Shown here one piece after another: positions 1-45,223 of a stretch of 45,223 nucleotides of DNA. This stretch comes from Candidatus Bipolaricaulota bacterium (GTDB taxonomy: Bacteria; Bipolaricaulota; Bipolaricaulia; UBA7950; UBA9294), in the NCBI GenBank assembly GCA_018817505.1, contig JAHITR010000230.1:1-45223 (forward strand), in the 5' to 3' direction. Position 1 is the stretch's first letter, and each line of letters starts with the position of its first letter. The notes under the pieces were generated by a model. That model worked only from the letters and a program-made list of their open reading frames with translations, ran no database searches and was not told where the DNA came from. A program made the position numbers and the translations under genes.

Positions 1-22
1 AAACGCAGAAGGCGCGAGCCTC

Positions 23-619
23 TTAGTCATTGGCATCTTCCTCTCGATTTCCTAGCCCCATCCAGATCAAATCAGCCAATTCCTTGGGAGCAGAGGCAAA
101 GATGTCGTCCTCATCACCCAGCGACGCAAACACCCAGCACGCCGTCATCGTTTGCACAAGATCATACAAAGCTTGAGCCACGACCTTTGGATGACACGCT
201 CGTACCCACCCTTCAGCAATCCCTTCGCGGATGAATTCCGCGATTTGATCGATAATGGTCTTCTGTAACGCGAGAATGCGGTCTCTCAGTCGGCTTCCTC
301 GATGAAATCGTTCAAACAAAATGAGTTCGGCAAGCTCTTGTTGCCCGCGGATTTGCTCGAAGTGCGACTCCAGCAGATGTTGAATCTGATCCCGCACGGG
401 CAAGCTGGTATGCCCAAGTTGTTTGAGGAAGTCCATGCGGAATCGGAAGCTCCCCTCAAACACAGATAGCAACAGGTCATCCTTGTTCTTGAAGTAATTG
501 TAAATCGTGCCTACAGCCACGCCGGCTTCTTGCGCAATGGACGTCATCCGCGCTCGATGAAATCCCTCGCGCGAGAAGACACGCACAGCTGCTTGGCTGA
601 TCTTCGTTTGGTTATCCAT
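23..619 (-). CDS. TetR/AcrR-family repressor, FadR-like
   Basis: A 198-residue DNA-binding repressor. Residues about 6-50 form the TetR helix-turn-helix (AGVAVGTIYNYFKNKDDLL is the recognition region), followed by an all-helical ligand-binding part of normal family length. The ATG at 619 is preceded by GAGGGAGC. Upstream is a perfect 26-bp palindrome overlapping its own -10, so autorepression is likely. The half-site TGAATGA matches the FadR (YsiA) type of operator known from Bacillus, where the ligand is long-chain acyl-CoA. A long-chain acyl-CoA synthetase lies about 15 kb away, but I see no copy of the operator in front of it. The fatty-acid role is therefore inference; the TetR assignment is firm. 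Confidence 0.88.
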   Translation of the reverse strand: MDNQTKISQAAVRVFSREGFHRARMTSIAQEAGVAVGTIYNYFKNKDDLLLSVFEGSFRFRMDFLKQLGHTSLPVRDQIQHLLESHFEQIRGQQELAELILFERFHRGSRLRDRILALQKTIIDQIAEFIREGIAEGWVRACHPKVVAQALYDLVQTMTACWVFASLGDEDDIFASAPKELADLIWMGLGNREEDAND

Positions 620-646
620 GCTCCCTCACGATGCGAGTGCGAACAA

Positions 647-672
647 AAAATGAATGAACGTTCATTCATTTT
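647..672. promoter_or_regulatory. Perfect 26-bp palindromic operator of the TetR gene
   Basis: The core TGAATGAACGTTCATTCA is an exact inverted repeat, and the symmetry extends through flanking A and T runs to 26 bp. It overlaps the -10 of the repressor gene at 668-673. This is the expected layout for autoregulation. Confidence 0.85.
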
Positions 673-697
673 ATCCGCCATCGCATCCCGAGTACAA
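668..697 (-). promoter_or_regulatory. Promoter of the TetR-family gene
   Basis: On the minus strand, -35 TTGTAC (692-697), an 18-bp spacer and -10 TAAAAT (668-673). The -10 is partly covered by the palindrome, so repressor binding would block RNA polymerase. Confidence 0.6.
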
Positions 698-780
698 GAG
701 GCCCTCAAAAGGGATGGATTAGGCGACCTCGTCGCACTGAACAGGTCACGCCCGCAATGGGGGCAGCACTTGAGAATGAC

Positions 781-1050
781 CTAGCCGAACTCGAGGTTCT
801 TGCGGCGGACCTGGTGGCCGCACTCCTGACAAATATCGAACACGGGAACAACCTTCACATTGTTCCCTGTGTATCGCGTCGTGCCCGTACGCAGCGCATA
901 GGATGATGCTCCACGCCCGCGCACAGTCCTCTCATAGGCTTGGTCATGCCTTTCCTCTCGACGCATCTTGGCAGAGCACTTGGGGCACCGCGTTATAAAG
1001 TTGCCAGAGACAGTCGAAATCGCACTGATGACAGTCCAGAAGCCGCTCAT
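781..1050 (-). CDS. Small zinc-ribbon protein of unknown function
   Basis: An 89-residue protein with two CxxC pairs (CPKC near residue 22 and CQEC near residue 76) that would bind one zinc ion. The segment between them is basic, with a GTTRYTGNNVKVVPVF stretch. The ATG at 1050 was chosen because AAGGAG lies 7 nt upstream; a longer frame to 1092 has no comparable signal. It sits between the TetR gene and floA, on the same strand as both. I do not recognise a family, and a nucleic-acid-binding or metal-dependent structural role is only inferred from the cysteines. Confidence 0.6.
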   Translation of the reverse strand: MSGFWTVISAISTVSGNFITRCPKCSAKMRREERHDQAYERTVRGRGASSYALRTGTTRYTGNNVKVVPVFDICQECGHQVRRKNLEFG

Positions 1051-1244
1051 ACGTCTCCTTATATCGTCAGAATGGCCGTCCTTCCATTTCACCCGAAGAT
1101 CCTCAGCGTGCTAGGGCTCGTCGTGTGGCTCTCCTTCTCTGCGGAGCCCAAGCGGCGGGCCAAGGATCTCTGTCAGGAGAATGGCCACTTGGGGATTGTT
1201 GAGCAATAGTTTTTTTAGATTCATTTGCTGATCTGTCACAGGAA

Positions 1245-2237
1245 TCACGCCCCCTGGAGAGGTTGTGTACCGCCAGGAGAGTCCTTGCCAGCAATGCTAT
1301 CGCGCATCTTCGTATCGGCCTGGACGTTCTTCATTTTGTAGTAATCCATGATCCCCAGGTGCCCCAATCGGAAGGCCTCGGCCATGGCACGCGGAATCTC
1401 GGCTTCAGCCTCAACGACGGCGGCGCGGCGCTCCTGTACTAGCGCCGTCATCTCCTGCTCGCGAGCAACGGCCATGGCCCGACGTTCCTCAGCTTTTGCC
1501 CGCGCCACCTTCAGATCCGCTTCTGCCTGGTCGGTTTGCAGCTGGGCTCCGATGTTCTTTCCGACGTCAACATCGGCAATGTCAATGGACAGGATCTCGA
1601 ATGCCGTTCCCGCATCGAGGCCCTTGGAGAGCACGAGCTTGGAGATCTTGTCTGGATTCTCTAGCACTTCCTTGTGAGAGGACGCAGACCCGATCGCTGA
1701 AACAATTCCTTCGCCAACACGCGCAATGATGGTTTCTTCTGTCGCGCCACCGACCAATCGGTCAATGTTGGCACGAACCGTGACCTTGGCAATCGCAAAC
1801 AGCTGAATGCCGTTCGAAGCAACAGCTCCAACCCTTGGCGTCTCAATCACTCGAGGGTTGACCGACATCGTTACCGCGTCAAGAACATCTCGTCCCGCAA
1901 GGTCGATCGCTGCAGCTCGTTGAAAATCAAGCGGAATATCCGCTTTGTCGGCTGAAATCAGCGCGCGGGCCACGCGATCTACGTTGCCTCCAGCAAGGCA
2001 ATGGGCCTCCAGCGCGGAAACCGAGAGCTTGATGCCTGCCTTCCACGCCGCGACCATTGGAAAAATGACCTTGTGCGGATTGACTTTTCGTAGTCTCATG
2101 CCGATGAACGTCATCGGTCCCACTGGCACGCCTGCAGCAAGAGCAGAGATCCACAGACCAATGGGAACGAAATACGAGAATAGCCAGATGACGAACAGCA
2201 CGGCGACAGCAACAATGATATATGGGACATAGGGCAT
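1245..2237 (-). CDS. floA: Flotillin-like protein FloA
   Basis: A 330-residue membrane scaffold protein of the FloA (YqfA) family, which organises membrane microdomains in Firmicutes and others. The first ~45 residues hold hydrophobic segments ([19 protein letters not shown] and a second stretch). An SPFH-type domain follows, then the Glu/Ala-rich coiled coil with [17 protein letters not shown] and the C-terminal [21 protein letters not shown] signature. Length matches the family (~330). The ATG at 2237 has AAGGAG 8 nt upstream; a GTG at 2246 lies too close to that SD. It follows nfeD with a short overlap of signals (the nfeD stop lies in this leader), so the two are translationally coupled. 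The pairing is typical of flotillin systems. Confidence 0.95.
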
Positions 2238-2242
2238 GGCGA

Positions 2243-3592
2243 TCACTCCTTAGTCAGCTTTTTGCGTACGACCTTGCGGTATCCTTCATCCTTGATCACG
2301 ACGATCGGCGTATCCTTGGGCAGAAACCCCTCTTCACTAACCACATCGATCCGCTCGTCACCAAAGCGCCCGACTCCAACTGGACGAAGATTGGTAGCGG
2401 CCATGCCGCTCCTGCCAATCCAGAACTCATGCGTCGGCTCGTCGCGATTCCTGCTAAACACGCCACCGGTGATCGCTGTTGAGAGAATCATCCCTCCCAA
2501 TCGCAGTCGGGTCTTCGGAAGCTTGGTAAGCAGCAAAACAACGGCGACAACACTCGCAAGAAGTCCTGCTGCAACGATCACGATGGCTTGCCCTGCCTGC
2601 GTGCTTGAGGAAAGAGGGCCAAGCATCGCTGTGTAGAACCCGAGGCCAATGAGAACCAGGCCGATCAATCCTGAGAGACCAAAATCGACGGCCGTAAATG
2701 CAAAGATCTCAAGCAAGATGGCGATCAACCCAGCTAACAAGAAGCCTATCGACTCCCATCCAGCCAATCCAACGAGAACATGAGACCAAAAGAACGCCCC
2801 TAGACAGGCAATTCCAATCAATCCGAAGATCCCGAAGCCAGGAATCATCATCTCAATGATCAGCCCGATGAGGCCAACTGCGATCAGCAATCCGGCAACC
2901 AGAGGAAGGGTCAGCTTCTCGACCACGCCGTCGACCCACTGGGGACTGTATTCAACAAGCACGGCTGTCTCCCTGCCTACAAGAACAAGGAGTTCGTCCA
3001 TTGAATTCGCAGAACCATCAGAATACCCCAGCGCCGCGGCTTCCGCGGACGTCAGCGTGAGGAGCTTGCCTTGCTCAATCATCCCGGGAATGACGACATC
3101 CCGATCGACCATCGCTTCAGCCACCTCTGGGACACGGCCATGGATCTCGGCCGTTGCACGAAAGATCTTCCGCACAGCAGATATGGTCTTTTCGGGGGCC
3201 TCCTGCAACGTGTCCCTGCTCACGACAACGGGTGCCGCTGCGCCAAGAACGCCTCCCGGAGCAAAGATGATTTGATCGCACGCGATCGCTAGGAGTGCGC
3301 CGGCAGACAGAGCTTGCCGATTGATGTAGGCGATCGTCGGGACCTCCGCATCAAGGAGAAGATCCTTCGCAGTTACCCCCGAGTTGAGTACGCCTCCTGG
3401 CGTCGACAGAACGAGAACGACAAGCGCCGCGTTGGCCTCTTCGGCGTGATTGAGGCCATTGCGCAAATAGGTCACGGTTCCTGCTCCCATCTCATCATCA
3501 ATACGCAGAATCCAAATCTCATTGGCCGCCGCGGCAGAAAAGGTAATCGCCATCAGCAAAGACACAACAGTCAACATCCGGGTCGTGTTCAT
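2243..3592 (-). CDS. nfeD: NfeD/1510-N family membrane-bound ClpP-class serine protease
   Basis: A 449-residue protein with a signal peptide (residues 1-22), a ClpP/crotonase-like serine protease domain (about 24-225), four to five transmembrane segments (about 228-355) and a C-terminal OB-like NfeD domain (about 375-449). The nucleophile is Ser96 in ALSAGAL; Lys135 is a plausible dyad partner by comparison with the archaeal PH1510 Ser-Lys dyad. STPGG (63-67) is the oxyanion region. Full-length NfeD proteins sit beside flotillin or stomatin genes and cleave their C-termini, which fits floA immediately downstream. The ATG lacks an SD and lies 7 nt after a strong -10, so the transcript is probably leaderless. 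Confidence 0.93.
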
Positions 3593-3599
3593 TGGGTTG

Positions 3600-3629
3600 A
3601 GTATAGGTTGAGATGGGCAGGACTGTCAA
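3600..3629 (-). promoter_or_regulatory. Leaderless promoter of nfeD-floA
   Basis: Minus strand: consensus -35 TTGACA (3624-3629), 18-bp spacer, -10 TATACT (3600-3605), then 7 nt to the nfeD ATG. The predicted transcription start coincides with the start codon. Confidence 0.8.
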
Positions 3630-3774
3630 AGACTCTCCTCTATTGGGAGGGGATTGGATGTATTTTCATCCGGAGGTTGAGGTCCCCTCGGATCCCTTGA
3701 GAACGATCGCTGCCCTCGTGTCCGAGATTTCAAATGGGGGCATACGATCAAGGGGCCTTGGTGCCGAAGAGGGC

Positions 3775-3803
3775 TTGGCTTAGTCGTTCCATCGTCCTAT
3801 GCT
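3775..3803 (+). promoter_or_regulatory. Leaderless promoter of the LRR gene
   Basis: -35 TTGGCT (3775-3780), 17-bp spacer, -10 TATGCT (3798-3803), and only 5 nt to the ATG at 3809. No SD is present. Confidence 0.65.
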
Positions 3804-3808
3804 GTGGC

Positions 3809-5152
3809 ATGATGAAGAAGCGCCATCGACAAAGAACGGTTGGAGTCTCCAACTTGGCATGGGCCGCAATGGCGGTGATCATTGGAATGGTCGTTGCCAC
3901 TGGCTTGATCGCCGGAGCTGCCGGCGTCATCCACTTTCCCGACCCAGGGCTTGAAGCTGCCGTTCGCGAGGCGCTCAACAAGCCGGCTGGTGAAATCACC
4001 GATCAGGAATTGCTTGGGATCACGACTCTGGATGCCCGGTACCACAAAATCGCCAATATCGAGGGTATTGAGTATCTCGTCAATCTCACCGAGCTCGACT
4101 TGTATGGCAACCAAATCGTCGATATCTCGCCGTTGTCGGGTCTTTCGAAGCTGACGACTCTCATCTTGACGAGGAACGAGGTTGCCGATATCAGCCCACT
4201 ATCCACGCTAACCAGCCTGGCCGAGATCCAATTGCGCAACAACCAGATCTGTGACATTGAGCCGCTGGTGAACAACCCCGATTTCGCCCGTGACGTCGCC
4301 ATCGCTCTGTCTTTCAATCCATTACCCCTTCAACTTGGCTCTCCAGTTATGCGGAATATCGAGGCTCTACAGGGTCGAGGCGCGCGCATTGTTTTTGCTC
4401 CCATCGTCGTCTTTCCTGACGCGGGAGTTGAGGCGGCCATTCGCGAGGCCATCGGGAAACCCACTGAAGATATTCTGGATGCGGACGTGGTCGCTGTGAC
4501 CGCCCTCTCTGCTCGGTATCGGGGCATTTCCAACCTTGAGGGGCTTGAGTATTGCGTCAATCTCACAGAGCTAGATCTGTCTGGCAATGACATCGTGGAG
4601 ATCGACGCATTGGCTGGGTTGACCAAGCTCGCCAAGCTCGCCTTGGAGAACAATGACATCATCTCGCTCGGCCCTCTGTCAGACCTTTCCAATCTGACGC
4701 AGCTGTCTCTGAACGACAATCAGATTGCCGATCTTGGCCCACTCTCTGGATTGAGTCGGCTCACGACTCTCTATTTGTGGAATAACGAGATTGTTGATCT
4801 CGCCCCCCTGTCCGAGTTGAGGAATCTCACTGGACTGTATCTGTACTTCAACCGCATTGTCGATATCACACCGCTCGCGAATCTCCAGCATCTCACTGGG
4901 CTTGGCTTGAGCTGGAACCAGATCATCGACCTTGCCGCGTTGTCAGGGCTAACCTCGCTCTCTCGGCTTTACTTGGATCACAACCAAATTGTAGATATCT
5001 CGCCTCTGGTCTCCAATGCAGGGCTGGATCAAGACGACATCGTTCACTTGCAGGAGAACCCCCTACCATTGGAGCCTGGATCCCCGGCTCTGCATGACAT
5101 GCAGGTTTTGCGGGATCGCGGCGTCGCCGTGGACGACTCTGCTGAGGAGTGA
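3809..5152 (+). CDS. Secreted or membrane-anchored leucine-rich-repeat protein with two homologous halves
   Basis: A 447-residue protein beginning with a basic stretch and a hydrophobic segment (AMAVIIGMVVATGLIAGAAGV), likely an uncleaved anchor or signal peptide. The rest consists of ~22-residue SDS22/internalin-like LRRs of the type LxxLxLxxNxIxDIxPL. Each half starts with the same cap (FPDPGLEAAVREALNKP in half 1, FPDAGVEAAIREAIGKP in half 2) and ends with NPLPLxxGSP. Half 1 has about four repeats and half 2 about nine, so the protein arose by internal duplication with unequal expansion. The start at 3809 fits the promoter; a longer frame from 3734 has none. Surface binding is inferred; no ligand is known. 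Confidence 0.85.
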   Translation: MMKKRHRQRTVGVSNLAWAAMAVIIGMVVATGLIAGAAGVIHFPDPGLEAAVREALNKPAGEITDQELLGITTLDARYHKIANIEGIEYLVNLTELDLYGNQIVDISPLSGLSKLTTLILTRNEVADISPLSTLTSLAEIQLRNNQICDIEPLVNNPDFARDVAIALSFNPLPLQLGSPVMRNIEALQGRGARIVFAPIVVFPDAGVEAAIREAIGKPTEDILDADVVAVTALSARYRGISNLEGLEYCVNLTELDLSGNDIVEIDALAGLTKLAKLALENNDIISLGPLSDLSNLTQLSLNDNQIADLGPLSGLSRLTTLYLWNNEIVDLAPLSELRNLTGLYLYFNRIVDITPLANLQHLTGLGLSWNQIIDLAALSGLTSLSRLYLDHNQIVDISPLVSNAGLDQDDIVHLQENPLPLEPGSPALHDMQVLRDRGVAVDDSAEE

Positions 5153-5171
5153 AGCTGTGAGAAGACGAAAA

Positions 5172-5190
5172 CCGCCCTCGTCTAGGGCGG
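5172..5190 (-). terminator. Rho-independent terminator of tRNA-Ala
   Basis: A 7-bp GC stem (CCGCCCT/AGGGCGG) with a 5-nt loop. On the minus strand it is followed by TTTTCG, 11 nt beyond the tRNA-Ala 3' end. Confidence 0.75.
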
Positions 5191-5201
5191 CTTCATCGTG
5201 G

Positions 5202-5275
5202 TGGAGGTGATCGGATTCGAACCGACAGCCTCCCGCGTGCAAGGCGGGCGCTCTCCCGGTTAGAGCTACACCCCC
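5202..5275 (-). tRNA. tRNA-Ala (anticodon UGC)
   Basis: A 74-nt cloverleaf on the minus strand. The acceptor stem GGGGGTG pairs with CACCTCC, and the anticodon stem CCCGC/GCGGG encloses CTTGCAC (anticodon TGC). The T-loop is TTCGAAT. CCA is not encoded. Confidence 0.95.
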
Positions 5276-5293
5276 ATAATGTTCAAGACGTTC

Positions 5294-5321
5294 ATTATAG
5301 TCGCCCGTTGAGAACGTTCAA
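5294..5321 (-). promoter_or_regulatory. Promoter of tRNA-Ala
   Basis: Minus strand -35 TTGAAC (5316-5321), 16-bp spacer, consensus -10 TATAAT (5294-5299). Predicted start is about 12 nt before the tRNA 5' end. Confidence 0.75.
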
Positions 5322-5347
5322 CCTCGCAAGTACTGTAGCCACCTAGT

Positions 5348-5376
5348 TTGAGCGAGCGCAGAGACCTCGCTACTAT
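5348..5376 (+). promoter_or_regulatory. Leaderless promoter of uvrC
   Basis: -35 TTGAGC (5348-5353), 17-bp spacer, -10 TACTAT (5371-5376), then 7 nt to the ATG at 5384, with no SD. Confidence 0.6.
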
Positions 5377-5383
5377 CCACAGG

Positions 5384-7249
5384 ATGATGACCAAAGACCA
5401 GCAACGAGAGGACAAGCTTAAGGCTCTGCCCGTATCGCCTGGTGTCTACTTGATGAGAGATGCCCTTGGCGACGTCATCTACGTGGGCAAGGCTGCTGTT
5501 CTACGATCGCGCGTTCGTTCGTATTTCCAATCCCCGGATGGTTTGCATCAGCGAACCCGGGCGCTGGTGTCTGAGATCGCTGACTTTGAGGTCATTCAGA
5601 CCGCGACAGAGAGCGAGGCCTTTCTGCTTGAGGACAGCCTCATCAAACGCTACCAACCCCGATTCAACGTGCGCTTGCGTGACGACAAACGCTATCCCTA
5701 CCTCAAGATGACAAACGAAGCCTTTCCTCGCGTTCGCATCGTTAGGCGCAGGTATCCTGATGGGGCACGTTATTACGGCCCCTACACGAATGCCAAGGCC
5801 ATGCGCGCCACCCTGAAGCTCGCGCAGAAGCTGTTCCCCATTCGCACATGCTCTCTAGATTTGCCGCTGAAATCGCCGCGAAGACCGTGTCTGAATTTTC
5901 ACATTGGGCGCTGCTCTGGTCCCTGTGCCGAGCTGATTTCAACGAGCGCGTATGGACAGCTCGTCGATCAAGCTGGCCTATTGTTCGAAGGGCGAATCTC
6001 TGGACTCATCGCACGACTTCGTAAATCCATGAATCATGCGGCTGCATCCGAGGAATTTGAGCGCGCCGCCCACTTACGAGACCAACTCAACTCGCTACAA
6101 AGAAGCCTGGAACGTCAATCCGTGGTCCTCAACGATCACCTCGATCGCGATGTCCTCGGATTCGCTGCTGAAAAGGATCGCGTATGCGCACTGACATTTG
6201 TTGTCCGTGGTGGCCGCATTGCAGGGCAGCAGACGATCTTCCTGTCAGCCCCAGATGACGTCGACCCTTCCGAGATTCTGGAAGCGTTCATCACTCAATA
6301 CTATGCCACTGCTTCATCGATTCCCCGGGAGCTGTTGTTGCCATCAGACATTGAACATGCCGATTTGTTTAGGGATTGGCTATCCGGGCTTCGCGGTCGT
6401 AGCGTGGACATCAAGGTGCCTGCCCGTGGAGAGAAGCGCGCTCTGGTTGTCATGGCATCCGAGAATGCTCGATATGCACTGCTTCAGGATCTGAAGCAAA
6501 CGACGCTGAAAAAAGAGTCGTCGTCGGCCCTGATTGAGTTGGTCGATGGTCTCTCGCTCGGTGGATATCCCCAGAGAATTGAGGCCTTCGATATCTCCAA
6601 CACGCAGGGGGAAGAGGCCACTGGATCGATGGTCGTCTTTGAGAATGGGAGCCCCCGCCGCGATGCGTATCGCCATTTCAAGGTCCATCTTGCAGGCAAA
6701 CCCGATGACTATGCCATGATGAAAGAGGTCGTGCGTCGTCGCTTTCGCCGTGGGTTAGCGGAGTTATCCAACCCCACACTGGCCCGCGGAAAATTTTCCG
6801 AGTTGCCTGACTTGCTGCTGATCGATGGGGGCAAGGGACAGCTGAAGGTAGCCGTTGATGTGCTCAGGGAACTCAACATCGAGGGAATCGACGTGATCGG
6901 GTTGGCCAAGCGCCACGAAGAGGTGTTCAAACCAGGACAGTCCCAATCCATACAGCTTCCGATGGAATCCGATGCCTTGCTCCTCTTGCGGAGAATCCGC
7001 GATGAGGCCCATCGATTTGCCATTTCATATCATCGCAGACTGAGATCCCAGCGGAGTCTTTCGTCCGTGCTGGACGACATTCCTGGCATTGGACCCAAGC
7101 GAAAGTCCTCGCTCATGAAGGCATTCGGGTCTGTGGATCGATTGACTCACGCAACGGCCGAAGAGATCTCGCTCGGTGCAGGTGTTTCAGAGGCATTGGC
7201 AGAAAAAATTGTGTCTCATTTGCAGGAGGAATCGCAAGATACCTCATAG
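5384..7249 (+). CDS. uvrC: Excinuclease ABC subunit C
   Basis: A 621-residue endonuclease that makes the dual incisions in nucleotide excision repair with UvrA and UvrB. In order: GIY-YIG domain (PGVYLM, then VIYVGKA, near residues 18-40), a Cys-rich segment around CLNFHIGRCSGPC, the UvrB-binding UVR helix pair (EFERAAHLRDQLNSLQ), the RNase H-like 5'-incision domain (FDISNTQG and LLIDGGKGQL), and C-terminal helix-hairpin-helix motifs (IPGIGPKRKSSLMKAFGS). Length is normal. The start at 5384 rather than an in-frame TTG at 5348 follows from the promoter position. It is probably monocistronic, as the M42 gene follows after about 150 nt with its own SD. Confidence 0.97.
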   Translation: MMTKDQQREDKLKALPVSPGVYLMRDALGDVIYVGKAAVLRSRVRSYFQSPDGLHQRTRALVSEIADFEVIQTATESEAFLLEDSLIKRYQPRFNVRLRDDKRYPYLKMTNEAFPRVRIVRRRYPDGARYYGPYTNAKAMRATLKLAQKLFPIRTCSLDLPLKSPRRPCLNFHIGRCSGPCAELISTSAYGQLVDQAGLLFEGRISGLIARLRKSMNHAAASEEFERAAHLRDQLNSLQRSLERQSVVLNDHLDRDVLGFAAEKDRVCALTFVVRGGRIAGQQTIFLSAPDDVDPSEILEAFITQYYATASSIPRELLLPSDIEHADLFRDWLSGLRGRSVDIKVPARGEKRALVVMASENARYALLQDLKQTTLKKESSSALIELVDGLSLGGYPQRIEAFDISNTQGEEATGSMVVFENGSPRRDAYRHFKVHLAGKPDDYAMMKEVVRRRFRRGLAELSNPTLARGKFSELPDLLLIDGGKGQLKVAVDVLRELNIEGIDVIGLAKRHEEVFKPGQSQSIQLPMESDALLLLRRIRDEAHRFAISYHRRLRSQRSLSSVLDDIPGIGPKRKSSLMKAFGSVDRLTHATAEEISLGAGVSEALAEKIVSHLQEESQDTS

Positions 7250-7398
7250 GCACACGGCCCTAGGGGCACGTTTCTTCACGCCGTTTTTTTCGTCACGGGC
7301 TCGACCCATGGACAGACATATTGTCCTCTCGGTTGTCATCTGGTAGCCGTTTTGTCCGTGACCTATACTCCGCCGTGGACAAGGAGGTCCTCTCACTC

Positions 7399-8457
7399 AT
7401 GCAAACGATCGATCTGTTGAGGAAACTCTCAAATGCCTTCGGCGTTTCCGGGTTTGAAGAACAGGTGCGAGAGATGATTCATTCCCTCGTGGCCCCTGCG
7501 GTTGATGAGGTCAAGACGGATGCGCTGGGCAATGTGTTTGCCATTCGTAAATCTGCAAATCCGGATGCCAAGACACTGATGTTGGATGCCCACACAGACG
7601 AAATTGGCTTCATTGTGAAATGGATCGAAAGCGACGGCTTCCTTCGCTTTACGCCGCTCGGAGGATGGGATCCCCGCATCATTCCCGGCCATCGCGTGGT
7701 GATCCAAACCCGTTCCGGCAGGATGCAAACCGGCGTCATTGGAACGGCACCTCCACACATTCTGTCCGCCGAGGAACGCAAGTCCCCGATTCCGATTGAG
7801 AAGATGTTCATCGATATCGGCGCCTCTTCTTTGCAGGATGCGCTAGATATGGGCGTTCAGATTGGAGACCCGCTGACCGTTCATTACCCATTCGAGGAAA
7901 TGAAGGACGGCGTTGTCACTGGCAAGGCATTCGATGATCGCGCAGGGTGCGCTGTCTTAATTGAAACTGCCGAGCGAACCGCTGGCCAGGATCTGGGTGT
8001 CCACGTTGTGTTCGCTTTTGTCATTGGAGAAGAGGTTGGGTTGCGTGGGGCGCGCACGGCAGCCTTCCAGATCAAGCCTGATTTGGCGATCGCTGTCGAG
8101 GGAACCATTGGTGCGGACATGCCTGGCGTCCCTGAGAACTCACAGCCTGTTCGATTAGGCCGCGGACCGGCCTTGTCCGTAGCCGACAACTCGATCATCG
8201 TGAGTCGTAAAGTCCTCCACGCCATGGAGGCGATCGCCGATGCCGCGGGCATCCCGTATCAATACAAGCTTCCAACCTACGGCGGGACAGATGCAGGAGC
8301 CATTCACATTACGCGCGGCGGATGTTTGGCAGGTGTTGTGTCCGTTCCCTGCCGCTACATTCACTCCCCCATCTCGACCCTACGCCTGGCTGATTTTGAG
8401 CTGACGAGTCGATATGTCACCGAATTGGTGAAACGGCTTCCAGCCGCCGTTCTATAG
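7399..8457 (+). CDS. M42 family metallopeptidase (aminopeptidase/TET-like)
   Basis: A 352-residue dinuclear metal (Zn or Co) aminopeptidase of family M42, which in characterised members forms dodecameric cytosolic assemblies that trim peptides. Metal and catalytic motifs are LDAHTDEIGF, FDDRAGC, GEEVGLRGA, AVEGT (Glu in place of the Asp of TET proteases, as in several M42 subgroups) and RYIHSP. The start at 7399 is supported by AAGGAGG 11 nt upstream; an in-frame extension to 7321 has no signal. It ends before a strong terminator shared with the convergent aminotransferase. Specificity cannot be read from the sequence; some family members were annotated as endoglucanases in error. Confidence 0.92.
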   Translation: MQTIDLLRKLSNAFGVSGFEEQVREMIHSLVAPAVDEVKTDALGNVFAIRKSANPDAKTLMLDAHTDEIGFIVKWIESDGFLRFTPLGGWDPRIIPGHRVVIQTRSGRMQTGVIGTAPPHILSAEERKSPIPIEKMFIDIGASSLQDALDMGVQIGDPLTVHYPFEEMKDGVVTGKAFDDRAGCAVLIETAERTAGQDLGVHVVFAFVIGEEVGLRGARTAAFQIKPDLAIAVEGTIGADMPGVPENSQPVRLGRGPALSVADNSIIVSRKVLHAMEAIADAAGIPYQYKLPTYGGTDAGAIHITRGGCLAGVVSVPCRYIHSPISTLRLADFELTSRYVTELVKRLPAAVL

Positions 8458-8482
8458 AGAGTGAAGAGAAGGTCCACAAAAA

Positions 8483-8518
8483 CCGCGGCATCGACGAACC
8501 GACTCGTCGATGCCGCGG
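8483..8518. terminator. Strong bidirectional terminator
   Basis: A perfect 15-bp stem (8483-8497 with 8504-8518) and 6-nt loop between convergent genes. On the minus strand TTTTT follows directly, giving an ideal terminator for the aminotransferase; on the plus strand only CACCATTTT follows. Confidence 0.9.
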
Positions 8519-8542
8519 CACCATTTTCTCATCGGGCTGGCA

Positions 8543-9772
8543 TCAGGCGAGAATCTGGATCTTCTTCGAGGCGATTTCCGCTCTGACCACATCGGCCAAT
8601 CGGCGAATGCCCTTGTCAATATCCTCGGGCGAACTTGAGGAGAATGCCAATCTCATCGTGTTATGCCCGGATCCGTCTACAAAGGCCGAGGATCCAGGGA
8701 CATAGGCCACTTTCCGCTCGATCGCGTGCGTCAGCATCTCTTGTGCATCGATGTTTTCGGGTAACCAGACCCATACAAACAGACCGCCATCGGGCTCTGT
8801 CCAACGAATGCCCTCGTCTGCGGGCATGTACGTCTCCAGCGCGCGGATCATCGCGTTTCGTTTCTCGCGATAAATGGGGCGAATCTCTTCCAGGTGCTTG
8901 TCCAAGCCATACTCCAGCATGTAACGTGCGGCCAAGTGCTGGGTCAACTTGGACGTACACAGATCCGTCGCCTGTTTGGTCCGAACCAGCGCATCCATCA
9001 AGTCTGGATCCGGTGTGATCATGACTGCCAAGCGGAGTCCGGCACTCAGAACCTTGGAGAACGTCACCATCATGATGACCCGATCCTCGGTGTCCAAGCT
9101 ATACAGCGAGGGAATTGCCTTTCCAGCAAATCTCAGATGCCCGTAGGGGTTGTCCTCGAAAACCAGCAAATCCTCGCGGTTGGCAATCTCCAGAATCTGC
9201 CTTCTCTTCTCCAGTGAAAGTGTAATGCCGCTTGGATTCTGAAAATCAGGAATCACATAGATTCCCTTCATGCGCTTGCCCGCGTTCTTGCATGCAGCAA
9301 TCTGCTTCTCGAGATGCTCGACGCTCATCCCGTCGTCGTCGAGATGCACTCCGACCGTATCGATTTGGAAGAGCTTGAACGCTTGGACAGCACCTAAATA
9401 GGTGGGCAGCCCACAGAAGAGCACGTCGCCAGGATCGAAGAAAGCCTTGCACAGCAAATCCAATCCCTGTTGAGAGGCTGTCGTAACCAACAGCTGCTCC
9501 CGTGTGGCATGAATCCCCTGAGGCTCAAGCCACTGAGCGAAGGCGTCGCGGAGCGTTCGACTTCCTTCAGTGGTTCCGTATTGAAGAACATTGGCGTAGT
9601 TGTTCATCAATTCATCGTAGGCGATGGCTGCCAATTCCTTGTGCGGAAACGATTCAGGGGCTGGCAACCCTCCTCCAAACGAGATGATGTCAGGCTGTTC
9701 TGTCAGCTTGAGAAGCTCGCGAATGGCAGACCTTTTGGCACCGGCGACCCGTTGGGAAAAGTGCTGTTTCAT
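8543..9772 (-). CDS. PLP-dependent class I aminotransferase (LysN/2-aminoadipate-aminotransferase-like)
   Basis: A 409-residue fold-type I aminotransferase. Visible motifs are ISFGGGLPAPESFP, LQYGTTEGSRTLRDAFAQWL, IYVIPDFQNPSG and the PLP-binding Lys240 in TFSKVLSAGLRLA, followed by NTMRLAFSSSSPEDIDKGI. These place it in the group holding LysN, 2-aminoadipate and broad aromatic or branched-chain aminotransferases (the catalytic half of MocR proteins, without the GntR domain). The start has AAGGAG 6 nt upstream. It has its own promoter inside the 3' end of the PAP2 gene. The real amino donor and keto acid are unknown; a link to the LysW-like proteins near 28.5 kb is possible but speculative. 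Confidence 0.88.
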   Translation of the reverse strand: MKQHFSQRVAGAKRSAIRELLKLTEQPDIISFGGGLPAPESFPHKELAAIAYDELMNNYANVLQYGTTEGSRTLRDAFAQWLEPQGIHATREQLLVTTASQQGLDLLCKAFFDPGDVLFCGLPTYLGAVQAFKLFQIDTVGVHLDDDGMSVEHLEKQIAACKNAGKRMKGIYVIPDFQNPSGITLSLEKRRQILEIANREDLLVFEDNPYGHLRFAGKAIPSLYSLDTEDRVIMMVTFSKVLSAGLRLAVMITPDPDLMDALVRTKQATDLCTSKLTQHLAARYMLEYGLDKHLEEIRPIYREKRNAMIRALETYMPADEGIRWTEPDGGLFVWVWLPENIDAQEMLTHAIERKVAYVPGSSAFVDGSGHNTMRLAFSSSSPEDIDKGIRRLADVVRAEIASKKIQILA

Positions 9773-9813
9773 CAGACGCTCCTTGCGTGCGTGGTGATGT
9801 TCATATGTGTTGA

Positions 9814-9842
9814 ATTGTAAGCAAGACTTCAGCGCGCTTCAA
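9814..9842 (-). promoter_or_regulatory. Promoter of the aminotransferase gene
   Basis: Minus strand -35 TTGAAG (9837-9842), 17-bp spacer, -10 TACAAT (9814-9819), giving a leader of about 35 nt with an SD. The -35 overlaps the end of the upstream PAP2 gene. Confidence 0.65.
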
Positions 9843-10417
9843 AAGAGAAGTCGGGTGAAAACAGGGAAAAGCGAGGCAGCAACGGCAGATCCGAGAATAG
9901 CTCCGCCAAGAACATCCAGCGGATAGTGCTCTCGCACAACAACGCGAGAAAACGCTATCGTGGCAGCAATCACATAAACCGAGGTCTGAACCGCGACGTG
10001 CGGATAACAATGAAAAACGACCCATGCCAATCCAAACGAGGTCGTCGCGTGTCCTGAGGGAAACGAATACCCGTCAATCCGCGTTCTCAAGCGTTCTTCC
10101 TTCTCGTCGTTGTTTTCAGGCCGGACACGGCCTGTGAGCGTCTTGATTACGCGAAAGATCACGATATTGGAGACAGTCACGAAGAAGCCAATCCCAACGT
10201 AGCGACGATCTACCGCACCTCCAAACAACAGCAACCCAAGGGCCAACGTTGCCCAGATGTAGCCATCCCCAAGGAAGGTTGCAGTGACAAACATGCGATC
10301 GAACTTGTTCAGTCGCCGATTCTCTCCAATCGCAAGGACCATCCGTCGGTCCCAATGAAGAAGGGAGTCGAACCAGATGGTTATTTTCGCTCTGAGGGAA
10401 GAACGGAGGTTTCTCAC
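9839..10417 (-). CDS. PAP2-family membrane phosphatase
   Basis: A 192-residue integral membrane phosphatase with about five hydrophobic helices. All three PAP2 motifs are present: KTLTGRVRP, SFPSGHATTSF (catalytic His) and SRVVVREHYPLDVLGG (nucleophile His). Such enzymes dephosphorylate phosphatidic acid, undecaprenyl diphosphate or phosphatidylglycerophosphate on the outer face of the membrane; the substrate here is undetermined. The start is GTG, overlapping the lysS TGA stop (GTGA), with a purine-rich run encoding the lysS C-terminus acting as SD. It is thus the last gene of the rnpA-greA-lysS unit. Confidence 0.9.
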   Translation of the reverse strand: MRNLRSSLRAKITIWFDSLLHWDRRMVLAIGENRRLNKFDRMFVTATFLGDGYIWATLALGLLLFGGAVDRRYVGIGFFVTVSNIVIFRVIKTLTGRVRPENNDEKEERLRTRIDGYSFPSGHATTSFGLAWVVFHCYPHVAVQTSVYVIAATIAFSRVVVREHYPLDVLGGAILGSAVAASLFPVFTRLLF

Positions 10418-11877
10418 TCCTCCTTTCTCCTCAGGGTGGGGAACAGAATGACATCGCGAATCGACGGGGATCCTGTCAGCAACATCACCAATCGATCGAC
10501 GCCCATCCCCATGCCTCCCGCAGGAGGCATTCCGTGCTCGATCGCGAACAGGAAGTCCTCATCCATTCTCTGCGCTTCTTCATCGCCGCCCTCACGGAGC
10601 TTCTCTTGCGCCTCAAATCGGGCACGTTGATCAATTGGATCGTTTAGTTCTGTGAAAGCATTGGCCAACTCCATGCCAGCAGCAAATAGCTCAAACCGTT
10701 CGACCATGTTGTCGTCACTAGGGCACCGTTTGGCGAGCGGTGAGATCTCAATCGGGTAATCGGTAATAAACGTTGGCTGGATGAGTGTCTCTTCAACAAA
10801 TCGCTCAAAAAGCACATTCAATGCTTGGCCGGGCGTTGTCGGAACGGGTTCAATGCCGTTTTGCCTCGCCACGCGAATGGCTTCTTCGGTACGTAGGAGT
10901 GCCGGTTCGATGTTCAGGGCAGCTGCCACGGCGTCTGTCATGGTGATTCTTGGCCACGGTGCCGTGAAGTCAATCCGTTTTCCGTCAAACTCGACCTGGA
11001 ACGATCCGGTCGATGCTTCAATGCTCTGAGTCACCAGGCGTTCAGCCAATGACATCATCCCGTGAACATCCGTGTAGGCCTGATAAATCTCCAGCATGGT
11101 GAACTCGGGATTATGCTCAGTGGATGTTCCCTCGTTTCGGAAGCATTTTCCCATTTCATAGACTCGATCAATGCCGCCAATCATCACACGTTTCAGATAA
11201 AGCTCCAAAGCAATCCGCAGATAGAGCTCGCTATCCAGCGCATTGTGGTGCGTTTCAAAAGGCTTCGCGTGCCCGCCGCTGGCAATGGGTAGCAACACGG
11301 GCGTTTCCACTTCAAGAAATCCATCTGCATCAAGCGCTCTTCGAATCGCAGAAAGGATTCGCGACCGCAGGATGAATGTCTGCCTGACCTCATCATTGGA
11401 GATCAAATCAAGTGCCCGGTGGCGATGGCGGATCTCGACGTCTTTCAGGCCATGCCACTTCTCAGGCAACGGGCGGATCGATTTGGAGAGCAACACCAAT
11501 TCTGTCGCTGCAACAGACAGCTGACCGCGTTTGGTTCGGAACACCTCTCCCGTCGCTGCGACGAAATCGCCAACATCGAGCTGAGAAAGTAGCGCGTAGG
11601 CTTCTCCGAGCTTATCGAGCGTCGCGTACGCCTGGATCTTGCCCGTTCCGTCGAGCAGATCAAGGAATGAGGCTTTGCCCATTCCCCGGTGCGCCATGAG
11701 TCGCCCGGCCACTGTCGCCAAATGACCGGAATGCTCTTCGTTCTGTAGCCCGGCAAACCGCTCTGAAATTGGGCCAATGGGCTCACTGTCAGGAATGCGC
11801 GCAGGATAGGCATCGATGCCCATCTCACGCAATGCTGAGAGCTTGTCTAGGCGTGCTTGCCTCAATACATCAGACAT
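10414..11877 (-). CDS. lysS: Lysyl-tRNA synthetase, class II
   Basis: A 487-residue class IIb synthetase charging tRNA-Lys in the cytosol; both Lys tRNAs are in this window. The N-terminal OB-fold anticodon-binding domain (about 45-145) contains VAGRLMAHRGMGKASF. The catalytic domain carries motif 2 (FRNEGTSTEHNPEFTMLE) and motif 3 (GMGMGVDRLVMLL). The ATG at 11877 gives the usual N-terminus; a longer frame would begin at TTG inside greA. It lies 13 nt after greA with no clear SD, so it is presumably translated by coupling. Length is typical (490-500). Confidence 0.97.
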   Translation of the reverse strand: MSDVLRQARLDKLSALREMGIDAYPARIPDSEPIGPISERFAGLQNEEHSGHLATVAGRLMAHRGMGKASFLDLLDGTGKIQAYATLDKLGEAYALLSQLDVGDFVAATGEVFRTKRGQLSVAATELVLLSKSIRPLPEKWHGLKDVEIRHRHRALDLISNDEVRQTFILRSRILSAIRRALDADGFLEVETPVLLPIASGGHAKPFETHHNALDSELYLRIALELYLKRVMIGGIDRVYEMGKCFRNEGTSTEHNPEFTMLEIYQAYTDVHGMMSLAERLVTQSIEASTGSFQVEFDGKRIDFTAPWPRITMTDAVAAALNIEPALLRTEEAIRVARQNGIEPVPTTPGQALNVLFERFVEETLIQPTFITDYPIEISPLAKRCPSDDNMVERFELFAAGMELANAFTELNDPIDQRARFEAQEKLREGGDEEAQRMDEDFLFAIEHGMPPAGGMGMGVDRLVMLLTGSPSIRDVILFPTLRRKEE

Positions 11878-11890
11878 AGGAAATCGCCGC

Positions 11891-12370
11891 CTATTTGTTA
11901 ATGGCAATCACACGGAACTTGCTTTTTCCCCAAGGAAGATCAACCGTCACCTGGGCACCTTCTCGCTTACCGATCAGCTGTTTACCCGCAGGAGAAGCGA
12001 CTGAAATCTTCCCGTTTTCAAGGTCGACTTCGACAGCACTGACCATAGTGAAGGTTCCCGATTCCTTTCGGGTGAGGTCCTGAAGAATGAAACTGGATCC
12101 AATGCCGATTTCGTCCTTGGAGATCTGATCCTCGGGCAGAATTTCGGCCACTTCAAGGACTGAGGCAAGTCGGCGGACTTCGCGCTCGTAGTACTGCTGT
12201 TGAGATTGGAGATACATGTACTCCTTGTTCTCACGAAGATCGCCACCATTCATCTTGGAGGCCTTGAGTTTCTCAGGAATCTCTTCGTACAGAATCTTCT
12301 GCGCATGTTCCATTTCCAGACGCATCAATTCGTGCCCCTGTTTCGTCAGGAAGATCGTTTCTTTGTTCAT
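11891..12370 (-). CDS. greA: Transcript cleavage factor GreA
   Basis: A 159-residue elongation factor that enters the RNA polymerase secondary channel and stimulates cleavage of backtracked RNA. The N-terminal coiled coil carries the catalytic tip with acidic residues Asp44 and Glu47 (GGDLRENKEYMYL; the family form is GDxxENxEY). The C-terminal FKBP-like domain has SVASPAGKQLIGKREG. AAGGAG lies 6 nt upstream of the ATG, which overlaps the rnpA stop (ATGA), indicating coupling. Confidence 0.96.
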   Translation of the reverse strand: MNKETIFLTKQGHELMRLEMEHAQKILYEEIPEKLKASKMNGGDLRENKEYMYLQSQQQYYEREVRRLASVLEVAEILPEDQISKDEIGIGSSFILQDLTRKESGTFTMVSAVEVDLENGKISVASPAGKQLIGKREGAQVTVDLPWGKSKFRVIAINK

Positions 12371-12753
12371 GTTCTCTCCTTCACGCTTTCAAGCGCCACT
12401 TTCACGGCTTTCCCGAGACTCCGCGTGATGAGGGCCTCTGAAGCCTCTAGGCATGTAGCATTGGGCCGGATCACCAGATCTACGTCAGGAAGACTGCTTG
12501 CCATCCTCCGAAATACCTCTCGGATTTTTCTCTTGATCCGATTCCTCTGCACTGCAGAGCCGACTCTACGGGGAACGACCATTCCCAGTCGCGGTCCGTC
12601 GTTCGGTAGAGGCACATCTTCTGTTCTCAGATGTACGTGTAGAGAAAATAAACTTCCCTTCCACGTCACGCCCTTTCGGAACACGTAGGCGAACTCAGAC
12701 TTCTTCTTGAGCCGCATCGTGGGAGGGAAACGAGAGTCGCCGTCTCCTACCAT
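12367..12753 (-). CDS. rnpA: Ribonuclease P protein component
   Basis: A 128-residue basic protein that assists the RNase P ribozyme in tRNA 5' maturation. The family signature RNRIKRKIREVFRR is present, as are MRLKKKSEFAYVFRKG at the start of the domain and LGMVVPRRVGSAVQ. The ATG at 12753 lies 6 nt after a consensus -10, so the mRNA is probably leaderless; the next Met (12717) would give a 116-residue form nearer the usual length. The usual neighbour rpmH is absent. Instead rnpA heads rnpA-greA-lysS-PAP2, an unusual order. Confidence 0.93.
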   Translation of the reverse strand: MVGDGDSRFPPTMRLKKKSEFAYVFRKGVTWKGSLFSLHVHLRTEDVPLPNDGPRLGMVVPRRVGSAVQRNRIKRKIREVFRRMASSLPDVDLVIRPNATCLEASEALITRSLGKAVKVALESVKERT

Positions 12754-12759
12754 GATCGA

Positions 12760-12788
12760 ACTATAGCCGGAAGGCCCGTGCGATTCAA
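12760..12788 (-). promoter_or_regulatory. Leaderless promoter of rnpA-greA-lysS-PAP2
   Basis: Minus strand -35 TTGAAT (12783-12788), 17-bp spacer, -10 TATAGT (12760-12765), 6 nt to the ATG at 12753. It is back to back with the xseA promoter. Confidence 0.75.
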
Positions 12789-12803
12789 TCTTTGCTCCAT
12801 TTC

Positions 12804-12832
12804 TTAACCTCTGAAACACGTTGGGGTACACT
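12804..12832 (+). promoter_or_regulatory. Promoter of xseA-xseB
   Basis: -35 TTAACC (12804-12809), 17-bp spacer, -10 TACACT (12827-12832). The ATG follows after 12 nt, so the leader is only about 5-6 nt and has no SD. Confidence 0.5.
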
Positions 12833-12844
12833 GTGATTCTAACC

Positions 12845-14071
12845 ATGGAACATCGACACGTCTTCACTGTTTCTGAATTGAACTCGACTGCACGAATTGC
12901 TCTTGAGCAAGAAGTGGGAAAGGTGTGGGTTCAGGGAGAGGTTGCAGACCTTTCTCAAGCGCCGTCCGGCCACCTCTACTTCACGCTCAAAGACGAAAAC
13001 TCTCAAATCAGTGCTGTGCGCTTCAAATCACGAACCTCCCTACTCGCGCCAATCTCTATTGAGTCCGGAACTGTTGTCTTGGCACAGGGAACGTTGACTG
13101 TGTACGAACCGCGAGGCCGATACCAGTTCATCGTCTCCATCCTTCAGCCCATCGGGGCAGGCGCCATTCAGCTCGCCTTCGAGCGACTCAAGCGCAAGCT
13201 CCATGACGAGGGATTGTTTTCCCCTGAAACCAAGGTCCCATTGCCTGAGATGCCAAGCGCCATCGGCATCATTACGTCGTCCAAGGGAGCCGCGCTTCGA
13301 GATGTCTATTCCGTGCTCGAGCGGCGTTGGCCTCATGTTCGTCTATTCTTATTTCCATCAGCCGTGCAGGGAGAGGCCGCTCCGACAGAACTGCGGGAGG
13401 CCCTGGATCGAGCCATTCGGTTCTCTCAAACGACACACCCACTCGACGTGCTCATTCTCACTCGTGGCGGTGGATCGGCCGATGATCTGATCGCATTCAA
13501 CGATGAATCCCTGGCGAGAGATTTGTTTGCCTGTCCAATCCCAACTATTTCTGCAGTGGGGCATGAAATCGACTTCTCGATTTGCGATCTCGTCGCCGAT
13601 CAACGAGCGCCAACGCCATCTGCGGCGGCCGAACTCGCTGTCCCTGATCGGGTCGAGACCCTTGGTATCGTCGCTTCAATCTGCCATCGCTTCGTTCGTC
13701 AGACGCGCGTCATCTGGAAAGGCCGATTTGATGAATTCCGGTTGCGTGCCAATGCCTGCATGCTACGTAGCCCGCAACGACGCTTTGAAACCTATGAACA
13801 GCGCCTTGACCTCAGCCTCACTGCCGCCCTGCGAAACATGTCAGCTTTGTGGAGGGACAGACAGAGCGCAGCCGACCATTGGAGCGAGATCCTTCGGCTG
13901 TCTGATCCATCGCTGCCGTTGCATCGCGGATACTCGCTCACCGTACGTCAGGGCGACACACGCCCGATCCAAAGCGTTTCAGATTTGAAGGCCGGAGACC
14001 CCATCGAGACGCACCTATCTGATGGCCTCTTGCTGTCTCACATCGAGGAGGTTGTCCCCCATGAATCTTGA
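12845..14071 (+). CDS. xseA: Exodeoxyribonuclease VII large subunit
   Basis: A 408-residue catalytic subunit of Exo VII, which degrades single-stranded DNA from both ends in recombination and mismatch repair. The N-terminal OB fold begins FTVSELN and contains VWVQGEVADLSQAPSGHLYFTLKD. The nuclease core has ITSSKGAALRDVYSVLERR, LTRGGGSADDLIAFNDE and VGHEIDFSICDLVADQRAPTPS (quoted in parts). Length is slightly short of the E. coli enzyme (456) but complete. It overlaps xseB by 11 nt and is divergent from rnpA. Confidence 0.96.
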   Translation: MEHRHVFTVSELNSTARIALEQEVGKVWVQGEVADLSQAPSGHLYFTLKDENSQISAVRFKSRTSLLAPISIESGTVVLAQGTLTVYEPRGRYQFIVSILQPIGAGAIQLAFERLKRKLHDEGLFSPETKVPLPEMPSAIGIITSSKGAALRDVYSVLERRWPHVRLFLFPSAVQGEAAPTELREALDRAIRFSQTTHPLDVLILTRGGGSADDLIAFNDESLARDLFACPIPTISAVGHEIDFSICDLVADQRAPTPSAAAELAVPDRVETLGIVASICHRFVRQTRVIWKGRFDEFRLRANACMLRSPQRRFETYEQRLDLSLTAALRNMSALWRDRQSAADHWSEILRLSDPSLPLHRGYSLTVRQGDTRPIQSVSDLKAGDPIETHLSDGLLLSHIEEVVPHES

Positions 14072-14276
14072 ACAAGAACTGAAGCAGCTAGAAGACATCG
14101 CAAAGAAGCTGGAATCTGACGATCTCCCGTTGGATGCAGCCATTGAGCTGTTCGAGAACGGCATCGCATTGGCAACGTCCATCCGTGCCGCGTTGAGCGA
14201 AGCGAAGATCCGCATCGAAACCGTTGTCGAATCGACGCGAGATACGTTCACCATAGAGCCCTTTGACCTTGAGTAG
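14061..14276 (+). CDS. xseB: Exodeoxyribonuclease VII small subunit
   Basis: A 71-residue helical subunit of Exo VII with the family signature (LEDIAKKLESDDLPLDAAI and LFENGIALA). The ATG at 14061 lies inside the end of xseA, with GAGGAGG 9 nt upstream, so the pair is translationally coupled and made in a fixed ratio. Confidence 0.95.
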   Translation: MNLEQELKQLEDIAKKLESDDLPLDAAIELFENGIALATSIRAALSEAKIRIETVVESTRDTFTIEPFDLE

Positions 14277-14364
14277 GCCCCGCTGCGGTCGATCATCGCT
14301 TGTCATGATCGGCGACGTCTGTTGTCCGAATGGCCGCTGCACGACCAGCCAGCGCTTCAACTTC

Positions 14365-14420
14365 GCATTTTGACCAACTCAAGCGCTGGCCTTGCATTTT
14401 GACCAACTTGGGCGCTGGTC
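14365..14420 (+). repeat. Tandem 27-bp direct repeat in the trxB promoter
   Basis: Two copies (14365-14391 and 14394-14420), offset by 29 bp, match at 23 of 27 positions. Both begin GCATTTTGACCAACT and end in GCGCTGG plus two bases. The second copy contains the trxB -35. CCAGCGCTT at 14350-14358 is an inverted match to the AAGCGCTGG of copy 1. Confidence 0.8.
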
Positions 14421-14426
14421 TATAAT
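14399..14426 (+). promoter_or_regulatory. Leaderless promoter of trxB
   Basis: -35 TTGACC (14399-14404), 16-bp spacer, consensus -10 TATAAT (14421-14426), 7 nt to the ATG at 14434. The -35 is part of the second direct repeat, so a repeat-binding regulator would control it. Confidence 0.78.
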
Positions 14427-14433
14427 CGGATTC

Positions 14434-15381
14434 ATGGGCACTCAAAGCGAGCCGGTTGACGTCCTCATTGTCGGTGCCGGCCCGGCGGGACTAACAGCAG
14501 CAATCTATGCAGGGCGCGCCTTGTTGTCGACGGTTGTTCTTGAAAAGGGACTTCCGGGAGGACAACTCAATGAGACCGATCTCATCGAAAACTGGCCTGG
14601 CTTTGCTGAGGCCATCTCCGCGCCCGAGTTGATGAGGCAAATCCGAGCGCAAGCCGAACGATTTGGTGCATCGATTGTCCTTGATGACGTCGTTCGTATT
14701 GAACCTGGTTCATCCTCCCATCGGATCGTCACAACGCAAGGATCCTACGCCGCACGAACCGTCATCCTTGCTCCCGGCTCAAAACCCAGGGAGCTCCCGG
14801 CAGAAAACGCGAAGAAGCTGAAAGGCAAGGGCGTGTCCTACTGCGCCACGTGCGACGGATTCTTCTTTCAAGGCAAGCACATTATCCAAATTGGCGCTGG
14901 CGATTCAGGCCTGACTGAGGCCCTATTCCTCACTCGCTTTGCTGAGTCCGTCACCATCATTGTCCGCCATCCTGAAGGAGATCCGAAAGCGTTTCGGGCA
15001 TCCCGAATCCTTCAGAAGCAAGCTCTTGAGCATCCGAAGATTCGTTTCCTTTGGAATCGTGTCGTCGAATCAGTGGAAGGAGACGATCGACTCACAAGCG
15101 TTCGTCTTCGCCATCTGAAGACAAACCAAGTTGAGTCGCTGCCCGTCGATGGCGTGTTCGTCAATATCGGACATCTGCCCCAAACCGAACCGTTCCGGGG
15201 GACCATCGATCTGGATCAAAACGGCTATATCGCAACCGACATGTTCCTCCATACGAACATTCCTGGCATTCTTGCTGCTGGAGATGCTCGAATCAATGCA
15301 AGTCAATACGCGCAAGCCATCGTTGCGGCTGGCGAAGGGGCAATAGCTGCTATTGAGGCATTAAAATACCTGGCCAACTAG
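14434..15381 (+). CDS. trxB: Thioredoxin-disulfide reductase family flavoprotein
   Basis: A 315-residue FAD enzyme with the low-molecular-weight TrxB layout: FAD site (LIVGAGPAGLTAAIYAGRA), redox-active Cys137 and Cys140 (SYCATCDGFF), pyridine-nucleotide domain (QIGAGDSGLTEALFLTRF) and the C-terminal FAD motif (GILAAGDARI). It would reduce thioredoxin or a related dithiol protein. The nucleotide domain lacks the HRRxxxR NADPH signature (VRHPEGDPKAF is found at that position), so NADH or another donor is possible. It is transcribed alone from a leaderless, repeat-containing promoter. Confidence 0.92.
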   Translation: MGTQSEPVDVLIVGAGPAGLTAAIYAGRALLSTVVLEKGLPGGQLNETDLIENWPGFAEAISAPELMRQIRAQAERFGASIVLDDVVRIEPGSSSHRIVTTQGSYAARTVILAPGSKPRELPAENAKKLKGKGVSYCATCDGFFFQGKHIIQIGAGDSGLTEALFLTRFAESVTIIVRHPEGDPKAFRASRILQKQALEHPKIRFLWNRVVESVEGDDRLTSVRLRHLKTNQVESLPVDGVFVNIGHLPQTEPFRGTIDLDQNGYIATDMFLHTNIPGILAAGDARINASQYAQAIVAAGEGAIAAIEALKYLAN

Positions 15382-15510
15382 ATTGGCCACCTGAGTTGGT
15401 GAGGATCGGGGGCCTTATCGATTCGGGAGCTTCTGAACAAAGAGGCCCGCAGAACCTTTGAATGTATGAACGAGCAAATCAAAAGACCCAAGGACCAGGA
15501 GGAGTGTGTC

Positions 15511-17151
15511 ATGTATCCGACAATTTCCAAGCTTTTTGAGGACTCCGTCGCCGCAAATGGGCAACGGGTGATGTTGAGAATGCCCATTCCAAAAGAAAGG
15601 AAGAAAGGGCGTGGCGTTCAACTTGTCCTCAACGAAATCACATACGAACGCTTGGGCGAAATGGTGGGGCGTTTCTCGGCTGCTCTCACGGAATTGGGTA
15701 TTCAGCCAGGGGATCGCGTCGCTCTGATTTCAAAACCTCGCGCTGCGTGGGCAACCACCTTCTTCTCGATCCTTCGCTGTGGTGGCGTGGTGGTCCCGCT
15801 AGATCCTGAGCTTCAGAAGGGCGAGATTGAACGTATCCTCAGAGAAGCGGAAGTTAAGGGCGTCGTCTTTTCCGGCGGGAAGACCGATGATATTCTCGCG
15901 ATTCGCGACCTACTGCCAGAGAAGCCGTTCATCGTATCCATGGATCGTGTCAAAGATGAACGGGTTCATTTTCTCGACGCTCTCATCCTGGGGAAGACGC
16001 CGCTTCCTCGCGTCGAAGTTGATCCATCCTCACTTGCCATTCTGATGTACACGTCTGGAACGACAGGTAACGCCAAGGGCGCAATGCTGACCCACGCCAA
16101 CATCAGTTCGAACGCTCTGACTTCCGTCAAAGTCGTTTCCATGAGTGCCGAGGATAATTTCCTTTCCATCGTTCCCTGGAACCATATTTATGGTCTGACC
16201 ATCACCCTTGTCACGCCCATGGTCGTGGGCGCAACAAGCACCTACACGCCTGTGGATCGCAATCTAGCTGAAGTGATGAGCAAGGCTAAGCCAACAATCA
16301 TCCTGGGGGTACCGAAACTCTACAGTGTGTTGTATGGACGGATTCGAGGATCCATCGAAAAATCACCTCTGAAGCGGTTGATCGACCGTTCCTCGCCTAC
16401 GCTAATGGGCAAGTTGGTGAAGAAAAAGCTGTTCGGAAAACAGTTCCGATTCTTCACGTCCGGAGGAGCTCCCCTCAGCCCAGAAATGTCTTCCGGGCTT
16501 CGGAGAATGGGGATCGGCATCATGGAGGGATATGGCCTGACTGAGACATCGCCGTTGCTTAGTATGGCCGAAGCATTCGCTGAAGAGCCGGGCATGACCG
16601 CAGTCGAGGGCGTGAGTCTTCGAATCAATCATCCAGACGAGAACGGCGTCGGCGAAATCATGGCCTATGGTCCCAATGTGATGGCCGGGTATTACAAGAA
16701 TCCTGAGGCTACAGCCGAAGTGATCGATGCAGATGGTTGGTTCCACACCGGCGATCTGGGTACCTACAAGAACGGGCGTCTTCTCATTTCCGGCCGAGCC
16801 AAGAACGTCATCGTGCTTGAAACAGGCAAGAACGTATACCCCGAGGAAATCGAGTGGGAACTGATTACGCTGCCGGCGATTGAGGAAGTCATGGTTCACG
16901 AAGGGCAGCGCCAGGGCGTCCCTGCGGTCTGTGCTCAAATCTACCCCAACTGGACTTATTTAAAGGAACAGGGCATCGACGATGCCTCGGCGGCTCTTGA
17001 GGCGATCTGGGAAGCGATCAAGGAGCGAAACGAGAACCTTGCCGCCTTCAAACGAATTCGCTACAAGGAGTCGATCACGCTTGTCGATCAGCCGTTTGAA
17101 AAATCAGGCAAACTCGACATCAAGAGACATCTGCATCAGGTCGACAACTGA
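15511..17151 (+). CDS. Long-chain acyl-CoA synthetase (AMP-forming)
   Basis: A 546-residue adenylate-forming enzyme that activates a fatty acid with ATP and transfers it to CoA. Motifs are MYTSGTTGNAKGAML (P-loop), MEGYGLTETSPLL, the hinge region WFHTGDLG, and a C-terminal KSGKLDIKRH with the catalytic Lys. The best start is ATG 15511 with AGGAGGAG 6 nt upstream; the upstream in-frame ATG at 15466 has no SD. It resembles the FadD15-like group. It lies 129 nt after trxB. A role as target of the FadR-like repressor is tempting, but no matching operator precedes it. Confidence 0.9.
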   Translation: MYPTISKLFEDSVAANGQRVMLRMPIPKERKKGRGVQLVLNEITYERLGEMVGRFSAALTELGIQPGDRVALISKPRAAWATTFFSILRCGGVVVPLDPELQKGEIERILREAEVKGVVFSGGKTDDILAIRDLLPEKPFIVSMDRVKDERVHFLDALILGKTPLPRVEVDPSSLAILMYTSGTTGNAKGAMLTHANISSNALTSVKVVSMSAEDNFLSIVPWNHIYGLTITLVTPMVVGATSTYTPVDRNLAEVMSKAKPTIILGVPKLYSVLYGRIRGSIEKSPLKRLIDRSSPTLMGKLVKKKLFGKQFRFFTSGGAPLSPEMSSGLRRMGIGIMEGYGLTETSPLLSMAEAFAEEPGMTAVEGVSLRINHPDENGVGEIMAYGPNVMAGYYKNPEATAEVIDADGWFHTGDLGTYKNGRLLISGRAKNVIVLETGKNVYPEEIEWELITLPAIEEVMVHEGQRQGVPAVCAQIYPNWTYLKEQGIDDASAALEAIWEAIKERNENLAAFKRIRYKESITLVDQPFEKSGKLDIKRHLHQVDN

Positions 17152-17164
17152 TCAGAATCCTGGC

Positions 17165-17192
17165 GGTCCTTCGCTGATGCTGGCGAGGGACC
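17165..17192 (+). terminator. Probable terminator after the acyl-CoA synthetase
   Basis: A 10-bp stem (GGTCCTTCGC with GCGAGGGACC, one G-T pair) and 8-nt loop, followed by GTTTCTATT. It lies between this gene and convergent rarA. Confidence 0.6.
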
Positions 17193-17216
17193 GTTTCTAT
17201 TGAGTGGGCGTGTGCG

Positions 17217-18509
17217 CTACTGCCGCAACGACTTCCATCTCTTCAGCCGCTCAGCGATCTTTGCCTCAACACCAGCATCCTTGGGATGGTAGTAGGTTCG
17301 TCCCCTTAAGGCTTCTGGCAAACAGTCCATTCGCGCCACTTGATCGGGTAAGTCATGAGCATATTGATAGCCCTGTCCGTACCCAAGCTCCTTCATCATC
17401 CGCGTGGGTGCGTTTCTTAGGTGCAAGGGGACCTCTGCCGTCGGCATTTCGTCAACATCCCGTTTGGCAGCCGACATCCCGAGATACAACGCATTGCTTT
17501 TCTCAGCGCACGCCATGTAGACCGTTGCCTGTGCCAATGCGAGATCGCATTCGGGAGCACCGACCTTGGCAGCCGCTTCCCAGGCTGCCGTCGCTTGCAG
17601 GATGGCCCAAGGGTCAGCCAATCCAATGTCTTCAGAGGCAATCCGAATGAGCCGCCTGGCAATGAATCGCGGGTCCTCCCCCCCTTCGATCATCCGGGCA
17701 AGCCAATAGAGCGCAGCGTCTGGATCAGAGTTGCGGATAGATTTGTGCAACGCGGAAATGACATTGTAGTGTTCATCGCCTGCACGGTCATAACGTAGCC
17801 CCTTGCGTTGGACCGCATGTTCGATCAGGGCCCCATCGAGAATTCCGTTCCCAGCAAGGGATGCAGCCATTTCCAGGATAGACAGCACTCGCCTTCCGTC
17901 CCCATCTGCCAGCGCCACCAACATATTCTTGGCCTCATCTGTGATCGTCACTGCACCCGACAACCCGCAAGCATCCGAGAGCGCGGAATCGATCATGACT
18001 CGCATCGCCCCCTCGCCAAGAGGCGCGAAGCAAAACAGCTGGCATCTCGACAACAGGGCGGCGTTCAGCACAAAGGACGGATTCTCTGTCGTTGCGCCGA
18101 TGAAGATGATGCTGCCTTCCTCAAGAAATGAGAGCAAAACATCTTGCTGAGATTTGGAGAATCGGTGAATCTCGTCAAGAAACAGCAGATCGCGCTTTCC
18201 TTCCGTCTTGTAGCGAAACTGCGATGCTTCAAGAATCGATCGCACTTCCTTCACGCCCGTCAAGGCAGCGGAACAATGAACGAATTTCGCTTCTGCGCGG
18301 TCCGAAATAATACGCCCAACTGTGGTTTTCCCCGTTCCTGGAGGCCCCCAAAACAGCAAGGCACGATAGGCTTCTCGTTCGATGAGAGAGCGCAGAGGCC
18401 CTGAGCTTCCAATCAAATCGTCTTGCCCAATCACGCGATCAAGGGTCGCCGGACGCATGCGTTCGGCCAGAGGAGCCAATGGAGGATCAGAGAACTGTAG
18501 CGGCTGCAT
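17217..18509 (-). CDS. rarA: Replication-associated recombination protein A
   Basis: A 430-residue AAA+ ATPase of the RarA/MgsA/WRNIP1 family that acts at stalled replication forks. Features are AERMRPATLDRVIGQDDLIG at the N-terminus, Walker A (FWGPPGTGKTT), Walker B (LFLDEIHRF), sensor 1 (GATTENPSF) and the C-terminal tetramerisation part (LYWLARMIEGGEDPRFIARR, then GYQYAHDLP and RTYYHP). Start 18509 fits a promoter whose -10 is 5 nt away. It is divergent from the tRNA cluster and close to oriC. Confidence 0.96.
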   Translation of the reverse strand: MQPLQFSDPPLAPLAERMRPATLDRVIGQDDLIGSSGPLRSLIEREAYRALLFWGPPGTGKTTVGRIISDRAEAKFVHCSAALTGVKEVRSILEASQFRYKTEGKRDLLFLDEIHRFSKSQQDVLLSFLEEGSIIFIGATTENPSFVLNAALLSRCQLFCFAPLGEGAMRVMIDSALSDACGLSGAVTITDEAKNMLVALADGDGRRVLSILEMAASLAGNGILDGALIEHAVQRKGLRYDRAGDEHYNVISALHKSIRNSDPDAALYWLARMIEGGEDPRFIARRLIRIASEDIGLADPWAILQATAAWEAAAKVGAPECDLALAQATVYMACAEKSNALYLGMSAAKRDVDEMPTAEVPLHLRNAPTRMMKELGYGQGYQYAHDLPDQVARMDCLPEALRGRTYYHPKDAGVEAKIAERLKRWKSLRQ

Positions 18510-18514
18510 ACTCG

Positions 18515-18544
18515 ATCGTAGATGATGGGGGCCAAACATCACAA
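18515..18544 (-). promoter_or_regulatory. Leaderless promoter of rarA
   Basis: Minus strand -35 TTGTGA (18539-18544), 18-bp spacer, -10 TACGAT (18515-18520), 5 nt to the ATG. It overlaps the divergent tRNA promoter region. Confidence 0.55.
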
Positions 18545-18547
18545 GTC

Positions 18548-18576
18548 TTGACAGTGCAAATCCGCTTCCGTACCAT
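18548..18576 (+). promoter_or_regulatory. Promoter of the tRNA cluster
   Basis: Consensus -35 TTGACA (18548-18553), 17-bp spacer, -10 TACCAT (18571-18576). The expected start is a few nt before tRNA-Lys. Confidence 0.75.
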
Positions 18577-18587
18577 TCCTCAAGCTC

Positions 18588-18659
18588 GGGTCGTTAGCTC
18601 AATGGTAGAGCAGCGGACTCTTAATCCGTTGGTTGAAGGTTCAAGTCCTTTACGACCCA
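18588..18659 (+). tRNA. tRNA-Lys (anticodon CUU)
   Basis: 72 nt. Acceptor GGGTCGT/ACGACCC, anticodon loop CTCTTAA (CTT), T-loop TTCAAGT. CCA is not encoded. Confidence 0.95.
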
Positions 18660-18680
18660 CAGCTGTTTTTCTTTTTGTTG

Positions 18681-18753
18681 GGGTCGTTAGCTCAGTCGGC
18701 AGAGCACCTGACTTTTAATCAGGGAGTCACTGGTTCAAGTCCAGTACGACCCA
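18681..18753 (+). tRNA. tRNA-Lys (anticodon UUU)
   Basis: 73 nt. It has the same acceptor stem as the preceding Lys tRNA; anticodon stem CCTGA/TCAGG encloses CTTTTAA (TTT). CCA is not encoded. It lies 21 nt after tRNA-Lys(CUU), so the two are cotranscribed. Confidence 0.95.
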
Positions 18754-18828
18754 CAAGATTGAAGGATGGGTGGAGTTGCGCTTATACTTCGCAACTGCGA
18801 ATGACGATTCATTTCGCGAAGACAACGT

Positions 18829-18857
18829 TTGAATCGGACTGGCGAGGCAACTATTCT
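18829..18857 (+). promoter_or_regulatory. Internal promoter before tRNA-Glu
   Basis: -35 TTGAAT (18829-18834), 17-bp spacer, -10 TATTCT (18852-18857), 14 nt before tRNA-Glu. It would transcribe Glu-Val-Asp-Phe as a second unit. Confidence 0.7.
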
Positions 18858-18871
18858 CGACAGTTCGCTAG

Positions 18872-18947
18872 GTCCCCATCATCTAGCGGCCTAGGATACC
18901 GGGTTTTCATCCCGGCGGCAGGGGTTCAAATCCCCTTGGGGACGCCA
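18872..18947 (+). tRNA. tRNA-Glu (anticodon UUC)
   Basis: 76 nt including an encoded CCA. Acceptor GTCCCCA/TGGGGAC, anticodon loop TTTTCAT (TTC), T-loop TTCAAAT. Confidence 0.95.
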
Positions 18948-18987
18948 GAAGTGAGCCGCTTGCGGTTGAGAAGGCGGTGGCTATAAT

Positions 18988-19060
18988 GGGCGAGTAGCTC
19001 AGCTGGGAGAGCATCCGGCTTACATCCGGAAGGTCACAGGTTCGAGTCCTGTTTCGCCCA
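18988..19060 (+). tRNA. tRNA-Val (anticodon UAC)
   Basis: 73 nt. Acceptor GGGCGAG/TTCGCCC, anticodon stem TCCGG/CCGGA around CTTACAT (TAC), T-loop TTCGAGT. CCA is not encoded. Confidence 0.95.
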
Positions 19061-19080
19061 CTGAGATGTACGAGCACTAC

Positions 19081-19156
19081 GGGGGCGTGGTCTAGCCAGG
19101 TTTAGGACGCTGGATTGTCACTCCAGAGATCGCCGGTTCAAATCCGGTCGTCCCCG
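19081..19156 (+). tRNA. tRNA-Asp (anticodon GUC)
   Basis: 76 nt. Acceptor GGGGGCG/CGTCCCC, anticodon stem CTGGA/TCCAG around TTGTCAC (GTC), discriminator G. CCA is not encoded. Confidence 0.95.
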
Positions 19157-19164
19157 CAAGTCGT

Positions 19165-19240
19165 GCCGAGGTAGCTCAGCCGGTAGAGCACCGCCCTGAA
19201 AAGGCGGGTGTCCCCAGTTCAAGTCTGGGCCTCGGCACCA
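19165..19240 (+). tRNA. tRNA-Phe (anticodon GAA)
   Basis: 76 nt including an encoded CCA. Acceptor GCCGAGG/CCTCGGC, anticodon stem CCGCC/GGCGG around CTGAAAA (GAA), T-loop TTCAAGT. Confidence 0.95.
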
Positions 19241-19802
19241 TTTCTTTGATTCTTCATTCAGGGACATCTGTCCAGCCGTGATTCACTCCGTTTCCCATAT
19301 ATAACCCGACACCGTGGATAGAAGCTCGTATTATTGCACGTTCCAGAGATCCCATTCCCATACAGCCTGTGGACAACGTTGTGGACAACCCTCTCAAAAC
19401 CGCTCAAATTACGGACTTCCTGTGGATAAGTCATTCGAGGGCTTCGTTCAGCAGAAGTTACGTGTTCAATGCGTCTGCTGGGGAAGCCATTTGCTGCTGC
19501 TTCCTCAGGTTTTCCACAGATCTTTCCACAGGCTTCTGCCCCATCTGGAAACAAGACCGCACTTTCTCCACAGGCGTAGGAGGGAACGCCTCCTTCGCTT
19601 GGTGTTATTCGACTCCGTCCTGTGCTGCAAAAGTCGGGTCGGACGAGTACCTCTCCGGCAAGAAGGACCATTGTCCTCGAGGAATTATTGTGGCTTGCCT
19701 ACGGCATTTGGGTTCATCATGTCGCTCGTGCAGGTCGATGCCGACCGCTTGACGGTGCGGTTCACAACTCGATAATGTTGATCATCGGCAACAGGGGGGC
19801 TC
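19241..19802. other. Upstream part of oriC with six DnaA boxes
   Basis: This 562-bp region before dnaA holds no convincing gene. DnaA boxes: TGTGGACAA at 19368-19376 and 19380-19388, TGTGGATAA at 19421-19429 (minus orientation); TTTTCCACA 19510-19518, CTTTCCACA 19522-19530 and TTCTCCACA 19564-19572 (plus orientation). The two groups of three face each other. The dnaA promoter lies at 19749-19776. Nothing further is seen in 19241-19367 or 19573-19748. Confidence 0.85.
19749..19776 (+). promoter_or_regulatory. Promoter of dnaA
   Basis: -35 TTGACG (19749-19754), 16-bp spacer, -10 GATAAT (19771-19776), leader about 20 nt. DnaA boxes upstream allow autoregulation. Confidence 0.65.
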
Positions 19803-21149
19803 ATGTCAGCAGCGATCACAGCAATTTGGGGATCTGTGATCTCCAGCTTGAAATCTGAACTCTCCTACACCAGTTTTGAAACCTGGTTTCAAGGAATTGT
19901 TCCTCTGTCTTTAGCGGACCATGCTCTGACGATTGCCGTGCCTGATGCCTTCACCAAAGGAGGCCTTGAGCGACGGTTTCGCAAACGAATCGAGGATTTG
20001 GCCTCGGAATCCTGTAGTCAGGCTATTTCGCTGATCATTCAAGTCACAGAGAAACAGGATTCGCGATCTGAATCCCCGGCAATGCCAAAGAACGTTCTCG
20101 TTTCATCTGAGCAGAACCCGCTCATGCTCAACTCTGAGTACACGTTTGACGCATTCGTTCGTGGTAAGAACTGCGATTTGGCCTACTACGCTTCAGAAGC
20201 TGTCTCAGAGAAGCCTGGCACCGCGTACAACCCTCTCTTCCTTTATGGAAATGTTGGGCTGGGAAAGACACACCTTCTTCAGGCCATCGGAAATCAGGTC
20301 CTTGCGACTTCTCCTAAAAGCTCGGTCCTCTATACAACCTCCGAGCGATTCGCTATCGAACTGATCAACTCCATTCGCAACAATTCGACTGCGGCATTTA
20401 GAAACAAGTATCGACAGATTGATATGTTGCTCATCGATGATATTCATTTCCTCGAGGGCAAAGAAGCAACGCAAGAAGAGCTATTTCATACATTCAACGA
20501 ATTGTACGGCAGCGAAAAGCAGATCGTCCTAACGAGTGATCGTTCTCCTGACAATCTTTCCGGTTTGCAGGATCGTTTGGTCTCACGCTTTCGTTGGGGT
20601 CTGGTCGCCGACATTCAAGTACCCGATCTGGAAACTCGAATTGCCATCTTGAGAGAGAAGGCAGCTTCCAGAGGTCTCGACATCGATGTCGCTGTTCTGG
20701 AAGTTATCGCCTCGCGCATCTCCTCCAGTGTTCGAGCCTTGGAGGGAGCCCTCAATAAGGTGTTGGCATTCGCAGACCTCCGTGGCGAGAAGCTGACTCC
20801 AAATACCCTGGAATCAATGCTTCCTGAAGAAGGGCAACGTCCCCGCTTGACGATCACTCACATCAAGGAAGAGGTTGCCGCCCGCTTCAATCTCAAGCGT
20901 CAAGCCCTGGAGGGATCCAGTCGCAAGAAGGAGATCTCTCAAGCACGACACGTCGCTATTTATCTCGCCCGCGAGATGACCGATCATTCGTTCCCCGCCA
21001 TTGGACGTGAGTTTGGCAACAGAGATCACACGACTGTTATGCATTCCTATGTCCGGGTGCAGGCTATGCTCGAAGAGATGCCTCTGTTGTCTTCAGATAT
21101 TCATGGCATTCGAGAAGCCCTTTCAACGCAGTATTCCCTACATCGATAG
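19803..21149 (+). CDS. dnaA: Chromosomal replication initiator DnaA
   Basis: A 448-residue AAA+ initiator that binds DnaA boxes and melts oriC. Domain I (1-80) contains SYTSFETWFQGIVPLSL. A short linker follows (about 85-105). The AAA+ domain has Walker A GNVGLGKT (149-156) and Walker B LLIDDIHFL. The C-terminal DNA-binding domain carries the signature NRDHTTVMHSY. The ATG at 19803 is preceded by a G-run (AGGGGGG) that may serve as a weak SD. DnaA boxes lie on both sides of the gene. The usual downstream dnaN is replaced by hslV-hslU, so the origin lies at dnaA but outside the canonical dnaA-dnaN-recF-gyrB order. Confidence 0.98.
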   Translation: MSAAITAIWGSVISSLKSELSYTSFETWFQGIVPLSLADHALTIAVPDAFTKGGLERRFRKRIEDLASESCSQAISLIIQVTEKQDSRSESPAMPKNVLVSSEQNPLMLNSEYTFDAFVRGKNCDLAYYASEAVSEKPGTAYNPLFLYGNVGLGKTHLLQAIGNQVLATSPKSSVLYTTSERFAIELINSIRNNSTAAFRNKYRQIDMLLIDDIHFLEGKEATQEELFHTFNELYGSEKQIVLTSDRSPDNLSGLQDRLVSRFRWGLVADIQVPDLETRIAILREKAASRGLDIDVAVLEVIASRISSSVRALEGALNKVLAFADLRGEKLTPNTLESMLPEEGQRPRLTITHIKEEVAARFNLKRQALEGSSRKKEISQARHVAIYLAREMTDHSFPAIGREFGNRDHTTVMHSYVRVQAMLEEMPLLSSDIHGIREALSTQYSLHR

Positions 21150-21389
21150 TCTATTCACTCCGCATTCATGCCTGTGCAATCCTTGTGTGCTTCCTGGGGA
21201 AATCTTGTGCTTACTTGGGGAAAAGGTGGGGGAAAGAATCCATCCACGTTGTCCACAGGCATTGTCCACAGACACACCGCGCTTGTTCACAGAATCTCAA
21301 TGCTCCGAATGGGACGAAAGTGACAAGAGAAGGCTTATTCAGCAATAACGACCGCTTATCCACAGTACTACTACTACTACTAGAATAGC

Positions 21390-21448
21390 GCTCTTCATCA
21401 ACAAAACTTCATAAAAAAACACGTTTCCTCAAGCTGTTGATGAAGAGC
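21390..21448. repeat. Inverted repeat enclosing the AT-rich element of oriC
   Basis: 14-bp perfect arms (core CTCTTCATCAACA and TGTTGATGAAGAG) separated by 31 nt of AT-rich DNA. Such long arms round a putative unwinding element are not a standard oriC feature. They could instead act as a dnaA transcription terminator, although no T-run follows. Confidence 0.7.
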
Positions 21449-21473
21449 TGCTCTCTTTGACGTGGTTGTCCAA

Positions 21474-21502
21474 TTGAAGCTAACGGGCAAGAAGACTAGA
21501 AT
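21474..21502 (+). promoter_or_regulatory. Leaderless promoter of hslV-hslU
   Basis: -35 TTGAAG (21474-21479), 17-bp spacer, -10 TAGAAT (21497-21502), 9 nt to the hslV ATG, with no SD. Confidence 0.65.
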
Positions 21503-21511
21503 AGATCCCTT

Positions 21512-22060
21512 ATGTCAACCTTGAAAAGCACAACCATCCTCGCCCTTTATTCAGAGTCCACGCGTTCCGCAGTTGTTGCCAGCGATGGACAAGCAACCCT
21601 GGACACGATGATTATCAAGAAGCATACGAAGAAGGTCTACCGCCTTCACGACGACAGCGTACTCGTTGGTTTTGCCGGAGCCACGGCAGATTGCCTATCT
21701 CTTCTCGACAAATTCGAGGGCAAGCTTAAAAAATACGATGGTCAGCTCCGTCGCTCTGCCGTAGAACTCACCAAGGAGTGGAGAACAGATCGAATTCTTC
21801 GGCATCTGGAAGCAGTTATTGTGGCTGTCTCCAAAGAAGGGCTTCTCATGATTTCTGGTGCAGGCGATGTTCTTGAGCCGGATGATGGGGTCATTGGGAT
21901 TGGATCTGGCGGCCCCTACGCATTGGCCGCGGCCAAAGGATTGCTGTCTGTAGCGACGACGTTGACTTCAGAGCAGATTGCCAGACGGGCATTGGAAATT
22001 GCCGGAGAAATCGATATTTACACAAACGATCAAATCACACTAGAACAAATCCACTGGTAA
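21512..22060 (+). CDS. hslV: ATP-dependent protease proteolytic subunit HslV
   Basis: A 182-residue Ntn-hydrolase peptidase that forms dodecamers capped by HslU. The conserved core begins TTILAL at residue 7, preceded by MSTLKS, and continues with VASDGQATLDTMIIKKHTKKVYRL and IGSGGPYALAAAKGL (in parts). Most HslV proteins have the catalytic Thr directly after Met. Here there is either a six-residue propeptide cleaved before Thr7, or an N-terminal Ser2 nucleophile as reported for Bacillus ClpQ/CodW, whose N-terminus is similarly extended. It lies 9 nt before hslU in the same operon and next to oriC. Confidence 0.95.
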   Translation: MSTLKSTTILALYSESTRSAVVASDGQATLDTMIIKKHTKKVYRLHDDSVLVGFAGATADCLSLLDKFEGKLKKYDGQLRRSAVELTKEWRTDRILRHLEAVIVAVSKEGLLMISGAGDVLEPDDGVIGIGSGGPYALAAAKGLLSVATTLTSEQIARRALEIAGEIDIYTNDQITLEQIHW

Positions 22061-22069
22061 AGGACAACG

Positions 22070-23458
22070 ATGTCTCAGCTTGTTGAAGTCACAAATCCCC
22101 AGTTGGACGGATTGACTCCACGTCAAATCGTTGAAGAACTGGACAAATACATTGTTGGGCAAGCCGCCGCCAAGAAATCAGTGGCCATCGCCCTCAGAAA
22201 CCGCATGCGTAGGCAATTTGTTGACGAGGAGATCCGCGCGGAGATCAAGCCCAAGAACATTCTCATGATTGGGGCCACCGGTGTAGGCAAGACAGAGATA
22301 TCGCGACGATTGGCGAGACTGACCACATGTCCTTTCGTGAAGGTCGAGGCAACCAAATTCACAGAAGTAGGCTATGTTGGCCGCGACGTTGAGTCGATGA
22401 TGCGGGATTTGGTTGACGTGGCCATTGACATGGTTCGCGAAGAAGAAATCCTTAGCGTGGAAGAAGAAGCGGATCGGCAGGTGACCGAAGAGCTCCTGGA
22501 TGCCCTACTGCCATCCACGCATGGTGGGAACGAGAGCACTCAAGACTCGGACGAAGCTCACGAAGGTAGCTCTCGCTCCACTCGTGAGAAGTTGGCGACC
22601 AAGCTGGAAGCCGGCGAGTTGGAGGAGCGCTACATTGAGATCCTGGTTGAAGAATCTGTGAACCCGCAGATGGAAATCTTCTCACAGGATGGCATTGATC
22701 AGATGGGGATTGACATGGGCAGCGTGCTGTCTGAGCTTCTGCCCAGCTCGAAGAAGAAACGCCGCATTCGCATTCGCGAAGCCAGGGGTATTCTTTTTGA
22801 GCAGGCGCTGGATTCTCTGATCAATATGGATGATGTTCGGCAAACGGGACTTCAGCTGGCTGAGGAAATGGGCATTATTTTTCTCGACGAGTTGGACAAA
22901 ATTGCAGCCGGTGGACGCGAAGAGACCGGTGGTCCAGGCGTGTCTCGCCAAGGTGTCCAACGGGACTTGCTCCCGCTGCTTGAAGGAACGGCCGTTCGTA
23001 CACGCTATGGCACAGTGAGCTCGGAGAATGTCCTGTTTATTGCTGCGGGGGCATTCAACATGTCCAAGCCTTCGGATCTGATCCCCGAATTGCAGGGGCG
23101 CTTGCCCATTCGAGTCGAACTGGACAATCTAGCGGCGTCGGACTTTCGCCGCATCCTGTGTGAGCCAAAGGACGCGCTCGTCACTCAGTACAGGGCGCTC
23201 ATGGCCACTGAAGATGTCGAGTTGGTCATATCTGAAGACGCAGTGGCGGCTATTGCGGATATTGCCTATGAACTGAATCAGACAACTGAGAATATCGGGG
23301 CTCGACGACTGACAACCGTGATGGAAAGGCTTGTTGAAGACATCTCATTTGAAGCCGACCAGATGAGAGGCCAGACCGTGGTTATTGACAAGGCCTACGT
23401 TGAGGATCACCTCGGCAACATCGTGAAGGATCCCGATCTGTCCCGCTACATCTTGTAG
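22070..23458 (+). CDS. hslU: ATP-dependent protease ATPase subunit HslU
   Basis: A 462-residue AAA+ unfoldase that feeds substrates to HslV. N-terminal VEELDKYIVGQAAAKKSVAI, Walker A (MIGATGVGKTE), pore motif region (EVGYVGRDVES), a charged I-domain (about 120-240) with an acidic/Ser stretch (HGGNESTQDSDEAHEGSS), Walker B (IIFLDELDKI) and the C-terminal PDLSRYIL tail that docks into HslV. It is slightly longer than E. coli HslU (443) because of the I-domain. AAGGA precedes the ATG. Confidence 0.97.
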   Translation: MSQLVEVTNPQLDGLTPRQIVEELDKYIVGQAAAKKSVAIALRNRMRRQFVDEEIRAEIKPKNILMIGATGVGKTEISRRLARLTTCPFVKVEATKFTEVGYVGRDVESMMRDLVDVAIDMVREEEILSVEEEADRQVTEELLDALLPSTHGGNESTQDSDEAHEGSSRSTREKLATKLEAGELEERYIEILVEESVNPQMEIFSQDGIDQMGIDMGSVLSELLPSSKKKRRIRIREARGILFEQALDSLINMDDVRQTGLQLAEEMGIIFLDELDKIAAGGREETGGPGVSRQGVQRDLLPLLEGTAVRTRYGTVSSENVLFIAAGAFNMSKPSDLIPELQGRLPIRVELDNLAASDFRRILCEPKDALVTQYRALMATEDVELVISEDAVAAIADIAYELNQTTENIGARRLTTVMERLVEDISFEADQMRGQTVVIDKAYVEDHLGNIVKDPDLSRYIL

Positions 23459-23537
23459 TGGCTGACAAAGGCTGTAGAACGCAGTAGGCTTCGTGTATAG
23501 ATCAACAAGGAAGACCAAGGACGCCAATGGAGGCATT

Positions 23538-25484
23538 ATGATGATCCGTATCTCTTTACCGGATGGGTCGGTCAAGGAGGTCGTTGCAGGGACCCCGATT
23601 CTTGAGGTGATCACCAGCATCGGACCTCGTTTGGCCAAAGCTGCGATTTGCGCAGTCGTGGATGGAGTACTCACAGACGTACGCGAGCCCCTGACGCAAG
23701 ATAGCACGCTCACAGTGCTCACGAAAGAGGACACGCGCGTTCTGGAGACGATTCGCCACACGACATCGCACATTATGGCCCAGGCAGTGAAGAGGCTGTT
23801 CCCTGATGTGAAGCTTGGCATTGGCCCGGCGATTGACGAGGGGTTCTACTACGACTTTGATCTGACTGCTGCATTGGCAGACGAGGATTTGGAAAGAATC
23901 CTTGCTGAAATGAAGACCATCGTGTCCCAGAATCTCCCCATTATTCGCAAGGAATTGACCGTCGCTGAGGCTCGAACCTTGCTTCAATCCCTTGGTGAAA
24001 CCTACAAACTTGAGTTGCTCGATGAGCTCAGCAATCTTGAGGGTGAAACCATTACGTTCTTCGAGCAGGGCGAATTCATCGACCTGTGTCGTGGTCCACA
24101 CCTGCAATCGACGGGCGCATTGAACCCAGATGCCGTCAAACTGCTATCTGTCGCCGGTGCCTATTGGCGAGGCGACGAGAAACGCCCCATGCTGCAACGC
24201 ATTTACGGAACCGCTTGGGAGAAGGCGACGGACTTGGAGGCCTATGAATGGCGTCAAGAAGAGGCCGCCAAGCGTGACCATCGCAAGCTGGGCAAGGATC
24301 TCGACCTATTCAGTATTCATGAGGAAGGTGGCGCAGGGCTGGTGTGTTGGCATCCCAAGGGCGCACGACTGAAGCGAACTATCGAGGAATTCTGGTATCA
24401 GCAGCATGATCTGGGCGGTTATGAGATCGTCGCGACTCCACACATTGGAAAAGCCACGCTGTGGTCGATCTCTGGACATCTCGATTTCTATCGAGACGGC
24501 ATGTATTCACCGATGGACATCGACGGTGTCGATTACTACATCAAACCGATGAACTGCCCCTATCAGATCCTTATCTACAAAACAAAAGTGCACTCGTATC
24601 GCGAACTTCCTCTGCGTTTGGCAGAGATGGGAACGGTCTATCGATATGAGCGTTCGGGCGTTCTTCACGGTCTGATGCGTGTTCGTGGGTTCACAATTGA
24701 CGATGCGCATATCATCTGCCGCCCGGATCAAGTCGATGAGGAGATTCGGCGTGTCTATGCGTTCAGCATGAACATGCTGATGGCCTTCGGATTCACGGAA
24801 TTCGACATTTACCTCTCGACTCGCCCACATGGCGACAAGGCGGTCGGGGAGATTGAACGTTGGGAGCAAGCGACAGACGCTCTGCGAGCAGCGCTTGACG
24901 AACGAGGATTGCCCTACCAAGTGGATGAAGGTGGCGGGGCTTTCTACGGCCCGAAGATTGACATCAAAGTCAAGGATTCGTTGGGCCGATCTTGGCAGTG
25001 CTCGACCATTCAATTCGATTTCAATCTGCCTGATCGGTTTGACATGACCTACATCGCGGAAGACGGCAAGGAGCACCGGCCGTTCATGGTTCACCGTGCC
25101 CTGTTGGGAAGCTTGGAGCGATTCATTGGATGTCTCATTGAGAACTACAGTGGCGCCTTCCCTGTCTGGCTGTCACCGATCCAAGCCAACGTCATTCCGA
25201 TCGCGGATCGTCACGTGGAATACGCACACAGGGTTGCCGATCAGATGCGAACCGCAGGCATCCGTGTGACTGTGAACGAAACTTCGGAGCGGATGAATGC
25301 CAAGATCCGCAACGCGCAACTCCAGAAGATCCCCTACATGCTGGTGATTGGGGATCGCGAACAAGACGCTGGCTCTGTTGCTGTGCGATTGCGAACTGAG
25401 GAAGATCTGGGCGATATGAAGGTCCACGACGCAGTGAATCTCATCCGATCAAGGATTGAGGACAAGTCGCAACAATTGACCTAG
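23538..25484 (+). CDS. thrS: Threonyl-tRNA synthetase
   Basis: A 648-residue class IIa synthetase with an N-terminal TGS domain (about 1-62), the editing domain with HTTSHIMAQAVKRLF (zinc-type HxxxH) and the SXXC-like region, the catalytic core with KPMNCPYQI and RYERSGVLHGLMRVRGFTIDDAH (in parts), and a C-terminal anticodon-binding domain. GGAGG lies 4 nt before ATG 23538 and 7 nt before an adjacent second ATG (23541). It lies 79 nt after hslU, possibly in the same transcription unit. No T-box leader is seen. Confidence 0.97.
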   Translation: MMIRISLPDGSVKEVVAGTPILEVITSIGPRLAKAAICAVVDGVLTDVREPLTQDSTLTVLTKEDTRVLETIRHTTSHIMAQAVKRLFPDVKLGIGPAIDEGFYYDFDLTAALADEDLERILAEMKTIVSQNLPIIRKELTVAEARTLLQSLGETYKLELLDELSNLEGETITFFEQGEFIDLCRGPHLQSTGALNPDAVKLLSVAGAYWRGDEKRPMLQRIYGTAWEKATDLEAYEWRQEEAAKRDHRKLGKDLDLFSIHEEGGAGLVCWHPKGARLKRTIEEFWYQQHDLGGYEIVATPHIGKATLWSISGHLDFYRDGMYSPMDIDGVDYYIKPMNCPYQILIYKTKVHSYRELPLRLAEMGTVYRYERSGVLHGLMRVRGFTIDDAHIICRPDQVDEEIRRVYAFSMNMLMAFGFTEFDIYLSTRPHGDKAVGEIERWEQATDALRAALDERGLPYQVDEGGGAFYGPKIDIKVKDSLGRSWQCSTIQFDFNLPDRFDMTYIAEDGKEHRPFMVHRALLGSLERFIGCLIENYSGAFPVWLSPIQANVIPIADRHVEYAHRVADQMRTAGIRVTVNETSERMNAKIRNAQLQKIPYMLVIGDREQDAGSVAVRLRTEEDLGDMKVHDAVNLIRSRIEDKSQQLT

Positions 25485-25525
25485 CGGGTCTCCGCGACCG
25501 ACGGTAGCCAGAGGGAATGTCATCA

Positions 25526-25558
25526 CCCCCCAGCTGAGCGTGAAAGCTCCGCTGGGGG
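25526..25558. terminator. Hairpin between convergent thrS and metK
   Basis: The 8-bp GC stem CCCCCAGC/GCTGGGGG with a 15-16 nt interior that can itself pair (AGC/GCT). No clear T-run follows on either strand, so termination is less certain than the position suggests. Confidence 0.5.
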
Positions 25559-25577
25559 TTCAGGCCTATCCGGAGTG

Positions 25578-26759
25578 CTAGGCCGCTGCACGTTTCAATT
25601 CCTCAACTTGATCAAGGGCTTCCCATGGCAAATCAACATCCTCTCGCCCGAAATGGCCATACGCTGAGAGCTGGGCATAGATCGGACGTTTCAATTGAAA
25701 TTGGTCGATAATGGCTCCGGGACGGAAATCGAAGACCCTCGATACGGCCTGGCGCAGCCGGTCATCAGATACGATTCCCGTTCCCCTTGAATCGACATTG
25801 AGTGCTAGAGGGGCGGCTCGCCCGATAGCATAGGCCACTTGGACTATAACCTTTGAAGCCAATCCAGCTGCAACCAAATGCTTGGCGACGTAGCGAGCCA
25901 TGTAGGAACCTGATCGGTCGACCTTTGTCGGGTCCTTACCCGAAAACGCTCCGCCTCCGTGCGACCCGAACCCGCCATACGTGTCCACGATAATCTTGCG
26001 ACCCGTCAACCCTGCGTCCGATGCGGGGCCGCCGATCACGAAGCGCCCCGACGAATTGACGAGCAAGGTGGTGTCTGCATCCAACCAGTTCCCGAGCACC
26101 GGTTCGACGACATGTTTGAGAATCTCGATTTGGATGCGATCATGGTCCACGTCCTCAGCATGCTGTGCAGCGATGAGCACAGTATCTGCGCGCACAGGAC
26201 GATCCCCCTCATATTCGATGGTAACTTGTGACTTCCCGTCGGGGCGAAGAAATGGGATCGTCCCATCCTTCCGGACCTCGGCCAAGCGCTGGGTGAGTCG
26301 ATGCGCCAATACGATCGGCAGGGGCATTAACACATCGGTGTCGGATCGAGCGTAGCCAAACATGACGCCTTGATCCCCAGCGCCGATGATGTCATAGGGG
26401 TCTGTCGAATGAGAGACTCGAACCTCAGACGCGTGATCTACGGCAGATGCGATGTCCGAAGATTGTTCCTTGATTGCTGATAGCACGGAGCAATCCTCAT
26501 AGTGGAAACCCAATCCAGGTTTGTCATAGCCGATCGAACAAAGCACTCGGCGGACGATCGTGGGAACGTCTACGTACGTCGATGTCGTGATCTCACCACC
26601 AACGAGAACCAGCCCGGTGGTTAGGAACGTCTCACAGGCTACATGGGCTTCACGGTCATCGGCGAGAATAGAATCGAGCACGGAATCGGAGATCCGATCA
26701 GCGATCTTGTCAGGATGGCCTTCGGTTACGGATTCCGAGGTGCGTAGGGTTCGCTTCAT
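25578..26759 (-). CDS. metK: S-adenosylmethionine synthetase
   Basis: A 393-residue enzyme making S-adenosylmethionine from ATP and methionine. Signatures are [34 protein letters not shown] and [18 protein letters not shown], all intact. Length is as expected (380-400). AAGGAGGAACCC precedes the ATG. The 172 nt between metK and the divergent birA fusion contain no SAM riboswitch that I can recognise. Confidence 0.97.
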
Positions 26760-26931
26760 GGGTTCCTCCTTCTGCTCTGAGCCATCGCACTAATGACTTG
26801 GCACGCGCACTGTGGCTCTCGCTCACGCGTGCTCAAGACTACCGAGGCAGAGGGATGGGTTCAAGACGATGCGGAACCTCATCGGCTAGAATGACGATAC
26901 GCAATCAACAGATAAGGCAAACGAGGCATCT

Positions 26932-28158
26932 ATGAATGGGATCCTTCATCACATCCAAAACACGACATCGACGCAGAACGAAGCACGGCGCCTCCTCGAA
27001 AAAGGAGTCGCCAAACTCGGGGATGCTGTGATTGCCGATGTGCAAACTCGCGGACGCGGACGATTTGGCCGCACATGGATCTCTCCGAACGGAGGCCTGT
27101 ATGCGACCTTCATCATGCGGCCTGAATCACTGTTGTCTCTCAAGGCAGGACTTGCCCTCGTTCGTGTGCTCGGGCGTGCGGGTGTCTCTGCCTGCCTCAA
27201 ATGGCCTAACGATGTGATGATCGGGGATCGCAAGATTGCCGGCGTGTTGATCGAAACCACAGGTACGCTCTCTCTTGTTGGCATAGGACTCAATCTTATG
27301 TCTGCCCCATTGGATGCGGCTACGTGTGTGTCTGCGCACATCCAACGTGTGGACAGGTATGAATGGGTACACGAGATTGGCAGTGAACTCATGGCGATGT
27401 CAGAAGAAGGATTCGATTTGGATGCGTATCGAGCTGCGTGCCTGACCTTGGGACACCTCGTTCGACTCGAGGGTGTGGGAGACAACGCGGTGATTGAAGG
27501 CATGGCTACAGACGTGGATAACCTGGGAAGATTGAGTGTGATGACGGCAGATGGAACGAGAATGATTTCTTCTGGCGAATGCTTCCACTTGCGGACAAAC
27601 AAGTCCGCAGTTGATCTACAGACGAAAAAGGACTACTTTCAAACCAGGGATCACGGAACAAGGGAGATCGCAATGACGTCCATTCTCGAACAGGCAATTC
27701 ATCTGGAAACGTCGGCAGAAAAGACCTATCGTGATGCGGCACAAGCAACCAGTGATTCAGGCGCTGCCAAAATTCTTGGATTGTTGGCGGATGAAGAAAG
27801 CGATCACGCAAAACGACTGCGCGGAATGGGCGATGTGTCCAGATTTCAGGCTCCTGACTTAATCCAGTCAGCTAAGATGTGGATTCGCGGCGCTGTCGAG
27901 GGCGGCGCTTCAGCAATCTCACTGGATGCCAACCTTCTGGACGTATTGCAGCGCGCGATGACAGTCGAACAAATGACAGAATCCTTTTACCGGGAACATG
28001 CCCAATCGACAAAGGATGACGCCGTGCGCGATTTGTTCCTCCGATTAGCTGACGCGGAGCGCAATCACTTCCTGTTGGTGGGATCTCTGATTGAACATTT
28101 CAATCGCCCGAATGAATGGGTTGAAAGCGCTGAATTCGGGCACCGCGACGAGTATTAG
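26932..28158 (+). CDS. Biotin-protein ligase fused to a rubrerythrin-like diiron domain
   Basis: A 408-residue ORF. Residues 1-222 form a monofunctional biotin-protein ligase (STQNEAR, biotin-site GRGRFGRTW, KWPNDV, KIAGVLIE, with a C-terminal SH3-like part to GECFHLR) and lack the HTH of E. coli BirA. Residues ~250-408 form a four-helix ferritin-like domain with Glu259, E289-x-x-H292, Glu350 and E376-x-x-H379, a complete rubrerythrin-type diiron set. The linker (223-247) contains AGGGAG at 27661-27666, 6 nt before Met248 (ATG 27673), plus a weak promoter-like TTGATC-17-TACTTT. A separate diiron protein could therefore also be made. The birA function is firm; whether the fusion is real or a lost stop codon is open. 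Confidence 0.85.
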   Translation: MNGILHHIQNTTSTQNEARRLLEKGVAKLGDAVIADVQTRGRGRFGRTWISPNGGLYATFIMRPESLLSLKAGLALVRVLGRAGVSACLKWPNDVMIGDRKIAGVLIETTGTLSLVGIGLNLMSAPLDAATCVSAHIQRVDRYEWVHEIGSELMAMSEEGFDLDAYRAACLTLGHLVRLEGVGDNAVIEGMATDVDNLGRLSVMTADGTRMISSGECFHLRTNKSAVDLQTKKDYFQTRDHGTREIAMTSILEQAIHLETSAEKTYRDAAQATSDSGAAKILGLLADEESDHAKRLRGMGDVSRFQAPDLIQSAKMWIRGAVEGGASAISLDANLLDVLQRAMTVEQMTESFYREHAQSTKDDAVRDLFLRLADAERNHFLLVGSLIEHFNRPNEWVESAEFGHRDEY

Positions 28159-28546
28159 GGACCTTGAAGTCTCCTAGGATGAGTTCCGTTGGGAACGCCC
28201 TGTGCTCTCCAAGGCAGGCGCCATGATTGGGCGAAGCTGCCCAGGAAATCCCGTTCTCTCTTGCTTGATGGGGTTGCGTTTCCGCGAGTGTGATTTCAAC
28301 AGCCTTTCCAAAGAACAGGGTGCTAGCCTTCCTATCGAAGACGGACGCCACTCGGGTTTCATCTTAGCAGAGTCTCCAAGCTTTCCAATCGCATGAATGA
28401 TTGAGGCCAGACAAAAGAACCAGGAACCGCATTCAACGAACGCAGTTCCTGAGAGAGTTTTTGTGTATTATCCTGGTCAGAGTTGATGTGCGCTGTAGCG
28501 AATCAAACCCACACAGAAGAGGGAATGCCATTCATCCACTTATGGA
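28159..28546. other. Gene-free spacer between convergent units
   Basis: 388 bp with no convincing gene. Short frames exist on both strands but lack SDs, promoters or recognisable motifs. The only clear element is the hairpin at 28421-28451. Confidence 0.6.
28421..28451. terminator. Bidirectional terminator between the birA fusion and the LysW-like genes
   Basis: CAGGAAC/GTTCCTG stem extended by GC/GC after one mismatch. On the plus strand TTTTTG follows 6 nt later (28458-28462); on the minus strand GTTCTTTTG follows. It serves both converging units. Confidence 0.75.
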
Positions 28547-28705
28547 CTACTCGTCGTAAAGGTCTAGTTCTGTGAGCACAAGCGGGTCGACCTTGTCTAC
28601 GGCAAGGATCGAACCACACTCCTGGCACAGAATTTCCAACCCCACACAGAGGTCACTATGGATCGTCGTCATCTGGCCGCAGGCTGGGCATTTAGCTGCA
28701 ATCAT
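28547..28705 (-). CDS. LysW-like amino-group carrier mini-protein 1
   Basis: A 52-residue acidic zinc-ribbon protein. Cys6/Cys9 (CPACG) and Cys27/Cys30 (CQECG) are followed by ILAVDKVDPLVL and a C-terminal DLYDE. The pattern CPxCG, 17 residues, CxxCG, LxV, DPLxL closely follows LysW, the carrier that binds alpha-aminoadipate or glutamate through the gamma-carboxyl of its C-terminal Glu (usual ending EDWGE). Here the aromatic at -3 and the terminal Glu are kept. No obvious SD is present; it follows the next paralogue by 21 nt. The carrier function is inferred from sequence; no LysX ligase gene lies in the window. Confidence 0.75.
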   Translation of the reverse strand: MIAAKCPACGQMTTIHSDLCVGLEILCQECGSILAVDKVDPLVLTELDLYDE

Positions 28706-28726
28706 GGTCGTATTTGTCGCTCGGGA

Positions 28727-28933
28727 CTACTCGTCCTCGTCTTCGTCCTCATCAAAATCATCTTCATCGAGTTCATCGGGATCAACGTCGATGACCGTGA
28801 CTTCAATCGGATCTTCTGAAGTGATCTCTAGAATTGAGTAGCAGTTTTCGCAGACTAGACGCGAAGACAGCTCTGCTTCGTCGGCGGCAACCGTGATGAT
28901 CTCGCCGCACTCTGGACATACAATTGTTTTCAT
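28727..28933 (-). CDS. LysW-like mini-protein 2 with poly-acidic tail
   Basis: A 68-residue protein with Cys6/Cys9 (CPECG) and Cys28/Cys31 (CENC), followed by SILEITSEDPIEV as in LysW, then a highly acidic tail ending in DEDEDEDE. The ATG at 28933 has GGAGG 5-6 nt upstream. The terminal Glu is kept, but the EDWGE sequence is replaced by alternating Asp/Glu. It lies 21 nt before paralogue 1 and 20 nt after paralogue 3 in one operon. Function is unknown; amino-group carrier or zinc-binding adaptor are the options. Confidence 0.75.
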   Translation of the reverse strand: MKTIVCPECGEIITVAADEAELSSRLVCENCYSILEITSEDPIEVTVIDVDPDELDEDDFDEDEDEDE

Positions 28934-28953
28934 AATTTCCTCCATTGGAACTC

Positions 28954-29172
28954 CTACTCGTCTGACTCTGAACGGTCCGATTTGTTGGATGAAACAGGCG
29001 CGCGCACGATGTTCCCTCTAGGATTAGTGCTCACAGCCAACCCCAGTGGACGGTCAGTCTTCACCTCGATAACCGTCCAACATTTGGGACACTTGAACTG
29101 GACGCCGATAACGGCCACGTGAACAGGGACGTCAACCATTTTTCGACACGCAGGACAAATAACCTCATACAT
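28954..29172 (-). CDS. LysW-like mini-protein 3
   Basis: A 72-residue first gene of the triplet. Cys6/Cys9 (CPAC) and Cys28/Cys31 (CPKC) are followed by WTVIEVKTDRPLGL, then a polar, Ser/Lys-rich tail ending SESDE. The ATG at 29172 has GGAGG 4-5 nt upstream. It is the least LysW-like of the three: Gly10 is Arg and the tail is not acidic until the end. All three paralogues end in Asp-Glu. Confidence 0.72.
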   Translation of the reverse strand: MYEVICPACRKMVDVPVHVAVIGVQFKCPKCWTVIEVKTDRPLGLAVSTNPRGNIVRAPVSSNKSDRSESDE

Positions 29173-29193
29173 TGCGCCTCCATCCACAGTCAA

Positions 29194-29451
29194 GGTGCGT
29201 CACGCTAGCGCCCAGTCAATCTAGCTTTGGAAGTTGTTCCGAGGCAGCAGGTTAGCATCTGGAGAGCCACATAGTCAATAGGCATAAATGGTACATTAGG
29301 GACAGCTGGCGATGAGACAAGTGTACGACGACTTGAAAGGGATGACACGGCGCAACGAGATGTCCTACATGATTGCCTATTCACGCGGCCATTTAGCCGG
29401 GCTTTCGGCTAGCCACAGGTTCCCTCATCCAAGACTGACCCACACGCGGTC
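29194..29451. other. Intergenic region upstream of the LysW-like operon
   Basis: A possible minus-strand promoter for the triplet is TTGACT (29273-29278), 18 bp, TAACCT (29249-29254). Two more TTGACT hexamers lie at 29212-29217 and 29187-29192. A hairpin TAGCCG/CGGCTA is at about 29395-29412. A 48-codon plus-strand frame from 29312 has no SD and is not called. Confidence 0.4.
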
Positions 29452-29685
29452 TCACCAATAGATCGAAATCCCCATCAGAAGATGAAGTGTAGCGAGAACT
29501 ATAGCGAGCGCTGCCATGGCGCGATGAACCTTCACGGGGACACGGCGAAGCCGTTTGCTCCACTTCCTGCCTGAAGCCAGAAGGGCTGTTATGAGGAAGA
29601 TCACATAAGTGGTCAACCCGACGAGCGCGATCATCGGGAACGGGCCAAGAGTTGTCCCATAGGCGAGATCCTCAATAAAATCCAT
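29452..29685 (-). CDS. Small three-helix membrane protein
   Basis: A 77-residue hydrophobic protein. Helices are at about 15-36 (FPMIALVGLTTYVIFLITALLA), a basic cytoplasmic loop GRKWSKRLRRVPVKVHR, and about 55-75 (MAALAIVLATLHLLMGI). Two His residues (VHR and LHL) spaced like haem-ligating histidines of small cytochrome b-type proteins are notable, but haem binding is unproven. The ATG has a strong SD (AAGGAGG, 4-5 nt). I do not recognise the family. It diverges from the SDR gene. Confidence 0.65.
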   Translation of the reverse strand: MDFIEDLAYGTTLGPFPMIALVGLTTYVIFLITALLASGRKWSKRLRRVPVKVHRAMAALAIVLATLHLLMGISIYW

Positions 29686-29753
29686 GTTACCTCCTTGAAG
29701 TCACCCTGCACGCGGGAGCCTCCGCCAGGTCGTCGAACCGACGATCTCCATTC

Positions 29754-29783
29754 TATGATAGGATGAACAGCGTGGCGAGTGAA
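29754..29783. promoter_or_regulatory. Divergent promoter region, membrane protein / SDR
   Basis: Minus strand: TTCACT (29778-29783), 17 bp, TATCAT (29755-29760). TATGAT (29754-29759) on the plus strand could be the SDR -10. An inverted repeat CGTCG-AAC-CGACG lies at 29731-29743. Confidence 0.4.
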
Positions 29784-29835
29784 GACATCGACGCTGCTGC
29801 CAAGATCGATGGAGGCATTGGATCGAGGAGAACAC

Positions 29836-30627
29836 ATGGACCTAGGTATCCGCGGAAAGACGGCGCTTGTCGGTGGTGCAAGCCGTGGCTTGGGATTTGC
29901 CATCAGTCAGCGACTTGCTGCTGAGGGAGCCAACCTCGTGCTCGTTGCCAGGGATCCAGACTCGCTGGATCAATCCAGACAACGGATTCTCGACGCGTCG
30001 GACACGAACATTTTGACGATTGCTGCAGACTTGAGCGACGGAAGCGATATTCAACGCAGCGTTTCCCTTGCGCAAGAGCGCTTCGGATCGATCGATATCC
30101 TCGTTCACAATACGGGTGGGCCACCGCCCGGCGAATTCATGGAACACACCGATGAAGCCTGGAATCGCGCCTACGAAGGACTGCTGCTCTCTGTGGTGAG
30201 GATGTGCCGCGCTGTACTCCCAGGCATGCAGCAGCGTGGATGGGGACGCATCGTGGTTGATACCTCATTCACTGTGAAGGAGCCGGCTCCTCGACTCATC
30301 TTGTCCAATGTTTTTCGGACGGGGGTTGTGGCATTGGCGAAGACGCTATCTCAGGAGGTTGCTGTGGATGGTGTCACTGTCAATTGTGTTTGCCCTGGCG
30401 CATTCGATACGTCTCGCCTTCACGCAATCTTCAGCGAGCAGGCGCAGCGTTCCGGCCAATCAGAGCAGGCCATCGAGCAGGAGTGGGTTGCTCGAATTCC
30501 CATCGGTCGCATTCTGCAGCCGCACGAGCTGGGGGACCTTGTGGCATTCCTCGTCTCAGATCTGGCTGGCGGTATTACTGGGGCGAGCATCCCGATCGAA
30601 GGCGGGATGCTGCACGGGTTGTTCTAG
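29836..30627 (+). CDS. SDR-family protein lacking the catalytic YxxxK
   Basis: A 263-residue Rossmann protein of the short-chain dehydrogenase superfamily. The nucleotide-binding turn is GGASRGLG (normally TGxxxGIG), followed by VARD, NTGGPPPG (normally NAG) and a C-terminal GASIPIEGGMLHGLF. At the active site, LSNVFRTGVVALAKTL aligns with YSASKAAVxALTKxL, so Tyr is replaced by Ser and Lys by Arg. This matches a known divergent subgroup annotated as 3-oxoacyl-ACP-reductase-like whose reaction is not established. GAGGAG lies 5-6 nt before ATG 29836. Confidence 0.85.
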   Translation: MDLGIRGKTALVGGASRGLGFAISQRLAAEGANLVLVARDPDSLDQSRQRILDASDTNILTIAADLSDGSDIQRSVSLAQERFGSIDILVHNTGGPPPGEFMEHTDEAWNRAYEGLLLSVVRMCRAVLPGMQQRGWGRIVVDTSFTVKEPAPRLILSNVFRTGVVALAKTLSQEVAVDGVTVNCVCPGAFDTSRLHAIFSEQAQRSGQSEQAIEQEWVARIPIGRILQPHELGDLVAFLVSDLAGGITGASIPIEGGMLHGLF

Positions 30628-30818
30628 TTTCCTCGCTCTTGATTTGTCGATTCTGCGCATCAAGATCTGCACTCACTGCCGTCTGGATTCGTGCAAGCAG
30701 CACCTCCAGCGTTCTCACTTCTTGTGAAGCAAGTTCGACGAGTGGATCGAAGGATCCCTACGCACGAACCATCCATTCTGATAAGGATTTAAACGGGCGC
30801 CAACTCAAAACAAAGAGG

Positions 30819-30849
30819 AACCGCCGATCCGTAATCCAGATCGACGGTT
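30819..30849 (-). terminator. Terminator at the end of the oxygen-defence cluster
   Basis: Two 5-bp stem blocks (AACCG/CGGTT and CGATC/GATCG) with one mismatch and a 9-nt loop. On the minus strand it is followed by CCTCTTTGTTTTGAG, 58 nt beyond the desulforedoxin stop. Confidence 0.6.
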
Positions 30850-30906
30850 GCCACGGATTGATGCTGGCTGAGACGATGCAAGGTTCGCCTCATTCAAAAC
30901 GCTCAG

Positions 30907-31026
30907 CTAGGTTCCTTTGACGTGCATTGGTACATCGCAGCACACCAGCGTCCCCGCGCCTGATTTCGTGACAGTCACTTCTTGTCCGCATAGATCGCAT
31001 ATGTATGTCTTGCCCACTTGTGCCAT
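30907..31026 (-). CDS. Desulforedoxin
   Basis: A 39-residue rubredoxin-like iron protein. Four cysteines bind one Fe: YICDLCG and LVCCD, the adjacent Cys pair being diagnostic of desulforedoxin and of the N-terminal domain of desulfoferrodoxin. Length matches D. gigas desulforedoxin (36). AGGAGG lies 5 nt before the ATG. It follows the superoxide reductase gene, so the two domains that are one protein in class I desulfoferrodoxin are separate genes here. Likely role: an electron-transfer centre for the reductase. Confidence 0.92.
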   Translation of the reverse strand: MAQVGKTYICDLCGQEVTVTKSGAGTLVCCDVPMHVKGT

Positions 31027-31075
31027 TTCTACCTCCTATTACTGATAGCTCTTCATCTGATTCGGTCGCCAACGA

Positions 31076-31199
31076 GAAGAATGGATGAAGATTCATTCTT
31101 CAACAAACGCGCTCAAAGCCGAGTTCATTACCTCACCAAGACTAGAGAACGAGTGAATATCACTCGCGCTCTCCCGTACTCGCTCCTAGAGCGAGTACG
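31076..31199. repeat. Three consecutive hairpins between sor and desulforedoxin
   Basis: Perfect arms: 31175-31185/31189-31199 (11 bp, 3-nt loop holding the sor TAG stop), 31150-31156/31160-31166 (7 bp, CGAGTGA/TCACTCG) and 31076-31083/31094-31101 (8 bp, GAAGAATG/CATTCTTC). None is followed by a T-run on the minus strand, so RNA stabilisation or processing is as likely as termination. Confidence 0.7.
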
Positions 31200-31527
31200 C
31201 AGATTCCCACAGCCCGTGAAGATTGCAGTACTCGAGGGCAATGAGTTCACTCAGACCCTCCATATTCACGTGAGCAACGACTGTCGGAACGCCGAACGTG
31301 GGGCCTAGATCGAACGTCCCGATGTGCACGGCCAAGCCGTTCTTCACGCCATACAGCGCGATCCATTTGATGTGATGCTCAACTGTATTTGGATGTGCCG
31401 TCTCCTTGCCGACAGTGACCTTCACGGCATTCTGGCCGCACTCATTGCAGTTGATGAGTTCAATGACGGGAACGTGCTTCTCTTTGCCTTCTTGGCCTGT
31501 GCCTTTGATCAATTCTCCAAGTTTCAT
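31186..31527 (-). CDS. Superoxide reductase (class II, neelaredoxin type)
   Basis: A 113-residue enzyme that reduces superoxide to peroxide without making O2. The Fe(His)4Cys site is complete: His18 (EKHVP, with Glu16 and Lys17 as catalytic residues), His45 and His51 (AHPNTVEHHIKWIALY), Cys101 and His104 (EYCNLHGLWES). An extra CxxC (Cys27/Cys30, NCNEC) is present. SD AAGGAGG lies 5 nt before the ATG. It has peroxiredoxin upstream and desulforedoxin downstream on the same strand. Confidence 0.95.
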   Translation of the reverse strand: MKLGELIKGTGQEGKEKHVPVIELINCNECGQNAVKVTVGKETAHPNTVEHHIKWIALYGVKNGLAVHIGTFDLGPTFGVPTVVAHVNMEGLSELIALEYCNLHGLWESAYSL

Positions 31528-31555
31528 GGTGCCTCCTTGTGGGGCGAGTTCTTCG

Positions 31556-32017
31556 TTACGAGTTGAGATCCTTCAGAACCTGAATGACTTCCTTTAAATC
31601 GGGCAATTCACTTATGGGATAAACCTTGATCCACCGAACGAATCCCTCGCTATCAAGGATGAGGTTGGCGCGTTCGGAGATGCCGGTGTCGTCGCGAAAG
31701 ATGCCCAGTGCTGATGCCAAACCACCATGGGGCCAAAAGTCAGCCAGCAGCGGTGTCCTCTTGACGTTCATGGATTCGGCCCACGCTTTCTTGCATGGCA
31801 CTGAATCGACACTGACACCGAATGCCACAGTATGGAGCTCCTCAAACACCGATGCATTCATCTCCAGGGACTCCATTTGCCGTTGACACACGCCAGTCCA
31901 GGCCAGTGGGTGAAATGACAGAAGGACGTGCTTTCCTCGTAGGGCAATCGGCGTAAATGGGGTGCCGTTCTGATCCTTGAGCTCGAATTGAGGGACCTGT
32001 GTTCCGAGTGTGATCAT
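31556..32017 (-). CDS. Peroxiredoxin (AhpC/TSA family)
   Basis: A 153-residue thiol peroxidase. The active-site motif PxxxTxxC is present as P37-LAW-T41-GV-C44, with Cys44 peroxidatic. A second Cys at 75 (SVPCKKAW) could resolve the sulfenic acid. ERANLILD supplies the conserved Arg. It resembles AhpE/BCP-type monomer or dimer enzymes. AAAGGAG lies 10 nt upstream; it lies 17 nt after oforB. Confidence 0.92.
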   Translation of the reverse strand: MITLGTQVPQFELKDQNGTPFTPIALRGKHVLLSFHPLAWTGVCQRQMESLEMNASVFEELHTVAFGVSVDSVPCKKAWAESMNVKRTPLLADFWPHGGLASALGIFRDDTGISERANLILDSEGFVRWIKVYPISELPDLKEVIQVLKDLNS

Positions 32018-32034
32018 GGTAGGAGACTCCTTTG

Positions 32035-32922
32035 CTAGGCACCGACTCGCGGTGCAGGATGAATCTGCATTGCCTTGAGACGGGATTGAATGATGCTTGG
32101 TGCGAGGGGCGGCAGCTTGAAGATCGGGCCGTCCCCCACTTTCTGTCGATAGGTTTCGCCGAAGACCTCCCGTGCAGGCTTCTCATAAAGCACGCCGATG
32201 GGGAATGAATCGGGCGCTTCCAGGGCCAGAGCGATGGCTCGATCACGATGCGTGGGATCATGGTCTGTGGGGATTGGTGTCGCGCGTTCCTTGTACCATG
32301 CCACGGGATGGTTACCCCACGTGATGCATGGCTGGATGACATCGATCAGTGAGAAGCCGCGATGCTCGATGGCTCTTTTTAGAAGTTCTGTCAACCCCTC
32401 CAAATCCCCGGCATATCCACGGGCGACGAACGTACAGTCGTGGACGATGGCCGTGGCCAGCATTTGAGATGGATCGATGGCCACGCCATCGAATTGCATG
32501 CGTGTCTTCTCTCCACGGCGAGTGGTCGGAGAGCCCTGTCCCTTGGTCAGGGCGTAGATCTGGTTGTCGTGAACGATGACAGTGATATCGGGATTGCGGC
32601 GAAACGCGTGAAGCAAGTGATTGCCGCCTTCTCCAAAGATACAGCCGTCGCCCGACGTGACAATGGTTTTGAGATCGGGATTAGCGATCTGAATGCCTAT
32701 CGCCGCAGGAATGGCTCGACCATGCAAGCCATTGAACACATGGGCGGCAATGTAATGCGGCGTCTTGGCTGCTTGACCGATTCCAGAAACCAGACAAACC
32801 TGGTGTGGCGCTAGATTCAGGGAGCCTAGTGCGCGCTTGAGCGCTGTTTGAATGCCAAAGTTGGGGCATCCAGGACACCATTGATTCTCAGCAGTTGTTC
32901 GATACTGCTCGATGGGAATCAT
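32035..32922 (-). CDS. 2-oxoacid:ferredoxin oxidoreductase, beta subunit
   Basis: A 295-residue TPP and [4Fe-4S] subunit. WCPGCPNFG supplies Cys16 and Cys19, with Cys43 and Cys199 completing the cluster ligands. TPP/Mg binding is by GDGCIFGEGGNHLLHA and HDNQIYALTKGQ. With the alpha subunit it oxidatively decarboxylates a 2-oxoacid to acyl-CoA and reduces ferredoxin. GGAGG lies 7-8 nt before the ATG, which overlaps the alpha stop (ATGA). The substrate (pyruvate, 2-oxoglutarate or branched-chain) cannot be set from this; the two-subunit form is often KorAB. Confidence 0.94.
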   Translation of the reverse strand: MIPIEQYRTTAENQWCPGCPNFGIQTALKRALGSLNLAPHQVCLVSGIGQAAKTPHYIAAHVFNGLHGRAIPAAIGIQIANPDLKTIVTSGDGCIFGEGGNHLLHAFRRNPDITVIVHDNQIYALTKGQGSPTTRRGEKTRMQFDGVAIDPSQMLATAIVHDCTFVARGYAGDLEGLTELLKRAIEHRGFSLIDVIQPCITWGNHPVAWYKERATPIPTDHDPTHRDRAIALALEAPDSFPIGVLYEKPAREVFGETYRQKVGDGPIFKLPPLAPSIIQSRLKAMQIHPAPRVGA

Positions 32923-34601
32923 GCGTCCACCTCCGAATGATCGCCAGCAAGTTCAGCGAGGATGGACGCTGCATCTATGGGCATCCCATCATAGCGCTCA
33001 ATCTTGCCTACGAGTTGAATATCGCCTTCTGCTTGAAGCAATCGGGCAAACTGGCCAGTCGCGTTGCCTTCGATAGTCCAGTACTTCACCTCGGCCGGTA
33101 GAGAGAGCTGGGGTAGCGGCCAAACGGTCGTGAAGTGCAAGGAGCCAACACGTTGGCCCATGCCACGAAGTCGATCCACCGCTTCGACAACCGCGCCCCG
33201 AGACGACCCCCAGCTGATGAGAACGGTTTCTGCATCGTCCGTGCGGTAGTCATCGGGGGGTGGAATTTCTCGCTTGAGTCTGCGCATTTTCTCTAGTCGC
33301 TTCTCGACCATAGCCGGACGAACGAACTCCAGATCTTCGGTGATGTGGCCTTCTTCCGTATGTTCGTCGGAGTCAATTCGCACGAGATGCTCGGATTGGC
33401 CCAATGCCAAGCGAGGGGAAATCCCGTCTTCAGTCAACGCGTAGCGCTGATAGGCGCCACTTTCCGAGGGGTCGGCCAGGCCTGATGGCACAGGCGTCTG
33501 CGGAATTGAGATGTCCATCACGCTGAAATGGCTGTCCGCAAGAAATTGGTCGGATAGCACGAGAACGGGAGTCTGAAATCGCTCAGCCCAATCAAACGCT
33601 CGATAGATTGCATCGATTGCGTCTTTGGGATCCGATGGCGCAAGAACCGCGCGTGGGAATTCCCCGTGGCCTCCATGAATCGCGAAGTTGAGGTCCTCCT
33701 GTGCCGTGCGCGTGGGCAATCCGGTCGCAGGTCCGGGGCGCTGGGCAACCACGACAACCAGCGGAGTTTCGGTCATGCCAGCAAGGCTGATGCCTTCAGT
33801 CATCAGAGCAAAGCCGCCTCCCGATGTGGCCGTCATGGCTCGTGCACCAGCAGCTGATGCCGCCAGCGACATATTGATGGCAGCAATCTCATCCTCAGCC
33901 TGTTCCACAAACACGCCCAATTCAGGATCCTTGGCGAAGGTGGTCATGATTCCGGTGGCGGGGGACATGGGATAAGCAGCCATGAATCGACAGCCCGCGG
34001 CGACCGCAGCTAGCGCGATGGCATCATGCACAGAGATGAACGAATGTGCGCTCGACGAAGAGTCCAAAACAATGGTAGAAGACGCATCGAGAGAGGGTAA
34101 AACGTGCTTGTATCCCAACGCGAGTGCATCGACATTCAGGCGTAGCACTTCTTCGGTGAGCCGGGAAAACCGCTCACATAGTGTATCTGCGAGCAACTCT
34201 TGGGAGATCCCGAGCACGGCCCCCAAACAGCCAGCGGCAATTGAATTGGCGTACAACAGCGAGCTGAACTGCTCTTTAGCAAGTGCCTGGAAGGGAACCC
34301 TGATCCCCTCGCCACCCGGAGACAATTCGCCTAATACTAAGCAGTTCGAGCTCGCTGTGTCTTGGTAGTGTGCCGCAGCTGTCGAATTCAATGCAAGAAT
34401 GACATCAGCATCATGCCGCGGCGCGTTCGGTCCTGATGCCCGGATGCGATAGGAGCTGTTGCCACCCCGAATTCGGGATTCGTATTCCTTCGATGTGAAG
34501 ACGCTGACTCCAGATCGCAGCAAGGCACGCGCAACGACATCGCCAACGGTTTGTATGCCTTCTCCAGCGGATCCGACAATGAAGATACTTCGATCTTTCA
34601 C
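32919..34601 (-). CDS. 2-oxoacid:ferredoxin oxidoreductase, fused gamma-alpha subunit
   Basis: A 560-residue subunit. The N-terminal gamma domain (about 1-175) starts IFIVGSAGEGIQTVGDVV with SRIRGGNSSYRI. The alpha domain (about 190-560) has the Pyr-type TPP part (ALAAVAAGCRFMAAYPMSPATG, EQAEDEIAAINMSLAASAAG in parts) and the C-terminal TVWPLPQLSL region. The start is GTG at 34601 with GGGGAG 4 nt upstream, overlapping the end region of the flavodiiron gene; an extension to 34652 would run 50 nt into that gene. The gamma-alpha fusion is the usual archaeal/anaerobe KorA arrangement. Confidence 0.93.
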   Translation of the reverse strand: MKDRSIFIVGSAGEGIQTVGDVVARALLRSGVSVFTSKEYESRIRGGNSSYRIRASGPNAPRHDADVILALNSTAAAHYQDTASSNCLVLGELSPGGEGIRVPFQALAKEQFSSLLYANSIAAGCLGAVLGISQELLADTLCERFSRLTEEVLRLNVDALALGYKHVLPSLDASSTIVLDSSSSAHSFISVHDAIALAAVAAGCRFMAAYPMSPATGIMTTFAKDPELGVFVEQAEDEIAAINMSLAASAAGARAMTATSGGGFALMTEGISLAGMTETPLVVVVAQRPGPATGLPTRTAQEDLNFAIHGGHGEFPRAVLAPSDPKDAIDAIYRAFDWAERFQTPVLVLSDQFLADSHFSVMDISIPQTPVPSGLADPSESGAYQRYALTEDGISPRLALGQSEHLVRIDSDEHTEEGHITEDLEFVRPAMVEKRLEKMRRLKREIPPPDDYRTDDAETVLISWGSSRGAVVEAVDRLRGMGQRVGSLHFTTVWPLPQLSLPAEVKYWTIEGNATGQFARLLQAEGDIQLVGKIERYDGMPIDAASILAELAGDHSEVDA

Positions 34602-34602
34602 G

Positions 34603-35784
34603 TTACTCCCCTGATTCGAGTCCTTTATGTCGGGAGGCAACCTCGTCGGCAAGCCGATTGAGTTGCGCGTAGGTCTCTTGAGTTGGCGCGCCCTTGGCGA
34701 ACACCGGATCCAACCAGGTTACTTTGAGCTGCTCGCAAAGCTGTTGGGTCTTCTCTGCTGCCTTTCCCGCCCAGCCATACGACCCGATGACGGCAGCATT
34801 TTGGAGCTTGGGACGCAGTGCCGCAGTGAGATAGGCGGCAAGCACGATACTGGGATGAGGACCGACCAACACGGTGGGCGTGCCGAAGATGACCGTCGCT
34901 GCGTCGACTAAGTGGATCGCGTATTCACCGAGATCCGTCTTTGACATATGGAACGAATGGACGTGAACCCCGCGATCATTGAGAGCCTCGATCAGATAAT
35001 CCACCATCAAAGCCGTCGACTCGTGCATCGAAGTGAATGGAATCAGCGCTAGATTCTTTGGCGCATCGTGTACCCAGTGTGAGTAGGCGTCGAGAATCCA
35101 TCCGGGGTTGTTGTGTACGGGGCCATGGCTGGGAGCGATCATCTCGATATCGAACGAAGACAGCTTCTCTAGATGCCCTTTGATCAAATGAGCAAAAGGC
35201 ATCATGATTTCTGCGTAGTAGCGCTTAGCTGCCTCACAGACGTGTGAGCCATCGCCTGAAAACAGCTCATCAGTTGCCAGATGGGAGCCGAACAAGTCGC
35301 ATGTGAACAGGAGTTTCTCTTCCTTCAGATAGGTGAGCATCGTCTCCGGCCAATGAACCCACGGGGCATGAATAAACTCAAACGTGCGGTCGCCCAGCGA
35401 GAGGGACTCCCTGTCTTCGACAGCGTGAATGCGGGCTTCAGGGATCCCGAGATGGTCGGCGATCATAGTTTTAGCCTTGGGGCTGGAGATGATCTGGATG
35501 TCGGGGTACTTGTCGAGGACAAGCGGTGCCGATCCAGAATGGTCCTGCTCGACGTGTTGGATGATAAGGTAGTCAAGGGTTTCGACGGCTTCGAGCTGGG
35601 CCAGCAGGGTCTCCGACTTGGCAGGGTCAGCTGTATCGATCAACGCTGTTTTTTCGCTACCACGAACGAGATACGAATTGTAGCTTGTGCCATTGGGAAG
35701 GGGAATGAGTTCATCAAACAGCCTTCGATCCCAATCGATGGCGCCTACCCAAGAAACTCCTGGTCTGATTTCTCTAGCTTTCAA
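34603..35784 (-). CDS. Flavodiiron protein (FprA, oxygen/NO reductase)
   Basis: A 393-residue two-domain enzyme. The metallo-beta-lactamase diiron domain (1-245) carries His77-x-Glu79-x-Asp81-His82, His144, Asp163 and His220, all expected ligands. The flavodoxin-like FMN domain (about 250-390) includes TSMHESTALMVDYL and GSYGWAGKAAEKT. It reduces O2 to water (or NO to N2O) with electrons from rubredoxin. The start is TTG at 35784 with AAGGAGG 6 nt upstream. The rubredoxin and flavoredoxin genes directly upstream are the expected electron donors. Confidence 0.95.
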   Translation of the reverse strand: MKAREIRPGVSWVGAIDWDRRLFDELIPLPNGTSYNSYLVRGSEKTALIDTADPAKSETLLAQLEAVETLDYLIIQHVEQDHSGSAPLVLDKYPDIQIISSPKAKTMIADHLGIPEARIHAVEDRESLSLGDRTFEFIHAPWVHWPETMLTYLKEEKLLFTCDLFGSHLATDELFSGDGSHVCEAAKRYYAEIMMPFAHLIKGHLEKLSSFDIEMIAPSHGPVHNNPGWILDAYSHWVHDAPKNLALIPFTSMHESTALMVDYLIEALNDRGVHVHSFHMSKTDLGEYAIHLVDAATVIFGTPTVLVGPHPSIVLAAYLTAALRPKLQNAAVIGSYGWAGKAAEKTQQLCEQLKVTWLDPVFAKGAPTQETYAQLNRLADEVASRHKGLESGE

Positions 35785-35923
35785 GACATCCTCCTTCGAT
35801 CCAACTCAAAACCTTCCATCGTCCGCCAGCTAGACAGCGCACAGAGAATCGGCTGCTCCAGAAGGAACGCACAGTGTTCACGGATCCATCAATCACTCGC
35901 GAATCCAACTCTCTGCGACCAGG

Positions 35924-35946
35924 AAAAAGCACACCCATTGGCGCTT
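35924..35946 (-). terminator. Possible attenuator between rubredoxin and the flavodiiron gene
   Basis: On the minus strand an imperfect stem (AAAGC/GCTTT plus inner pairs) is followed by a five-T run. It would reduce but perhaps not stop transcription into the flavodiiron gene. Confidence 0.4.
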
Positions 35947-35967
35947 TCTCCCATGAGCTCTTGGGGC

Positions 35968-36126
35968 TCACACCTTCTCGAAGAATTCCTTCGCGACGCC
36001 ACATTCGGGGCAAACCCAATCTGCTGGCAGGCTCTCAAAGGCCGTTCCCGCAGCGATTCCGTTGGCTGTATCTCCAACTGCCGGATCATAGACATATCCG
36101 CATACGGTGCATACCCATTTATCCAT
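35968..36126 (-). CDS. Rubredoxin
   Basis: A 52-residue Fe(Cys)4 electron carrier with both canonical knuckles: [16 protein letters not shown] and [14 protein letters not shown]. Length and spacing are standard. SD AAAGGAG lies 8 nt before the ATG, 3 nt after the flavoredoxin stop. It is the expected donor to the flavodiiron protein and to rubrerythrin. Confidence 0.97.
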
Positions 36127-36129
36127 TGA

Positions 36130-36648
36130 TTAGCTCCTTTCCTTGCGCAATGTATTGCGATACTCATTGTAGGTCAGTGGTTCACCTTGCCCTCTCGATC
36201 CGGCGCGATCGACATCGGCGACAAACAGTGAATGCGTTCCCAAGTCGACGGTCATCTCCCGGATGACGGTGCAGTCATAGACTGCCACTGCGTCGAGCAA
36301 GAACGGAATTCCCTGTTCAGTTAAACCATGCTTGAATCCCTCGAATTTATCTACATCTCGCCCTGATTGGAATCCAAATCGCCGCACGATGTCGCCGCAA
36401 GCCGCATTGCCTCGATCCAGCACGCTGATGCAGAACTGGCCCGACTCGAGGATCATCTCGTGCGTCAACGATTTTTTCCCAACGCCAAGTGACACGCGGG
36501 GCGGGGCATTGGTGACCTGCATCAACGCATCGAGACACTGTCCATTGATCTTCTCTCCTGCCTTGGTCGTTAGGATGTACAGCCCGTGCGTAACTTGAAA
36601 CAGAGCGACATTGATCGGTCCAGGCTCAGTGACGTAGGTGAATGGCAT
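36130..36648 (-). CDS. Flavin reductase-like protein (flavoredoxin)
   Basis: A 172-residue FMN-binding split-barrel protein. THGLYILTTKAGEKINGQCL, QVTNAPPRVSLGVGKKSLTH and SGQFCISVL follow the flavin reductase/flavoredoxin pattern. In clostridia the same domain is fused to rubredoxin (HRB) and passes NAD(P)H-derived electrons to flavodiiron protein; here it directly precedes a separate rubredoxin gene. ATG 36648 has AAGGA 5 nt upstream; a longer frame to 36756 runs into the ferritin gene and lacks a signal. Confidence 0.9.
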   Translation of the reverse strand: MPFTYVTEPGPINVALFQVTHGLYILTTKAGEKINGQCLDALMQVTNAPPRVSLGVGKKSLTHEMILESGQFCISVLDRGNAACGDIVRRFGFQSGRDVDKFEGFKHGLTEQGIPFLLDAVAVYDCTVIREMTVDLGTHSLFVADVDRAGSRGQGEPLTYNEYRNTLRKERS

Positions 36649-36658
36649 AGGTTCCTTT

Positions 36659-37177
36659 CTATACTTCTTGCGGTGGAAGAATGGGGCCGGCAACGCGCGT
36701 GCCGAGCTCGCGATCCGCCATGAGAAGGCCATGTCCTGAGTCGCCGATAAGTTCAAGCATGTCGATCACTGTGGACACGTTAGCCTCTTCCTCAACCTGC
36801 TCTGTCACGAACCACTGCAACATGATGGCCGCGGCGCGATCATTCTCTTCATCCGCCATCTTAGCAAGATCGTTGATCTTGCTGGTGATGAACTCTTCGT
36901 GTTGGAGAGCTGCCTTGAATGCAGCAAGAGGTGATTCCCAGACAGTTTGAGGTTTCTCCAATGCCTGCAATTCGATGCGTCCACCTCGATCATTGATGTG
37001 ATTGAAGAATCGGAGCGCGTGCGCGAACTCCTCTTGCGCCTGTGCCTTCATCCACTGTGCCATGCCGTCCAAGCTCTTGGAGTGGAAAAAGGCGGCCATG
37101 GAGAAATACAGGTAGGCAGAAAACGTCTCGTGCTTAATCTGTTCGTTCATGACGTCCTGAATTCGTTGACCAATCAT
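36659..37177 (-). CDS. ftn: Ferritin (bacterial FtnA type)
   Basis: A 172-residue non-haem ferritin forming 24-mer iron-storage shells. Ferroxidase residues Glu17, Glu50, His53 and Glu94 sit at the same positions as in E. coli FtnA, with a Gln/Glu set in WFVTEQVEEE. AAAGGAG lies 5 nt before the ATG. It stores Fe(II) and so limits Fenton chemistry, fitting its place between rubrerythrin and flavoredoxin. Confidence 0.96.
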   Translation of the reverse strand: MIGQRIQDVMNEQIKHETFSAYLYFSMAAFFHSKSLDGMAQWMKAQAQEEFAHALRFFNHINDRGGRIELQALEKPQTVWESPLAAFKAALQHEEFITSKINDLAKMADEENDRAAAIMLQWFVTEQVEEEANVSTVIDMLELIGDSGHGLLMADRELGTRVAGPILPPQEV

Positions 37178-37350
37178 TTGTCTCCTTTAAGCCTCTTCAT
37201 CAGAAGCTTGTGATCTGACTCTGTAGTCGTCCACGCAGGGCCCCAACCCATGAGAAGAGGTCCCAGCCTTTAGGGGCGTGATCCCATTAACGTCTTTTCT
37301 TGCCATCGAGCCAAACAGCGGGCGCTTCCATTGAAAAAAGCGCGGGGTGT

Positions 37351-37923
37351 CTACCAGTTCTCTCCGAGCAACTCGAAATGGGCCTGTTCGTGGGCACATG
37401 CTGGGCACAGACCTGGGGCAGCTGTTCCTTCGTGCAGGTATCCGCAGTTGCGGCAGCGCCAGACCACTTTCTCTGACTTGGCGAACACGGTCTTGCTTTC
37501 GATGTTCTTGGCTAATCCGAGATAGCGCGCTTCATGCTGCTTCTCTGCGACGGCAATGGCTGTGAAGACAGCGGCAATCTCCGGGAAGCCCTCGGTTTTT
37601 GCGACTTGAGCAAAACCGGGATACATCGTTGTCCACTCGTAGTGCTCGCCGCCTGCGCTTGCCTTCAGGTTCTCCAGTGTTGATCCGATAATGCCTGCGG
37701 GAAAAGCGGCGGTAATCGAGACTTCGCCACCCTGCAGGAATTTGAACAGCCGTTTGGCATGTTCCCTTTCCTGATCAGCCGTCTCCTCAAAGATGGCCTG
37801 CATCTGAACATACCCGTCCTTCTTGGCCTGTGATGCGAAGTAGGTGTAGCGGTTGCGGGCTTGGGACTCTCCAGCGAAGGCAGTCAATAGGTTCTTCTCG
37901 GTTTGCGTTCCCTTAAGATTCAT
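37351..37923 (-). CDS. rbr: Rubrerythrin
   Basis: A 190-residue peroxidase. The N-terminal four-helix diiron domain has [22 protein letters not shown] and [11 protein letters not shown]; the C-terminal rubredoxin-like domain has CRNCGY and [12 protein letters not shown]. It reduces H2O2 with rubredoxin as donor. AAGGAGG lies 11 nt upstream of the ATG, 27 nt after fpg. The 173 nt between rbr and ftn have only a weak hairpin (GCGCTT/AAGCGC) and no clear promoter. Confidence 0.97.
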
Positions 37924-37950
37924 GGTGTGTTGTTCCTCCTTGGGTGTCTT

Positions 37951-38745
37951 CTACGTTTGACATTCCCGGCAATAGTAGGTTGAGCGACCGCCCTGTTTAA
38001 TGCGGACGATCTGGTTTCCACAACGTTCGCAAGACTCAGTTTCACGCCCATAGACGGACAAGCGATTTTGAAACTCACCTTGCTCTCCGACAGACGGATG
38101 ATAGTCGGACACGCTGTGGCCAAGCGTGGTCCCTTGTCCCTGGATAGCATCATTGAGAACCGATCCGATGCTCCTGTGAAGTCGAGCAATTTCGTCCCGT
38201 TCTAGCGTTGATGAGGCTCTTTCCGGAGAGATTCCAGAACGCCACAGGGCCTCTGAGGCATAGATGTTGCCAATGCCGGCGATCCTTCGCTGATCCAGAA
38301 GAAAGGGCTTGATGGGCGAGCGCGATCTTGCTGTCATCTGGGCCAGTGCCTCGCTCGTGAACGCGGTACTCAAGGGCTCGACGCCCAATTGAGGGTTAAA
38401 GCCCTTTGGATAGAGGATGACCGTGCCCAATCGTCGCGGGTTGATGAAATAAACGCGTTCGCCTGAATCTAAATGAAGGATCATCCGCGTGTATCGTGTC
38501 TCCTCGGTACTACGCTGCAGGCGCAGCCGCCCCGACATGCGAAGGTGGATGACAAGATCTCCGGCGGTACCAAGCCCGATGACGATGTGCTTGCCGCGGC
38601 GGTCGACAGACGAGATTCTCGCTTCGGAAAGCTTGGATTCATCCAAATTGAGTCGCTGGTCGAGCACTTCGGCGCGGCGGATCAAGGTACCCACAATCGG
38701 CTGCAAGCAGCGGACGAAGACTTCGACTTCAGGAAGCTCAGGCAT
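37951..38745 (-). CDS. mutM: Formamidopyrimidine-DNA glycosylase
   Basis: A 264-residue base-excision enzyme (Fpg) that removes 8-oxoguanine. The mature N-terminus PELPEVE provides the catalytic Pro1 and Glu2 (start fixed at 38745 for this reason). HLRMSGRL, RIAGIGNIYASEALWRSGI, and a C-terminal zinc finger with four Cys (CERCG, YYCREC) are present. It overlaps the end of perR by 8 nt, so its expression is tied to peroxide sensing. Confidence 0.97.
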   Translation of the reverse strand: MPELPEVEVFVRCLQPIVGTLIRRAEVLDQRLNLDESKLSEARISSVDRRGKHIVIGLGTAGDLVIHLRMSGRLRLQRSTEETRYTRMILHLDSGERVYFINPRRLGTVILYPKGFNPQLGVEPLSTAFTSEALAQMTARSRSPIKPFLLDQRRIAGIGNIYASEALWRSGISPERASSTLERDEIARLHRSIGSVLNDAIQGQGTTLGHSVSDYHPSVGEQGEFQNRLSVYGRETESCERCGNQIVRIKQGGRSTYYCRECQT

Positions 38746-39325
38746 CGGGTGATTCACCCCCTTCTTCAGATGATGAGTCACTTAGAGAAAGCGTCTTTGA
38801 CACGTTCTCCTTGTCGCTCTTCGTCGGGGACGTAGAAGCATTCGGCGGCAGCGAACGCGCTTGCTTTCTTTTGGTGGACGCTTTCGACGAGTCTTTCAAC
38901 ATTCTCTTCTCGGCGTCCGCCTGCAGGCATGCTCTGCAAACGCCGTAGGCGTAGGTGCGAACGGACTCCACGCGATGGCCGTGCACGTTGTCATTTAAAG
39001 TGAGATCCTTGTCCATCACAACGTCATAGACCGTGCAGCACAACCTACAGCGGAAGTGGGCGTGAGGTCCAAGGTCAGCGTCGTAGCGCGCGACTGCAGG
39101 ATCAACAGTGATGCGAAGGATGAGACCCACACGAGCCAACGCCTCCAGCGTATTGTAGACCGTGGCCCGGGAAACTGACGGGAACGTCTCACGCACCGCC
39201 AGAAGGACTTGATCTGCTGTGGGATGCACCGTCGTCTTTTCCAAGCAGTCGAGGATCGCCAACCGCTGAATGGTCGGGGTCAGCCCCGATTCTCGAAGTC
39301 TGTTTGAACGGTCCAAGGGTAGCAT
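38738..39325 (-). CDS. perR: Fur-family peroxide sensor PerR with C-terminal extension
   Basis: A 195-residue repressor. The winged helix has HPTADQVL and SRATVYNTLEAL. Regulatory metal ligands His34, Asp82, His88, His90 and Asp101 match the PerR set, where Asp rather than Glu at the last position favours Fe-based peroxide sensing. Structural zinc is bound by Cys93, Cys96, Cys130 and Cys133. Normal PerR proteins end near residue 145; here ~50 extra Ser/Lys/Glu-rich residues follow. A dyad between its own -35 and -10 indicates autorepression. It is the first of twelve same-strand oxygen-defence genes. Confidence 0.9.
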   Translation of the reverse strand: MLPLDRSNRLRESGLTPTIQRLAILDCLEKTTVHPTADQVLLAVRETFPSVSRATVYNTLEALARVGLILRITVDPAVARYDADLGPHAHFRCRLCCTVYDVVMDKDLTLNDNVHGHRVESVRTYAYGVCRACLQADAEKRMLKDSSKASTKRKQARSLPPNASTSPTKSDKENVSKTLSLSDSSSEEGGESPDA

Positions 39326-39334
39326 ATCAGACGA

Positions 39335-39363
39335 AGTATAACTTTAGATAATGTCTAAATCAA
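39335..39363 (-). promoter_or_regulatory. Leaderless promoter of the perR cluster
   Basis: Minus strand -35 TTGATT (39358-39363), 17-bp spacer, -10 TATACT (39335-39340), 9 nt to the ATG, with no SD. Confidence 0.75.
39343..39359. promoter_or_regulatory. PerR/Fur-type operator
   Basis: The 17-bp dyad TTTAGATAATGTCTAAA (8-1-8, one mismatch pair) fills the spacer between the -35 and -10 of perR. Size and symmetry are those of a Fur-family box, so it is the probable PerR autoregulatory site. Confidence 0.75.
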
Positions 39364-39438
39364 GAGGCCACTGAAAGTCTTAGGAAGCGAGGCCCCCCAG
39401 CCAATCGCTGTCGGCTTTCGAGAACTTCCGATTCATGA

Positions 39439-39444
39439 TATGGT
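39439..39444 (+). promoter_or_regulatory. -10 of the caspase lipoprotein gene
   Basis: TATGGT ends 6 nt before the ATG, and no SD is present. The hexamer 17 bp upstream (TTTCGA) is a weak -35. Confidence 0.4.
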
Positions 39445-39450
39445 TACGAC

Positions 39451-40596
39451 ATGAGACCGAATTTGTCGCTATCCAGGATCACCCCATTCGTAGGATTGTG
39501 TTTTGCCGTGCTGTGGTTGGGCGGATGCATGTGGATGTTCAATACGGATCCCATTGCCCGATTTACGGCCACGCCAGGAGGCGGAGCCGCCCCGTTGGAT
39601 GTTTGGTTTGATGCAACATCGTCTTCAGACGCTGATGTCGGGGATGAGCTGTCCTTTTCCTGGAATTTCGGAGATGGCGCCCAAGACGTCGGCATGACGT
39701 GCTCCCACCGATTTGCGGTACCCGGCATCTATCGAGTGCAACTCACAGTAGATGACGGTTGGGGAGGTACGGCAGGTGCTTATCTGGATGTCACCGTGAG
39801 CGAAAGCGCTCGAACCTACTACGCCATTGTGGTGGGGATCGCCAACTACTATGAAAACCCGCTGCAATACACGGATGATGATGCGTGGGCGTTTGCGAAT
39901 CGTCTGCTGCAATCTCCTAGTATGTGGGATGCGAACAACATCGTGTTGCTGCTGAATCGAGACGCGACGACCACGAATTTCGTGGCAGCAGTGAATGCGA
40001 TTTCTGCTCAAGCCACGCCGAATGACGCGTTGGTCATCTTCTACTCGGGCCACGGAAGCCAATGGGGCGACAGGGCGCCGTTTGATGAAGCCGATGGCAT
40101 GGATGAAGCCCTTTGCTTCATCGATGCAGACATGACCGACGATGGACTGGCGTCGGTGTTGCGCAACGTCTCTGTGGGGCAGTTGCTCGTACTCGTGGAT
40201 GCCTGCTACTCAGGTGGCCTCATCCGGGGGCAATCTGAAGATGCCAGCGCATCGGTGTCGATCGGTGTGGGGCTTGGCGAGGATCTAGTTCGCGATCCCG
40301 AAATAACGAAGGATCTCGGAGAGCTAGGTCGCAGTGTGGTTGTGATCTCTGCATCTGCTGACTATGAATACTCCATTGAATGGACCAACTTCGGGCATGG
40401 CGTGTTTACGTACTACTTGCTCGATGCCATGACTGGGCTGGCGGATGTTTATGGCAATCATGACGGCTTGATCTCAGCAGAGGAATGCTACGCGGTTCTG
40501 GCACCCAATGTGGTCAGTTTTACGTCATCGATCGGGCAAGTTCATCATCCGCAGATCCTTGATTCCTCCATTGGAGAGCTGATCTTCGCTAAGTAG
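39451..40596 (+). CDS. Secreted PKD-caspase (peptidase C14-like) lipoprotein
   Basis: A 381-residue protein. A signal peptide ends in lipobox LGGC (Cys26 lipidated). A PKD domain (about 35-116; FTATPGGGAAPLDVWFDA and SWNFGDG) precedes a caspase/metacaspase-fold domain (about 122-381). Catalytic His201 is in FYSGHGSQ and Cys252 in LVDACYSGG; IDADM and TDDD supply acidic pocket residues. It should be an active cysteine protease tethered outside the cell, probably with metacaspase-like basic or clostripain-like specificity. It diverges from perR and has no evident partner gene. Confidence 0.9.
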   Translation: MRPNLSLSRITPFVGLCFAVLWLGGCMWMFNTDPIARFTATPGGGAAPLDVWFDATSSSDADVGDELSFSWNFGDGAQDVGMTCSHRFAVPGIYRVQLTVDDGWGGTAGAYLDVTVSESARTYYAIVVGIANYYENPLQYTDDDAWAFANRLLQSPSMWDANNIVLLLNRDATTTNFVAAVNAISAQATPNDALVIFYSGHGSQWGDRAPFDEADGMDEALCFIDADMTDDGLASVLRNVSVGQLLVLVDACYSGGLIRGQSEDASASVSIGVGLGEDLVRDPEITKDLGELGRSVVVISASADYEYSIEWTNFGHGVFTYYLLDAMTGLADVYGNHDGLISAEECYAVLAPNVVSFTSSIGQVHHPQILDSSIGELIFAK

Positions 40597-40697
40597 TGTT
40601 TGTTGTTGAGGGGTTGGGTCTGCTCGCATCTCAGAAATCCGTCTCTTGACTGACTCTTCCCTATCAGGATCAAACTAGGCTAGGAAGTGGCTTGCCG

Positions 40698-40703
40698 TAT
40701 AAT
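40698..40703 (+). promoter_or_regulatory. -10 of the four-helix membrane protein gene
   Basis: Consensus TATAAT, about 38 nt before the start codon. The -35 is poor (TAGGCT, 16 bp upstream). Confidence 0.4.
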
Positions 40704-40741
40704 AGATTTCGTTCAGGCAGACCCTGTTGAGAGGAGGAGTG

Positions 40742-41227
40742 ATGCGCGCGTTTTTGATCTCTTGTGCTGTATGTTTTCCCATCCTCGCGATCAATTACCT
40801 CATCACGCGAGTTCTGGGACTCCCAATACTCACGGTAATCTTCAACGTTACAGTCGGAATAATCGCTGGAAGCATGTATGGCTTGTTTGCCAACCAGACG
40901 GAGAATCGACCATCGCTAGTTTGGCTGTTGATAGGCAGTGCAATCACAGGTATCGTCGTCACCTCTGTACAATACTGGGTCATTCTCGGCGTGAGCATCT
41001 CTTCATACTGGGGAGCCTTGCTCGGAGGGGTTGGAGCAGTTGTCTATCTGGCTTTCAAGCACCCGCGCAGAGGCAAAGAGGATCCTGATCGAGAAGATCG
41101 ATTTCAGCAGGCCATCAAATATCAAGGTTGTCGGAACGAGGACACGTCTGAAGAAAATCAGGACGGCGGCCAGTCTCTCAGTGAGGCTGGATCTCTGGGC
41201 ACTAGTCTTAACGAGATACGCGAATGA
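40742..41227 (+). CDS. Membrane protein of unknown function
   Basis: A 161-residue protein with four hydrophobic helices in the first ~105 residues (FLISCAVCFPILAINYLI, LTVIFNVTVGIIAGSMYGLF, LVWLLIGSAITGIVVTSVQ, YWGALLGGVGAVVYLAF). A hydrophilic, charged C-terminal tail follows, probably cytoplasmic. The ATG at 40742 follows GAGGAGGAG. No family is recognised. It lies between the caspase lipoprotein and the convergent FG-GAP gene with its own -10, so no operon context helps. Confidence 0.7.
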   Translation: MRAFLISCAVCFPILAINYLITRVLGLPILTVIFNVTVGIIAGSMYGLFANQTENRPSLVWLLIGSAITGIVVTSVQYWVILGVSISSYWGALLGGVGAVVYLAFKHPRRGKEDPDREDRFQQAIKYQGCRNEDTSEENQDGGQSLSEAGSLGTSLNEIRE

Positions 41228-41319
41228 ACTAGGGCGATCGCAGAGCTGGTGTGCGAAAGGCAATCGCTCAAAGGGCCGTCCCAGAACTAGGGTTGAAGAG
41301 GCGATGAATAATGACCTGT

Positions 41320-41351
41320 GCCCCTGCTCCTCAACAGGCTCACGAAGGGGC
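41320..41351. terminator. Composite hairpin between convergent genes
   Basis: The outer stem GCCCC/GGGGC encloses an inner CCTG/CAGG stem. It has no T-run but sits between the ends of two convergent genes and resembles short GC-rich REP-like hairpins. Confidence 0.4.
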
Positions 41352-41372
41352 TTGATGACACCAAGGAGTAGA

Positions 41373-42503
41373 CTACTCGGTTGTATTCAGCCAAACCTGA
41401 TTCGGCCCGCCCTGTCCGTAGATGGCAACGAATAGGTCGAGATCACCGTCACCATCCAAATCTCCGATACCACTAACTCCCTCCATCTCTGCAAGACCAA
41501 GGCGTAGGCCTGAATCGATGTAGCCGCCGTTTCCGTCATTGACGCCAATGACGTTCACATTCTCATGACAGCCGAGGAAGACATCAAGAGTGCCGTCGCC
41601 GTTGAAATCCCCAAGAGTGACTCGAGCCATGCCGACACGGAAACGAGGTTCTGAGGCAGACGTGAAGTGACCCGTTCCGTCGTTGATCAGAAGGGCAAGA
41701 GGCGATTCCAATGAGAATCCGCCATTGGCGGAAACCAAGTCGAGGTCCCCATCATTGTCAATATCTCCCAGTTCCATGCCCCCCGGGATGAAGGAATGAG
41801 GTGCATTGACAGACGCTGCTTCCTCGAACAGGTTGTTGCCGACACTCAGCAAGACGAGGTAGCCACCGCTGAATTGCTGAGCCACTGCATCCACATCCCC
41901 ATCGCCATCGAGGTCGCCCCATGCGGGCAAACCTGGAATTTGCGTGCCGAGGGGATTGAATTGTCCGGATCCGTCATTGATGTATACGCGACTCGATCGG
42001 TCCGAATAGTAGATGCCAGCATCGAGGTCTCCGTCGCCTTCCAGGTCAAACAGTGAGACGAAATTGCCAGAGCGAGATGTGTCTCCAAGATCCTCATTGG
42101 CTGCAGTGAAGAGCCCCAAGCCATTGTTGAAATACACACGAGTTGGAACTGAGCTTGAGGCTCGCGTGATGAGCAGATCCAAATCACCATCTCCATCCAA
42201 ATCTCCGATACCGACACCATGGGCGGAGTCACCGAGGCGCTGATAGGAATTGAAGAAATGGCCCGAGCCATCATTCATCCAAATTTCGCTTTGAGTGGGC
42301 ATATTGGCGAAGACAGCGTCCAGATCTCCGTCTTGATCCAAGTCGCCCAGAGAGACTTGGAACGTGGCCGTGCTGCCGTAACTACCATCCAGAAGGAAGG
42401 ATACGTCTTGGAGAGCGTCTTGTGATGCGTCTTGGCAGACAGCGCCAAGAGCGAATAGGACAAGGCCTAGAACGATGTTCGGGAAAAGGCTATGTCGCTT
42501 CAT
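41373..42503 (-). CDS. Secreted FG-GAP/VCBS seven-repeat protein
   Basis: A 376-residue protein with a signal peptide (LFPNIVLGLVLFALGAVCQ). It has seven calcium-binding repeats of the form DLDGDGDLD: DLDQDGDLD, DLDGDGDLD, DLEGDGDLD, DLDGDGDVD, DIDNDGDLD, DFNGDGTLD and DLDGDGDLD. Seven repeats suggest one complete seven-bladed beta-propeller of the integrin-alpha type. The start at 42503 follows AAGGAG; a frame to 42560 overlaps the upstream gene. A surface adhesive or carbohydrate-binding role is inferred from the fold. It follows the lumazine-binding-like gene by 28 nt. Confidence 0.88.
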   Translation of the reverse strand: MKRHSLFPNIVLGLVLFALGAVCQDASQDALQDVSFLLDGSYGSTATFQVSLGDLDQDGDLDAVFANMPTQSEIWMNDGSGHFFNSYQRLGDSAHGVGIGDLDGDGDLDLLITRASSSVPTRVYFNNGLGLFTAANEDLGDTSRSGNFVSLFDLEGDGDLDAGIYYSDRSSRVYINDGSGQFNPLGTQIPGLPAWGDLDGDGDVDAVAQQFSGGYLVLLSVGNNLFEEAASVNAPHSFIPGGMELGDIDNDGDLDLVSANGGFSLESPLALLINDGTGHFTSASEPRFRVGMARVTLGDFNGDGTLDVFLGCHENVNVIGVNDGNGGYIDSGLRLGLAEMEGVSGIGDLDGDGDLDLFVAIYGQGGPNQVWLNTTE

Positions 42504-42531
42504 TGGGCTCCTTGTCTTCTCAAAATCAGGT

Positions 42532-42874
42532 TTACCCTGTGCGGTAGTCCCATAACACATTCATGATCGACCAGGTCTCGCCGCATTTGGAGAGGTGAAG
42601 ATAATCGACAAATTCCTCGGACACAATCTTCACGGTGGCCATCGTCTCGGTCTGGTCGAGGATGGTGACTTCTTTGAGCCCCTGCGAGGGGTTTTCGCTG
42701 CGCCCCCGACCTGCAGCGGTGGCCTGCAACCATCCACGCTTTGTCTACGTGCCATAGGTCCTCTTGAGATACGATTCGGCGTTTGGCTAGGCATTGAGAC
42801 AACGCGCGATCCATCCTGGAGGCATCCGTTTCGTACCATCCTTCGATGTAATCCAGAGCAACGCTGTTGATCAT
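42532..42874 (-). pseudogene. Frameshifted lumazine-binding/SnoaL-like protein gene
   Basis: Two frames together make one recognisable protein. The N-terminal part (MINSVALDYIEGWYETDASR to VDKAWM) is in one frame. The rest (QATAAGRGRSENPSQGLKEV, then TATVKIVSEEFVDYLHLS and MNVLWDY in parts) continues in the next. The pattern fits the putative lumazine-binding NTF2-like family. The switch lies near 42725-42735 and would be mended by removing one base. The start ATG overlaps the VOC gene stop (ATGA). It may be a true pseudogene or a sequencing error; no obvious slippery site is seen. Confidence 0.65.
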
Positions 42875-43362
42875 CTGTTCTTGGTTAACGATTCTCCTCT
42901 GCAGCAAGAGCCATTTCCCGATCCACAAGGGCAATCGGCAGATGGTGGGTGGAGCTGCCCAGATATGTGGCCAAACCGTTGCTGGACGGCTTCGTCGGTG
43001 AAGGCTTGAATTTCGATGGCATATCCGCCGGGATCCTTGAGAAAGAAACTCCTCACGGGGACGTCGGCGATCCTGGCGGGCGGCCCCAAAACTTCAATCG
43101 AAGGCTCATTCTGCAGGTGGGCGTACCAGGCGTCGACATCCTCGACAACAATGGAGATGAGGGTCCCCGAACCCACGGGCGTCTCAACAGGACCACGGCG
43201 CGCCGTGACGATCCCCACGTGGGCTGAACCATGAATGCGATAAACACGCGCCCAGCCTTGGTCCTCAATCAAGGGAAGGCCGAGGACCTCTCGATAAAAG
43301 AGGTCCCCGGCTTCCATGTCTTCATAGGTCAGAAATGTGATGCCCGCGTAAGGCGCCCTCAT
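42871..43362 (-). CDS. VOC (glyoxalase/bleomycin-resistance) family protein
   Basis: A 163-residue protein with two beta-alpha-beta-beta-beta units: AGITFLTYEDMEAGDLFYREV, and ISIVVEDVDAWYAHLQ with FFLKDPGGYAIEIQAF. The Glu of AIEIQ is a common VOC metal ligand; whether a full metal site exists is unclear, so the reaction is unknown. An unusual C-terminal tail has a Cys cluster, CPCGSGNGSCC, like a shortened SEC-C zinc motif. The ATG lies 1 nt after the glyS stop, so it is translated by coupling; longer frames run into glyS. Confidence 0.82.
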   Translation of the reverse strand: MRAPYAGITFLTYEDMEAGDLFYREVLGLPLIEDQGWARVYRIHGSAHVGIVTARRGPVETPVGSGTLISIVVEDVDAWYAHLQNEPSIEVLGPPARIADVPVRSFFLKDPGGYAIEIQAFTDEAVQQRFGHISGQLHPPSADCPCGSGNGSCCRGESLTKNR

Positions 43363-43363
43363 G

Positions 43364-44830
43364 CTAGATATGCAGACGGGATTCAATGATGGACATGAGA
43401 TCCGATGCCTGCACTCGTTCCTGATTCGTGGTATCGCGATCGCGCAAGGTGACCGTTCCATCCTCGATGGTCTGGTGGTCGACGGTCACACAGAAGGGTG
43501 TTCCCGATTCGTCCTGGCGTCGGTAGCGTTTGCCGATGGACCCCTTTTCATCATAGAACACGTTCCAACGTTGCTTGAGTCTGCGGTACAAATCAGCGGC
43601 GAACTCCGGCTGTCCATCCTTCTTCACCAGCGGGAAAACAGCCACCTTGATTGGAGCCAACCGCGGATGCAGGCGAAGAACGATTCTCTCTTGCTCAACA
43701 CCCTTTTCATCCGGGATGATGTCTTCATCATAGGCCTCGCATAGGAATGCCAGCGTGGTGCGGTCGGCGCCCGCAGACGGTTCGATGACATGAGGGATGT
43801 ACTTGGCTTGCGTGCTGTCATCGAAATAGGACAGGTCCTTGCCACTTCCTGGATGAACGGGCTGGCCATGCTCGTTGCGTTCGACGACGAGTTCATCCCC
43901 GTCGCGGATGAGTTTGCCCTCCATGTGGCTACGGAGATCAAAATCACCGCGATGAGAGACGCCTTCGAGTTCTCCGTATTGGCCATCCTCGAGGAAGGGG
44001 AACGCGTACTCAATGTCTGCGGTTCCGCAGCTGTAATGCGCTCGCTCTGCTGCTTCGTGCTCGCGCAACTGAAGCTTCTCCGACTTCAATCCGAGCGAAA
44101 CGTACCAAGCGACGCGCTTGTCGCGCCAATAGCTGTACCAGTCCTGTGAACTCTCAGGCGCACAGAAGAACTCGATCTCCATTTGTTCGAATTCGCGAGA
44201 GCGGAATGTGAAATTACGGGGCGTGATCTCATTGCGGAACGACTTACCGATCTGTGCGACACCGAAAGGGACCTTCACGCGGGAGGTCGACAGGACATTC
44301 TTGAAGTTCACGAAAATGCCCTGAGCTGTCTCTGGGCGCAAGTAGGCCTCTGATTTGGGATCGATCAGCGCGCCGACGTAGGTCTTGAACATCAGATTGA
44401 ACTCGCGCGGCTCCGTCAAGTCGCAGGCATCATGTTCGCCCGGCTTCTTGCTCGGCTTGTTGGGGCATTGGCTGTCATGCAGCTGATCGGAGCGGAAGCG
44501 AGACTTGCACGTCTTGCAGTCGACAAATTCATCTGAGAAGAGGTCATAATGGCCGCTGGCTTTCCACACCTGCGGATGCATGATGATGCTCGTGTCCAAG
44601 CCCACCATCGAGTAGGCATCGGGCGCACCAGCAGGCGCTATGGTGTCATCGTGGCCGGATACCATATCACGCCACCACGCATCCTTGACGTTCCTCTTCA
44701 ACTCGACGCCGAGGGGGCCGTAATCCCAAAAACCGCCGATACCGCCGTAGATCTCGCTCGATTGAAAGATGAATCCACGTCGCTTGCACAAAGCGACGAC
44801 CTTCTCCATGGTGGTCTGATTGCTACTCAT
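43364..44830 (-). CDS. glyS: Glycyl-tRNA synthetase, alpha2 (GRS1) type
   Basis: A 488-residue single-chain class IIa synthetase, the form found in archaea, eukaryotes and some bacteria, unlike the alpha2beta2 enzyme of E. coli. Motifs are GGFWDYGPLGVELKRNVKDAWW, FNLMFKTYVG, the glycine site YLRPETAQGIFVNFKN, motif 2 FRNEITPRNFTFRSREFEQMEIEFF (in parts), SHRGDFDL and a C-terminal anticodon-binding domain. AGGAGG lies 5-6 nt upstream. A consensus -10 TATAAT is at 44894-44899 (minus). No T-box is seen in the ~60-nt leader. Confidence 0.97.
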   Translation of the reverse strand: MSSNQTTMEKVVALCKRRGFIFQSSEIYGGIGGFWDYGPLGVELKRNVKDAWWRDMVSGHDDTIAPAGAPDAYSMVGLDTSIIMHPQVWKASGHYDLFSDEFVDCKTCKSRFRSDQLHDSQCPNKPSKKPGEHDACDLTEPREFNLMFKTYVGALIDPKSEAYLRPETAQGIFVNFKNVLSTSRVKVPFGVAQIGKSFRNEITPRNFTFRSREFEQMEIEFFCAPESSQDWYSYWRDKRVAWYVSLGLKSEKLQLREHEAAERAHYSCGTADIEYAFPFLEDGQYGELEGVSHRGDFDLRSHMEGKLIRDGDELVVERNEHGQPVHPGSGKDLSYFDDSTQAKYIPHVIEPSAGADRTTLAFLCEAYDEDIIPDEKGVEQERIVLRLHPRLAPIKVAVFPLVKKDGQPEFAADLYRRLKQRWNVFYDEKGSIGKRYRRQDESGTPFCVTVDHQTIEDGTVTLRDRDTTNQERVQASDLMSIIESRLHI

Positions 44831-44893
44831 GGCAGCCTCCTAAGTGTGAGATCTACAGGCGCAAGTGACGTAGTCACGAGACAGCAGAGTTGG

Positions 44894-44899
44894 ATTATA
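44894..44899 (-). promoter_or_regulatory. -10 of glyS
   Basis: TATAAT on the minus strand, about 63 nt before the glyS ATG. No convincing -35 lies at 16-18 bp. Confidence 0.45.
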
Positions 44900-44923
44900 C
44901 CGAAGAACTAGGCTGATGAAGGA

Positions 44924-45223
44924 TTACTTGTCTTCTAGCGCCACAAAGCCAAGAGATGCGTACAAATGCTGCGCAGGCTGATTGCCTTCTGTCACGATGA
45001 GCGTCAGCTGCGTTTCTCCCCGCTCGATGAGGGCATTGATCGACCTTTGGAGAAGGAATCGAGCCATCCCCTGACCTTTGAATTCAGGTCGCGTCATGGT
45101 AAACACGACAAAGGGCCCGTCAACGGGCTCGTACCAACTGATCAGGCAAGCCGAAGAGATGAATTCGCCGCTTTCGATGACAAACGAGCACTCGGGGATC
45201 AAGCAACCGTAGTCTCCAGCCAT
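44924..45223 (-). CDS. GNAT-family N-acetyltransferase (partial)
   Basis: 99 residues reaching the window edge, so the true start may lie beyond it. The acetyl-CoA site is EFKGQGMARFLLQRSINALI (Q-x-x-G-x-G/A type), followed by beta5 TLIVTEGN and NQPAQHLYASLGF, the usual GNAT C-terminal motif. The substrate is unknown. It lies upstream of glyS on the same strand. Confidence 0.85.
   Translation of the reverse strand: MAGDYGCLIPECSFVIESGEFISSACLISWYEPVDGPFVVFTMTRPEFKGQGMARFLLQRSINALIERGETQLTLIVTEGNQPAQHLYASLGFVALEDK

Follow-up and report, generated by a model that had tools for sequence, protein, structure and literature searches.

The locus and its genes

The window, meaning the whole stretch of 45,223 nucleotides analysed here, comes from a draft assembly of a Candidatus Bipolaricaulota bacterium that is 92% complete. 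On its minus strand it carries three short LysW-like genes arranged head-to-tail between positions 29172 and 28547, in the order P3, P2, P1 (Table 1). The gaps between them measure 20 and 21 nt, and the three are probably co-transcribed as a tightly spaced set. A GGAGG Shine-Dalgarno sequence is clear before P3 and P2 and weak for P1. An alternative P3 start, a TTG at 29193 that would give a product of 79 residues, was rejected in favour of the ATG with its GGAGG. The hairpin downstream of P1, a 15-pair stem followed by a T-rich tail, is suggestive only, since shuffled sequence contains on average 1.6 terminator-like sites in the same region.

Table 1. Coordinates of the three genes and of the features around them
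Feature	Position	Strand	Length (aa)	Details
Rubrerythrin-like protein	27673..28158	+		also flanks the site in the two related species G002 and G004
Terminator-like hairpin	28420..28452	-		downstream of P1
P1, third gene: LysW-like zinc ribbon	28550..28705	-	52	stop codon 28547-28549; ends LDLYDE
P2, second gene: LysW-like zinc ribbon	28730..28933	-	68	stop codon 28727-28729
P3, first gene: predicted LysW-fold zinc ribbon	28957..29172	-	72	ATG 29172; stop codon 28954-28956
Small membrane protein	29452..29685	-	77	synteny kept in three species of the genus

The three reading frames had been described in an initial annotation of the sequence as sharing a CPxC-x17/18-CxxC pattern and a following LxV...P segment, and all of this was recovered at the same place. 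The four Cys residues are present in each protein and invariant in the family alignment. P1 and P2 are strongly acidic, with a pI of about 4, and P3 is basic. The P2 tail is long and composed of Asp and Glu, ending in DEDE, while that of P3 is basic and serine-rich and terminates in SESDE.

Conservation and synteny

A second species of the genus (G002, draft assembly 89% complete) has an orthologous triplet at L045:7711-8328. Its proteins are 55-65% identical to those of the window, its gene order is the same and its gaps are 18-21 nt; this matching order and spacing argues that P3, P2 and P1 are not chance reading frames. Between the two species dN/dS is about 0.1-0.2 for the triplet genes (dN and dS being 0.23 and 1.17 for P1, and 0.22 and 1.92 for P2), with dS saturated for P3, where third-codon-position identity is 0.35. 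The triplet frames are real genes under purifying selection.

The flanks of the G002 triplet are those of the window, with the rubrerythrin-like gene on one side and, on the other, the 77-aa membrane protein (which yields a weak cytochrome b561-like match) followed by a short-chain dehydrogenase. All three flanking genes are also present in a third species (G004), where the triplet is missing from the site and about 80 bp separate the rubrerythrin and membrane protein genes; elsewhere that genome has one more distant LysW-like relative, ending in AAQIP. The triplet is thus under selection yet accessory, G004 having the site without it.

Two further observations concern the surroundings. In the window, a BirA-like biotin ligase and the rubrerythrin-like protein lie in one 408-aa open frame (26932-28158, starting at 26932), whereas in G002 and G004 they form two separate ORFs; the joint frame may represent a gene fusion or, alternatively, two genes that lack an intervening stop codon. 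On the other side, a minus-strand run of genes at 31186-37923 resembles an oxidative-stress and redox set of anaerobes, its members, named by eye from their translations, being desulfoferrodoxin-like, peroxiredoxin-like, flavodiiron-like, rubredoxin, ferritin-like and rubrerythrin-like proteins, together with 2-oxoacid oxidoreductase subunits.

Relationship to LysW

P1 narrowly passes the cut-off of 27 for the Pfam LysW globular domain (PF21344) with 27.2 bits, and P2 (24.0) and P3 (12.2) fall below it. The NCBIfam carrier models are missed widely by P1, which scores 21.3 against a cut-off of 75 for NF041070 and 17.2 against 53.2 for TIGR01206, and P2 and P3 score lower still. Of 24 family members, 23 match PF21344 at E<=0.01. 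When a profile of 24 variant members was compared with the PDB, it found the LysW chains 5k2m_E (4e-13) and 3wwl_A (6e-13), the next family being nearly six orders weaker. The next-best sequence matches include small zinc ribbons of the ribosome and of RNA polymerase.

AlphaFold models of P1 and P3, built only from sequences of the window and of fetched loci, have mean pLDDT values of 83 and 78, respectively. For both models LysW chains take the first six places among the PDB matches, each at a probability of 1.00 and followed by a sharp drop, and the P1 model reaches a TM-score of up to 0.81 against 3wwl; RNA-polymerase and ribosomal ribbons do not reach significance as fold matches. Because the alignment included one canonical LysW (L133), there is a small circularity, and the models retain some dependence on LysW. 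With every top match a LysW chain, a LysW fold is well supported by modelling for P1 and P3, and a LysW-like kinship of P2 is supported at the level of sequence. The LysW-like layout proposed at the outset is thus borne out by profile and by predicted fold, and placement in an unrelated zinc-ribbon family is not.

C-terminal tails

The carrier function of LysW proteins depends on the C-terminus. The EDWGE motif with its terminal Glu is the attachment site of the carrier and is recognised by a GSWGR motif of the ligase, and replacement of the terminal Glu by Ala abolishes arginine synthesis (PMC10433800). EDWGE is absent from P1, P2 and P3. As the initial annotation pointed out, all three window proteins nevertheless end in Asp-Glu (LYDE, DEDE and ESDE for P1, P2 and P3), and P1, with its DLYDE ending, retains both the aromatic residue at -3 and the terminal Glu. 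These traits do not extend to the orthologues in G002, which end in LTDD (P1), DDDI (P2) and ETDE (P3): the DE end is kept in P3, but across the set neither the terminal Glu nor the aromatic at -3 is conserved. The C-termini of homologues had been named beforehand as a refuting test of the carrier reading, and they do not keep the terminal Glu.

The wider family behaves likewise. A C-terminal Glu occurs in 6/40 variant sequences from the fetched loci, a few of the 40 being marginal family members, and in 16/16 canonical ones; the informative figure is 6/40, because the canonical class was here defined by the EDWGE ending itself. Other variants end in F, Y, I, A, D and other residues. One (L041:8435-8749) has, after the zinc ribbon, a hydrophobic C-terminal extension resembling a membrane segment, and in another (L119:3774-3950) EDWG is followed by SAKDY; neither fits easily with a terminal Glu that bears a substrate. 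The L119 protein may represent an intermediate stage of descent from a carrier. The L041 extension could anchor that copy in the membrane, and the end of the copy overlaps the next LysW-like gene.

Search for a loading enzyme

The initial annotation had noted that no LysX/ArgX-type ligase adjoins the triplet, and this holds for the whole assembly, in which the best match to a RimK/LysX-type ligase reaches 25.6 bits where 143.4 would be needed to pass the cut-off. The weak RimK-family matches were judged from their low scores to be other ATP-grasp enzymes. No operon of modifying enzymes adjoins the triplet. Considered as evidence on the lysine route, DapA in the same genome reaches 196 bits where the cut-off is 206. 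The lantibiotic-dehydratase C domain of PEARL type (PF14028) gave no match in 5 genomes, a result to be read with the silence of the control genomes.

The survey was extended to 100 Bipolaricaulota genomes, representing one class in the phylum, with LysW-like copies split by score into canonical (at least 56 bits) and variant (below 50). Canonical LysW was present in 18 genomes and a ligase above the cut-off in 19, the two coinciding in 18/18 cases (Fisher p 6e-19, a value that overstates independence because the genomes are related). Variant copies occur in 26 genomes, of which two have the ligase, and both of these also have canonical LysW. A RimK-family ligase is absent from all 24 of the 24 variant-only genomes among the 100. 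Since the assemblies with the triplet are drafts (92% and 89% complete), a ligase could be missing from each; such incompleteness might conceal it in a single genome, but scarcely in all 24.

That the three proteins are nonetheless true amino-group carriers, their C-terminal Glu or Asp being loaded by an unrecognised ligase encoded elsewhere for the making of an amino-acid-derived metabolite, would fit the predicted LysW fold, the Glu endings of all three window proteins and the DE end of the P3 orthologue. It is nevertheless improbable, given the Asp and Ile ends of the P1 and P2 orthologues, the lost aromatic at -3, the 0/24 ligase count and the lack of an adjoining modification operon. P1-P3 are very probably not amino-group carriers, and the carrier role first proposed for them is not upheld: homologues drop the terminal Glu and the assembly has no LysX/RimK-type ligase.

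An absent ligase, variable tails, the L119 protein with EDWG and no terminal Glu, and the empty site in G004 could be the marks of decaying leftovers that have no function today, the LysW pathway they served having been lost. We regard this as very improbable in view of the purifying selection on the triplet, the cysteines, spacing and order kept between two species, and the repeated tandem duplication described below.

Distribution and gene neighbourhoods

The notion of a three-carrier operon as a unique arrangement proved too strong, as other Bipolaricaulota genera also have two to four LysW-like genes in tandem. Three adjacent copies with a fourth 2 kb away are found in G060, four copies within 2.6 kb in G021, and pairs in G018 and G023. 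On one strand of Acetothermia 64_32 (L074:3299-6430), three LysW-like genes are followed by MscS, CorA and a fourth LysW-like gene. Outside the phylum, a scan with a narrow family alignment yielded only two archaeal loci, one of them canonical LysW. When a tree is built from just the globular part, canonical copies separate from variant ones; bootstrap values are weak, but the labels cluster strongly. In this tree each triplet gene groups with its G002 counterpart, which means that the three genes had already diverged from one another when the two species separated.

A solo LysW-like gene ending in IDG is also present in the window genome (L005:4244-4645) and in G002 (L044:4051-4476). Upstream of it there is an apparent Lys-rich peptide of 17-18 residues (MPAKKKAAPSKGGTKKK / MPAKKKPATTKSGGSKKK), which is the end of a longer frame.

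No neighbouring gene is common to the variant copies across lineages, and neighbours were for that reason not accepted as partner candidates. M20 and M29 peptidases occur near copies in genera g9 and g13, and the M20 ones are attractive candidates, since LysK belongs to the M20 enzymes. They were set aside as partners, the genes being about 0.4 kb apart and the arrangement missing in other lineages.

Two sets of neighbours bear on alternative functions. In several genomes of genus g31 the gene that comes next after the single LysW-like one, on the same strand, is a SpoU-family RNA methylase (assigned by Pfam in one of them), and in G096 one copy follows GreA; a SET-domain protein also lies beside a variant copy of G096. 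The first two associations, along with the ribosomal and RNA polymerase ribbons among the next-best sequence matches, would suit zinc-ribbon accessories of transcription, RNA modification or the ribosome, contacting nucleic acid or its machinery. We consider such a role unlikely for the triplet, which has no neighbours of this kind, whose P1 and P2 with their low pI are a poor match for direct nucleic-acid binding, and whose fold matches to the RNA-polymerase and ribosomal ribbons fall short of significance.

CorA, for its part, adjoins LysW-like genes in G060, where it shares their strand and MscS is also present, and in g9 and g13, where the orientation is convergent; MgtE is near one copy in G096. 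Small buffers or sensors of zinc or other divalent cations, with acidic tails, might be expected in such company. A part in metal homeostasis is, though, improbable: in most other lineages, the window included, no metal transporter adjoins, and the convergent orientation in g9 and g13 precludes co-transcription.

A proposed non-carrier role

With the carrier attachment tail and the loading enzyme both missing, it is most likely that the fold now serves a non-carrier role. Our preferred reading, to which we assign a probability of around 0.5, is that the triplet encodes non-carrier zinc-ribbon microproteins of LysW fold, reused as small docking or regulatory (adaptor) proteins. The two CxxC knuckles would hold one zinc, thereby stabilising a small beta domain. 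By analogy with the LysW globular domain, which docks on its enzymes, we argue that this domain would dock non-covalently on partner proteins. The rapidly evolving tails, which are acidic in P1 and P2 and basic and serine-rich in P3, would modulate this contact and would not bear a substrate. In the Bipolaricaulota the LysW fold would have been put to a new use, its copies multiplying and diverging into small adaptor or regulatory proteins. Counting against the adaptor reading are the Glu endings of all the window proteins and of the P3 orthologue, and neighbours that differ between lineages. A non-carrier zinc-ribbon family had been offered at the outset as the second option; it fits the results better than the first, with the specification that the family has the LysW fold.

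More speculatively, and less probably than not, the LysW fold might be an older or wider zinc-ribbon docking module of which covalent carriage is one use, the Bipolaricaulota then holding a second, non-carrier family in tandem arrays with dedicated partners. No description of non-carrier LysW-like families was found in the open-access literature.

The known role of LysW is that of a carrier. If confirmed, a lineage that retains and multiplies its fold without the carrier tail or the loading enzyme would show how carriers and plain zinc-ribbon adaptors can interconvert. For metabolic reconstruction, a Pfam 'LysW-like' match alone is not evidence for the aminoadipate route or for a LysW-dependent arginine route.

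Comparison with known systems

The triplet proteins resemble the LysW/ArgW carriers in size, in the CPxC-x17/18-CxxC pattern, in the LxV...P segment and in predicted fold, P1 and P2 sharing their acidic charge as well. They differ in having no EDWGE, in orthologues that do not keep the terminal Glu, in a genome with no LysX/ArgX ligase, in the basic character of P3 and in the tandem arrangement of three genes. In pearlin carrier peptides the C-terminal carboxylate is loaded by a PEARL enzyme (PMC9303977); unlike these, and unlike the AmCPs of natural-product pathways (such as Vzb22), the triplet has neither a cluster of modification enzymes nor a recognisable ligase. The archaeal zinc-finger proteins HVO_2753 and HVO_0758 are likewise very small, with two CxxC knuckles and weak sequence matches to P1-P3, but the latter score well below the cut-offs of those families, and the fold predicted for P1 and P3 is that of LysW.
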